Below are positions 1 through 42,757 of a stretch of DNA of 42,757 nt, in pieces (position 1 is the stretch's first letter; the number at the start of each line of letters is the position of its first letter). Location: assembly GCA_014859735.1 (NCBI GenBank), contig JACUTR010000003.1:1-42757 (forward strand), in the 5' to 3' direction. The notes under the pieces were generated by a model. The model made no database searches. It was not told the DNA's origin and saw only the letters and a program-made list of their open reading frames with translations. This stretch comes from Candidatus Methanophagales archaeon (GTDB lineage: Archaea > Halobacteriota > Syntropharchaeia > Alkanophagales > Methanospirareceae). The translations under genes were made by a program, and so were the position numbers.

Positions 1-2303
1 TCACCGCTTCCTGAATAAGAGTGTACCATGAAGTAGAGTGTTCCGGAACCTGATGCAGGACCTGCTATCTCCTGCGCCCAACTGGAGTATCCGCGTGCAT
101 CGTAACTGCTTGTTGTAGGTGGTGAATTCCATTTAGTGTATAGGTCAAAGTCGCTTCCGTCTGGACCTGAGTTGAATGCATATCCTTTACCAGAGCCGCT
201 AAGAGAATAGGTTGCGGTAGCACCTGTTCCGGAAAGAGTTCCGCTTTTTCTTCCACTGTTAGCACCTGGACTACCTGAAAGTGCCCAGCATTTCCAGTTA
301 CCGCTACCACTATATGAATGGACCATTATATAGAGCGTTCCAGAGCCGCTTGTTGTAAAGTACTCTAATGAAGTGCCTGAATATCCAATTGCATCGTAGC
401 TGCTCGTTGTAGGTGGAGAACCCCATTTCGCATACAAATCGAAGTCTGCATTTTCATTACCTGCCATCACCACTGTGACGGTAGAGTAGCCCGATACTGA
501 GAAGGTATAAGAGTCCCCAGTGCCTGAAAGTGTTCCGCTCTTGCTTGTTATTAAGTCTCCTCCTCCACCGCCTGATGTGAACTCCACTTTGTCCACCCAT
601 CCGCAGTCTGAGCCACTATGAACACTGCCGTCTTTCATATATCTCCACTTTACCGCGTGCGAGCCAGAACTTATGCTATAGCTCTTCTGCTGCCAGTCAA
701 CAGTTCCACTTATCTTATCCATCCTTGTATTATCAATCCAGAACTCCAGGAAGTCAAAGCTTCCTTCTGATGAGGCTTTCCAATAGAATTTCAAGGTTCC
801 GGGACCTTGAACTCCTATTTGCATCCATGACTCCTCATTGTGTGATATTGTACCACTCTGAGCAGCGTCACTGCCATAGTAATAGGTCGAAGTCTGCCCA
901 AACCAATTTACTTTCCCTCCGGTGTTCCAATAGAAGTCAGTGTTATCCACGGCTTCTCCTAAACTCGGTATTATATAGTATGTTTGTGTGCACCATCCAT
1001 TATTATATGCACCGTTGGGTTTTGAATACTCATTGCCTAAATTGTAGTTATCATCATAAACTTTCCATTCTAGAAAGTCGTTATCCTCAATTTGTTGGAA
1101 GAATCCTGCAACTAATTCTTCTGCCGGCTCGAATTCATCAGCTTCATGCGGAGGCCACGTGTCATGGTGAGCTTGTCCAACGACATCACCAGTAGACAGA
1201 CTCCATAATCTCATATGGTATCCACCATATAGCCGAGTCGGACAGTCAGCTACACCATCGCCTACTATCCAACCATATACTGGATCATAGACATAGCGCT
1301 CATACTCAGCTATGTTATCGAACCATCCGTTGTTAAGTATCTCTGACTTCACTGTATATATATTCGTATTTTCCCATATTATATTTATTGGATCCTCTTG
1401 CATATATGTGTCACCATCCTTTTTATATTGCCACTGAGGGTAATGATACCCGCTCCAGTAAGATGCTGATGAGTAGTAAACTGGCGGGTCGTTTTCGGTT
1501 GTAAACACGTGTTCTTCTTCGGTTATAGAAATTGTTATCTCTTCGCCTTCCCTCAGTTCTCTTATTCCATAACTCTCCGCGATCTTTCTGGCATCATCAG
1601 CACTAGCCGGAATTCTAAGCTCTTCTGTAAAATTATCTCTTCCAAATCTCTTTTTGAACTCTTCGCTCGTGTATATCTCTTTTGAGATCAGATATCCCTG
1701 CTCATACTTTAAAGTCCTGATAACATTGACCTTCACAGTATGCTCTTTCTCCCATTGCTCCATGGATTTCTCTGGAACAATTTTCTTTGTTTCCCCCGGG
1801 GTTATACTTTCTTTTGATTTCTCAGGAGTTATGCCTTCCGCAGATTTCTCTGTCGTTACGTTTTCTTCTGATTTCTGATACGGCTCCGGGCATGAGGATA
1901 TTATAGTATAGTTACCGCTGAGGAAGCCACGCACGATATCTAAAGGAAGCTCAAGCGTTTCTGCAATCTCTTCCTCGCTCAAACCTTCACCATACAAATC
2001 CTTAATTTTACTGTACGTAGGGCAATCAGACGGGGATATGCTCTGGTTTGACTCTGGACATGGTGGCGGAGTATAATTACCTTTGAGATAGCTGTTCACA
2101 ATGTCTAATGGAAATGCGAGCTCTTCTGCAATCTCCTCCTCGCTCAATCCTTCCTCATGTAACTCCGTAATCTTATTGTATGACTCTTCAGGGCATACAG
2201 GCTGATATTCAGGTATGAATGTGCTCTGCATCGCGGGTACACTGGATGCTAATAGTAACACTGCTAATGCTACGGTTGCTATTATTAGGTATTCTTTTTT
2301 CAT
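1..2303 (-). CDS. Large secreted surface protein with twin HTH-like modules and PPC-like C-terminal repeats (3' end outside window)
   Basis: The minus-strand frame is open from an ATG at 2303 to the left edge (about 767 codons), so the ORF track missed it. The start has a strong AGGAGGTG ribosome site (2309-2316). Seen: a signal peptide (residues 1-25, MKKEY then a hydrophobic stretch); two similar modules at about 37-78 and 94-133 sharing GLSEEEIAE, PLDIV and GNYT; a charged linker; a middle domain with YGGYHMRLW and GQAHHDTWPP; a beta-sandwich-like segment containing WQQKSYSISSGSHAVKWRY; then two repeats around DFDLY..W.SPPTTSSYDA, typical of bacterial pre-peptidase C-terminal (PPC) domains. 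Several N-X-S/T sequons (NYT, NQS, NVT, NFT) make it a plausible AglB substrate. No catalytic domain is recognised. Function as an adhesin or cell-surface protein is inference. Confidence 0.8.
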   Translation of the reverse strand, partial: MKKEYLIIATVALAVLLLASSVPAMQSTFIPEYQPVCPEESYNKITELHEEGLSEEEIAEELAFPLDIVNSYLKGNYTPPPCPESNQSISPSDCPTYSKIKDLYGEGLSEEEIAETLELPLDIVRGFLSGNYTIISSCPEPYQKSEENVTTEKSAEGITPEKSKESITPGETKKIVPEKSMEQWEKEHTVKVNVIRTLKYEQGYLISKEIYTSEEFKKRFGRDNFTEELRIPASADDARKIAESYGIRELREGEEITISITEEEHVFTTENDPPVYYSSASYWSGYHYPQWQYKKDGDTYMQEDPINIIWENTNIYTVKSEILNNGWFDNIAEYERYVYDPVYGWIVGDGVADCPTRLYGGYHMRLWSLSTGDVVGQAHHDTWPPHEADEFEPAEELVAGFFQQIEDNDFLEWKVYDDNYNLGNEYSKPNGAYNNGWCTQTYYIIPSLGEAVDNTDFYWNTGGKVNWFGQTSTYYYGSDAAQSGTISHNEESWMQIGVQGPGTLKFYWKASSEGSFDFLEFWIDNTRMDKISGTVDWQQKSYSISSGSHAVKWRYMKDGSVHSGSDCGWVDKVEFTSGGGGGDLITSKSGTLSGTGDSYTFSVSGYSTVTVVMAGNENADFDLYAKWGSPPTTSSYDAIGYSGTSLEYFTTSGSGTLYIMVHSYSGSGNWKCWALSGSPGANSGRKSGTLSGTGATATYSLSGSGKGYAFNSGPDGSDFDLYTKWNSPPTTSSYDARGYSSWAQEIAGPASGSGTLYFMVHSYSGSG

Positions 2304-2652
2304 TTTTCACCTCCTAACCTTTTAAACCTTCTTCTTTTCCCTTCTTTTTTTCGCACCTTTCGCCTTTATCTTATGTTAAAGGTAATGCTAAAATATTTAT
2401 TAGTGTTATTTATAGTTAATGAATTGCAATAGTGCCAAAAATAAGCAATACTTCTATACACAATAAGTAGACGGCTTAGTCCACCAGATACTTTTCTGGT
2501 CCAACGCGACCGTTAGAGTGATTGAGCCGCCCTTTACGACGGTCATAGTGTGGGATAACGCCCGAATAGCTGAATGATAAGGCGAAAATATATATGGGAA
2601 GGTTGGCATTATTGTAAGAAAGGGTTTTTTCATAGGTGAAGTGAGAGAAGCC
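2304..2652. other. Divergent intergenic region with two promoters
   Basis: This stretch separates the surface-protein gene (minus) from the hydroxyacyl-CoA dehydrogenase gene (plus). For the minus gene, an ATAAATATTTT box lies at about 2390-2400, giving a leader of about 60 nt. For the plus gene, AAAATATATAT lies at 2585-2595, with AGGTGA at 2634-2639. A six-base-pair hairpin (ACCAGA/TCTGGT, near 2485-2505) is present but has no recognisable RNA-family features. The 68-codon minus ORF here (2454-2660) has no ribosome site and looks like a chance ORF. Confidence 0.5.
2585..2595 (+). promoter_or_regulatory. TATA box of the hydroxyacyl-CoA dehydrogenase / enoyl-CoA hydratase pair
   Basis: AAAATATATAT is a good archaeal TATA match and would place transcription start near 2617-2622, about 30 nt before the chosen ATG. 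The identification rests on sequence only. Confidence 0.5.
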
Positions 2653-3513
2653 ATGACCAAAAAGAAAGCGTGCGTTGTGGGTATAGGCGTGATGGGGAAT
2701 GGATTAGCGCAAGTATGTGCTCAGGCGGGCTACGATACCTCTGTGGTCAGCCGGAGTGAAGAATCGTTAGAGCGCGGCATTGCAAAGATAAAAGGCAATC
2801 TGTCGTTCCTCGTGAAGAAAGGGCATATGCAGCAAGAGGAGGCGGATAAAATCGTCGATGCGCTCCGTGCACGGGCGACAACGAGCCTTGAAGAGGGTGC
2901 GAAAGGGGCTGATTTTGTAATAGAAGCGGTATATGAGGATTTAGTCCTGAAAAAGGAGCTATTCAGAGAGTTGGACAGGATTTGTCCCGAGCATACGATT
3001 CTCGCAAGTAACACCTCTACCTTTCCTATCGTTGCTTTAGCTACCGTAACAAAAAGACCGGATAAGGTAATTGGAACCCATTTCATGAACCCCCCACCGT
3101 TCATACAGGGTGTAGAGATAATAAAATCATTATTTACCTCTGAAGACACGGTAAATCGAACGAAGGAGTTCGTAAAGTCGTTGGGCAAGGAGCCGATTAT
3201 GGTCAAGGATTCACCGGGGTTCGTCGTGAGTCGCATGATCTGCCTTGTTATGAACGAAGCGGTGAGGATGCATGAAGAGAGTGTCGCATCGGTTGAGGAC
3301 ATCGATAAGATCGCGCGATTATGTTTTAACTGGCCCATCGGTCCTTTTCAGCTTCTGGACTTGATCGGGATCGACATTGTGGCAGCGGTGCTCAATGCGA
3401 TGTACGATGAGACCGGGTGGGAGCGATTCAAGCCATCGCTTCTTATGGTGCAGATGGTACGAGCGGGCTGGACCGGCCGAAAAGCAGGGAAAGGGTTCTA
3501 TGACTATCCGTAA
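2653..3513 (+). CDS. hbd: 3-hydroxyacyl-CoA dehydrogenase (3-hydroxybutyryl-CoA dehydrogenase type)
   Basis: NAD-dependent oxidation of (S)-3-hydroxyacyl-CoA to 3-oxoacyl-CoA in beta-oxidation or the reverse butyryl pathway; cytosolic. The 287-residue chain has the short single-function length of the family (about 280-290). Seen: N-terminal Rossmann motif GIGVMGNG; SNTS; the catalytic-His segment GTHFMNPPP followed by VEII; KDSPGFVVSR and the conserved MNEA of the C-terminal dimerisation domain. The start is ATG 2653 rather than the GTG at 2641, because family members begin directly before the dinucleotide fold and AGGTGA lies only 1 nt from the GTG. It is followed 48 nt later by an enoyl-CoA hydratase, so the pair covers two consecutive beta-oxidation steps. 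Substrate chain length cannot be read from sequence. Confidence 0.92.
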   Translation: MTKKKACVVGIGVMGNGLAQVCAQAGYDTSVVSRSEESLERGIAKIKGNLSFLVKKGHMQQEEADKIVDALRARATTSLEEGAKGADFVIEAVYEDLVLKKELFRELDRICPEHTILASNTSTFPIVALATVTKRPDKVIGTHFMNPPPFIQGVEIIKSLFTSEDTVNRTKEFVKSLGKEPIMVKDSPGFVVSRMICLVMNEAVRMHEESVASVEDIDKIARLCFNWPIGPFQLLDLIGIDIVAAVLNAMYDETGWERFKPSLLMVQMVRAGWTGRKAGKGFYDYP

Positions 3514-3561
3514 GCAAGACGTGCGTGTTGAGCTTTTAGCTGGTGCTCAAGCTAACAATCA

Positions 3562-4344
3562 ATGACCGAAGAAAAGGAATATATATCGTATAAGAAGCAG
3601 GAACGTGTAGCAACGATAACGCTTAACAGGCCGAAATCGTTGAATGCGTTGAACACCGCTTTGTTGACTGAGTTAAAAGATACATTAGAGGATGCAGAAG
3701 CAGATGCTGAAGTGCGTGTAATTGTCATAACCGGCGCGGGAGAGAAAGCGTTCTGCGCCGGTGCTGATGTAGCAGAGATACGTGATAAGAATCCTGAAGA
3801 AGCGCGTGCGTGGTCACAGTGGGTTCAGGGGGTACTCACCTTCATCGAACGAATGAAGAAGCCAGTAATAGCAAAGATACACGGGTTCTGTTTAGGTGGT
3901 GGGTTAGAACTTGCATTGGCATGTGATTTCAGGATTGCGTCAGAGAAGGCGATATTCGGCATGCCGGAAGTAAATTTGGCGATTATTCCGGGTGGCGGTG
4001 GTACTCAACGATTACCGAGATTGATCGGGAAGACGAAAGCGCTGGAACTGCTGATGACCAGTGAGCAGATAGATGCTGCAGAAGCGGTTCGGTTAACGCT
4101 TGTGAATACTGTTGTTCCTGCGGCTGAACTTGACAATGAGATTGATGAGCGTATCAAAAAGCTGCTCTCAAAAAGTCCTGTTACGCTTGCTATACTCAAG
4201 GATGCAGTGAATAAAGGTATTGAAATGGACCTGGAGCGTGCCTTACAATATGAAGCGGAATGCTTCGAATCCGTGCTGAAGACTGAGGATGCACGAGAAG
4301 GGCTTAAAGCGTTTCTGGAGAAACGGAAGCCGGATTTTATTTAG
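3562..4344 (+). CDS. Enoyl-CoA hydratase / crotonase family
   Basis: Hydration of trans-2-enoyl-CoA to 3-hydroxyacyl-CoA, the step before the upstream dehydrogenase. The 260 residues match the usual crotonase length. Seen: NRPKSLNALN near residue 20; the oxyanion-hole segment AFCAGADVAEI; GFCLGGGLELALACD with the first catalytic Glu (ELA); FGMPEVNL with the second Glu; then PGGGGTQRLPRLIG. Both glutamates are present, which favours true hydratase activity over other crotonase-fold reactions. It starts at ATG 3562 with only a weak ribosome site, consistent with co-transcription with the dehydrogenase. No thiolase or acyl-CoA dehydrogenase lies in the window, so the pathway is incomplete here. 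Confidence 0.92.
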   Translation: MTEEKEYISYKKQERVATITLNRPKSLNALNTALLTELKDTLEDAEADAEVRVIVITGAGEKAFCAGADVAEIRDKNPEEARAWSQWVQGVLTFIERMKKPVIAKIHGFCLGGGLELALACDFRIASEKAIFGMPEVNLAIIPGGGGTQRLPRLIGKTKALELLMTSEQIDAAEAVRLTLVNTVVPAAELDNEIDERIKKLLSKSPVTLAILKDAVNKGIEMDLERALQYEAECFESVLKTEDAREGLKAFLEKRKPDFI

Positions 4345-4424
4345 AGGGAAGTGAGACACTAAAGTGGGTTTTTAAAAAGGCGTTCATTCAGGAACTGATT
4401 GCGTATGTATATCTATTCCCATGT

Positions 4425-5132
4425 TTACCACAGCCCGGGTACAAGCCGATACCGTACTTTTTGAGTGTAGTCAGCATAGCCCGGTAATTCTTTCTGTAAG
4501 GTGGTATCTTCCAAATAGGTGCGGATGATGAGCAGCATGACGACACTGCCCGCAGGTATCAGCCCCCATAAGGAACCAAGAACTAACGAGGTGCTTACTG
4601 CCATTAGAATACCGCCTACATAGCCCGGATGCCGGACAAGCCGGTACGGGCCATCCTGCACCACCTGCTGGTCTCGATCCGTCTGAATGCGGACAGTGCT
4701 CGAAAACCACCGGTTCACCCACATCGCCCAGGAATACAGATAAATCGAGCAGATGAAGGCTACGTAACTTATTACGTATACGAGCAAGGGCAATCGGGGG
4801 GACCAGAGAAACCGCCCGGTATCTAAACACGCAACGATGACGATCGCAAAGAAGAGTGGTGCATACAATGCCCAGAATACTTTGTCCCACCACTTCGTGC
4901 CCGGCCCGGGTTTGAACCGTTCTTTGACAAGGTCGGTTTTATCAGCAAACACGATGAGTTGAATCACAACGAGAAGCACCGTGACGATGCTGAAGACCCA
5001 GCCCTGCCAGTACGTGAGCCGGCCGGCCAAGAGGAAAATGAAGGCGATAATGAGCACGAGGGCGAAAAAGCCCTTAAGCACTATTTTGAGATATTCGAGG
5101 CTTTCTTTATTCGTGCTTTCGTTAGTTGGCAT
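4425..5132 (-). CDS. Isoprenylcysteine carboxyl methyltransferase-like integral membrane protein
   Basis: A 235-residue membrane protein with about five hydrophobic segments. The C-terminal signature GPYRLVRHPGYVGGILMAV and a downstream Glu-Leu-Pro/Tyr segment (EDTTLQKELPGYADYTQKV) are typical of the ICMT/PEMT/NnrU-like superfamily, which binds S-adenosylmethionine near the membrane. Prokaryotic members act on varied and mostly unknown substrates, so prenylcysteine methylation should not be assumed. It is convergent with the enoyl-CoA hydratase gene and divergent from corA. The ribosome site before ATG 5132 is weak. No frameshift or missing motif is seen. Confidence 0.8.
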   Translation of the reverse strand: MPTNESTNKESLEYLKIVLKGFFALVLIIAFIFLLAGRLTYWQGWVFSIVTVLLVVIQLIVFADKTDLVKERFKPGPGTKWWDKVFWALYAPLFFAIVIVACLDTGRFLWSPRLPLLVYVISYVAFICSIYLYSWAMWVNRWFSSTVRIQTDRDQQVVQDGPYRLVRHPGYVGGILMAVSTSLVLGSLWGLIPAGSVVMLLIIRTYLEDTTLQKELPGYADYTQKVRYRLVPGLW

Positions 5133-5184
5133 CTTGCCACTTTTACTGATACATACTACTCAACGATTAAATTCACTTAAATTC

Positions 5185-5258
5185 ACCTAACGATTTGCGT
5201 ATTTGCGAAGTGCCGAAGGCATTTGGGTGAGCGAAGCATCGAAAACGCTCTGTTAGGC
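5185..5258. repeat. attC-like imperfect palindrome (candidate integron recombination site)
   Basis: The outer boxes ACCTAAC and GTTAGGC fit the integron attC core consensus RYYYAAC...GTTRRRY. Inside them, after unpaired spacers of 5 and 3 nt, GCGTATTTG pairs with CGAAAACGC (one A-A mismatch, one G-T pair). The apical part contains a smaller hairpin, TGCCGAAGGCA. Total length of 74 nt is inside the known attC range. No integrase gene and no second site are in the window, so this could also be an unrelated palindrome. Confidence 0.35.
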
Positions 5259-5448
5259 GAGGTTTTCATATCATAATAACTCTTTTAACTCTTCTTTTCG
5301 TTTCCGAATGAATGGTAGTAAATGTGATGACTGCCCTTAACCCTATCCAATACGAACCCTTTCCGTTCGAGTCGAGTACCTTGTTTTTTTGTGAAGTAAA
5401 TTAACATGATTGATTGGAACGAAAAAAGAGGAACACGTTTGGAGAACC

Positions 5449-5458
5449 TTTATATATT
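5449..5458 (+). promoter_or_regulatory. TATA box of corA
   Basis: CTTTATATATTTA lies about 50 nt before the corA ATG, with transcription start predicted near 5480. The ribosome site AGGTGA follows at about 5493-5498. Confidence 0.5.
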
Positions 5459-5505
5459 TATTTGACGCTACTTGCTATATAGCGTGGCATGATAGGTGAT
5501 TTTTA

Positions 5506-6570
5506 ATGCCTTTGCTCATTAAAAGAAGATCGAAAAAGAGTGGTCTTCCTCCAGGGACACTCATCCATATAGGAGAGAAGAAGGCTGAAAAGGTACGGAT
5601 TAGCATCATTGACTATGATGAAACGCACTTTCAAGAGAAGGAGGCAAAAACAGTTGAAGAATGTTTTCCTTTTAAGGACAAACCCACGGTCACATGGATA
5701 AACATCGATGGGCTTCATGATGTCGAAATCATAGAGAAAATCGGGAAACATTTTGGCCTGCACCCGCTGCTCTTGGAAGATATTCTGAATACCGAACAGC
5801 GTCCAAAGATGGAAGATTTCGAAAGCTACATCTTCATCGTCTTAAAAATGCTTTATTATGAGGAAGAAGCGCATGAAATAGAAGCAGAACAGGTCAGTTT
5901 AATTCTCGGCTCAAATTTCGTTCTCTCCTTTCAGGAGCGGGAAGGAGATGTCTTTAAATTTATACGAGAACGAATCAGAAATGGAAAAGGGCGGATACGA
6001 AAGGCGGGGGCTGATTATCTCGCGTATGCGTTAGTAGATGCAATCGTTGATCATTATTTTATAATCCTCGAGAAACTTGGCGAGAAGATAGAAAGTATAG
6101 AAGAGGAATTGGTCACCAATCCACTGCCCGAGACGTTACAAACCATTCACCACTTAAAAAAGGAGCTGATATTCCTAAGAAAGTCAGTGTGGCCAGTGCG
6201 AGAAGTTATAAATGTTCTGGAACGGGGCGGATCGGCACTTATTCACGAATCTACCGGCATATATCTCAGAGATGTGTATGACCACACCATTCAGGTCATT
6301 GACTCAATCGAGACATTCCGGGATATGGTTGCGGGGATGCTCGATATCTATCTCTCGAGTGTCAGCAACAAGATGAATGAGGTGATGAAGGTATTAACCA
6401 TAATCGCCACGATATTCATCCCCTTAACGTTTATCGCCGGTATCTACGGCATGAATTTCGAATATATGCCGGAACTTGGATGGCGGTGGGGGTACCCGGT
6501 CGTCTGGCTTTTTATAGGTGCTGTAGTTATCACAATGGTCTTTTACTTCAGGAGGAAGAAGTGGATATGA
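5506..6570 (+). CDS. corA: CorA family Mg2+/Co2+ transporter
   Basis: A pentameric divalent-cation channel of the cytoplasmic membrane. The 354 residues are typical. The N-terminal cytosolic alpha/beta funnel is followed by long helices (residues about 190-290), a first transmembrane helix around IIATIFIPLTFIAGIYGMNF carrying the diagnostic GMN motif, a short external loop (EYMPELGW), and a second transmembrane helix ending in a basic tail RRKKWI. ATG 5506 is preceded by AGGTGATTTTTA. It is convergent with the geranylgeranyl reductase gene. Mg2+ is the most likely physiological substrate, but Co2+ or Ni2+ cannot be excluded. Confidence 0.93.
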   Translation: MPLLIKRRSKKSGLPPGTLIHIGEKKAEKVRISIIDYDETHFQEKEAKTVEECFPFKDKPTVTWINIDGLHDVEIIEKIGKHFGLHPLLLEDILNTEQRPKMEDFESYIFIVLKMLYYEEEAHEIEAEQVSLILGSNFVLSFQEREGDVFKFIRERIRNGKGRIRKAGADYLAYALVDAIVDHYFIILEKLGEKIESIEEELVTNPLPETLQTIHHLKKELIFLRKSVWPVREVINVLERGGSALIHESTGIYLRDVYDHTIQVIDSIETFRDMVAGMLDIYLSSVSNKMNEVMKVLTIIATIFIPLTFIAGIYGMNFEYMPELGWRWGYPVVWLFIGAVVITMVFYFRRKKWI

Positions 6571-6646
6571 ATGCGTCGGTTCTAGACTTCTTCGAATCAT
6601 TTCTACTCGTGGCTCTTCATTTTTTTCAGGGTCACCAAAAATCACC

Positions 6647-7831
6647 TCAAAAGATCACTCTCAAAAGACTAAAGAGTATTCGCGGATTCCTCTTTATGAA
6701 CTCTTTTAAAAGCGCGCGTTCACTACACTCCTTCAGTCGTATTTCTCCTGCTAAGGGACGGAAAAACGTTATGAGTTTCTCGTCGCTCAAGCTTAACACG
6801 GTGTTCTTAGCCTTCAAGCCCACTTCTAACACTTTACCAAACTCGTGCTTCCAGCGCTTCTCGTATTCCATCAATCGCCGCTTCGAAACGTTCTTCTCGC
6901 GCACCGCTTTGGCAATAACCTCCCCGGCGATTGCTCCACCCTCCATCGCCTGTAAAATGCCGCCACCCGTGATCGGTTGGACGTGTCGTGCCGCATCACC
7001 TACTAAAACCAGCCCATTTGCTACCGTCTCGTACACAGGACCACTCAATGGTACCGCACCATACATCGCTGCCAGTATCTTTCCATCCGGGAATTTCTCG
7101 TTTACGAACGCACGCAGATAATCGAGTGCACGATGGTTAGCACCAGAAACATCGCCACCTATCCCCAGTCCTACATTTGCGCACTGATCTCCCTTTGGGA
7201 ATACCCATGCATACCCCTTTGGGGCGATATCCCGGCCAAAAAACATTTCGAAAAAGTTTTTGTCCACCTCAAGGTTACTCATAAGGAACTGTGCACATAT
7301 ATCAACGTCAGCTAAGCGCAGTCGGGTGTCAATACCGGCCCATCTGCCAACTCGGGACTCCACACCATCCGCACCAACAACGACATCCGCAGAAATGCGT
7401 ATAGCTTCACCCGCAGCGTTTGCATACACGCCCTTTGCATACCCCCCCTCTTTGAGGAGGTCATACGCCTGCGTTTTAACCCGCACTTCAGCACCTGCGT
7501 GTGCCGCTTGCTGTGCCAGAAACTTATCAAATAGCCTTCGTTCGAGCACATAGCCCACTACTTCCGATCCTTCAACCGATAATGCCACCCGCGTGCCGTC
7601 AGGACCGTTGGTGATAATTCCCTTCGGCTCGGTGCATATCCACCTTGAATCTATATCAACGAACCGCTCTATTTCTTTGCTCACACCCTCACCGCACTTC
7701 ACGGGCAGACCGATCTCAGGATTCCGTTCGATTAAAAGAACCTCTAATCCATCTTCCGCAGCGGTTTTTGCGGTTACACTACCCGCAGGTCCCGCGCCTA
7801 CCACAACAACGTCATATCGCTCATCTTTCAT
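6647..7831 (-). CDS. Geranylgeranyl reductase family protein (digeranylgeranylglycerophospholipid reductase type)
   Basis: FAD-dependent saturation of the isoprenoid chains of archaeal ether lipids, at the membrane. Seen: N-terminal FAD motif VVVVGAGPAGS; KCGEGVSKE; VVGADGVESRVGRWAG; the substrate-region motif KGYAWVFPKG; and the second FAD motif LVGDAARHVQPITGGG. I prefer ATG 7831 (394 residues, MKDERYDV) over the GTG at 7885 (412 residues) because homologues start just before the Rossmann fold and GAGAGGAGT precedes this ATG. Members of this family can also reduce quinone side chains or polyprenols, so the exact substrate is open. Confidence 0.88.
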   Translation of the reverse strand: MKDERYDVVVVGAGPAGSVTAKTAAEDGLEVLLIERNPEIGLPVKCGEGVSKEIERFVDIDSRWICTEPKGIITNGPDGTRVALSVEGSEVVGYVLERRLFDKFLAQQAAHAGAEVRVKTQAYDLLKEGGYAKGVYANAAGEAIRISADVVVGADGVESRVGRWAGIDTRLRLADVDICAQFLMSNLEVDKNFFEMFFGRDIAPKGYAWVFPKGDQCANVGLGIGGDVSGANHRALDYLRAFVNEKFPDGKILAAMYGAVPLSGPVYETVANGLVLVGDAARHVQPITGGGILQAMEGGAIAGEVIAKAVREKNVSKRRLMEYEKRWKHEFGKVLEVGLKAKNTVLSLSDEKLITFFRPLAGEIRLKECSERALLKEFIKRNPRILFSLLRVIF

Positions 7832-7951
7832 CGGGGGCTGGCTACTCCTCTCACTCAAAGCCACAATTTTTGCATTTCTAATCACTTAGCGTTTGATGGA
7901 AAAAATCTTTTTTAATACATTCAAGAGACTGCTATAATTAGTTAGTATAGT

Positions 7952-8029
7952 ATGGATGTGCTTGAACACATTAAGACGAGGAGGAGTATTAAGGAGATAC
8001 AAAAGGAAGATGAGGTGGAGAGCGATTAA
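7952..8029 (+). pseudogene. Possible N-terminal remnant of a nitroreductase-family gene
   Basis: The 25-codon frame begins MDVLEHIKTRRSIKE, close to the usual start of NAD(P)H/FMN nitroreductases (MDVLEAIKTRRSIR). It then runs into a stop and shows no continuation of the family in any frame. A TATA-like TAGTATAG lies just upstream. The match is short, so this is tentative. Confidence 0.3.
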
Positions 8030-8068
8030 ACTAAAAGGTGAGATGATTATACTGCCCGCCACTGAACC

Positions 8069-8284
8069 ATGTGCCCTGAGAGCGGTGACGAAATTCAAGA
8101 TGATTTTGACAATGATACGATCGTGGCTTGGCGAGAAGAAGTGAGGTATCAGCCGCGAATCTCGCCTAATAGCTATTTGCAGTCGCTTTGTTCATCTAAT
8201 ACCTTTGATACTCCGCAAAAACTTGGAGAGGAGGTGAAGCCTAACGAAAGAATCAATCGCTATCTTAATAAAATTCTTTTTTAA
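8069..8284 (+). CDS. Unrecognised short ORF
   Basis: The 71-codon frame starts MCPESGDEIQDDF and ends NRYLNKILF. It is rich in Asp, Asn and Arg, has no recognised domain and no clear ribosome site before ATG 8069. It lies in the same frame as the nitroreductase-like remnant, separated from it by stops at 8027-8029, 8039-8041 and 8063-8065. It may be part of a decayed gene or non-coding. It is listed because nothing else explains this stretch. Confidence 0.15.
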   Translation: MCPESGDEIQDDFDNDTIVAWREEVRYQPRISPNSYLQSLCSSNTFDTPQKLGEEVKPNERINRYLNKILF

Positions 8285-8318
8285 AAAGAAAAATAGAGGG
8301 TTGCCGCTGACAGTTTTT

Positions 8319-8606
8319 TTACCCGGTAACTTCTAACAACTCGGTCCTTACGAATTTTTCGTATGCTTCTGGAGTCATTCCCTCGCCACACTTAGGGCAC
8401 CAATAGACCTCCGAACTCTCCATATCATACCCACTGCTCTCTACCGTCTTGTACAAAAAACCGAAACTCCTCTTCCCACATTTATCACAAAGCTCTTCCC
8501 TTTTTGTAGCACGCATCTCATATCTACTAATTTTCTTTCGATACTCAATAGTTGTGCCCGCTATTATCTCCCAATCAGACGGGAAACGCCCATATCCTGC
8601 CTTCAT
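8319..8606 (-). CDS. Small two-knuckle zinc-ribbon protein, function unknown
   Basis: A 95-residue protein with two CXXC knuckles (LCDKCGKR and YWCPKCGEG) about 33 residues apart, indicating one structural zinc site. I chose ATG 8606 (MKAGYGRF) over the TTG at 8639 of the ORF track, because GGGGTGAAAGGAGAG directly precedes it. It is divergent from the DUF6448-like gene and shares its TATA region. I do not recognise the family. A role in transcription or protein interaction would be a guess. Confidence 0.65.
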   Translation of the reverse strand: MKAGYGRFPSDWEIIAGTTIEYRKKISRYEMRATKREELCDKCGKRSFGFLYKTVESSGYDMESSEVYWCPKCGEGMTPEAYEKFVRTELLEVTG

Positions 8607-8640
8607 CTCTCCTTTCACCCCAATTAAGTAGTGGTTCAAC

Positions 8641-8652
8641 GATATATAAAAA
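8641..8652. promoter_or_regulatory. Shared bidirectional TATA region
   Basis: GATATATAAAAAG lies between two divergent genes. It reads as a TATA box on both strands and is spaced about right for the minus-strand start at 8606 and the plus-strand start at 8690. Confidence 0.4.
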
Positions 8653-8689
8653 GATAGAGCAGTTATGTATTAAGAAAGAGGTGAAAAAT

Positions 8690-9232
8690 ATGCCACCACA
8701 TTGCGATACCATGGATGGCCCTGTCGTCATGGCTGCGAAAAGGGCCCTGGAAACAGGGAACGTTAATCTTATACTCCCCGGGATGCCGAAAAAAGCTGAG
8801 GATGAATTGAAGAAAGCTTTTGAAAGAACTCTTCGCGTAAGAGAATCAGGTGCGGAGGCGATGGAACTCGCGGACTATTGGTTCTTTGAAACCGCTGTTC
8901 GGTTACACCGGGAAGGAGAAGGAGCGCCTTATACCGGACTGAAACCTGCGGGACTTGATTGGGGTCCTGTAGTGCCAAGAGCAGAAAAAGCCATCGAACA
9001 GGGGAGCGCCAAAGAGGTAATTGAGTTCTTGCAACATATCGTTGAAGAAGAGCTGCGAGAGAGGTTCAGACATGCAGTGGCTAAGAAGAAGTACGATGTA
9101 AATGATGTGGATGCCGCAAGGGAGTTCGTGCAGGCGATGCTTGGATTTATACTCTATTCGCATCACCTGTATGAATACGTAAAAGGCGGCGGAGAACACG
9201 GCGAGGAAACAATGGGCGGACACGAACAGTAA
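8690..9232 (+). CDS. DUF6448-like protein
   Basis: A 180-residue soluble protein starting MPPHCDTMDGPVV, with a long helical middle (KAEDELKKAFERTLRVRESG), the segment ADYWFFETAVRLHREGEGAPYTGLKPAG, and a His/Glu-rich tail. I recall this pattern from the uncharacterised DUF6448 family of anaerobic archaea and bacteria, but I cannot confirm it here. The start is ATG 8690 with GAGGTGAAAA immediately before; the 226-codon frame in the track is an upstream extension. No signal peptide is seen. His, Cys and Glu residues are conserved-looking at both ends, so metal binding is possible but unproven. Confidence 0.75.
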   Translation: MPPHCDTMDGPVVMAAKRALETGNVNLILPGMPKKAEDELKKAFERTLRVRESGAEAMELADYWFFETAVRLHREGEGAPYTGLKPAGLDWGPVVPRAEKAIEQGSAKEVIEFLQHIVEEELRERFRHAVAKKKYDVNDVDAAREFVQAMLGFILYSHHLYEYVKGGGEHGEETMGGHEQ

Positions 9233-9396
9233 TTTATCGTCAGGCTCTAGGACGGCTTAGATGACAGAACAAGCCGCAGAAGAGGTTAAGGAGAGAGTCA
9301 GTCGGGAAACCGGCTGTCAGCACGGTGTAATTCACGTAGATCCGGGTAATACTTTATAGACTTGTGCCCTAACTAATCACTCTATGAAGGTGTAAG

Positions 9397-10197
9397 ATGA
9401 AGAGAGTAAAAAGAAAAATTATCAAGATTGATGAGGATTTATGTGATGGCTGTGGAATTTGCATCCCAACGTGCCCCGAACAAGCAATCCAGATTGTTGA
9501 TACGCCTGAAGGGAAAAAAGCAAGGTTGGTGAAAGAGTTTTACTGTGATGGTCTTGGTGCGTGTCTCGGTTCCTGTCCAACCGGAGCATTAACGATTGAA
9601 GAACGAGAAGCGGAACCTTACGATGAAGAGGCAACAATCGCTCGAATTAAAGGGACAGCACCTGAGATGTTGGAAGAACATCTAAAACATCTTAAGGAGC
9701 ATGCACAGGAATTACCTGAACATCACGGACATAAACTGCCGAAAGGTGTAACAACCTGTCCTTCCGCCCAGATGCTTCGGTGGGCAGAGAAGGAGGAGAA
9801 AGTAGCTAAAGAACCCGTGAAACTCCGCTCAGAATTACGGCATTGGCCTATACAACTGCATTTAGTTCACCCATCTGCTCCTTATTACCAGAATGCAGAC
9901 TTAGTTATAGTTGCTGATTGCGTTCCTTTTGCCTACGCCAATTTTCACGAGGATTTTCTGAAGGGTAGGGTGATCGCTATTGGCTGTCCAAAACTTGACG
10001 ACATCGAGGCTTATGGGGAAAAAGTTAGGCAGCTAATTGAAATAGCAAAGCCCCGCAGTATAACAATCGTACACATGGAAGTCCCCTGCTGTTTTGGTTT
10101 TGGAAACATTGTCCGGCAAGCACTGAGAGAAGCTCGGACGAGGAAGAAAATTCCGCTTGAGGATATAATAATAAGTATAACGGGTGAAAAATTGTGA
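9397..10197 (+). CDS. Dicluster [4Fe-4S] ferredoxin-like protein with extra C-terminal domain
   Basis: A 266-residue iron-sulfur protein, probably the electron donor or acceptor of the CooS-like enzyme encoded next. Residues about 14-70 carry two cluster motifs: CDGCGICIPTCPEQA, and a looser CDGLGACLGSCPTGA where the first spacing is longer than in classical ferredoxins. A middle region is rich in His and Glu. The C-terminal part has further cysteines (TTCPSAQM, ADCVPF, IGCPKLDD, VPCCFGFG) that could bind another cluster. Proteins of this build occur next to hybrid-cluster or CO dehydrogenase genes in anaerobes (from memory). It starts at ATG 9397 with AAGGTGTAAG upstream. It is separated by about 50 nt from the CooS-like gene, so an operon is likely. 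Confidence 0.82.
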   Translation: MKRVKRKIIKIDEDLCDGCGICIPTCPEQAIQIVDTPEGKKARLVKEFYCDGLGACLGSCPTGALTIEEREAEPYDEEATIARIKGTAPEMLEEHLKHLKEHAQELPEHHGHKLPKGVTTCPSAQMLRWAEKEEKVAKEPVKLRSELRHWPIQLHLVHPSAPYYQNADLVIVADCVPFAYANFHEDFLKGRVIAIGCPKLDDIEAYGEKVRQLIEIAKPRSITIVHMEVPCCFGFGNIVRQALREARTRKKIPLEDIIISITGEKL

Positions 10198-10249
10198 GCA
10201 AAATTTAAAGTAGTTCACCTAACGTTTGAAGATATTATGGGGGTTAAAA

Positions 10250-12154
10250 ATGGAAGAGAATAGGATTTCTTACCACGAATCTGTTCGGAGGGTGTACGAG
10301 CGAATCAAAAAGGATAACATGGACAATATTTGGGATCGCTATGTGGCACAGGGTTTTGGGGGCGATCCTGATAGGAGATGTCCCTTCTGTCAGGCAGGAG
10401 TTCGGTGTGACTTATGTTCAAACGGGCCTTGCCGTGCAGATGCATCACTAAACAAGAAGGGTGTTTGCGGCATTACGGCGGATGGCATGGCTATGCGGAT
10501 GATGCTGCTGAGAAACGTGATGGGGGCATCCACGTACCACTATCACACCGATCAGACCATCAAGACTCTTCGGGCAACCGCACAGGGTCAAACACCATTC
10601 AAAATTAGCGAGTCTGAAAAATTGAAGGATTTTGCAGGGCGGCTTGGGGTAAATACCGCAGGATCAGAGAATGAACTTGCTATTCGGCTCTGTGATTTTG
10701 TGGAAGCCGATTTTAACCGGAAGTACTATGAACCGAGTCATATTGTAGAGATCTTAGCGCCACAGGAGCGTAAAGAAGCGTGGAAAAAACTGGATATTTT
10801 CCCCGGCGGGATTTACGGCGAGATGATGCTGGCCACAAGTTCGTGCCTGACTAACGTCGATGGTTACTACGTGAGCTTGGCGCTCAAGGCCATGCGTCTC
10901 GCGGTGGCAATGGCGTATCAAAGCCAGATTGTTAATGAGTATTGTCAGGATATCCTCTATGGGATACCAAATCCACATAAGATGCGGGTAGACCTCGGCG
11001 TGCTGGAGCCCGACTATGTGAATGTGCTGCCCAATGGCCATGAACCGTTCCTTGGGTTTGCTATGGTTCAACTTGCTCGAAAACCGGAATGGCAGGAAAA
11101 GGCACAAGCCGTTGGTGCCAGAGGATTGCGTGTCATTGCGAACATTGAGACGGGTCAAGAGATGATTCAGCGCTGGGAGATGGATGACGCATTTTACGGG
11201 TTCACCGGGAACTGGCTTATGCAAGAGGCGGTTTTTGCCAGTGGCTGCGTGGATCTTTTCGCCGCTGATATGAATTGTTCGATGCCTATTGACCCTTTAT
11301 ACGCTCGAAAATATAAGTTCAGACTCGTGCCGTTAAGTGAGTTAGTTGCCTTTGAAGGCATTACCGATCGGATCAACTATGAGCCTGAAAAGGCTGAAGA
11401 CCAGGCAGCTCGACTCTTGCGGATGGCGATCGATAACTTTAAAGAACGTAGAGCATATGTCGAGGCGGTTACCCAACTACCCATGAGAGAAGCTTTGGTT
11501 GGCTTTTCTACCGAAAGTATTCTAAAAGCTCTTGGCGGCACTCTCGACCCGCTCTTAGAAGCGCTCAAAGAGGGATCGTTGCGAGGGTGCGCAGGCCTTG
11601 TCTCATGCACGGCGCTGAGGGATTCAGGTCAGGATGTACACAGTGTCCGGATAGCAAAGGAGCTTATTAAACGTGATATCCTGGTGCTCTCAATGGGCTG
11701 TGGCAACGGAGCCATGCAAGTCGCGGGTCTCTGTACTCTCCAGGCGAAAGAATTTGCCGGCGCAGGTCTTAAAGGACTTTGTGAGAACCTGAATATCCCC
11801 CCAGTTCTCAGCTACGGAACCTGCACGGACACAGGACGTTTGGCTGACCTTTTGGCTGCAATCTCAAATGCGTTGGGAGGCGTGCCTCTACCAGATCTCC
11901 CGGTTGTTGCGGCAGCACCTGAATATATGGAACAGAAGGCGACCATTGACGCCGTCTTCGCGGTGGCTCTGGGACTCTATACGTATGTCAATCCTGTACC
12001 GACGGTTACGGGGGCACCACAGTTGGTCAAACTCTTCACTCAGGACTGCAAACAGCTAACCGGTGGTCTGCTGAATGTTGAAAGAGATCCAATCAAAGCA
12101 GCAGATGCCATGTTAGCACACATAGAAGCGAATCGAAAGAAAATAGGGATTTAA
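10250..12154 (+). CDS. Divergent CooS-like CO dehydrogenase catalytic subunit with altered active site
   Basis: The 634-residue chain aligns throughout with monofunctional Ni-CO dehydrogenases. The B-cluster cysteines are present (C53, C56, C61, C73). The C-cluster ligands recognisable by comparison with CODH-II of Carboxydothermus are His in NGHEPFL, Cys in ADMNCSMP, Cys in GLVSCTAL, Cys in LSMGCGNG and Cys in SYGTCTDTG; the catalytic Lys in MEQKATID is also present. The usual GICCTGNE segment reads ANIETGQE, so the Cys295 ligand is replaced by Glu300. The D-cluster also differs: CPFCQAGVRC has Arg where the second D-cluster Cys is expected. The start is ATG 10250, preceded by GGGGGTTAAAA. 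CO oxidation is therefore doubtful; a hybrid-cluster-like or reductive role is an alternative. Confidence 0.88.
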   Translation: MEENRISYHESVRRVYERIKKDNMDNIWDRYVAQGFGGDPDRRCPFCQAGVRCDLCSNGPCRADASLNKKGVCGITADGMAMRMMLLRNVMGASTYHYHTDQTIKTLRATAQGQTPFKISESEKLKDFAGRLGVNTAGSENELAIRLCDFVEADFNRKYYEPSHIVEILAPQERKEAWKKLDIFPGGIYGEMMLATSSCLTNVDGYYVSLALKAMRLAVAMAYQSQIVNEYCQDILYGIPNPHKMRVDLGVLEPDYVNVLPNGHEPFLGFAMVQLARKPEWQEKAQAVGARGLRVIANIETGQEMIQRWEMDDAFYGFTGNWLMQEAVFASGCVDLFAADMNCSMPIDPLYARKYKFRLVPLSELVAFEGITDRINYEPEKAEDQAARLLRMAIDNFKERRAYVEAVTQLPMREALVGFSTESILKALGGTLDPLLEALKEGSLRGCAGLVSCTALRDSGQDVHSVRIAKELIKRDILVLSMGCGNGAMQVAGLCTLQAKEFAGAGLKGLCENLNIPPVLSYGTCTDTGRLADLLAAISNALGGVPLPDLPVVAAAPEYMEQKATIDAVFAVALGLYTYVNPVPTVTGAPQLVKLFTQDCKQLTGGLLNVERDPIKAADAMLAHIEANRKKIGI

Positions 12155-12236
12155 GCCGGGATGAATCGTGGAAGGAGGAGTGGAACGACCGGTCCACACG
12201 TACGATGATAAATCTTAATCCAGTTGTTTATTTACC

Positions 12237-12244
12237 TTATATAT
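12237..12244 (+). promoter_or_regulatory. TATA box of the glutaredoxin-FTR operon
   Basis: CTTATATATCTAA is centred about 27 nt before ATG 12267, which predicts a leaderless or nearly leaderless transcript. This supports ATG 12267 over the GTG at 12258. Confidence 0.45.
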
Positions 12245-12266
12245 CTAATTAATCGGTGTGGATCCA

Positions 12267-12545
12267 ATGGCTCTGGTGCACATTAAAGGAACGAAGAAAG
12301 GGAAGGTTATTCTCTATGCGTTAAGCACCTGCGTCTGGTGCAAGAAAACGAAGAAGCTGCTCACGGAATTAGGCGTGGATTTCTACTACGTATATGTCGA
12401 CTTACTGGAAGGAGAGGAGAAAGCAAAAGTTTTGGATGAGATAGCGCGTCATAGTTCTGTTCGCTCCTTTCCCACACTCGTGATTGAGGATAAAACGTGC
12501 GTCGTCGGCCATCAGGAGAGGAAGATCCGGGAGGTTTTAGGATGA
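12267..12545 (+). CDS. Glutaredoxin-like thiol-disulfide protein
   Basis: A 92-residue thioredoxin-fold protein with the active site CVWC near residue 21, a cis-Pro segment (SFPTLVI) and the C-terminal helix. ATG 12267 is preferred for its position about 27 nt after a TATA box; the upstream GTG would add three residues. Its stop overlaps the start of the ferredoxin:thioredoxin reductase gene (ATGA-type overlap), which implies translational coupling. The likely role is as the disulfide protein reduced by that reductase in the cytosol. It is only slightly longer than bacterial NrdH-type proteins. The actual target is unknown. Confidence 0.85.
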
Positions 12546-13048
12546 TGAATGATGCTAACGTAACGAATGATGAGGTTCAGAAGCTTTATACACGCTTGGA
12601 TAATGAGGCTGAGGCGTCAGGATACCATCTGAATCCCGATGGTGAACACACCAGGGATTTGGTCAGAGGACTGCTTATAAACGAGAAGCGATACGGATAC
12701 TGGGCATGCCCCTGCAGGTTGGCTTCGGGCGATAAAGAGGTGGATCTTGATATCATCTGTCCCTGTGATTATAGAGATCAGGATGTAGAGGAATACGGCG
12801 CCTGCTATTGTGGACTTTATGTCTCAGAGGATGTTCTCGAGGGCAAACAGAGTGTAGAACCTATACCTGAACGGCGGCCACCACCTGAGGAGAGGAAGAG
12901 GGCAGAGCAAGTACCCCCCGCAGTATCCTCACTATCGCTCCCAGTCTGGAGATGCCGCGTATGCGGCTACCTCTGTGCACGAGAGGGGCCTCCTGGAGTG
13001 TGCCCCATCTGCAAGGCGAAAAAGGACCGGTTTGAACGGTTCATATAG
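12542..13048 (+). CDS. Ferredoxin:thioredoxin reductase catalytic subunit fused to a rubredoxin-like domain
   Basis: A 168-residue protein. Residues about 10-105 form the FTR beta-chain fold with the characteristic cysteine series: [14 protein letters not shown] and ACYCGLYVS, which hold a [4Fe-4S] cluster next to a redox-active disulfide. A Pro-rich linker ([10 protein letters not shown]) leads to a C-terminal rubredoxin-type metal site, WRCRVCGY and [16 protein letters not shown]. The start is the ATG overlapping the glutaredoxin stop; the ORF-track frame from 12497 lies in a different register of the upstream gene. FTR passes electrons from ferredoxin to a thioredoxin-fold partner, here probably the upstream protein. 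The fused rubredoxin could be an additional electron entry or exit point (inference). Confidence 0.87.
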
Positions 13049-13116
13049 CTTCATTGCGATCTTAGCCGGCAGCACTCTCATGACGGGGTTATAGTAGCAG
13101 CAGTATAAAGTGAAAA

Positions 13117-15549
13117 ATGGCAGAAGGACGTAAAAAGGCTGAACTCAAGATTTCAGGAATGACGTGTGCGACCTGCGCTACGACTATTGAAAAATCCCTC
13201 CTGAGCAAAGGCGGTGTTGCTGATGCGCAGGTGAATCTTGGAACTGAGAGTGCCACCGTGGAGTATGATCCGACACAAGTACGACTTACTGACTTAGAGA
13301 AAGCGGTAACCGATGCAGGGTATGGCGTGATACATGAAAGAGTAACGCTGAGGGTCGGGGGAATGACCTGCGCCATCTGTGTGAAAACAATTGAAGACAC
13401 GCTCACAAGACTGGATGGAATCACGGGCGTTACGGTTAATCTCGGTTCTGAGAAGGCGTACGTTACCTACAATCCACGAATAACAACGATAGCCGAGATG
13501 AAGCAAGCAATTGAAGACGTGGGCTATCAGTATCTCGGGGTGGTGGGAGAAGAAGCAGAAGATGCAGAGAGAGTCGCGCGCGAGAGGGATTTACGAGAAA
13601 AGCGCAATCGGTTCATCGTTGGATTTGCCATCGGTATCCCGCTCATGATTCTCATCTATCTTCCGGTCCGCTTTCCATTTCCAATGGCGTATTTTATGCT
13701 GGTTGTTTCGGCTCCGGCTTTTATCTATGTAAGCCACCCGATATTCGGCGCAGCCTATCGTTCTCTTAAACATAAGAATCTCAACATGGACGTCATGTAC
13801 TCGATGGGGATCGGTGTTGCGTTTGTCTCAAGCCTTTTGGGTACGTTTGGGGTTATACTTACCGGGGAATTCCTGTTTTATGAGACCGCACTTCTCCTTG
13901 CCTCGTTTCTTACGATAGGACGGTATTTGGAAGCACGAGCAAAAGGGAAAACTTCTGAAGCGATTAAACGATTGATAGGGTTACAACCAAAAACCGCCAC
14001 GGTTATTCGTGATACCCGCGAACTGGAAATACCCCTGGAGGATGTTCAAATCAATGACCGAATAGTCGTTAAACCGGGAGAGAAAATCCCGGTCGATGGT
14101 GAGGTTATTGAGGGTGAGAGCTATGTAGATGAATCAATGATTACGGGAGAGCCTATTCCCGGTTTGAAGCAGAAAGGTGATGGTGTTGTTGGTGGAACGC
14201 TCAACAAAAACAGCGTACTCACCTTCATCGCGACAAAAATAGGGCGGGAGACGGTACTCGCTCAAATCATCAAGCTTGTGGAAGATGCACAGGGCTCAAA
14301 ACCCCCGGTTCAACGAATTGCGGATAAAGCCGTGAGCTATTTCATTCCGGCAGTCTTAACCATCGCACTTCTTTCCTTTGCCGTATGGTATTTTGTTATC
14401 GGCAATACGCTCCTTTTCTCCCTTACCGCCTTGATTGCGGTGCTCGTTATCGCATGCCCCTGCGCCCTCGGGCTCGCAACACCGACTGCAGTAACAGTAG
14501 GCGTTGGTCGTGGGGCAGAACTTGGCGTTCTCGTCAAGAGCGGGGAAGCCCTGGAAATATCAGAGAGACTGACAACGATAATCTTTGATAAAACGGGGAC
14601 GCTGACCAAGGGAAAGCCAGAGGTCACCGATATAATCGGTACAGGAATCGACGCTCGAACGTTGCTCACGTTGGCGGCAAGTGTTGAGAAGAATTCACAG
14701 CACCCACTCGCAGAGGCGATTGTGAGACGAGCAGAGGAACGGGGTATTGAGCTGGAGGAGAGCGAAGGGTTTGACACCTTTGGCGGAAAAGGTGTAACAG
14801 CACACGTTGCGGGGAAAGAGCTGCTTATAGGGAATAGAATACTTTTTGAAGAAAGAGCTATCTCATACCCGGAAGAGGTTGAGGAACAGATCGTTCGCCT
14901 TGAAAAGGAAGGAAAGACGGTCATACTCATCGCTCGTGATAACGAAATGAGTGGTATTATAGCCATTGCGGACACCCTGAAGGAAAGCACAAAAGAAGCA
15001 ATCAAAGCGTTCAAGGACATGGGGCTGAATGTCGTCATGATTACGGGTGATAATGCACGGACTGCGCACGCGATTGCGGGGCACATCGGCATAGAACGGG
15101 TATTAGCTGAAGTCTTACCTCAGGATAAAGCTGAAGAAGTGAAGAAACTGCAAGAAACCGGAGAGGTGGTAGCCTTCGTGGGTGATGGTATCAACGATGC
15201 ACCTGCACTTGCACAGGCTGATGTAGGTATCGCAATCGGTAGTGGGACGGACGTGGCAATAGAGAGTGGTGAAATAGTTTTGATAAAGGACGATCTTATG
15301 GACGCTGTTTCCGCAGTGCAGTTGAGTAAGAAAGTGATGTCGAGGATAAAGCAGAACTTATTCTGGGCTTTTGCATATAATACCGCACTCATTCCTATGG
15401 CAGCAGGAATACTCTATCCCTTTTTTGGTATCACGTTTAAGCCTGAGCTTGCGGGGCTTGCCATGGCTTTGAGTTCCGTAACGGTCGTAACGCTTTCCTT
15501 GATGTTGAAGAACTATATACCGCCCGCAAAGAGGGGTGAAAAAAAATAG
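13117..15549 (+). CDS. copA: Cu+-exporting P1B-type ATPase
   Basis: An 810-residue copper-transporting ATPase of the cytoplasmic membrane. Two N-terminal heavy-metal-associated domains carry GMTCATC (residues 12-18) and GMTCAIC (about 83-89). These are followed by eight predicted transmembrane helices. Motifs seen: TGEP in the actuator domain; CPC in the membrane ([14 protein letters not shown], about 446); DKTGT with the phosphorylated Asp (about 491); SQHPLA in the nucleotide-binding domain; [14 protein letters not shown] (about 688); and [12 protein letters not shown] plus MALSS in the last helices, the P1B-1 signature for Cu+/Ag+. The start is ATG 13117. Its position after redox-protein genes fits metal and redox homeostasis, but no copper-sensing regulator is adjacent. 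Confidence 0.95.
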
Positions 15550-15571
15550 ATAAAAGCAAAAGCACTTTTAT
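15550..15571 (+). terminator. Hairpin between copA and aglB
   Basis: ATAAAAG and CTTTTAT pair with an eight-nt loop, directly after the copA stop and before the GAGGAGG-containing leader of aglB. There is no following T-run, so a termination role is only possible; it may instead be part of the aglB leader. Confidence 0.25.
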
Positions 15572-15597
15572 CTCGAGGAGGATATAGTGATAGAGGG

Positions 15598-18500
15598 ATG
15601 CACCGAGAGAATGAAAAAGGGAGTAAAAAGGAGAACAAACCGGGAACGAGGGTACCACCCTTAAGCATAGAAATAACAACTCTACTGCTCCTTTTTTTAG
15701 GCTCCGCCTCCATTGTTTTGCTTCTGCATGCGCCACAGAAACTGAGCGCCCAGGGGAGTTTAGCCCTAGTTGCTCTTGCTGCTTTTCCCTTCGCATACGG
15801 GATATGGATGCGAAAGAAATGGGCTTTTTACGCTTCTCTAATCTTACTTGAAGCGCTCATCCTTATCTCGCCCCTCATCGCTGCCTTTAGCCCGTACTTT
15901 GGTATCGAATATAATTGGATATCTTTACTCTCATTTGTCGTAGTGGGCTTAACCGTTCTTCCTCTTCTTATATCAAACGAGCACCACTTCGGAATTCTTA
16001 AAGAAGCAAAACTGCAAACGGTCATCAAAAACCTTCCGATCTTCAACACGCTCTTCATTATTTTTGGTGTTGCCCTTATCATAAGAACGGTTTTGCCGTA
16101 TGATACCGTTTTTAAAGACACCGTTAGATTTGCCTCCGATGACGCGGTATTCCACATGCGATTGGTTGAGAACGCATTATTCGGGGACCATTTTCCTCGT
16201 CGACTCTTTTTTGATGCGTATACCTACTTTCCTCATGGAATATACCTCCATTTTGCTCCTTTATTTGACCAGCTCATCATCTTTGCCACCTGGATAATCG
16301 GGCTTGGCTCGCCAACGAGAGCACTAATGGAAGCAGTGGGCGCGTATTATCCCGCAATCCTCGGTGCACTGGTCGTTTTCCCGGTTTATATCATTGGAAG
16401 GGAGCTCTCTAACAAATATGCAGGCATGATAGCCGCGTTGGTGGTTGCAACGCTTCCGGGGCAGTTCCTCTCTCGTTCTATACTCGGATTTACCGACCAT
16501 CATATCGGTGAAGTGCTGTTCAGCACCATAGCAGTGATGTTTCTCATAGTGGCGCTAAAGAGAGCAAAAGAGGAGCTCCCGGAAGGGGCTTTTCTGGACT
16601 GGTTTGCAAAATCCCCTATGGGATGGGTACGAGGCAAGAACTTTCCTTTCCTCTGCTATGCCGCTGTAATATTGGTGCTTTTTCAGGTAGTGCCCTGGGA
16701 ATGGTGGGTCTTCCTTTCTCTCATCCTCTTCCTTCTCGCACTTATTATCTTCCATTTCTGGAAAAAGCCTGATTCTTACGCATTTTATACCATCTTGGCA
16801 GGCATGGCACTCGGATTCTATCTTCTTACATGGGTGGGCGGAGTTCTTTTTATCGCCATCTTTATCCTCTACGGCGTTCTGCAATACACTCTAAACGGAG
16901 TTCGGGGTGGGCCCAATGAGTATATCTGTATTACCCTTACTCCGCTCTTTTTTATTCCTCTGCTAATGCTTCTTCCCTTCTTCGGCCCCTCGTATCCTTA
17001 TTATAACATACAGCAGGTAGGATCACTAAACGTGGGCATCATCATTTTTTCCATTCCTCTTCTCTATCGGTATCTGATCAATAAATTTGGTTATAGGCGT
17101 GGCTTAGTTAGGGAAAGGATAGCAAAAGCCGCGTTGACGAAGCCGGAGAGGATTGGAAGAGGTGAATATACCTGTCCGATCTGTGGTAAAAGATCAAGGG
17201 GCGCTGGCATCGTCGAACACATAAAGACAAAGCACCGAGCTGATATTGAGAGAAAAAGCGAGCTCGTAAAATTAAAACTTTTTTTTGATGAAAATCCTGA
17301 GCTAAGCGGGGGGTTAAAGAAACTCGGAATCAGCCCCATGCATGGTTCCCCGTTAGAAATAACCTCTAAATACGATCTTCTCTTGCCTGTTCTTACCATA
17401 GCGGTTCTAGTCGGGTTGGCTATTCTCTTTTTCCCATCAATAATTGGTGGTTTTGTTGGTACGATAACACCGGGCGGGACGGCATTGACCATAGCGGAGG
17501 TTCATCCAATGGAAACCGGAAGGGCGTGGGAATGGTTCACAATTTCCTTCTACATCGCGCTTTTCGCGATGGGAATACTTGCACTGAATCTCGTGCTGAG
17601 AAATAGGCCTGAAGAGCTTCTCATATTGGTCTGGAGCATCATCATCTTTGTTACCGTAGGCGGGTTGGGGGTTTTCGGAATAGAGGGCATAGGACAGAAC
17701 AGGTTCGCTTATTATTATGCGATAAATGCCGCAATACTCTCGGGCCTGTTTTTTATGAAGGCCTTTGAGTTTTTAACCGGTGGTGAGGAGAACGTGATAA
17801 AAAGAGAATCAACGGCTGACGCTCGTTCTGGGAAGAAAGGGGGGAAAGCGAAGGGAAGTGAGGCAAACCTTGATCTACGTCTTATCATCTTTGCTTTCGC
17901 TATACTGGTTATCTTCGTGATAGGCATAACCCAGGTGGGTATCGAATCCATCATCCCCGTGGCAGTTATCGTGGCGATTTTCTTCGTCTGGATGCATGCC
18001 GCAAACAAAAAGAGAGCGGATAGAGAGAAGCCGCTTAGAAAAACGCTTGCTGTTTTGCTCATTATTATTATCCTATTTTATCCGTTCCCGTTGAATGCAG
18101 TGGCCAGGCCCTTTCCCTCCACCACTAACCTGCCACTAAGCGCAGCATACGCCATAAATACTGCGGAGAGGGGCATCGGGATGATTGGTGAGGCAGACTG
18201 GTATGAATCGCTGAGATGGATGCGAACCAACACCCCGGAGCCCGGTATCGACTACTATGGCGTATATGAAGAACCCCCTTTGAACGAGACAACGGGTGTG
18301 AGAGAAGATTATAAGTATCCCCCGTCGGCTTATGGTGTGATGAGCTGGTGGGACTTTGGGCATATAATTACCTGGATAGCACATCGCATTCCGAATGCAA
18401 ATCCGTTTCAGGCAGGTGTCGGCGGTCCTATAGGTAGTGGTAGTCCCGGAGCTTGTGTATTCTTCATCGTAGACGATGAAAGCGAGGCGAATGAGGTTGC

Positions 18501-19479
18501 CGATGCACTCGGCGTGAGATATGTGGTGAGCAACTTTGAGATGGCTGATATCTGGAACGCCTTATACAACAAATATGCTGCGATGACCGTATGGGCAGGT
18601 AATCCCCAATATTATAACACCCTTTCGTATTATTATCAGACGATGGTAGCACGGTTACATATGTTTGATGGTGCGAGTGTGGAGGTAGCTGGTGAGACTA
18701 TACCTGCTTTGTCCCACTACCGCCTGGTGCACGAATCCCCTACTTTTATCCTTCCCTTGCTTATTATGGATGAAAATACCGGGTATATCTACTGGCGAAG
18801 TTTTTCTGGCGATTATGAAACGACAGCCGCTCAGGCACAGCTTCTTCATGGGTGGCTCTTCAGTATGTCTGCGGGAGTAGGGATGGAAGCGGATTTGGAC
18901 GAAGGATTTATGCCCGAAATGCTGAAGAGTGCCTTTAATAGCACTATCCCGCTCTCTGAGGAGAGCACTGTCGTGAAAGTGAACGGGGGCAGATGGATAA
19001 TAACAGACGAAGAGAATAGAAATGTGTTCATAATTGAGAAGAAGGAGGGAACGTTAAACGCTTACCTCTATGGATGGCCAACAGGGCAGCCGAACATAAA
19101 AGCTTGGACACCCGAATACCTCCAGCCCGTGAGTTTTGTTAAAGTCTTCGAATATGTAAAGGGGGCGAGAATAGAAGGGGCAGCTCCTAATGGGTCCTTA
19201 ATCGAGGTATCAACAACCATAACCACCAACCAGGGGAGAACATTTACCTACTCTGCGCGAACCACAGCTAATGACTCATACAAATACGAGTTTATCGTAC
19301 CGTATTCAACTGAAGGCCCGGTAGAAGGTGGCACGAATTTTGATGTCTCGGTATCGCCGTACACTCTAAGAGCGGGGCATTTCGAGAACGAAAGAGTGGT
19401 GTGGGATGTGGAGGAAGAAGTGCGAATCCATGAAGGGGATGTTATGGAGGGGAGAACGATAAAAGTAGATCTCCTTTAA
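15598..19479 (+). CDS. aglB: Oligosaccharyltransferase STT3/AglB with inserted zinc finger
   Basis: Transfers a lipid-linked glycan to Asn of N-X-S/T sequons on the outer face of the membrane. It has 1293 residues, longer than most AglB proteins (roughly 850-1000). Seen: N-terminal transmembrane helices; the first-loop metal motif SDDAVFHMR (about 180); TDHHIGEV; many further helices to about residue 835; and a large external C-terminal domain with the catalytic SWWDFGH motif (about 916). Two insertions stand out in the hydrophobic half. One is a segment of roughly 100 residues with a C2H2-like zinc finger (CPICGKRSRG...EHIKTKH, about 526-546). The other is a Lys/Gly-rich loop (about 735-760). 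ATG 15598 follows GAGGAGGATATAG. Partner genes lie at 20.8-24.4 kb. Confidence 0.94.
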   Translation: MHRENEKGSKKENKPGTRVPPLSIEITTLLLLFLGSASIVLLLHAPQKLSAQGSLALVALAAFPFAYGIWMRKKWAFYASLILLEALILISPLIAAFSPYFGIEYNWISLLSFVVVGLTVLPLLISNEHHFGILKEAKLQTVIKNLPIFNTLFIIFGVALIIRTVLPYDTVFKDTVRFASDDAVFHMRLVENALFGDHFPRRLFFDAYTYFPHGIYLHFAPLFDQLIIFATWIIGLGSPTRALMEAVGAYYPAILGALVVFPVYIIGRELSNKYAGMIAALVVATLPGQFLSRSILGFTDHHIGEVLFSTIAVMFLIVALKRAKEELPEGAFLDWFAKSPMGWVRGKNFPFLCYAAVILVLFQVVPWEWWVFLSLILFLLALIIFHFWKKPDSYAFYTILAGMALGFYLLTWVGGVLFIAIFILYGVLQYTLNGVRGGPNEYICITLTPLFFIPLLMLLPFFGPSYPYYNIQQVGSLNVGIIIFSIPLLYRYLINKFGYRRGLVRERIAKAALTKPERIGRGEYTCPICGKRSRGAGIVEHIKTKHRADIERKSELVKLKLFFDENPELSGGLKKLGISPMHGSPLEITSKYDLLLPVLTIAVLVGLAILFFPSIIGGFVGTITPGGTALTIAEVHPMETGRAWEWFTISFYIALFAMGILALNLVLRNRPEELLILVWSIIIFVTVGGLGVFGIEGIGQNRFAYYYAINAAILSGLFFMKAFEFLTGGEENVIKRESTADARSGKKGGKAKGSEANLDLRLIIFAFAILVIFVIGITQVGIESIIPVAVIVAIFFVWMHAANKKRADREKPLRKTLAVLLIIIILFYPFPLNAVARPFPSTTNLPLSAAYAINTAERGIGMIGEADWYESLRWMRTNTPEPGIDYYGVYEEPPLNETTGVREDYKYPPSAYGVMSWWDFGHIITWIAHRIPNANPFQAGVGGPIGSGSPGACVFFIVDDESEANEVADALGVRYVVSNFEMADIWNALYNKYAAMTVWAGNPQYYNTLSYYYQTMVARLHMFDGASVEVAGETIPALSHYRLVHESPTFILPLLIMDENTGYIYWRSFSGDYETTAAQAQLLHGWLFSMSAGVGMEADLDEGFMPEMLKSAFNSTIPLSEESTVVKVNGGRWIITDEENRNVFIIEKKEGTLNAYLYGWPTGQPNIKAWTPEYLQPVSFVKVFEYVKGARIEGAAPNGSLIEVSTTITTNQGRTFTYSARTTANDSYKYEFIVPYSTEGPVEGGTNFDVSVSPYTLRAGHFENERVVWDVEEEVRIHEGDVMEGRTIKVDLL

Positions 19480-19571
19480 AATATTCTCTTTTGCGCTCGT
19501 TTTGCTCACACCATTCAATTTCCGATACCTATTTATAGTATGAATAACATAATCAATGATAAAATGTTAAA

Positions 19572-19587
19572 AAGGATGAGCATCCTT
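19572..19587. terminator. Short perfect hairpin between aglB and tfb
   Basis: AAGGATG-AG-CATCCTT is a perfect seven-base inverted repeat with a two-nt loop, about 90 nt after the aglB stop. It could reduce read-through or be a regulator site. The rest of 19480-19691 shows no ORF that I trust. Confidence 0.2.
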
Positions 19588-19691
19588 AGGATGGTTAAAG
19601 AAGAGGGGGAAGAAAAAGGAATTATTGTATCCTTATTATCATGACTTTTGCGACTGATAGTGGAGATCTTTCTTTTTAGAGGTGATGATAA

Positions 19692-20582
19692 ATGGAGGAG
19701 CGAATTCGTAAATGTCCAGAATGTAATTCTAAAAATATAGTAACCGATTCCAAGCGTGCAGAACTGTACTGTGCTGATTGTGGGGTGGTAATAGCGGAGA
19801 ATATCGTTGATCTCGGCCCTGAATGGCGTTCCTATGATGGGGAACAAGCTGCTAAAAGGATAAGAACAGGGCCTCCTATGAGTTATAGAATACATGACAA
19901 AGGGCTGGGCACACCGACGCCCGGGTTGCCCGCTCGAACAAAACGATTACGAGGGATTAGTATAGACTCCGGTGATAAAACGCTTGCCCTCGCACTCGTT
20001 GAGATAGACCGAATGGCATGTGCACTGAAGCTTCCCAATAACATCAAGGAGGAGACCTCAGTATTATACCGGAAGGCAATGAGGCACAATTTAATTAAAG
20101 GACGAAGTATCGAGGAATTGGTTTCAGCGATGTTGTATATTACGTGCAGGCAGTATGAAGTTCCACGAACACTGAAAGAGATTGCTGAGGTCTCAAGGAG
20201 CCCGTTAAAAAAGATACGAAGGGCGTATATCTTTCTCTTAAGAAAATTGGGGATAAAGCTTGCACCGGCTAACCCTGCACGCTACATCCCGCGCTTCTGC
20301 TCTAAACTTGGGTTAAGTGAGGAGATAAGGGAAAAAGCAACAGAGATACTCAAGGATGATGAGGGAACCGGAGTGGCAAAGGGATGGGGACCGATTGGAA
20401 CAGCAGCGGCTGCGATTTATATCGCCGCGGTTTTAAGTGGCGAAAAAATAACAGAGAAGGAGATAGCCAAAGTTGTCGGGACAACCGAGATCACCATTCG
20501 GGATCGATACAAGGAATTGGTGAAGCGATTAAATATAACGGGGCTTCGCCCCGTTGACCCCGAAAAACCTGTAAGGGTTTAA
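19692..20582 (+). CDS. tfb: Transcription initiation factor TFB (TFIIB homologue)
   Basis: Recruits RNA polymerase to TATA/BRE promoters with TBP. The 296 residues contain an N-terminal zinc ribbon (CPECNSKN...YCADCG, about 8-32), the B-reader/B-linker region (GPEWRSYDGEQ), and two cyclin folds (about 100-190 and 195-285) including TAAAAIYIAAVLSGEK and EKEIAKVVGTTEITIRDRYKEL. ATG 19692 follows GAGGTGATGATAA. Homologues usually end a few residues after RYKEL; here the chain continues TGLRPVDPEKPVRV, encoded by a repeat element (20536-20583). The repeat provides the last codons and the stop, so the original end appears to have been replaced. Confidence 0.95.
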   Translation: MEERIRKCPECNSKNIVTDSKRAELYCADCGVVIAENIVDLGPEWRSYDGEQAAKRIRTGPPMSYRIHDKGLGTPTPGLPARTKRLRGISIDSGDKTLALALVEIDRMACALKLPNNIKEETSVLYRKAMRHNLIKGRSIEELVSAMLYITCRQYEVPRTLKEIAEVSRSPLKKIRRAYIFLLRKLGIKLAPANPARYIPRFCSKLGLSEEIREKATEILKDDEGTGVAKGWGPIGTAAAAIYIAAVLSGEKITEKEIAKVVGTTEITIRDRYKELVKRLNITGLRPVDPEKPVRV

Positions 20583-20583
20583 T
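20536..20583 (+). repeat. GC-hairpin repeat, copy A (overlaps the 3' end of tfb)
   Basis: A 48-nt unit made of two hairpins: AACGGGGC-TTC-GCCCCGTT, and a shorter one around CCTGTAAGGGT. It matches copy B (24439-24486) at 47 of 48 positions by eye. It is read through in frame as the last 15 codons and stop of tfb. Confidence 0.85.
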
Positions 20584-20637
20584 CTTCTTCCATCACACGC
20601 CTCTCGAGAAAGTAAATCATTGGGAATGGGAACTAAC

Positions 20638-20726
20638 TAACGGGGCTCCGCCCCATCACGGGCTCCGCCCGTGCCCCTGCATCGTGGGCTCCGCCCACGT
20701 CCCCGAAGACCCTGTAAGGGTTTAAT
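20638..20726 (+). repeat. GC-hairpin repeat, copy C (expanded, three GC hairpins)
   Basis: It begins TAACGGGGC and ends CCCTGTAAGGGTTTAAT like copies A and B, but has three successive hairpins, each with the core GGGCTCCGCCC (20640-20655, about 20658-20671, about 20683-20699). It lies between the convergent tfb and glycosyltransferase genes, where hairpins followed by T-rich DNA could help end transcription. Confidence 0.8.
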
Positions 20727-20818
20727 TCAAAGATTGATATGCTATTGGGGCAGCGGGAATAGATGTGTGAACGTAAACTACCAACTCCTTTTATTAGACC
20801 TGTTTTTAGCACGTCCAC

Positions 20819-21715
20819 TTACTTCTTCTTAATCATGTCTCGTAATACTTCTATCATATCTTTTTGCAACGTTACGAGTATATCCCCTAATAGACCAAAC
20901 ATAAGAAATTGTACCCCTGAGATTATCATCAAAGAGGTAAACACCGTGAGGAGATCATGTGATATCCCTTTATACCATTCTATTACCACGTAAACGCCAG
21001 AAATGATACCCACAGCTATAAATAGAGAGCCAATGATACCGAAATAGAACATTGGATTATATATCCGTGCAAGTGTGTATAGTGTATACAATATCCTCAC
21101 CCCATCTCTGACAAAATTGAGTTTTGAAACCCCTTTCCTTTTTTCATATCTTATAGGAACTTCTTTTATCCGTATACCCCGTTTTACCGACTCTACCACC
21201 ATCTCGGTTTCTATTTCAAACCCCTCTTTCTTGAGACTCATCTCCCTCACGCAATCCTTTGTAAGAGCCCGGTATCCCGACAATATATCCTTCAATTTCA
21301 CGCCATAGCCGAGTCCAAATACTTTGTTCAATACCCAGTTGCCAACTCGATGAGAGAGCGTAAATGCACCTCCAAAACCAAACCGGTTACCAATAACGTG
21401 GTCAGCTTCATTATTACGTATTGGCGCAAGTAATGTTCTTACCTCTGAAGGTGAGTATGTCCCGTCTCCATCAATAATGACAATTATATCCTCCTCTATA
21501 CGCTCAAGAGCGTGCCTAACCGCTGTGCCTTTACCTTTTCCGTGCTGAACTTCAACCCTCGCTCCTTCCCTCTTTGCGATTTCTCTCGTCGAATCGGTAC
21601 TGTTTCCGTCAATTACAAAGATATCCTCAAATCCGTTCTCCTTAAATTCTCTTATAATTCCGCCTATCGATTCTTCTTCGTTTAAGGTTGGTATTAAGAT
21701 ACAAACTTCTTTCAT
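20819..21715 (-). CDS. aglJ: Family 2 glycosyltransferase, AglJ / dolichol-phosphate-sugar synthase type
   Basis: Transfers the first sugar from a nucleotide sugar to dolichol phosphate, or makes a dolichol-phosphate sugar, at the cytosolic face of the membrane. Of 298 residues, about 1-215 form a GT-A domain with LIPTLNEEESIGG, VIDGNSTDSTREIA and the metal-binding IIDGDGTYSP. This is followed by SGYRALTKDCV, the EIETEMV segment, and two C-terminal transmembrane helices (about 220-285). The length and two-helix tail fit AglJ of haloarchaeal N-glycosylation. It is the last gene of the four-gene minus-strand operon, 6 nt after the preceding stop. The AglJ assignment over DPM1-like alternatives is moderately secure because of the neighbours. 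Confidence 0.82.
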   Translation of the reverse strand: MKEVCILIPTLNEEESIGGIIREFKENGFEDIFVIDGNSTDSTREIAKREGARVEVQHGKGKGTAVRHALERIEEDIIVIIDGDGTYSPSEVRTLLAPIRNNEADHVIGNRFGFGGAFTLSHRVGNWVLNKVFGLGYGVKLKDILSGYRALTKDCVREMSLKKEGFEIETEMVVESVKRGIRIKEVPIRYEKRKGVSKLNFVRDGVRILYTLYTLARIYNPMFYFGIIGSLFIAVGIISGVYVVIEWYKGISHDLLTVFTSLMIISGVQFLMFGLLGDILVTLQKDMIEVLRDMIKKK

Positions 21716-21721
21716 TTCTTC

Positions 21722-22729
21722 TCATTTCTTCTCCCTGAAATACCTAATCGTCCTTTCTAATCCTTCTCGTAGACTAACTTTTGGCGCCCAACCTAACCTC
21801 TCTTGTGCCTTTGTTATATCCGGCCTCCTCCTCAGAGGATCATCTTTGGGTAAGGGATGGAACTCCGTCTCAGATTCGGATTGTGTCAGTTCCTTTATCA
21901 CGTTCGCAAGTTCTAAAATTGGTATCTCTTCATCATTTCCTATATTGACCACCAGTCCACTTTCTTCATCGAGGAAAGCAAGCTTGAGCAACCCTTCTAT
22001 CTGATCGGTGACATAACAAAAGCTCCTGGTTTGTGTTCCATCGCCAAAGATCGTCAGGGGTTTATTGCTCAATGCCTGTTCAACGAAGCGTGGAATAACC
22101 CTCCCGTAAACTCCTTCAGCCCTCATTCTCGGTCCGTAGGTATTGAAAATTCGTGCAATCCGTACATCCAAACCATGCTCCATCTTGTATGCAATTACAT
22201 ACGATTCGCCGCATCGTTTTGCCTCATCATAACAACTTCTCTGACCTATTGGGTTCACATTGCCCCTATATTCTTCTGAAGTAGGTATCTCGGTGGCATC
22301 ACCATACACCTCGGAAGTGGAAGTATAAAGAAATCGTGCATTATGCTTCTTCGCTATTCCCAGAGCGATCCAGATTCCCAAGGTGTTTGCTTTGAGGATT
22401 TGGATGGGATATTTCTCAAACTCAAAAGGAGATGCTCTGCTCGCAAGATGCAGGATGATGTCCAGCGGGTCATCGAAGAAGATTGGTTGTGTGATGTCAT
22501 GCGGGATGAACGTGAAGTTAGCGTTATCCATCAGAGGATCGATATTGGTTTTTAATCCGCTAACAAGATTATCCAAACAAATCACCTTCGCTCCCTGCTC
22601 CACCAGCACCTCGCAGATCCACGAGCCTAAGAACCCTGCTCCTCCGGTAACTAAAACCTTCTTACCTTCAATGCGATGGCGTATAGCTCCAAGATTTCTT
22701 ATTATTCCCTCAACCTCTTTCCTGTTCAT
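21722..22729 (-). CDS. UDP-glucuronate decarboxylase (UDP-xylose synthase), extended SDR
   Basis: Predicted to convert UDP-glucuronate to UDP-xylose using bound NAD. The 335 residues include VLVTGGAGFLGSW (NAD-binding, about 25-37), HLASRASP, the active-site Ser/Thr region TSTSEVYGD, the YxxxK catalytic pair in SCYDEAKRCGESY, and GNVNPIGQRSCYDE just before it, a typical UXS signature. Other close possibilities are dTDP-glucose dehydratase or a 4-epimerase, but this signature and the adjacent UDP-glucose dehydrogenase and GalU favour UXS. It starts at ATG 22729, 10 nt after the GalU stop. It is part of the operon ending with the AglJ-type transferase. Confidence 0.82.
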   Translation of the reverse strand: MNRKEVEGIIRNLGAIRHRIEGKKVLVTGGAGFLGSWICEVLVEQGAKVICLDNLVSGLKTNIDPLMDNANFTFIPHDITQPIFFDDPLDIILHLASRASPFEFEKYPIQILKANTLGIWIALGIAKKHNARFLYTSTSEVYGDATEIPTSEEYRGNVNPIGQRSCYDEAKRCGESYVIAYKMEHGLDVRIARIFNTYGPRMRAEGVYGRVIPRFVEQALSNKPLTIFGDGTQTRSFCYVTDQIEGLLKLAFLDEESGLVVNIGNDEEIPILELANVIKELTQSESETEFHPLPKDDPLRRRPDITKAQERLGWAPKVSLREGLERTIRYFREKK

Positions 22730-22739
22730 CGTTAGCTCT

Positions 22740-23558
22740 TCAGCGAATGCCGGACATAAAATTCTTTACTGCATCTTTAAACCTCTCATCTGCTAATGAA
22801 AGTTCAATATTCGATTTCAGCCAGTCAAGCGTGTTCCCGATGTCATATCTTCTTCCCCGGTAAACGTATGCATATATCTTCTCTCTTACGAGACGTAACG
22901 CATCGGTAAGTTGGATCTCATTTCCTTTCCCGGGAGGCGTCATCTTAATTGCATCGAATATCGCCGGGGTCAAGATGTACCTGCCTAAGATGCCTAAATT
23001 TGATGGTGCTTCTTCCGGCGAGGGTTTCTCCACCAAATCCTCAACGAGGTGAATATCTCCCTCAACCTCCTTTCCTTTTATTATCCCATAGCGGTTCAGT
23101 TTCTCTTTCGGCACCTCTTCAACAGCAATAATAGCCGTCTTAAATTCTTCGTATTTCTTGATTAATTCCCCGGTACATCCCGGGATCGTTATGGTATCCC
23201 CTAAAAGGAGTGCAAACGCCTCCTCCCCCACAAAGCTTCTCGCATGATAAACCGCGTCACCCAGCCCTCGTGGCTCTCTCTGTCGCGTATAAAAGAGATT
23301 TACACCGCTCATCATTTCATCGAGCTCATCTAAAAACTCGTTTTCCATCTCACTTTTTCCAAAATGGTCTTCTATCGCCCTTTTCCCCTTCCCCGTTATA
23401 ATAAGAATCTCGTGTATTCCCGCGGCGGTCGCTTCCTCCACAACGTATTGTATAACCGGCTTATCCACTACCGGGAGCATCTCCTTCGGCTGCGCTTTCG
23501 TTGCGGGTAAAAATCTTGTTCCCAGTCCTGCTGCCGGGATAACCGCTTTTCTTATCAT
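22740..23558 (-). CDS. galU: UTP-glucose-1-phosphate uridylyltransferase (GalU type)
   Basis: Makes UDP-glucose and pyrophosphate from UTP and glucose-1-phosphate. The 272-residue protein begins MIRKAVIPAAGLGTRFLPATKAQPKEMLPV, the nucleotidyltransferase signature with the G-x-G-T-R loop and the PKE motif. KPVIQYVVEEA, the LLGDT Mg-site segment and EKPSPEEAPSNLGILGRYIL follow. The true start is ATG 23558, which overlaps the upstream stop (ATGA); the ORF-track extension to 23681 is upstream coding in another frame. The haloarchaeal counterpart in N-glycosylation is AglF. It supplies the substrate of the preceding gene product. Confidence 0.92.
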   Translation of the reverse strand: MIRKAVIPAAGLGTRFLPATKAQPKEMLPVVDKPVIQYVVEEATAAGIHEILIITGKGKRAIEDHFGKSEMENEFLDELDEMMSGVNLFYTRQREPRGLGDAVYHARSFVGEEAFALLLGDTITIPGCTGELIKKYEEFKTAIIAVEEVPKEKLNRYGIIKGKEVEGDIHLVEDLVEKPSPEEAPSNLGILGRYILTPAIFDAIKMTPPGKGNEIQLTDALRLVREKIYAYVYRGRRYDIGNTLDWLKSNIELSLADERFKDAVKNFMSGIR

Positions 23559-24427
23559 TCCCTCACGCCATACCTCTCTTTCATCCGCTCGTTTATCTCG
23601 TCTACTGCTATCAGCAACTTGGGTTCTTGAGTATAGCGTAGAGCAAAAGATATGAACGCCTTCAAATCTTTCGGCAGACATTTTCCCCCGAACGCCTTGC
23701 CATGAATGGTCCCATACTTCCCAATGCGAGGATCGCGACCAACGATATCAGCAACAATTTGGGCATCAATGCCAAGGGCTTCGCAGATGAGAAAGATCTC
23801 GTTCCAATATGAGATCTTTGTGGCGAGCATGCAATTAGAAACGTATTTTATCATCTCCGCGGTTTTCAAATCGGTTCTGAAGATAGGCTTATTGAGTGGT
23901 TTGTAAAGCGCTTCCACAACATCACCGGATTTCTTGTCATATTCGCCAATCACGATTCTATCCTCGGTAAAGAAACCCTTTTTCATCTCCTCTCCTGTGC
24001 TCCAGGTCCCGGAAATTTCGGTTAAGAACTCAGGATTCATGCAAAATCCGATTTCTTCATCCCCCACGCCCGTCCCTGAATACTCCTCCACTATCGGAAT
24101 TACCACGTTCTCCGTCGTCCCTGGAACGACCGTACTTTTTACCGCTATCACGTGATAGCCATCTTTGTCCGCTAATGCCGCTCCTATCTTTTGTGCTGCG
24201 TCTTGTATGTAGCGCAGGTCTATCGCTCCCTCTTCATCTGTTGGTGTTGGAACACAGATGAACGAGACGTCTGTGTTTTCAATTGCATACTGTATATCCA
24301 GTGAGAAATTTGGTAGTTCTTTTTTGTCTACCACATCATAGAAAATAACCGTGTTACCCAATTTGGCAAGGCCCTTCCCAATCGCCGTGCCAACCCAGCC
24401 CGAGCCGATTATGCTTATCCTTGACAT
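23555..24427 (-). CDS. UDP-glucose 6-dehydrogenase-like protein lacking the C-terminal domain
   Basis: NAD-dependent oxidation of UDP-glucose to UDP-glucuronate is predicted (AglM role). It has 290 residues rather than the usual 420-440. Seen: Rossmann motif IIGSGWVGTAIGKGLA; VPTPTDEEG; KSTVVPGTT; MNPEFL; the central helical domain with the substrate-binding Lys/Asn region (TAEMIKYVSNCMLATKISY); and the catalytic Cys in FGGKCLPKD. The chain stops soon after, so the third, UDP-binding domain is absent. Codons and frame look intact and the stop overlaps galU, so this is a short form and not an obvious broken gene. First gene of the operon; copy B of the GC-hairpin repeat lies 12 nt upstream. 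Confidence 0.82.
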   Translation of the reverse strand: MSRISIIGSGWVGTAIGKGLAKLGNTVIFYDVVDKKELPNFSLDIQYAIENTDVSFICVPTPTDEEGAIDLRYIQDAAQKIGAALADKDGYHVIAVKSTVVPGTTENVVIPIVEEYSGTGVGDEEIGFCMNPEFLTEISGTWSTGEEMKKGFFTEDRIVIGEYDKKSGDVVEALYKPLNKPIFRTDLKTAEMIKYVSNCMLATKISYWNEIFLICEALGIDAQIVADIVGRDPRIGKYGTIHGKAFGGKCLPKDLKAFISFALRYTQEPKLLIAVDEINERMKERYGVRE

Positions 24428-24438
24428 TTTCTGCTACC

Positions 24439-24486
24439 TAACGGGGCTTCGCCCCGTTGACCCCGAAAACCCTGTAAGGGTTTAAT
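24439..24486 (+). repeat. GC-hairpin repeat, copy B (leader of the glycan operon)
   Basis: Two hairpins: AACGGGGC-TTC-GCCCCGTT and ACCCT-GTA-AGGGT. It is nearly identical to copy A. Relative to the minus-strand operon it lies in the 5' leader, ending 12 nt before the ATG at 24427, where the folded RNA could affect translation or transcript stability. Confidence 0.85.
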
Positions 24487-24591
24487 TCATTTCCCACTTA
24501 AAAACCTTTCGTTGCGCATCTTTTCGAAACGGTGTGGTAAAACGTGCTTTCTGAGAAAGTAATTCACCGCGAAGATACGAGCCGTTTTTTT

Positions 24592-26529
24592 TTAATCCTC
24601 TCTTGCCAGGCTCTCTGGCGAGATATAGTCGTCACCAAAGCGCTCACGCGCTTTGAGCAAGCGCTCCCGCTGCTGGGTAAGTATCTCAAAGAGTACCGGT
24701 GGCGCATCAGCGACTTTATCCTGGTGGAATCTCTCCACCCGGTCGAGTTTGGCTAAGTTCTCAGGAACGCGAATGGTGAATTGCTTGACATAATCCTCCC
24801 TGGCGTACTCCTTATTCAACACCTGGCGGAAGAGCATACGCAGATCTTCATAGTTAGGAAGCCAGCCGGTGGGACCTCTTATCGCGCCGGCTTCATTATG
24901 CACACGGAGTTCCATCCACTTCACCCACACGTGCTTGTCCCGCACACCATTCAGGAACTTGCCTTCCTTATCCCGGAGGAAGTAGTTGACGCCGAAGACA
25001 AGAGGTGGTTTCTTGAGATTCTGTCCGAACTCCAGGTTATTCTGGATATACTTGCCCAAAGGAATGGAGACAAAGTCCTGGATGCTCATCAGATTTATCT
25101 CGGGGACACCCTCTTCACCAAGGATGGCATAGGTTGTTTCCGTCTCTAATGACGCACCATAGGCGATGATACCATGCACCCAATCAAAACTCTGCTGGAC
25201 TGGCACGTAACCCTTGGCGTCGCGGCCGCCATACATTATGCCAGCCAGCGCTACTCCTCGAGGATTATCAAGCTCGGGATCAACATTCCCCAGTGCCCGT
25301 AGCGCCACCGTGTAGCGGGCATTCTTGTGGGCTGGCGGGATTTTATTACCCTGCGCATCGGTCTTACCTTCGTACCACAACCCGGAGGAATTCACCCCCT
25401 CTTTGGGAAGTTCACAACCCATACCAAGCCAGTAGGGTTTGCCGTCCTTCACCAGCACGTTGGAAAAGATAACCTCACCCGGTGAGGTAAGTACTTTGTA
25501 GATAACCGGATCGCCAGTGGAGTTAACATCCTGGATAATGCCAAAGATGCCGGCTTCGGCATTCACTGCCCGGGCTTGACCATCAATATTGCGGAAGTAG
25601 GCGATGTCATCACCCAGGATGGTTTCGCCCGGGAGCATAGCGGTAGAGGTCTTGCCACAGGCGCTGGGAAAGGCACCTGCGAAGTAGGTCTTCCGGCAAG
25701 CTGGTCCGTGTACTCCCACTAACATCATATGCTCCGCGAGCCACCCCTCCCGGTCAGCCTTGCGGATGGTAAGGCGAAGTGCATGCTTCTTCAAGCCGAC
25801 GGTGTTACCCGCATACTGGGTGTTGACGCTATAGATGGTATCCTGGGTGTAGTCAATATAGATGCGTTTCTTCCCCGGCTCCATGCTCACCATATTCTCA
25901 GCCATCTTCCCCGCCGAATGCAAGATACAGAAGAGCTCGTCCTGCACTCCTTCTTGCCGGAACTGTTCATAAGCCAGACGATAGAGGAGGTCTTCGCTGT
26001 GGGCAACATACCAGGAGTCCGTGCACTGCAGGCAGGGGATGCTGAATATGGAGTTAGCAGGCCCTAATGAAAGGAAGCGGACAATCATCGTGCGGTTGCG
26101 CATAGCATCTTTGAGCAGCCCCTTCACCTCTGCCAAGCCTTCCTCCCGCTCAATCTGGTTGAGGGCTTTGCTGAGGGAATCGGTCTCGGGCACAAGATAC
26201 CTGGTAACCTCCCGGTCCCGGCCCTGGTCCTGTATACCATCAAAGTGGTAGGTGTGGCCTGGGAGTGCCAATGGCTTTTCTTCGCCGGTGGAGACCGCCT
26301 GCTGGCGTACATAGGCGATGTCCTCAGGGGAGTCACTACAGATGAAGATCGCCTCAGGCCTACAGAGCTCCACAGCATCAGCGAGAAATTGGTGAACTTT
26401 GGGTGTGGCTATCGCACGTAGCTTCTGGTAGTTAAGTTCGTCCAGGTTGGGTCGTAACGCTTCAAGGTACCTCGTTGACAGATCACTCCCTTTCCCCCCC
26501 AACTTTCCCAGCGTTCTTTTATCTTCCAT
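24592..26529 (-). CDS. pckG: Phosphoenolpyruvate carboxykinase (GTP)
   Basis: Converts oxaloacetate and GTP to PEP, CO2 and GDP, the entry step of gluconeogenesis, or runs anaplerotically in reverse. The 645 residues fit the GTP-dependent class (about 600-640). Seen: AGAFPSACGKTSTAML (P-loop); GDDIAYFRN (metal-binding Asp pair); AEAGIFGIIQDVN; the SPGEVIFSNVL segment; and FGVNYFLRDKEGKFLNG with the guanine pocket. I prefer ATG 26529 over the TTG at 26580, because GAGGGGGAAAGC precedes it. The gene is visibly richer in G+C and in CTG/GCC codons than its neighbours, which may reflect horizontal acquisition. It is divergent from the Lrp-type regulator gene, a possible controller. Confidence 0.94.
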   Translation of the reverse strand: MEDKRTLGKLGGKGSDLSTRYLEALRPNLDELNYQKLRAIATPKVHQFLADAVELCRPEAIFICSDSPEDIAYVRQQAVSTGEEKPLALPGHTYHFDGIQDQGRDREVTRYLVPETDSLSKALNQIEREEGLAEVKGLLKDAMRNRTMIVRFLSLGPANSIFSIPCLQCTDSWYVAHSEDLLYRLAYEQFRQEGVQDELFCILHSAGKMAENMVSMEPGKKRIYIDYTQDTIYSVNTQYAGNTVGLKKHALRLTIRKADREGWLAEHMMLVGVHGPACRKTYFAGAFPSACGKTSTAMLPGETILGDDIAYFRNIDGQARAVNAEAGIFGIIQDVNSTGDPVIYKVLTSPGEVIFSNVLVKDGKPYWLGMGCELPKEGVNSSGLWYEGKTDAQGNKIPPAHKNARYTVALRALGNVDPELDNPRGVALAGIMYGGRDAKGYVPVQQSFDWVHGIIAYGASLETETTYAILGEEGVPEINLMSIQDFVSIPLGKYIQNNLEFGQNLKKPPLVFGVNYFLRDKEGKFLNGVRDKHVWVKWMELRVHNEAGAIRGPTGWLPNYEDLRMLFRQVLNKEYAREDYVKQFTIRVPENLAKLDRVERFHQDKVADAPPVLFEILTQQRERLLKARERFGDDYISPESLARED

Positions 26530-26600
26530 CTTTTGCTTTCCCCCTCGCTTCCTCTTTGCCACTTTCTCTCCACAAACCAAAAGGATTAAAAAAGGATAAC

Positions 26601-26611
26601 TATTTATAAAA
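26601..26611 (+). promoter_or_regulatory. TATA box of the lrp-like gene
   Basis: TATTTATAAAA is centred about 28 nt before ATG 26634, predicting a leaderless mRNA. The 104-nt divergent region also contains the PEPCK promoter, so the two genes may share regulation. Confidence 0.5.
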
Positions 26612-26633
26612 TTTTCGATACTTAATTTTACAA

Positions 26634-27161
26634 ATGACGGAACTAAAGCTGAAGAAGAAGGACAAATGCATTATCCGGGCACTGCTTGAGGACGGGAGGC
26701 TCTCGTATTCAGAGCTCGGGAGACGGTGTGGGATAAGCCGGCAGGTAGCGTTTGAACGGGTAAAGAAGCTCTCAGAGGAGGGTGTAGTAAAGAGTTTTTC
26801 GGTCTGTTTAGATGCGGAGAAGCTTGGATTCTCGTTCCAGGCGTATGTGTTGATTATTGCGAGCCCGGATGAAAGATTGCGAAGAGAACTCACCGGGTTC
26901 TTGAGGAATAGTAAAAATGTACGAAGGATTCAACTCCTCTTCGGTCGGTTTGACTTCTTCCTGGAGGTTCTTTTCCAGGATAAGGATGAGATGACTGAAT
27001 TCTTAAGGGCGATGCATTCGTTCGGCGCGGTCGAGCGGACCGAGACGTTCATAGTGTATCAAACGATGAAGGATAAACCAGAAGACTCGTTTTTAGGGTA
27101 TTTAAGCGAAGAAGATGAGGATCATATTAGCAACCGGAAGGAAAGCAGAAGGAATGGTTAG
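26634..27161 (+). CDS. Lrp/AsnC family transcription regulator
   Basis: A 175-residue DNA-binding regulator. Residues about 8-55 form the winged HTH (DKCIIRALLEDGRLSYSELGRRCGISRQVAFERVKKL). Residues about 68-145 form the RAM-like effector domain (QAYVLIIASPD...GRFDFFLEVLFQDKDEMTEFL). A charged tail (SEEDEDHISNRKESRRNG) overlaps the next gene by 47 nt in another frame. It starts at ATG 26634 downstream of a TATA box. Its position back-to-back with the PEPCK gene suggests control of central carbon flow or autoregulation, but the effector is not evident. Confidence 0.88.
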   Translation: MTELKLKKKDKCIIRALLEDGRLSYSELGRRCGISRQVAFERVKKLSEEGVVKSFSVCLDAEKLGFSFQAYVLIIASPDERLRRELTGFLRNSKNVRRIQLLFGRFDFFLEVLFQDKDEMTEFLRAMHSFGAVERTETFIVYQTMKDKPEDSFLGYLSEEDEDHISNRKESRRNG

Positions 27162-28644
27162 GGATGCGGTAAGAACTGCAACTGTCTCGTTAGACTGCGA
27201 GGTGCTTACGCAGGACTTGGATATAGCAGCGTTCTCCACGCCAAAGACGTTGAGAAAAGCACTTGAACAATATAGGGGTTCTGAGAAACTGGACTGCACC
27301 CTCATTTTAGTTTCAGGATTTTGCAAAGCGGATTTCAGTGCTTTGGAAAGAGAGATAGCCATACCAATCAGGTTGGGACCACGACATGCATACGACATCG
27401 GTGAGGCATTACAATTTGCAGAAGAGACGGAATTCTCTCCAAATACACCGGCCGATCTGTTTTTGGCGGCGAAGCGAAAAGAGATGGTGAAACACCAGTT
27501 GTACGAGTTAGAAAGCGGAGTAAAGGAGTCTTTCTCCTTAAAAGGGGTGAAAATAGGTGGTGGAGCACGGATGAAGGTATGCGCAGAGCTCGTGGATGCA
27601 ACGCTGATGAAAGAGGAGGAGATACAACGAACAATAGCGCACTTCCTCAAGAGTGGCGCGGATATCCTGGATATCGGTGTTCATATTGGTGCGAAGCCCG
27701 ATGCGGTTAAAAAAGCGGTAAAAACCGCGTTAACTATCGCACCGGAGGTTCCTCTTTCCATCGATACGGTAGATGCTGAACTCATACGTGCAGGTATCGA
27801 AGCCGGTGTTGATATGGTGCTCAGCGTGAATAAAGAGAATATTTCAGAAGTGGGTGACGAGCTAAGGGGGAATGATGTGGCAGCAGTCGTCATTCCTGAC
27901 CGTGATGGCACCCAGAAAACCAACGAGAGTTTGTTTGCAACCATAAAAATGGCGGAGGAGTACGGCATCAAGCGCATAATCGCAGACCCGATCTTGAATG
28001 CCATTGGGTATGGAATTGCGGAATCCCTCTATAACTATTATAGTTTCAGAGTGCGTGACAAGAGCACACCTCTTTTCTTTGGCGTTGGGAATGTCATAGA
28101 GCTCATGGATGCGGATTCGGTCGGTATAACTGCGACCTTAGCAGGTATCGCCTCTGAACTAAACGCAGACATTCTCTTTACACCGGAATGCAGCGATAAA
28201 GCGAGGGGAAGCGTGAGAGAGCTGCGGGTAGCAGCGGAGATGATGATGCTCTCGAAGGCACGTAAAAGTGCACCGAAGGATCTCGGAATCGATCTGTTGA
28301 TGCTCAAAGAGAAGAGAAGGGAGCCGGTCATGAGAATTAGTGATACTAAGCGTATTGACGCGAGAAAGAATGAAACGTGGGAGCTCGACCCGGAGGGATG
28401 TTTTAGAATCGCGATCTGTGAGGTAGAAGGAGATGGCGGGAGCGATAAAAAGATATGTGCACACCATTTGCCAACCGGGAAACTAATAATAGGGAAGAGT
28501 GCACCGGAGATAATGGATACAATCCTGCGATTGAATCTGGTTTCACTGCTTGAACACGTCTCTTATCTGAGCAGAGAACTAACCAAAGCTGAGCTCGCAC
28601 TGCGGTTGGATCGGAGTTACGAGCAGGATGAGGCGCTCTTTTAA
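27115..28644 (+). CDS. Dihydropteroate synthase-like protein (MJ0107 / TIGR00284 type)
   Basis: A 509-residue protein of the archaeal dihydropteroate-synthase-related family. An N-terminal alpha/beta domain (MRIILATGRKAEGMVRDAV, about 1-140) is followed by a TIM-barrel DHPS-like domain (about 150-385) with DILDIGVHIG, LSIDTVDAELIRAGIEAGVDMVLSVN and LFFGVGNVIELMDADSVG. A C-terminal region of about 120 residues follows. The start codon overlaps the lrp-like gene by 47 nt. Real DHPS makes dihydropteroate; in archaea that use methanopterin the related reaction is thought to be done by another enzyme, so the substrate here is uncertain. A pterin-related role is the best guess. Confidence 0.85.
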   Translation: MRIILATGRKAEGMVRDAVRTATVSLDCEVLTQDLDIAAFSTPKTLRKALEQYRGSEKLDCTLILVSGFCKADFSALEREIAIPIRLGPRHAYDIGEALQFAEETEFSPNTPADLFLAAKRKEMVKHQLYELESGVKESFSLKGVKIGGGARMKVCAELVDATLMKEEEIQRTIAHFLKSGADILDIGVHIGAKPDAVKKAVKTALTIAPEVPLSIDTVDAELIRAGIEAGVDMVLSVNKENISEVGDELRGNDVAAVVIPDRDGTQKTNESLFATIKMAEEYGIKRIIADPILNAIGYGIAESLYNYYSFRVRDKSTPLFFGVGNVIELMDADSVGITATLAGIASELNADILFTPECSDKARGSVRELRVAAEMMMLSKARKSAPKDLGIDLLMLKEKRREPVMRISDTKRIDARKNETWELDPEGCFRIAICEVEGDGGSDKKICAHHLPTGKLIIGKSAPEIMDTILRLNLVSLLEHVSYLSRELTKAELALRLDRSYEQDEALF

Positions 28645-28754
28645 TTCCCCCTGTAGTATGAAGCTGAGAACTTTTTAAGACATAAGGATGTATATAGGAA
28701 TAACAATAAAAAGCCCAACGCGATTCGATCTAGCTATATGGGGGTGAAAAAGGG

Positions 28755-30107
28755 ATGGTAAAAGATGATGAAATGTCTAAATTACCTATTTTTATTATAA
28801 CCGAAACCGAACCTACGCCGCTTCTACGTGATTTTGCCACATTTACACAATACTTAAGAACACATCACATTGTCTTAACCCGGGTCAATGAGTTCATATC
28901 CGGAAGAGACGTATATGAAGTAAACCAAGAGATAACTCGTCCTTTCCCCGATACTACTCCACGAACCGACCAGACTTTGTATCCACTTTTGCATCTCTTT
29001 TACCACCTCGTTTTAGCGGGGAAATTGTTCCAAAAAGTTACTGGAAAAGGCAGTAGATTAGTTTTGAAACCCACTGGGCGTCTTCGGACATACGAGGAAC
29101 TGAAGCTTACAGAAAGATATTTCTTCCTGCTGGAGACTTTCTGGGTAGACGCGGACTGGGAAAAACTCCAGGTAGAATACCTTTTGCATTCATTTTTGTA
29201 TACCGTTCCTAAGGTTTTGGAATATCTGGGTGAGCAGCAGCCAGGGGAAAGAATTCAACTAAAAGGTGCTTCTGATATGGCTCGGATGTTTTTGGATTGG
29301 AACTACTTTTTGCTCTATTTTTCCTACTTCGGCTTCTGGGAGGTAACCCGAGATACCGATTTAGCCGCCCGGGATTGGCCCAAACGTTTTTTCAGAGCAG
29401 AATCAATAACACCTTCTACTTTTGGGGTGACTTTGGCCAGGGTCTTACGTGAAACAAGGGATTTATTTTACTGGAATTTACCAAATCGTCGTAAACACGG
29501 CGAGTGGGAAGCTATACCGGGATCTCCGTTCCCAGGCGAAGACTCACCCACCCTTTTTGAGCTCGAACCGAAGCGCAAAAGGTCAAAAGCCGCCATCAAA
29601 GAAGATAAAGGAAAACCCGGCGACCCTTTCATCCTGCCCTTTGTTCCATTTTTTGCCGAGGGAGAATTGCAAAAAACGCTTCCCCGTGAAGGAGTAAAAT
29701 TTGTGGACGGAACCTATATCTTTAAAGTGGCTTTGGCTAAAGACCGTTGGCGGCGAATTGAGATATCCGCAGACCATACCTTGTTTGACCTTCATCGTGC
29801 TATCCAGAAAGCCTATAATTTCGATGATGACCATCTTTATTCCTTTTTTATGGACGGCAAACCATGGTCGCATGAACGATTTACATCACCGTATGAAGAT
29901 GAAGGTCCATGGGTAGATGATGTTCGTATCGGCGAGTTAGGGCTATTTGTAGGGCAGAACATCCTTTATCTCTTTGATTACGGTGATGAATGGCATTTTC
30001 GAGTCGATTTGGAAGAGATACGGACAGAAGGGCGTAAACCCAGTAAGCCTACAATCATTGAAAAGAAGGGAAAGGCTCCAGAACAATATGGATATTATGA
30101 GGAATGA
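28755..30107 (+). CDS. pRiA4b ORF-3-like domain protein
   Basis: A 450-residue protein. The C-terminal part (about 310-440) matches the plasmid pRiA4b ORF-3 (IS1096 passenger-like) domain: TYIFKVALAKDRWRRIEISADHTLFDLHRAIQKAY, HLYSFFMDGKPW, GELGLFVGQNILYLFDYGDEWHFRV. The N-terminal 300 residues are helical and rich in Trp, Tyr and Phe, and I do not recognise them. A Lys-rich linker (PKRKRSKAAIKEDKGK) joins the two parts. ATG 28755 follows GGGGGTGAAAAAGGG. The domain occurs on plasmids and mobile elements but also widely in chromosomes. No transposase is adjacent. Function unknown. Confidence 0.82.
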   Translation: MVKDDEMSKLPIFIITETEPTPLLRDFATFTQYLRTHHIVLTRVNEFISGRDVYEVNQEITRPFPDTTPRTDQTLYPLLHLFYHLVLAGKLFQKVTGKGSRLVLKPTGRLRTYEELKLTERYFFLLETFWVDADWEKLQVEYLLHSFLYTVPKVLEYLGEQQPGERIQLKGASDMARMFLDWNYFLLYFSYFGFWEVTRDTDLAARDWPKRFFRAESITPSTFGVTLARVLRETRDLFYWNLPNRRKHGEWEAIPGSPFPGEDSPTLFELEPKRKRSKAAIKEDKGKPGDPFILPFVPFFAEGELQKTLPREGVKFVDGTYIFKVALAKDRWRRIEISADHTLFDLHRAIQKAYNFDDDHLYSFFMDGKPWSHERFTSPYEDEGPWVDDVRIGELGLFVGQNILYLFDYGDEWHFRVDLEEIRTEGRKPSKPTIIEKKGKAPEQYGYYEE

Positions 30108-30159
30108 TATTTTGATTTCCCGTGCATAAGACTATTTTAAAAGAGGACGCGGCAGGAAA

Positions 30160-31176
30160 ATGAAAGATATTGTATCCGGTTGGATTGAGCTTTCGGGATT
30201 GCCAAAGTTCACGACCTCGCTATTCCCCTTCATTTTGGGATCAGTTGTAGCATGGGTTGAGGGATATGCCTTTAACGGCCCTGTGCTCGCAATCTCATTG
30301 CTTGCGGTGTTTCTGCTCTCAGAGTTCTGCTTCGTGCTCAATGCGAGCAGTATATACGCCGATTTGAATAAAAAAGGGATTGATGTTGGTAGGGTAGAAG
30401 GAACGAGCACGCTCCATTCCACAGCAATCAGCGGGAGGTTTAATGCATTCGTTAAAGGGCATATAACGGTGAAGCAGGCGGATATCGGTGCTTATCTCTG
30501 TGTTGTGGCTGCAATACCCCTCGGCGTGCTCTTACAGGTCCATTTCAAGACCGGTTATCTCACCTTGCCACTCGGTCTCCTTGGCATCTTCATCGCGTAC
30601 TCATATTCGCGTGGACCGCGGCTCTCGTACCATGGATTGGGTGAAATAGCGCTCACTACCGGAGTGGGGTGGCTGACGGTCTTCAGCGGTTATTATTTAC
30701 AAACGCAGCAGGTGAGCTGGCTTCCGACGATTGTCGCTCTTCCCTGGGTGATCGATGTCTTCAAGCTGAAATTAACGCGGAATATCCCGGATTTCGAATG
30801 CGACCAGATGATAAACCGCAGGAATCTGGCAGTTCGACTGGGTAAGCGCGTGACTGCCAGTCTTTATGCACCGTTGACCATCTGCGCATGGCTCGCATTC
30901 ATCCCCCTTCTGGTCCTCGACCTCGGCGTCCCGTACATTTTTTTCGTGCTGTTAGCCTTCCCGATCTTCTTCACGGCAAAGAGTTTGATGTTAATACAAA
31001 CTTTTAAGAAAAGTTTGATCAAAACTGGAAGCGAAGAGGATACTAAGGCTTTTAAGAAAAGTTTGACTAAGGAACAAATCGGTAGGATAACCAAATATGC
31101 CTTCTCGGGCATGATACTGATTCCGGTAGCACTCATTCTGATTTTTGTTCTCACACTTGTGTTACCGCCCCTGTGA
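30160..31176 (+). CDS. UbiA-family prenyltransferase
   Basis: A membrane enzyme of 338 residues with about nine hydrophobic helices, predicted to attach a polyprenyl chain to an acceptor (quinone, phenazine, or lipid). The second Asp-rich motif is clear: RNIPDFECDQMINRRNLAVRLG. The first, normally NDxxDxxxD, reads SSIYADLNKKGID and lacks the first Asp. Between the late helices sits a Lys-rich loop TFKKSLIKTGSEEDTKAFKKSLTK, made of two copies of a palindromic repeat (separate entry). ATG 30160 lies 50 nt after the previous stop. The convergent NDH-2-like gene raises the possibility of quinone metabolism; a lipid acceptor such as in archaeol synthesis is an alternative. Confidence 0.82.
   Translation: MKDIVSGWIELSGLPKFTTSLFPFILGSVVAWVEGYAFNGPVLAISLLAVFLLSEFCFVLNASSIYADLNKKGIDVGRVEGTSTLHSTAISGRFNAFVKGHITVKQADIGAYLCVVAAIPLGVLLQVHFKTGYLTLPLGLLGIFIAYSYSRGPRLSYHGLGEIALTTGVGWLTVFSGYYLQTQQVSWLPTIVALPWVIDVFKLKLTRNIPDFECDQMINRRNLAVRLGKRVTASLYAPLTICAWLAFIPLLVLDLGVPYIFFVLLAFPIFFTAKSLMLIQTFKKSLIKTGSEEDTKAFKKSLTKEQIGRITKYAFSGMILIPVALILIFVLTLVLPPL
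30997..31066 (+). repeat. Pair of AT-rich palindromic units inside ubiA
   Basis: CAAACTTTT-AAG-AAAAGTTTG (30997-31017) is a perfect palindrome with 9-base arms. The 18-nt core CTTTTAAGAAAAGTTTGA (31001-31018) recurs exactly at 31049-31066, 48 nt later, so the same frame is kept and FKKSL is encoded twice. Confidence 0.8.
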
Positions 31177-31215
31177 CACCACGGTGAAATAGCGAGGCAA
31201 AAAGAGCTGGAGCTA

Positions 31216-32394
31216 TCAGAATCTCTTCATATAGCGATGCTCGACGAACTTCTTTAACCGGTATGCAAAGACCTTAAACACCATTCCACCGAAATACAGC
31301 ACTGCTTTGTCATCACCGAGCGATATAAGAGCTTTTGGGTTCTGTATCGTATTCTTTGGCCTGTATCTCTTCAATTTCTCCCCTTTCATTGTATATAAAG
31401 AATAATATTTCTTTGGTAAAGCGTTCTTTTTGAAAGAAAGGTTTTTTATCGTTCTTATTATATTCTCCGCCGCTGCTCTACCCTGCCCTTCCGCCTCCTC
31501 GACATTCTGGCCGGCACGAACACCCTCGCGCTCGAAGTAGACGGTATCCCCGACTGCAAATACATCATCCATACCCTCTACACGGAGATAAGAGTCCACT
31601 TTGAGCCATCCCTTCACCTTTGGCAGATCGAGTATCTCAAGAAGACGGTTGGGTTTTATCCCTGCCGTCCAGATAATAATATTGTAGGGCAGTTTCTTTC
31701 CATCTTTGAATGTAATCTCCCCCTCGCTCACTTCTTGCACTGCTGTTTCCGTCAATATCTCAACACCGCTATCAGAAAGGAATTTACGTACATAGATGGC
31801 TACGTTCTCTTTTGGAAGAGCAGGCAATATCCGCGGCATCATCTCGACAAGCGATATTCTTGCGCGAGCTCCCCTATCCTTGAAATAGTCAACCAATTCA
31901 CCGGCAACCTCTATCCCGGTCAATCCGGCACCGATAACCGCAATGCTGCTCTCCTTTGAGTAATCAAGCGTATCAAGCGCATTCTTTGTCTCAATCGCAC
32001 CGTTCATGGTATTAACCGTGTATGACCGCTTTTCTGCGCCGGGTATTCCGAAGAATGTCTGTTCAGCACCGATGGCGATCACGAGAAAATCGTACGGTAT
32101 ATCCCGCGCGTCATCTTCGGCGGTTGCTTTAGTCTTCACCTTTTTAGCCTTAACATCAATATTTACAACCTCCGCCTGTATGAATCCCGCACCGAGTTTC
32201 GTTGCGAATTTCTTTAAATCGTGGGATATCGCTTCGGGTGTAACTTTTCCACTCAAGAGCTCGGGATATGCCGGCGGGTAATCAAATTGTGGTGTGTGAT
32301 CAATCATAGTAATATCGAGCTCTTTTGCCTCTTTTCGGAGCGTGCGTGCAACTTCCACGCCACCGAATCCACAGCCCAGCACAACAACGTTCAT
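31216..32394 (-). CDS. FAD-dependent NADH dehydrogenase (NDH-2-like) / pyridine nucleotide-disulfide oxidoreductase
   Basis: A 392-residue two-dinucleotide-binding flavoprotein. Seen: N-terminal VVLGCGFGGVEVARTLR (FAD); IAIGAEQTFFGIPGAE; second Rossmann motif SIAVIGAGLTGIEVAGEL (NADH); VFAVGDTVY; and the C-terminal membrane-proximal basic helix (FKVFAYRLKKFVEHRYMKRF). It could oxidise NADH with a membrane quinone, or be a related sulfide:quinone or CoA-disulfide reductase-like enzyme; redox-active Cys pairs are not evident, favouring NDH-2. ATG 32394. Near residue 330 the chain contains NLSFKKNALPKKYY, encoded by a palindromic repeat that also occurs outside this gene. It is convergent with ubiA. 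Confidence 0.85.
   Translation of the reverse strand: MNVVVLGCGFGGVEVARTLRKEAKELDITMIDHTPQFDYPPAYPELLSGKVTPEAISHDLKKFATKLGAGFIQAEVVNIDVKAKKVKTKATAEDDARDIPYDFLVIAIGAEQTFFGIPGAEKRSYTVNTMNGAIETKNALDTLDYSKESSIAVIGAGLTGIEVAGELVDYFKDRGARARISLVEMMPRILPALPKENVAIYVRKFLSDSGVEILTETAVQEVSEGEITFKDGKKLPYNIIIWTAGIKPNRLLEILDLPKVKGWLKVDSYLRVEGMDDVFAVGDTVYFEREGVRAGQNVEEAEGQGRAAAENIIRTIKNLSFKKNALPKKYYSLYTMKGEKLKRYRPKNTIQNPKALISLGDDKAVLYFGGMVFKVFAYRLKKFVEHRYMKRF
31408..31444 (-). repeat. AT-rich palindromic element, copy R1 (in frame in the NDH-2-like gene)
   Basis: A 37-nt unit that differs from R2 (33608-33643) only by one extra G. On the coding (minus) strand it reads AACCTTTCTTTCAAAAAG then AACGCTTTACCAAAG, giving LSFKKNALPKK. 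Confidence 0.85.
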
Positions 32395-32476
32395 GGTAAG
32401 TAAAACAATATCAGCGTCTACCTATCTATCTCTATGTAATGTAAAAAAACCTTTTCTAACAGATTTGCATCACTCC

Positions 32477-33580
32477 ATGAGGATGACCATCGAAGAGGAG
32501 ATCAAGAACATAGAGGATGAGCTCAGGGAAACACCATATAACAAGGCAACCCAGCACCACATCGGACGGCTCAAAGCGAAACTCGCCCGGCTCAAGGATG
32601 AGCTGCAAAAACAAGCAACAGCAAAATCCGCGGGCAAACGGGAAGGATATGCGGTAAAAAAATCAGGGGATGCTACCATCATAATGGTGGGATTTCCATC
32701 GGTCGGTAAATCAACGCTGCTCAACTGCCTCACGGGCACCACTGCTGAGGTTGCGGCTTATGATTTCACCACGCTTGAAGTGATTCCCGGTACGCTCCGG
32801 TATAAAGGTGCACGACTGCAATTTCTTGATGTCCCGGGGCTTATTCAGGGTGCAGCGGCAGGACGGGGGCATGGCAAGGAGGTATTATCAGTGATGCGAA
32901 ACGCTGACTTGATCCTTATCCTCGTCGATGTCCTTCAACCGCAGCAGTACGATACACTGGTAAAGGAGTTATATGATGCGGGCATTCGAATTAATACCAA
33001 ACCTCCTGAGGTGGGCATTCATAAAGCAAGTAGAGGAGGAATTACCATAGACCGCACCGTTGATCTCGATCTTGATGACAAAATGATCAAAGCGGTGTTA
33101 GCAGAATACAAAATACACAACGCGGAGGTTCTGATACGAGAACGCATCACACTCGATGAGCTTATTGATGCAGTTATGGGAAACCGGAAATACATCCGTG
33201 CACTCACCGTCATAAACAAGATAGATCTGGTGGATTCTGAAGGGCTTCGGAGATGCATGGAGCGATTTCCTGACGCAGTTCCAATCTCTGCCACTGTCGG
33301 CATAAACATTGGTGCACTGAGAGAAAGGATCTACAATGGGCTCGAATTCATGTGCATCTATATGAAGCCGCGGGGTGCGTCACCGGATATGGATAATCCA
33401 CTGGTTATCAAACGGGATTCTACGGTTGCTGATGTCTGTTCGACCATTCATCGTGACTTCATTGAGAAGTTCCGATACGCACGCATCTGGGGCAAGTCCG
33501 TGAAATATGGTGGCCAGCGTGTCGGTCTTTCGCATGTGCTTGCGGACGGAGATGTGGTGAGCATCGTGGCACGGAAATAA
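32477..33580 (+). CDS. DRG-family GTP-binding protein
   Basis: Archaeal member of the Obg/DRG subfamily, probably involved in translation or ribosome function. The 367 residues contain an N-terminal helical hairpin (ELRETPYNKATQHHIGRLKAKLARL), the G domain with P-loop GFPSVGKSTLLNC, switch region TTLEVIPG, DVPGLIQGAA (G3) and NKIDL (G4), and a C-terminal TGS domain (VADVCSTIHRDFIEKFRYARIWG). The 46 residues before ATG 32477 in the ORF-track frame are leader sequence: homologues start near this Met. ATG 32483 is a close alternative. It is divergent from the NDH-2-like gene. Confidence 0.93.
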   Translation: MRMTIEEEIKNIEDELRETPYNKATQHHIGRLKAKLARLKDELQKQATAKSAGKREGYAVKKSGDATIIMVGFPSVGKSTLLNCLTGTTAEVAAYDFTTLEVIPGTLRYKGARLQFLDVPGLIQGAAAGRGHGKEVLSVMRNADLILILVDVLQPQQYDTLVKELYDAGIRINTKPPEVGIHKASRGGITIDRTVDLDLDDKMIKAVLAEYKIHNAEVLIRERITLDELIDAVMGNRKYIRALTVINKIDLVDSEGLRRCMERFPDAVPISATVGINIGALRERIYNGLEFMCIYMKPRGASPDMDNPLVIKRDSTVADVCSTIHRDFIEKFRYARIWGKSVKYGGQRVGLSHVLADGDVVSIVARK

Positions 33581-33607
33581 ACATTTTCCAAATCCCAATT
33601 AAATAAG

Positions 33608-33643
33608 TTTCTTTGGTAAAGCGTTCTTTTTAAAGAAAGGTTT
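33608..33643 (-). repeat. AT-rich palindromic element, copy R2 (intergenic, before dapB)
   Basis: A 36-nt copy, nearly identical to R1, lying between the DRG stop and the dapB TATA box. Its minus-strand reading would give KPFFKKNALPKKLI then a stop, although no gene is there. Confidence 0.85.
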
Positions 33644-33646
33644 ACT

Positions 33647-33654
33647 TATAAATA
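33647..33654 (+). promoter_or_regulatory. TATA box of dapB
   Basis: TATAAATA is centred 26 nt before ATG 33676, predicting a leaderless transcript. It starts only 3 nt after the R2 repeat. Confidence 0.55.
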
Positions 33655-33675
33655 TGCACGAGCAATAGATTAACC

Positions 33676-34494
33676 ATGGCAATAAAAGTGGCGGTAGCAG
33701 GCGCACGGGGGAGAATGGGCAGTCAGGTGGTGAGAGGCGTCTTAGAGAACGATAAGATGAAGTTGGTGGCGGGTTTTGACCCAACTGGTGTGGGTGAAGA
33801 GCTCGCACCGGGAATAAAGATATCAAGCCCTGCAGAGATGGAGAACGTGTTAAAGCTGGCTAAGCCTGATGTATTTGTGGATTTCACCAATGCAGCGGCA
33901 GCAGTTGGAAATGTTAAAGTCGCCGCGCGAAACAACGTAAAGCTCGTGGTTGGCACGACGGGATTTTCAGCAGAGCAGTTCACAGAGCTGGAAAAGGTTA
34001 TAAAAGATAACGTACCTGCTATTATATCCCCGAACTTCTCTATTGGTGTGAACGTCTTTTGGAACTTGATTGCTGAAGCGGCACGACAGCTCCAAACATA
34101 TCAGTATCATGTGGAGATCATAGAGCTGCATCACTCGCATAAAAAGGATGCGCCGAGTGGCACGGCAGTTAAAGCTGCGGGAATTATCTCTAAGTACATC
34201 GGTGCAGGTGCAGAGGGAGGAGGAAGAACAACAATCCTCTATGGCAGGCAGGGCATAACCGGCGAGAGGACGGATGAGGAGATAGGAATCCATGCAGTGC
34301 GCGCTGGGGACATCGTTGGCGACCATACCGTTTTATATGCGGGCAAAGGAGAACGCTTGGAGATAATACATCGTGCGCATAGCCGAGAAGCGTTCGCACA
34401 GGGTGCACTAAAAGCCATTGAATGGATTAGTGAGAAAGAAAGAAGCGGGATATATTCAATGGATGAGATGATGCGGGAGCTGGGACAGGAGTAG
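33676..34494 (+). CDS. dapB: 4-hydroxy-tetrahydrodipicolinate reductase
   Basis: NAD(P)H-dependent reduction of (hydroxy)tetrahydrodipicolinate in lysine/diaminopimelate synthesis; cytosolic. The 272 residues match the family (about 250-275). Seen: N-terminal VAVAGARGRMGSQVV; VDFTNAAAAVGN; VVGTTGFSAEQ; SPNFSIGVNVFW; the catalytic ELHHSHKKDAPSGTA with His-His and Lys; and GEIGIHAVRAGDIVGDHTVLYAG-like C-terminal segments. ATG 33676 lies 26 nt after a TATA box. No dapA is adjacent in the window. The next gene follows after 49 nt and may be co-transcribed. Confidence 0.96.
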   Translation: MAIKVAVAGARGRMGSQVVRGVLENDKMKLVAGFDPTGVGEELAPGIKISSPAEMENVLKLAKPDVFVDFTNAAAAVGNVKVAARNNVKLVVGTTGFSAEQFTELEKVIKDNVPAIISPNFSIGVNVFWNLIAEAARQLQTYQYHVEIIELHHSHKKDAPSGTAVKAAGIISKYIGAGAEGGGRTTILYGRQGITGERTDEEIGIHAVRAGDIVGDHTVLYAGKGERLEIIHRAHSREAFAQGALKAIEWISEKERSGIYSMDEMMRELGQE

Positions 34495-34543
34495 GATTGC
34501 CCTAAAAGCTTTGGTTGTTTGTGATTGTAACCCGGGAGTAGAA

Positions 34544-35569
34544 ATGAGTGAAGATAGAAAGGTGAAGGATTTACGGGTAGGTAACACCGTTGAGACAACT
34601 TTTCTGGCGATGGAGAAGGAATTAAAGGAATTCATCACGAAGGAAGGTTACTATCTCCAGGTGAAATTGGGTGATAGCACGGGCAGTATATGGGCGAAGT
34701 GCTGGGAGAAAGCTGAGGACGTGGCAGCTCGATTTGAACCCGGAGACGTCGTCCGGATAAAAGGTGTGGTAGACTCCTTTAGAGGTCGCTTACAGCTCAT
34801 CATCGAGCCAGATGGAGTTGAACGAGTCACGGAAACCTACGATATCGCGGAGTATATGCCGAGGACGTCGAAAGATATCGACTTGTTAGTTGGTGAGTTC
34901 GTAAAAATGACGGAGAGTCTGGAGAATGGTTATTTAAAGCGCGTGGTTTTTTCCTTCCTCAATGACCCCACTTTTCTCAATTCCTTTAAAAAGGTACCCG
35001 CTGCTAAAATACACCACCATAATTATATCGGCGGGCTGATCGAGCATACTCACTCGGTTATGGCGCTCTGCGAAACTATCGCACGGCTCTACCCCGAACT
35101 TGACCGTGATTTGCTGCTTGCCGGTGCCATTCTGCACGATGCAGGAAAGATAGCTACGTATGAATATGCATTTCGAATAGACGTCACCGAAGAAGGGGGC
35201 CTTGTAGACCATATCGTGTTGGGGTATCGACTGGTGGAAGATAAGATAAAAGGGATAGAAGGTTTCCCAGCGGAACTGGGACTACGATTGCTCCATCTCA
35301 TCTTGAGCCATCATAATTACGGTGAATGGGGCTCCCCGGTGAAGCCCTTGTTCGCAGAAGCGGAGGCGTTGTGTTATGCGGATCTGCTCGATTCGCAGCT
35401 CAAGGAATTTTTGCAGATCCAGAAGCATGAGGAGGCGAAAGGAAAGGAGGGGGTATGGAGTGATTTTGTCAGGAGATTAGACCGGTTCTTGTATCTGGGT
35501 AGAGAGAAAGGAAAAGGTTATTCTAACGAAAAAGAGAAGAAAGAAGAATATGGATATACGCACCGATAG
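34544..35569 (+). CDS. OB-fold/HD-domain protein, YhaM-like 3'-5' exoribonuclease
   Basis: A 341-residue protein. Residues about 5-95 form an OB-fold nucleic-acid-binding domain (YYLQVKLGDSTGSIWAKCW...GDVVRIKGVVDSFRGRLQLIIE). Residues about 150-300 form an HD phosphohydrolase domain with HHHNYIGGLIEHTHSV, the diagnostic AGAILHDAGKIATY and LHLILSHHNYGEWG. This arrangement fits the YhaM/CBF1 exoribonuclease group that degrades RNA or ssDNA with divalent metal. I chose ATG 34544, as the TTG at 34511 adds only an unlikely extension. Its end overlaps the phosphatidyltransferase gene by 20 nt, so an operon is likely. Substrate specificity is inferred from the family only. Confidence 0.88.
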   Translation: MSEDRKVKDLRVGNTVETTFLAMEKELKEFITKEGYYLQVKLGDSTGSIWAKCWEKAEDVAARFEPGDVVRIKGVVDSFRGRLQLIIEPDGVERVTETYDIAEYMPRTSKDIDLLVGEFVKMTESLENGYLKRVVFSFLNDPTFLNSFKKVPAAKIHHHNYIGGLIEHTHSVMALCETIARLYPELDRDLLLAGAILHDAGKIATYEYAFRIDVTEEGGLVDHIVLGYRLVEDKIKGIEGFPAELGLRLLHLILSHHNYGEWGSPVKPLFAEAEALCYADLLDSQLKEFLQIQKHEEAKGKEGVWSDFVRRLDRFLYLGREKGKGYSNEKEKKEEYGYTHR

Positions 35570-36371
35570 CCCGAGTATTTTACGACTCATAAAACTACCT
35601 GATTTGCTCTCTGTCCTCAATGCGTTACTCGGCTTCTCAGCCATTTTATTGGTGCTTGGCGGCGTCAGTGTCACCGAACGAGCACTTAAAAATGCACTTG
35701 TACTGATCTTACTCGCGGCAGTTGTTGATGGATTGGATGGTATGGTGGCGAGAACTATAGAGTGTTCCCCTTTAGGCGTATATCTCGATTCTCTTGCCGA
35801 TATGCTCTCCTTTGGCGTCGCCCCGGCAATCGTTGTCTATGTACTTATTACGGATTATTCAGCGGTGAGCGCTCCGCATGGTGATGTTGTATTGGCACTC
35901 TGCGGTGCGTATGTAATAAGTGGGATGTTAAGGCTCGCGCGGTTCAACGCAAACCTTTTCTTAGAAAGAAAAGCTTTACCAAAAGAAGAAACCAATTCTT
36001 CTTTTAGCACAGGTTCTCTTGTGGAAAAAGAAAGAGTGACAAATACCGATTTCATCGGATTCCCTATTACGGGAGCTGCGACTTTTTTAGCTTCATTCGT
36101 GCTCCTGGCTATCGAGTTAGAAGTTCCACCCTATTCAAGCGCATCCCTTCTGATTGCTTTAATGGGCATATTATGCTTTTTGATGACCAGCAGAATAAGG
36201 TATAGGAGTATAAGGGATAAACGACTAGTACTACCCGTGGGGATCGTGTTTCTCACGTTCTTCTTCTTCTCTATCCTCGCTTTGCAGTTCATTTACCTCG
36301 CACTCGCGGTGGTAGCAGTAACCACAGTTTATATGTGCAGTCCTTTATTATATCTAGATAAACGTACATAA
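35550..36371 (+). CDS. CDP-alcohol phosphatidyltransferase (archaetidylserine synthase type)
   Basis: A membrane enzyme that exchanges CMP of CDP-archaeol for an alcohol such as serine. The 273 residues have about six to seven hydrophobic helices and the complete signature DGLDGMVARTIECSPLGVYLDSLAD (residues about 63-87), with all catalytic Asp residues. RLARFN follows the signature region, as in PssA-type enzymes, supporting serine as acceptor. After ARFNAN the chain carries an extra segment LFLERKALPKEE plus about 20 polar residues before TDFIGFPI; its first part is encoded by palindromic repeat R3. ATG 35550 overlaps the preceding gene. The insertion is in a loop, so activity may be retained. 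Confidence 0.88.
   Translation: MDIRTDSPSILRLIKLPDLLSVLNALLGFSAILLVLGGVSVTERALKNALVLILLAAVVDGLDGMVARTIECSPLGVYLDSLADMLSFGVAPAIVVYVLITDYSAVSAPHGDVVLALCGAYVISGMLRLARFNANLFLERKALPKEETNSSFSTGSLVEKERVTNTDFIGFPITGAATFLASFVLLAIELEVPPYSSASLLIALMGILCFLMTSRIRYRSIRDKRLVLPVGIVFLTFFFFSILALQFIYLALAVVAVTTVYMCSPLLYLDKRT
35951..35989 (+). repeat. AT-rich palindromic element, copy R3 (in frame in the phosphatidyltransferase gene)
   Basis: AAACCTTTTCTTAGAAAG then AAAAGCTTTACCAAAAG, with perfect arms CTTTTCTT/AAGAAAAG around AGA (35955-35973). It is a diverged relative of R1/R2 in the same orientation and frame relative to coding as R1, giving LFLERKALPKEE. Confidence 0.75.
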
Positions 36372-36406
36372 ACCTAAGTTCGATATGTATGGGGGGATAT
36401 GAGAAG

Positions 36407-39139
36407 ATGACACCCTTACCAAAGAAGCCATTTATTGTGGGATTTAAGGAAATCGATAAGGGGGCCAGAGATATTCTCATTGTCGGCGGAAAGGGGGCAA
36501 GCCTTGCCGAACTCGGGAATGTCCCGGGTGTGAGGGTACCGGGGGGCTTTAATGTAACCGTTGAGTCATATGAACGTTTTTTAGAGGTAAATAACCTACG
36601 CAGTCCTATAAAAGAACTTGAAGTCCTTTCTGAGCCCTGGATCAAGCGGGAATTGGAGAAGCTCAAATTGGAAGAGGAGCGCGAGGGGAGAGAAAAGAAG
36701 ATAGAAGAGATACTCGAACGACAAAAGGAGCTGGAAGAAGCTCTCTTCGCACAGGGGGAACGAATCAGAAAGGAGATGGAGCGCGGGCAAATACCTTCCG
36801 AGGTCGAGCGCGCAATAAAAGCTCACTACGTTACTCTTTGCCAGGAAATCGGAACTACAGATGTCCCAGTAGCGGTGAGGAGTTCCGCGACCGCTGAGGA
36901 TATGCCCACCGCCTCGTTTGCCGGTCAGCAGGAGACTTTTTTGAATGTGCGCGGGGAGGCTCAAGTTGCGGAAGCAGTGAAGAAGTGCTGGATCTCGCTC
37001 TACGGAAAGCGGGCGATCTATTACCGGAATGCGTATCGTGCAAAATTCTTGAAAGAAGCGGGTACATCATCTTCTGACGACCCGATATTCCTTCACTCGA
37101 GGGTTCACTTATGTGCTGTAGTCCAACAGATGGTAGATGCAAAAGCGGCAGGGGTTGTTTTCACGGTCCACCGAACCACTGGATGGCCGGGTATTCTTAT
37201 CGAAGCAAATTGGGGTTTAGGCGAATCAGTCGTAGGTGGCAAGGTGATTCCCGATTCCTGGGTCGTTGATCCTCATACCTGGGCAATTGTGGAGAAGACC
37301 ATTGGTACCAAGGATAAAATGGTGGTGTACAATGAAGAGGGAGGAATCGAATGGGTTGAGACACCCGAACCGATGCGGGACATCTTCTCTCTCACCGATG
37401 ACCAGGTAATAGCGTTAGCACGAGAGAATAAATCGGTTGAGACTGATTATCGGAAGCGCAAACCGGATTACAAATATGGTGATGGTGAGTTTGCAATCGA
37501 CGAGCATGATGTCCTCTTTGAGCTCCAGCATCGTCCTGAGACGGTGTATTCACAACAAGATGAAAATATCATAGAACTGAATAAGAAAATAGTGCCGGAG
37601 CTGGTGGCCAAGGAGGCGGAAAGGGCAGGTAACTTGATAATGAGGGGAGGTGTTACTGGATCTCCTGGGGCTGTTACCGGTAGGATGAATATCGTCCCGG
37701 ATGCATCTCAAATTGACCGGGTGCAGGGGGGAGATATTATCGTCACTGTCAGGACTGATCCAGATTGGGTCCCCGCAATGAAGCGAGCAAATGGTATCAT
37801 TACCGATGTTGGTGGAGCGAACTGCCATGCAGCGATTGTAAGCAGCGAACTTGGAATTCCGTGCGTCGTTGGCACTGGTATAGCCACTGAAGTATTGAAT
37901 ACTTTTAACGGGGAGAAAATTACCCTTGATGCAGATAACAGGGCAGTATACAAGGACGAACTTCCACTCGAGGAAGTGGGGGAGGACATAGAGGTGAATA
38001 AACTGCTGGGATCGCCAATTGAGACCCCTCTGGGGTTGATTCTTTCGAACATAAACGTTGCGAGAAAGCTGTGGCCGTTATCAAAGCTGGGCGAACAATT
38101 TCTCATCTCATTATTGAGGATAGAGTTCACGCTTATGGATATCGGTGTGCATGTACGTGCGCTTGAGGATTATGACAACGGTAAGTTGGAGGCAAGGGTA
38201 AAGGGCAAGGAAAACGAAGCGGAGCATATAAAAAGTATCATTCTTCGCATACAGGAAAGAACGAGGGGCTATCCCAGCGGGCAGGAATATTTCATCTCCA
38301 AGCTCAGTCAGGCACTCGAAGCTTTTGCCGCCGTATTTCCCCACTCCCAGATAATCGTAAGGACTACGGATTTCAAGACGAACGAATATTTGGGCCTCAT
38401 TGGAGGAGAGCTCTATGAGCCCACTGAGGCGAATCCAATGTTGGGCTGGAGAGGGCTTATCCGTTCCCTCGATCCCGAGAATAGAGCGGTATTTAAATGG
38501 GAGTTGGAGGCTATAAAGCGGGCAAGGGGGAATGGCTATAAAAATATCTGGGTAATGTTTCCCATGGTGAGGAACCCACTTGAGGTGAATGGTCTCAGGG
38601 AATGGATCGCAGAACTTAAAGAGAAGTACCGGGGTGTCATCGAGAAGGACTTGCCAAGAGATGTAAAGCGGTATTTGGAGATGTGGGATGATGGTTGGAG
38701 GGATGCATTCGAGATAATGAAAGAGGTTGGTCTTGAACCGGGGAAGGAGAATTTCCAGGTTGGGATAATGGTCGAGGTACCAACTGATGCGATAAGGATC
38801 CGGGACTATATCAAAACCGGGATCACCTTTATCTCGTTCGGCACGAATGATCTTACCCAATTCATTTTAGCCGTCGATAGGGACAATGAATTACTGCAGA
38901 GTATTCCGTGGTATTCAGAAGCGGATTCTGCGGTCGTGAGTTCTGTCCAGAAGGTAATTGAAGAGTGCAATTCAAGAGGGATAAAAACAGGAATTTGCGG
39001 AAGAGCTCCAACGACGGTTCCGGGATTTGCGGAGATGCTCGTGAATTCGCACATAGATTCGGTCGGGGTAGAGATATCGGCGTATATGCCGACCTGGGAG
39101 AAGATACAAGAGGCAGAGGAGAGAAGAGGAGTAATTTAA
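36407..39139 (+). CDS. ppsA: Phosphoenolpyruvate synthase
   Basis: ATP-dependent conversion of pyruvate to PEP, AMP and phosphate; cytosolic. From ATG 36407 there are 910 residues. Seen: N-terminal nucleotide-binding domain with GGKGASLAELG, VPGGF, RSSATAEDMPTASFAGQQETFLN; the swivelling phosphohistidine domain with GGANCHAAIVSSELGIPCVVG; and the C-terminal PEP-binding barrel with FISFGTNDLTQFIL and GICGRAPTTVPGFAE. A Glu/Lys-rich coiled-coil-like stretch (about residues 80-125) enlarges the first domain compared with E. coli PpsA. The position two before the catalytic His is Asn rather than the usual Thr. The start is chosen because GGGGGG lies 9 nt before ATG 36407; ATG 36389 has no ribosome site. 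Confidence 0.94.
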   Translation: MTPLPKKPFIVGFKEIDKGARDILIVGGKGASLAELGNVPGVRVPGGFNVTVESYERFLEVNNLRSPIKELEVLSEPWIKRELEKLKLEEEREGREKKIEEILERQKELEEALFAQGERIRKEMERGQIPSEVERAIKAHYVTLCQEIGTTDVPVAVRSSATAEDMPTASFAGQQETFLNVRGEAQVAEAVKKCWISLYGKRAIYYRNAYRAKFLKEAGTSSSDDPIFLHSRVHLCAVVQQMVDAKAAGVVFTVHRTTGWPGILIEANWGLGESVVGGKVIPDSWVVDPHTWAIVEKTIGTKDKMVVYNEEGGIEWVETPEPMRDIFSLTDDQVIALARENKSVETDYRKRKPDYKYGDGEFAIDEHDVLFELQHRPETVYSQQDENIIELNKKIVPELVAKEAERAGNLIMRGGVTGSPGAVTGRMNIVPDASQIDRVQGGDIIVTVRTDPDWVPAMKRANGIITDVGGANCHAAIVSSELGIPCVVGTGIATEVLNTFNGEKITLDADNRAVYKDELPLEEVGEDIEVNKLLGSPIETPLGLILSNINVARKLWPLSKLGEQFLISLLRIEFTLMDIGVHVRALEDYDNGKLEARVKGKENEAEHIKSIILRIQERTRGYPSGQEYFISKLSQALEAFAAVFPHSQIIVRTTDFKTNEYLGLIGGELYEPTEANPMLGWRGLIRSLDPENRAVFKWELEAIKRARGNGYKNIWVMFPMVRNPLEVNGLREWIAELKEKYRGVIEKDLPRDVKRYLEMWDDGWRDAFEIMKEVGLEPGKENFQVGIMVEVPTDAIRIRDYIKTGITFISFGTNDLTQFILAVDRDNELLQSIPWYSEADSAVVSSVQKVIEECNSRGIKTGICGRAPTTVPGFAEMLVNSHIDSVGVEISAYMPTWEKIQEAEERRGVI

Positions 39140-39199
39140 GAGTGAATAACTAGGAATTATAATGGTAGTTAGTAATAGAGTGTAAGTAAAAGAAAAGGA

Positions 39200-39793
39200 A
39201 TGTACCTAAAGATACGAGCGGTAGATGTTGTAAGGGTGCCACCAGAACGATTGGGTGACAATTTGCAGGACGTCGTGAAGGAGATGCTGCGAGAGAAGCT
39301 TGAAGGGCGAATGGATAAGAAGATAGGGATGTTCATTGCGATACTGGATATTGTGGCGATAAAAGAAGGGCGGATCATTATAGGAGACGCGGGCGTTTAT
39401 TATGAAACGGTTTTTAATGCGCTCGTTTTCAGGCCCAAGATGCAGGAGCTCGTCGAGGGCGAGGTGGTGGAGATAGTGGAATTTGGCGCCTTTGTGGAGA
39501 TCGGGCCGTTAGATGGGTTGTTACATATCAGTCAGATTACTGACGAATACATCTCGTATGATGAGAAGGGGTCGAAACTCATCACGAAGGATACGGGCAG
39601 AACATTAGGAGAGGGTGATAAGTTACGGGCACGAATAGTAGCGATCTCGCTCAATGAACATGATCCGGGTGATAGCAAGATAGGATTAACGATGCGACAG
39701 CCGGGCCTGGGGAAATTGGAGTGGCTGGAAGAGGAGCGGGGGAAAGAGAAAGGGACGGAGAAGGAGAAGGAGAAGGAGAAAGGGAAGGCATAA
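39200..39793 (+). CDS. rpo7: DNA-directed RNA polymerase subunit Rpo7 (RpoE')
   Basis: Stalk subunit of archaeal RNA polymerase that binds nascent RNA with Rpo4. The 197 residues contain the N-terminal RNP-like domain (MYLKIRAVDVVRVPPERLGDNL, about 1-78) and the S1 domain (about 80-165: VEGEVVEIVEFGAFVEIGPLDGLLHISQI). The C-terminus is an unusual low-complexity tail of Lys/Glu/Gly (KGTEKEKEKEKGKA) from tandem GAGAAG repeats, absent in standard Rpo7 of about 185 residues. ATG 39200. Its stop overlaps the spt4 start (TAATG). Confidence 0.95.
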   Translation: MYLKIRAVDVVRVPPERLGDNLQDVVKEMLREKLEGRMDKKIGMFIAILDIVAIKEGRIIIGDAGVYYETVFNALVFRPKMQELVEGEVVEIVEFGAFVEIGPLDGLLHISQITDEYISYDEKGSKLITKDTGRTLGEGDKLRARIVAISLNEHDPGDSKIGLTMRQPGLGKLEWLEEERGKEKGTEKEKEKEKGKA

Positions 39794-39978
39794 TGGAGAA
39801 GGCGTGCAGGGATTGTCATAGGATCGTGGAAACTGGAAGGATGGTCTGCACATGCGGTTCAAACTCGATGAGCAGGGACTGGAGTGGGTACGTGGCGATT
39901 CTCGATGCAGGCGAGTCGAAGATCGCGGAAAAGTTGGGGATAAAGAAAGAGGGAAGGTACGCATTGAAAGTGAGGTGA
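39793..39978 (+). CDS. spt4: Transcription elongation factor Spt4 (RpoE'')
   Basis: A 61-residue zinc-ribbon partner of Spt5 that supports processivity of RNA polymerase. Seen: ACRDCHRI and CTCGSNSMSRDWSGYVAILDAGESKIAEKLGI, the standard pattern of archaeal Spt4, with four Zn-binding cysteines (CxxC and CxC types). ATG 39793 overlaps the rpo7 stop; the ORF-track start at 39721 is an upstream extension through the repeat-rich rpo7 tail. Together with eS24 and eS31 it forms a conserved euryarchaeal gene group. Confidence 0.94.
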   Translation: MEKACRDCHRIVETGRMVCTCGSNSMSRDWSGYVAILDAGESKIAEKLGIKKEGRYALKVR

Positions 39979-39989
39979 GAACTGATAAG

Positions 39990-40316
39990 ATGGAAGTAGA
40001 GATAACAAAGGAGAGGGAGAATCAGTTGGTGAGGAGGAAAGAAGTCTTTTTCAGACTGAGCCATGAAGCAGAAGGGGTCTCGCCGAGCAGAGAAGAGGCA
40101 CGAAATGCCTTGATAACGGCGCTCAAGTGCAGTCCGAACCTTCTCGTCATCGATAAGATGGGCACGGAGTTCGGGAAGAGAGAGACGGTTGGGTATGCAA
40201 AGGTATATGAGAGTGAAGAGCGGCTCAAAGAGATCGAGCGAGAACATATAATCAAACGGAACTTTGGTGGTTCAGGTAAAGAGAAGAGTGAAGGGAAGGT
40301 AAGAGAGGAGGCTTGA
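39990..40316 (+). CDS. rps24e: Ribosomal protein eS24
   Basis: Small-subunit ribosomal protein of 108 residues. It starts [19 protein letters not shown] and contains [21 protein letters not shown] and [23 protein letters not shown], typical of archaeal S24e. ATG 39990 is preceded by GAGGTGA about 11 nt upstream; the longer ORF-track frame from 39852 starts inside spt4. The C-terminal tail ([15 protein letters not shown]) is charged. It lies 11 nt after spt4; the dephospho-CoA kinase gene often found between them in other archaea is absent. Confidence 0.95.
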
Positions 40317-40324
40317 TAGATAGA

Positions 40325-40492
40325 ATGGCTGCAATCCATACATTTTACGAAGTGGTTGAGGAGAAGGGGAAGGTAAAAACACACCGGAAACGGAAGGCAT
40401 GCCCGAGATGCGGTGCCGGCGTCTTTTTAGCGGAACATGAGGACAGGTACTCATGTGGTAAATGTGGGTATACTGAATTCAGGAAGAAATAG
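40325..40492 (+). CDS. rps27ae: Ribosomal protein eS31 (S27ae)
   Basis: A 55-residue zinc-finger ribosomal protein, too short for the ORF track. Seen: [45 protein letters not shown] with CPRC and CGKC zinc ligands. ATG 40325 lies 8 nt after the eS24 stop and GGAGG sits in the end of that gene. As in other archaea the protein lacks the ubiquitin part of the eukaryotic fusion. Confidence 0.95.
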
Positions 40493-40569
40493 TACAGTAC
40501 GAGAAGATCAAAAATACCATTTTTCACCTTTTCTCTTTTTGTGGGATAAGAACAAACAATACATTCTGA

Positions 40570-40598
40570 TTCACCGCTTCTTTCATATCCGCTTCGGG
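40570..40598 (+). repeat. 29-nt direct repeat, left copy
   Basis: TTCACCGCTTCTTTCATATCC continues to a GCTTCGGG end; the partner copy at 41298-41326 differs at one position (T/G). The copies flank the Panacea gene. On the minus strand both could encode RSGYERSGE or PEA.MKEAV, depending on frame. Confidence 0.75.
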
Positions 40599-40690
40599 GT
40601 TTGGGGCACTGGCTCATCTCCGGGATGTTGATAAAGTTCTATGTTTTGTATTTATGTCCTTTGAGAATTCATCAACTTCCAAAAACTCAG

Positions 40691-41206
40691 TCATTCATCT
40701 TCGTATTCTCTTGCAGAAAAGAGAGAATCTCGATAGAATACCAATTCATAGTCAATAATTTCACCATCTCGCGTTGCTTTATAAGGTAAATCACCATGTG
40801 AGAACTCACTTATCCGTGTGGCATTCATAGTAGAATATCGTGCTATATCCTCATCGATAATCTTTAATTCGTTTCCGGTGAGTAAATCCAATTGAGGTTC
40901 TTTAAGTGAGATATATCGGTGTTGAGTATATTTTCCTATCCCGATATCACAAATCTCGACTTTATCTTCGTCTTCGAGTTCTTTTACTACTCTGTCGAAA
41001 TGGACTGGAGCTGGTCCATGTTCCAATTTACGATAGCTCTCCCCGGTCAACGGCTCTTCAAACAGCTCATAATAATCGAAATCCAAGAAATAGAGTATTT
41101 TGAATAGTACCGTCTTACCCACGTTCTCCAAATGGCCACATTTATAGATTACATAATGTAAAACCTCTTTAAATTTTTCCATATCAAATTTTACATCCGT
41201 CACCAT
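40691..41206 (-). CDS. Panacea-domain (SocA/DUF4065-like) protein, candidate antitoxin
   Basis: A 171-residue protein containing the Panacea fold hallmarks: KTVLFKILYFLDFDYYELFEEPLTGE, YRKLEHGPAPVHFDRVVKEL, and a C-terminal half with LTGNELKIIDEDIARY and ISEFSHGDLPYKAT. Panacea domains act as antitoxins against diverse toxins and as proteolytic adaptors (SocA), and usually have an adjacent toxin gene. No toxin ORF is visible on either side here: 41207-41364 and 40493-40690 hold only AT-rich DNA and the 29-nt repeats. ATG 41206 has a weak GAGG upstream. It could be an orphan, with its partner lost or elsewhere. Confidence 0.85.
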   Translation of the reverse strand: MVTDVKFDMEKFKEVLHYVIYKCGHLENVGKTVLFKILYFLDFDYYELFEEPLTGESYRKLEHGPAPVHFDRVVKELEDEDKVEICDIGIGKYTQHRYISLKEPQLDLLTGNELKIIDEDIARYSTMNATRISEFSHGDLPYKATRDGEIIDYELVFYRDSLFSAREYEDE

Positions 41207-41297
41207 CTTTAATGCCTCATATAATAAAAATTCTTTTTTGATAAAGAAGTTTTTCGGGTTAATATTTAAATTTTTCTATATTATTGCTGATTCCTCT

Positions 41298-41326
41298 TTC
41301 ACCGCTTCTTTCATAGCCGCTTCGGG
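41298..41326 (+). repeat. 29-nt direct repeat, right copy
   Basis: It matches the left copy (40570-40598) at 28 of 29 positions, in the same orientation, 728 nt apart. It lies between the Panacea and radical SAM genes. Confidence 0.75.
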
Positions 41327-41364
41327 TCCTCTTCTGAATTTTTTTGGCTATGCATCTAAATCTC

Positions 41365-42609
41365 TTACGGATATGTAATTTCATCAGGGAACCAATAATC
41401 AGCTTGTATTTGCTGTAAATATCTTATTTTCTCTTCCTTTGTCTTAATAAGTTTAGCCGCCCTTATCACTTCTTTTTCAACTCTCTTCTTCTCAAAAACG
41501 TTAGAAAAAAAGGGAAAACTGTGCCTTACACAAATATTCTGACGGCGAACATTTTTCCTAAATTGTTTAACAAGTGCATCAGTCCAACCTGCCTCTGTAT
41601 GGATATGATAGTCCTCTTTTGTTTGATCTTTTTTCCAAGGATTATACTCGTCAAAAGTTTGGTCTAAAGGTCTATATCTGCAATCCGCAATCTGAACCTT
41701 CCATTCCCAGCATTTTATGCGCTTTCTTTCCATCTCTTCAAAAGGTATTTCCCAGTTGTAAAGCATGAAAACGTAAATGTCCTGAGAATTATAACCCCCT
41801 GTACGCAAAATACCAATTTGCTCTTCGATCTCTTGAAATTGCCCATATCCCCAATCCCACGCTATTCTTGGATCTCTAAAGCCCACTTTTTTTAACAGTT
41901 CCCCTAGATATGGCCTTTCCTTAAGCACTCTACCATCAAATCCGCTCTGTGATTCGCACCACAAAATCTTTTTTCTTTTTTTTAAATCGATAAGTTCTCG
42001 TAGAATATCCTCTATGTGTGTGTTTGCTAAAAAATTGTTGTCATAAAAAACGACTTTTCTTTTTTTAATTTCTTCTTTTACACTGCTTTTAGGTTTGAAA
42101 TTAGGTTCGATTTTTTTTACCCCACAAAACTCACAATTCCTAATACAGCCTCTTGAGGTATGAATTATTTGATAATCAATCGGATGAGGGTTCGCATTCG
42201 TTATAAGATCATAGGCAGGAAAATATTTCTCTGCTTCGTGCAGCACTCCTTCCTTCACTTCATCACAGCCCGTAAATTTTTTGCAGTGATCAGGCATAAA
42301 GGAAGCATAAATGCCACCAACTACTATTTTTGCATTAGGGAATACATGCTTATAATGTCGCACTGCATCCTTTACATACTTTGCCCAATAGGTAAATAAG
42401 GATGTAATCCAAACTTCTTGTGGGTTAAAGCTCAAAATATCTAAATCTGTAATCCCCTTGGTTATGCCTCTCACCAATTTGACTTCAATGCCCTTTGATC
42501 TGAGATAAGATGCTATCTTCAACAATCCTATGGGCAAAAAATTTTTATGATTTTTACTTTTGATAGGGATTGGAAAATCAGGCTCTACAAGTAGTATTCT
42601 TTTTTTCAT
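41365..42609 (-). CDS. B12-binding-type radical SAM protein
   Basis: A 414-residue protein. The N-terminal region (about 1-135) has a cobalamin-binding-like alpha/beta fold (ILLVEPDFP, PIGLLKIASYLRSKGIEV, AKIVVGGIYASFMP), although the usual DxHxxG motif is not evident. The radical SAM core begins at about 150 with TSRGCIRNCEFCGV, giving C-x3-C-x2-C for the [4Fe-4S] cluster. FYDNNFLANTHIEDILREL and CESQSGFDGR follow. The C-terminal 150 residues are unrecognised and Trp-rich (CWEWKVQIADCRYRPLDQTFDEYNPWKK). The substrate is unknown. ATG 42609 has no clear ribosome site, and the upstream DNA is AT-rich (candidate TATA near 42640). Confidence 0.87.
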   Translation of the reverse strand: MKKRILLVEPDFPIPIKSKNHKNFLPIGLLKIASYLRSKGIEVKLVRGITKGITDLDILSFNPQEVWITSLFTYWAKYVKDAVRHYKHVFPNAKIVVGGIYASFMPDHCKKFTGCDEVKEGVLHEAEKYFPAYDLITNANPHPIDYQIIHTSRGCIRNCEFCGVKKIEPNFKPKSSVKEEIKKRKVVFYDNNFLANTHIEDILRELIDLKKRKKILWCESQSGFDGRVLKERPYLGELLKKVGFRDPRIAWDWGYGQFQEIEEQIGILRTGGYNSQDIYVFMLYNWEIPFEEMERKRIKCWEWKVQIADCRYRPLDQTFDEYNPWKKDQTKEDYHIHTEAGWTDALVKQFRKNVRRQNICVRHSFPFFSNVFEKKRVEKEVIRAAKLIKTKEEKIRYLQQIQADYWFPDEITYP

Positions 42610-42757
42610 ATTTCTTCATTCACAAATTTTTCTATGTTTATAATATGCAATGTATTTTGATTTTAGCAAGTTCTTTTTTACTTATCAGTCCCCTTTTATT
42701 TTAGTGTCATACATTGGATTTGGTTGTCTAAAAACTATGCTTCACTCCCACCAGGCT
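42610..42757. other. Right-edge AT-rich non-coding stretch
   Basis: No gene is recognised in these last 148 nt. They probably contain the promoter of the radical SAM gene and the start of a further intergenic region. Confidence 0.3.

Follow-up and report, generated by a model that had tools for sequence, protein, structure and literature searches.

Did the repeat that overlaps the end of a gene for archaeal transcription factor B (tfb) originate in that gene, or did it enter the gene from elsewhere? The question arises in a window of 42,757 nucleotides (the whole stretch of DNA that was analysed), which is contig C92 of genome G000, a genome of 1.68 Mb and 94% completeness from a methane-eating archaeon whose closest named relatives are ANME-1 / Methanophagales MAGs. 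This window genome was compared with three congeneric genomes (G001, G002, and G003) and about 32 further genomes of the family. The features at the tfb end and the second copy of the repeat are:

19692..20582, + strand: tfb, archaeal transcription factor B, an ORF of 296 aa with native codons 1-282; codons 283-296 and the stop are repeat-derived
20537..20581, + strand: copy A, a palindromic element of 45 nt with two hairpins, sense to tfb; net +43 bp relative to the empty site, with a native CG lost
20580..20582, + strand: present tfb stop TAA, TA from the element and A from the native flank, by comparison with the empty site
20582..20640, + strand: fossil native tfb tail, DLLPSHASRESKSLGMGTN and a stop (TAA), 57 nt, untranslated now, its first codon without its G
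24440..24484, + strand: copy B, 45 nt, intergenic, also found in G003

A repeat search placed 20536-20583 and 24439-24486 in one family with 98% identity (47/48), their starts 3,903 nt apart. The pair described in the earlier note is real, and BLAST returns 38 matches at E<=1e-3 in the window genome, many more than could arise randomly. The repeat unit is 45 nt long (AACGGGGCTTCGCCCCGTTGACCCCGAAAACCCTGTAAGGGTTTA). Copy A does supply the protein tail as that note claimed, in a somewhat smaller share than the 15 codons and complete stop given there: it encodes the final 14 residues and contributes TA to the stop codon, the last A being native flank. Copy B is flanked on both sides by minus-strand genes and precedes an ORF resembling UDP-sugar dehydrogenase by 12 nt, and its placement in a non-coding leader was a fair description. 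Copies A and B are nearly identical, so the pair alone gives no direction, and it leaves room for the reading that tfb was the original home of the repeat, from which it spread, or that the tail is an ancient TFB feature. Unrelated repeat pairs of the window lie at 1905-2180 and 31408-33649 (111 nt at 75%; 42 nt at 83%).

The tfb product matches the Pfam families of TFIIB repeats and Zn_Ribbon_TF (TFIIB zinc ribbon), and with its zinc ribbon and two cyclin-like TFIIB repeats it belongs to the archaeal TFBs. The ORF ends in ...RLNI-TGLRPVDPEKPVRV-TAA, where the tail TGLRPVDPEKPVRV is read from copy A, and the sequence-derived peptide at the insert junction is ..LNITGLRPVDPEKPVR. Sisters G003, G002, and G001 carry the empty site TTAAATAT-CG-ATCTTCTTCC (with substitutions in G001), and the window at the same site reads TTAAATAT-(45 nt)-ATCTTCTTCC. 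In the closest sisters TFB continues from ..YKELVKRLNI into DLL..., and the tail TGLRPVDPEKPVRV is absent from all ~70 ANME-1 TFB homologues compared. Downstream of copy A, the fossil tail matches DLLPSNASRESK.. of G003 and DLLSTPVSRESKSVEIGTS / ..SRESKSVEIGTS of G001. Because three sisters have empty sites, ~70 TFBs lack the tail, and a fossil of the native tail persists downstream, sequence comparison confirms the direction given in the earlier note, namely that the repeat invaded a pre-existing tfb. The same observations make a native or ancient tail highly improbable, and we rejected it on the evidence of the sister genomes, since secondary losses would be needed. The comparison of TFB C-termini in relatives revealed no lineage with the same tail.

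The frame of copy A holds 14 codons and then TAA; therefore, TFB would have lost 19 native residues and gained the repeat-encoded tail. The 19 native C-terminal residues replaced by these 14 are variable and disordered. The tail had been thought to extend beyond the usual TFB end, which is not the case: the protein has 296 aa in the window, 298, 289, and 301 in the sisters, and 298-306 in others (range 289-306), and a native tail of similar length was replaced. Solved TFB cores align to residue 282 at most, which is the exact entry point of copy A. Codons 1-282 have a dN/dS of 0.02-0.06 relative to the sisters, indicating strong purifying selection, and the repeat-derived tail is predicted to be disordered (pLDDT <50 from residue 286). 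This tail is probably neutral. TFB was also assumed to be an essential factor; the window genome contains another two TFB genes of full length (76% and 57% identical), and therefore this tfb need not be essential. Shortly before the likely start of the second TFB gene (76% identical; L107:1396-1457, contig C26) lies a compound element of the family, and this element lengthens the apparent ORF.

The palindromic family to which copy A belongs is specific to ANME-1. Its 15-nt core CCCTGTAAGGGYTTA occurs exactly 54 times in the window genome (about 55 core-bearing copies), 82 times in G002, 96 times in G003, and 18 times in G001. Of the 36 family genomes 25 contain it, as does 1 of 23 genomes outside the family, and the reversed control gave 0 throughout. 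Each element contains one GC hairpin, a spacer, and a 3' hairpin, to which further hairpins may be appended, and one element may nest entirely within another; the length is 42-46 nt and modular up to ~105 nt. Each strand folds into a pair of hairpins (z -2.6 to -3.8). The hairpin reads ..AACGGGG.. in type 1 and ..TGTGGGG.. in type 2, the element ends are TAACGGGG and GGGTTTA, and a T precedes the element at 28 of 29 distinct type-1 sites. Rfam gave 0 matches for the element up to E=1. Nested elements were also seen within genes (L199, L200), in Nnr of G001 and in an uncharacterised gene of G003, with every step a multiple of three bases. Half elements, consisting of the 3' hairpin alone and read as KPLQG, occur in enolase of G000 (L219:2614-3903) and GyrA of G030 (L262:762-2759); these are decayed or partial insertions.

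About half of the element copies are within genes. Among the ~55 core-bearing copies of the window genome, ~20 are inside long ORFs and ~5 form C-termini; the internal set, which includes four relaxed-core copies, numbers 24, and Pfam domains were found at 21 of the ORFs or insert sites. The hosts in the window genome are:

Internal copies: CTP synthase; Y-family polymerase DinB (two inserts); threonine synthase; chorismate synthase AroC; TruA; TruD
Internal copies: NAD(P)HX epimerase/dehydratase; PolD DP2; a ThiI/NFACT protein (two inserts); an AsnB/diphthamide-synthase fusion; RACo
Internal copies: Pus10; TraB; DUF1015; arginyl-tRNA synthetase ArgS; an HdrA-like protein; enolase (half element)
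Internal copies: a MobA-like transferase; a PLP-dependent decarboxylase truncated by the contig end
C-terminal copies, including: TFB, an L30e-like protein, PfkB kinase, and GHMP kinase

The invasion of tfb, regarded as unusual in the earlier note, is thus real and at the same time one among two dozen or more coding insertions genome-wide. The inserts encode peptides of 14-28 aa in frame, such as the predicted xKPLQGFRGQRGEAPL, and the sequence-derived junction peptide of AroC is ..RARNVSKPLQGF... At clean empty/filled pairs with sister DNA (DinB at two sites, threonine synthase, AroC, CTP synthase, PolD, and others), the net inserts are 42, 45, 81, or 84 bp, and no target-site duplication was found at these pairs, where 0-3 target bases are lost. 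In solved homologues the inserts map to gaps between matched blocks (CTPS 142/145, DP2 417/426). The host genes have dN/dS values of 0.07-0.34 relative to the sisters, indicating purifying selection, and therefore they appear to be still functional. From these sequences we infer that the inserts are translated and mostly neutral. The insert in the MobA-like NTP transferase (L218:3898-4545) may not be neutral, as it interrupts the N-terminal LAGG..RF..K nucleotide-binding loop, the place least likely to tolerate it. Two other genera are alike, with hosts MetRS, another class I aaRS, RtcA, GyrA, prephenate dehydratase, MoaA, and WecB. We disregarded as spurious the long ORFs that run in other frames across genuine genes (e.g. 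sense over CTPS, TraB, and AroC).

Type 1 is always free of stops in only one of the six frames, the antisense one whose codons begin two bases ahead of the element; for type 2 there are three such frames. Type-1 internal copies use the always-stop-free frame. Of 24 internal copies, 20 are antisense in phase 2, three antisense in phase 1, and one sense; against an expectation of 1/6, the 20/24 gives a binomial probability of ~1e-12, which is partly ascertainment, as internal copies were recognised by their open frame. This phase bias shows what survives, not an insertion preference. Some inserts are common to the window genome, G002, and G003 (AroC, TruA, DPH6, and CTP synthase), those at the DinB N-terminal site and in threonine synthase are shared with G001 and missing from closer sisters, and others are private. 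The detailed comparison relied on fragmented MAGs, which is what an assembly or binning artefact would call for; identical inserts in sisters that were assembled independently, including those shared with G001, leave next to no probability for such an artefact.

Taken together, we consider it very probable that mobile twin-hairpin palindromes have spread through ANME-1, both between and inside genes, surviving in frame or at 3' ends, and that copy A invaded tfb as one of them. The element would insert after a T without target-site duplication and with a loss of 0-3 target bases, as seen at the clean sites. Most genic insertions would presumably be lethal or purged. Internal survivors would be those in which the element is free of stops and the net length is divisible by three, so that the host protein, if the insert is translated, gains 14-28 residues; at 3' ends the element would merely exchange the protein tail. 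Copy A would have entered tfb in the sense orientation where the folded core ends, behind codon 282. A hairpin fragment inserted through repair would suit the small target losses, although this is speculation. A mobilising enzyme was not found: searches for Y1 transposase (PF01797) gave 0 matches in G000 and G001, both incomplete MAGs, and the element is not near any scanned Y1 locus of the relatives.

Two other explanations would give the element a function or leave the proteins unchanged. The GC hairpins, and the copies at the ends of genes such as L30e, PfkB, and GHMP kinase, could suggest a functional 3'-end or terminator module selected at gene ends, tfb included. Such a module is unlikely, as copies in both orientations also precede start codons or lie midway through coding domains, sisters lack many of the copies, and there is no T-tract past TTTA; a pure terminator role was rejected because of the copies in mid-gene and upstream of genes. 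The element is also a stable twin hairpin, and conserved enzymes are hit, some near functional loops, which is what one might expect if inserts were removed from the mRNA (like a mini-intron whose ends resemble a bulge-helix-bulge) or skipped by the ribosome like mitochondrial 'byp', with the proteins unchanged. Ribosome bypassing of inserted hairpins is known elsewhere. Removal needs neither open frames nor lengths divisible by three, and the inserts show both; neither a constant exon junction nor matching codons for take-off and landing were noticed by eye at the listed sites; and the tfb insert, at net +43 bp, simply terminates the protein. We therefore regard removal or bypassing as quite unlikely.

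The spread of invading palindromes resembles what has been described for Rickettsia palindromic elements (RPEs), of which close to half form in-frame fusions within ORFs (PMC10969869). Like RPEs (PMC10969869 and PMC3733652), the ANME-1 element is short palindromic mobile DNA with many copies, about half in ORFs, in frame in unrelated core genes and apparently tolerated. Intragenic REPs in several bacteria also strike pseudouridine synthases and DNA-synthesis and repair genes, as stated in PMC3733652. The element further resembles the GTAG/CGTC-tagged REPs in being a small palindromic repeat, single and clustered and sometimes intragenic, and differs from REPs, as described in PMC3733652, in having no GTAG end tag and no evident RAYT / Y1 transposase. 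Archaeal MITEs, listed for Sulfolobus and Haloquadratum in PMC10969869, are likewise non-autonomous short archaeal repeats. Unlike these MITEs, the ANME-1 element shows no target-site duplication or long terminal inverted repeats, is much shorter, and is commonly in frame within proteins. RPE and ANME-1 hosts both include pseudouridine synthases and DNA-synthesis or repair genes. The two differ in that the ANME-1 element is archaeal, unrelated in sequence, 42-46 nt rather than ~150 nt in length, and growing by nested modules; the CGTC end tag of RPE / CGTC repeats is not on it. The Wolbachia palindromic element WPE, which PMC3733652 mentions, is also a palindromic repeat of one lineage, in its case a bacterial one.

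The ANME-1 family shows dispersed palindromic copies and in-frame insertion in unrelated genes with empty sites in relatives. Judged by sequence, it is RPE-like in behaviour and neither RPE nor REP by descent, because GTAG or CGTC end tags and an evident RAYT are lacking. What had been described in Rickettsia and certain other bacteria is now seen in a new domain of life. The review passages that list archaeal MITEs name no archaeal protein-coding palindrome, and neither such a palindrome nor an ANME-1 precedent was found in the open-access literature. We lean towards the view that a recently active ANME-1 family, without a Y1 (RAYT-type) transposase or target duplication and stop-free in selected frames, wrote 14-28-residue peptides into core proteins of replication, transcription, translation, and biosynthesis, and that these are the first protein-invading palindromes described in Archaea, with an origin independent of RPEs. 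A selfish DNA family would then repeatedly add peptide segments to conserved archaeal proteins such as a replicative polymerase, CTP synthase, and a general transcription factor, which bears on the origin of new protein segments, a subject that has so far relied on bacterial cases. Since sister species differ in carrying the filled or the empty allele, direct tests can address how far inserts are tolerated, when they arose, and whether some became domesticated. ANME-1 gene calls include repeat-encoded tails and inserts, by which annotation can be misled.

A third copy of the family lies directly behind the fossil tail of tfb, in what is a hot spot for the repeat:

20639..20724, + strand: copy C, compound, 86 nt, three GC hairpin modules with the common 3' end
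20725..20759, + strand: remnant of a purH-type IMP cyclohydrolase gene, last codons (SKIDMLL.Q.E-stop); the gene is intact in G003 at L102:1480-1989

The first AA of copy C completes the original tfb stop TAA. The purH-type gene is present directly 3' of tfb in G003 and also in G005 and G032, which belong to another genus, and it gave no match in G000, G001, or G002. In both the window and G002, the element's 3' end is fused to the last purH codons, with the junction at an identical base in the two (..GGTTTAAT joined to TCAAAGATTG). Copy C thus occupies a gene-deletion scar (window 20638-20759). G002 retains only an 8-nt element scar, the source of the TFB ending ..PSQV-stop there, and therefore the element family terminated TFB in that genome too. 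In many ANME-1 genera, an archaeal SRP RNA gene begins directly 3' of tfb, as confirmed in L086:3457-3771 (Rfam RF01857, 196.8 bits).
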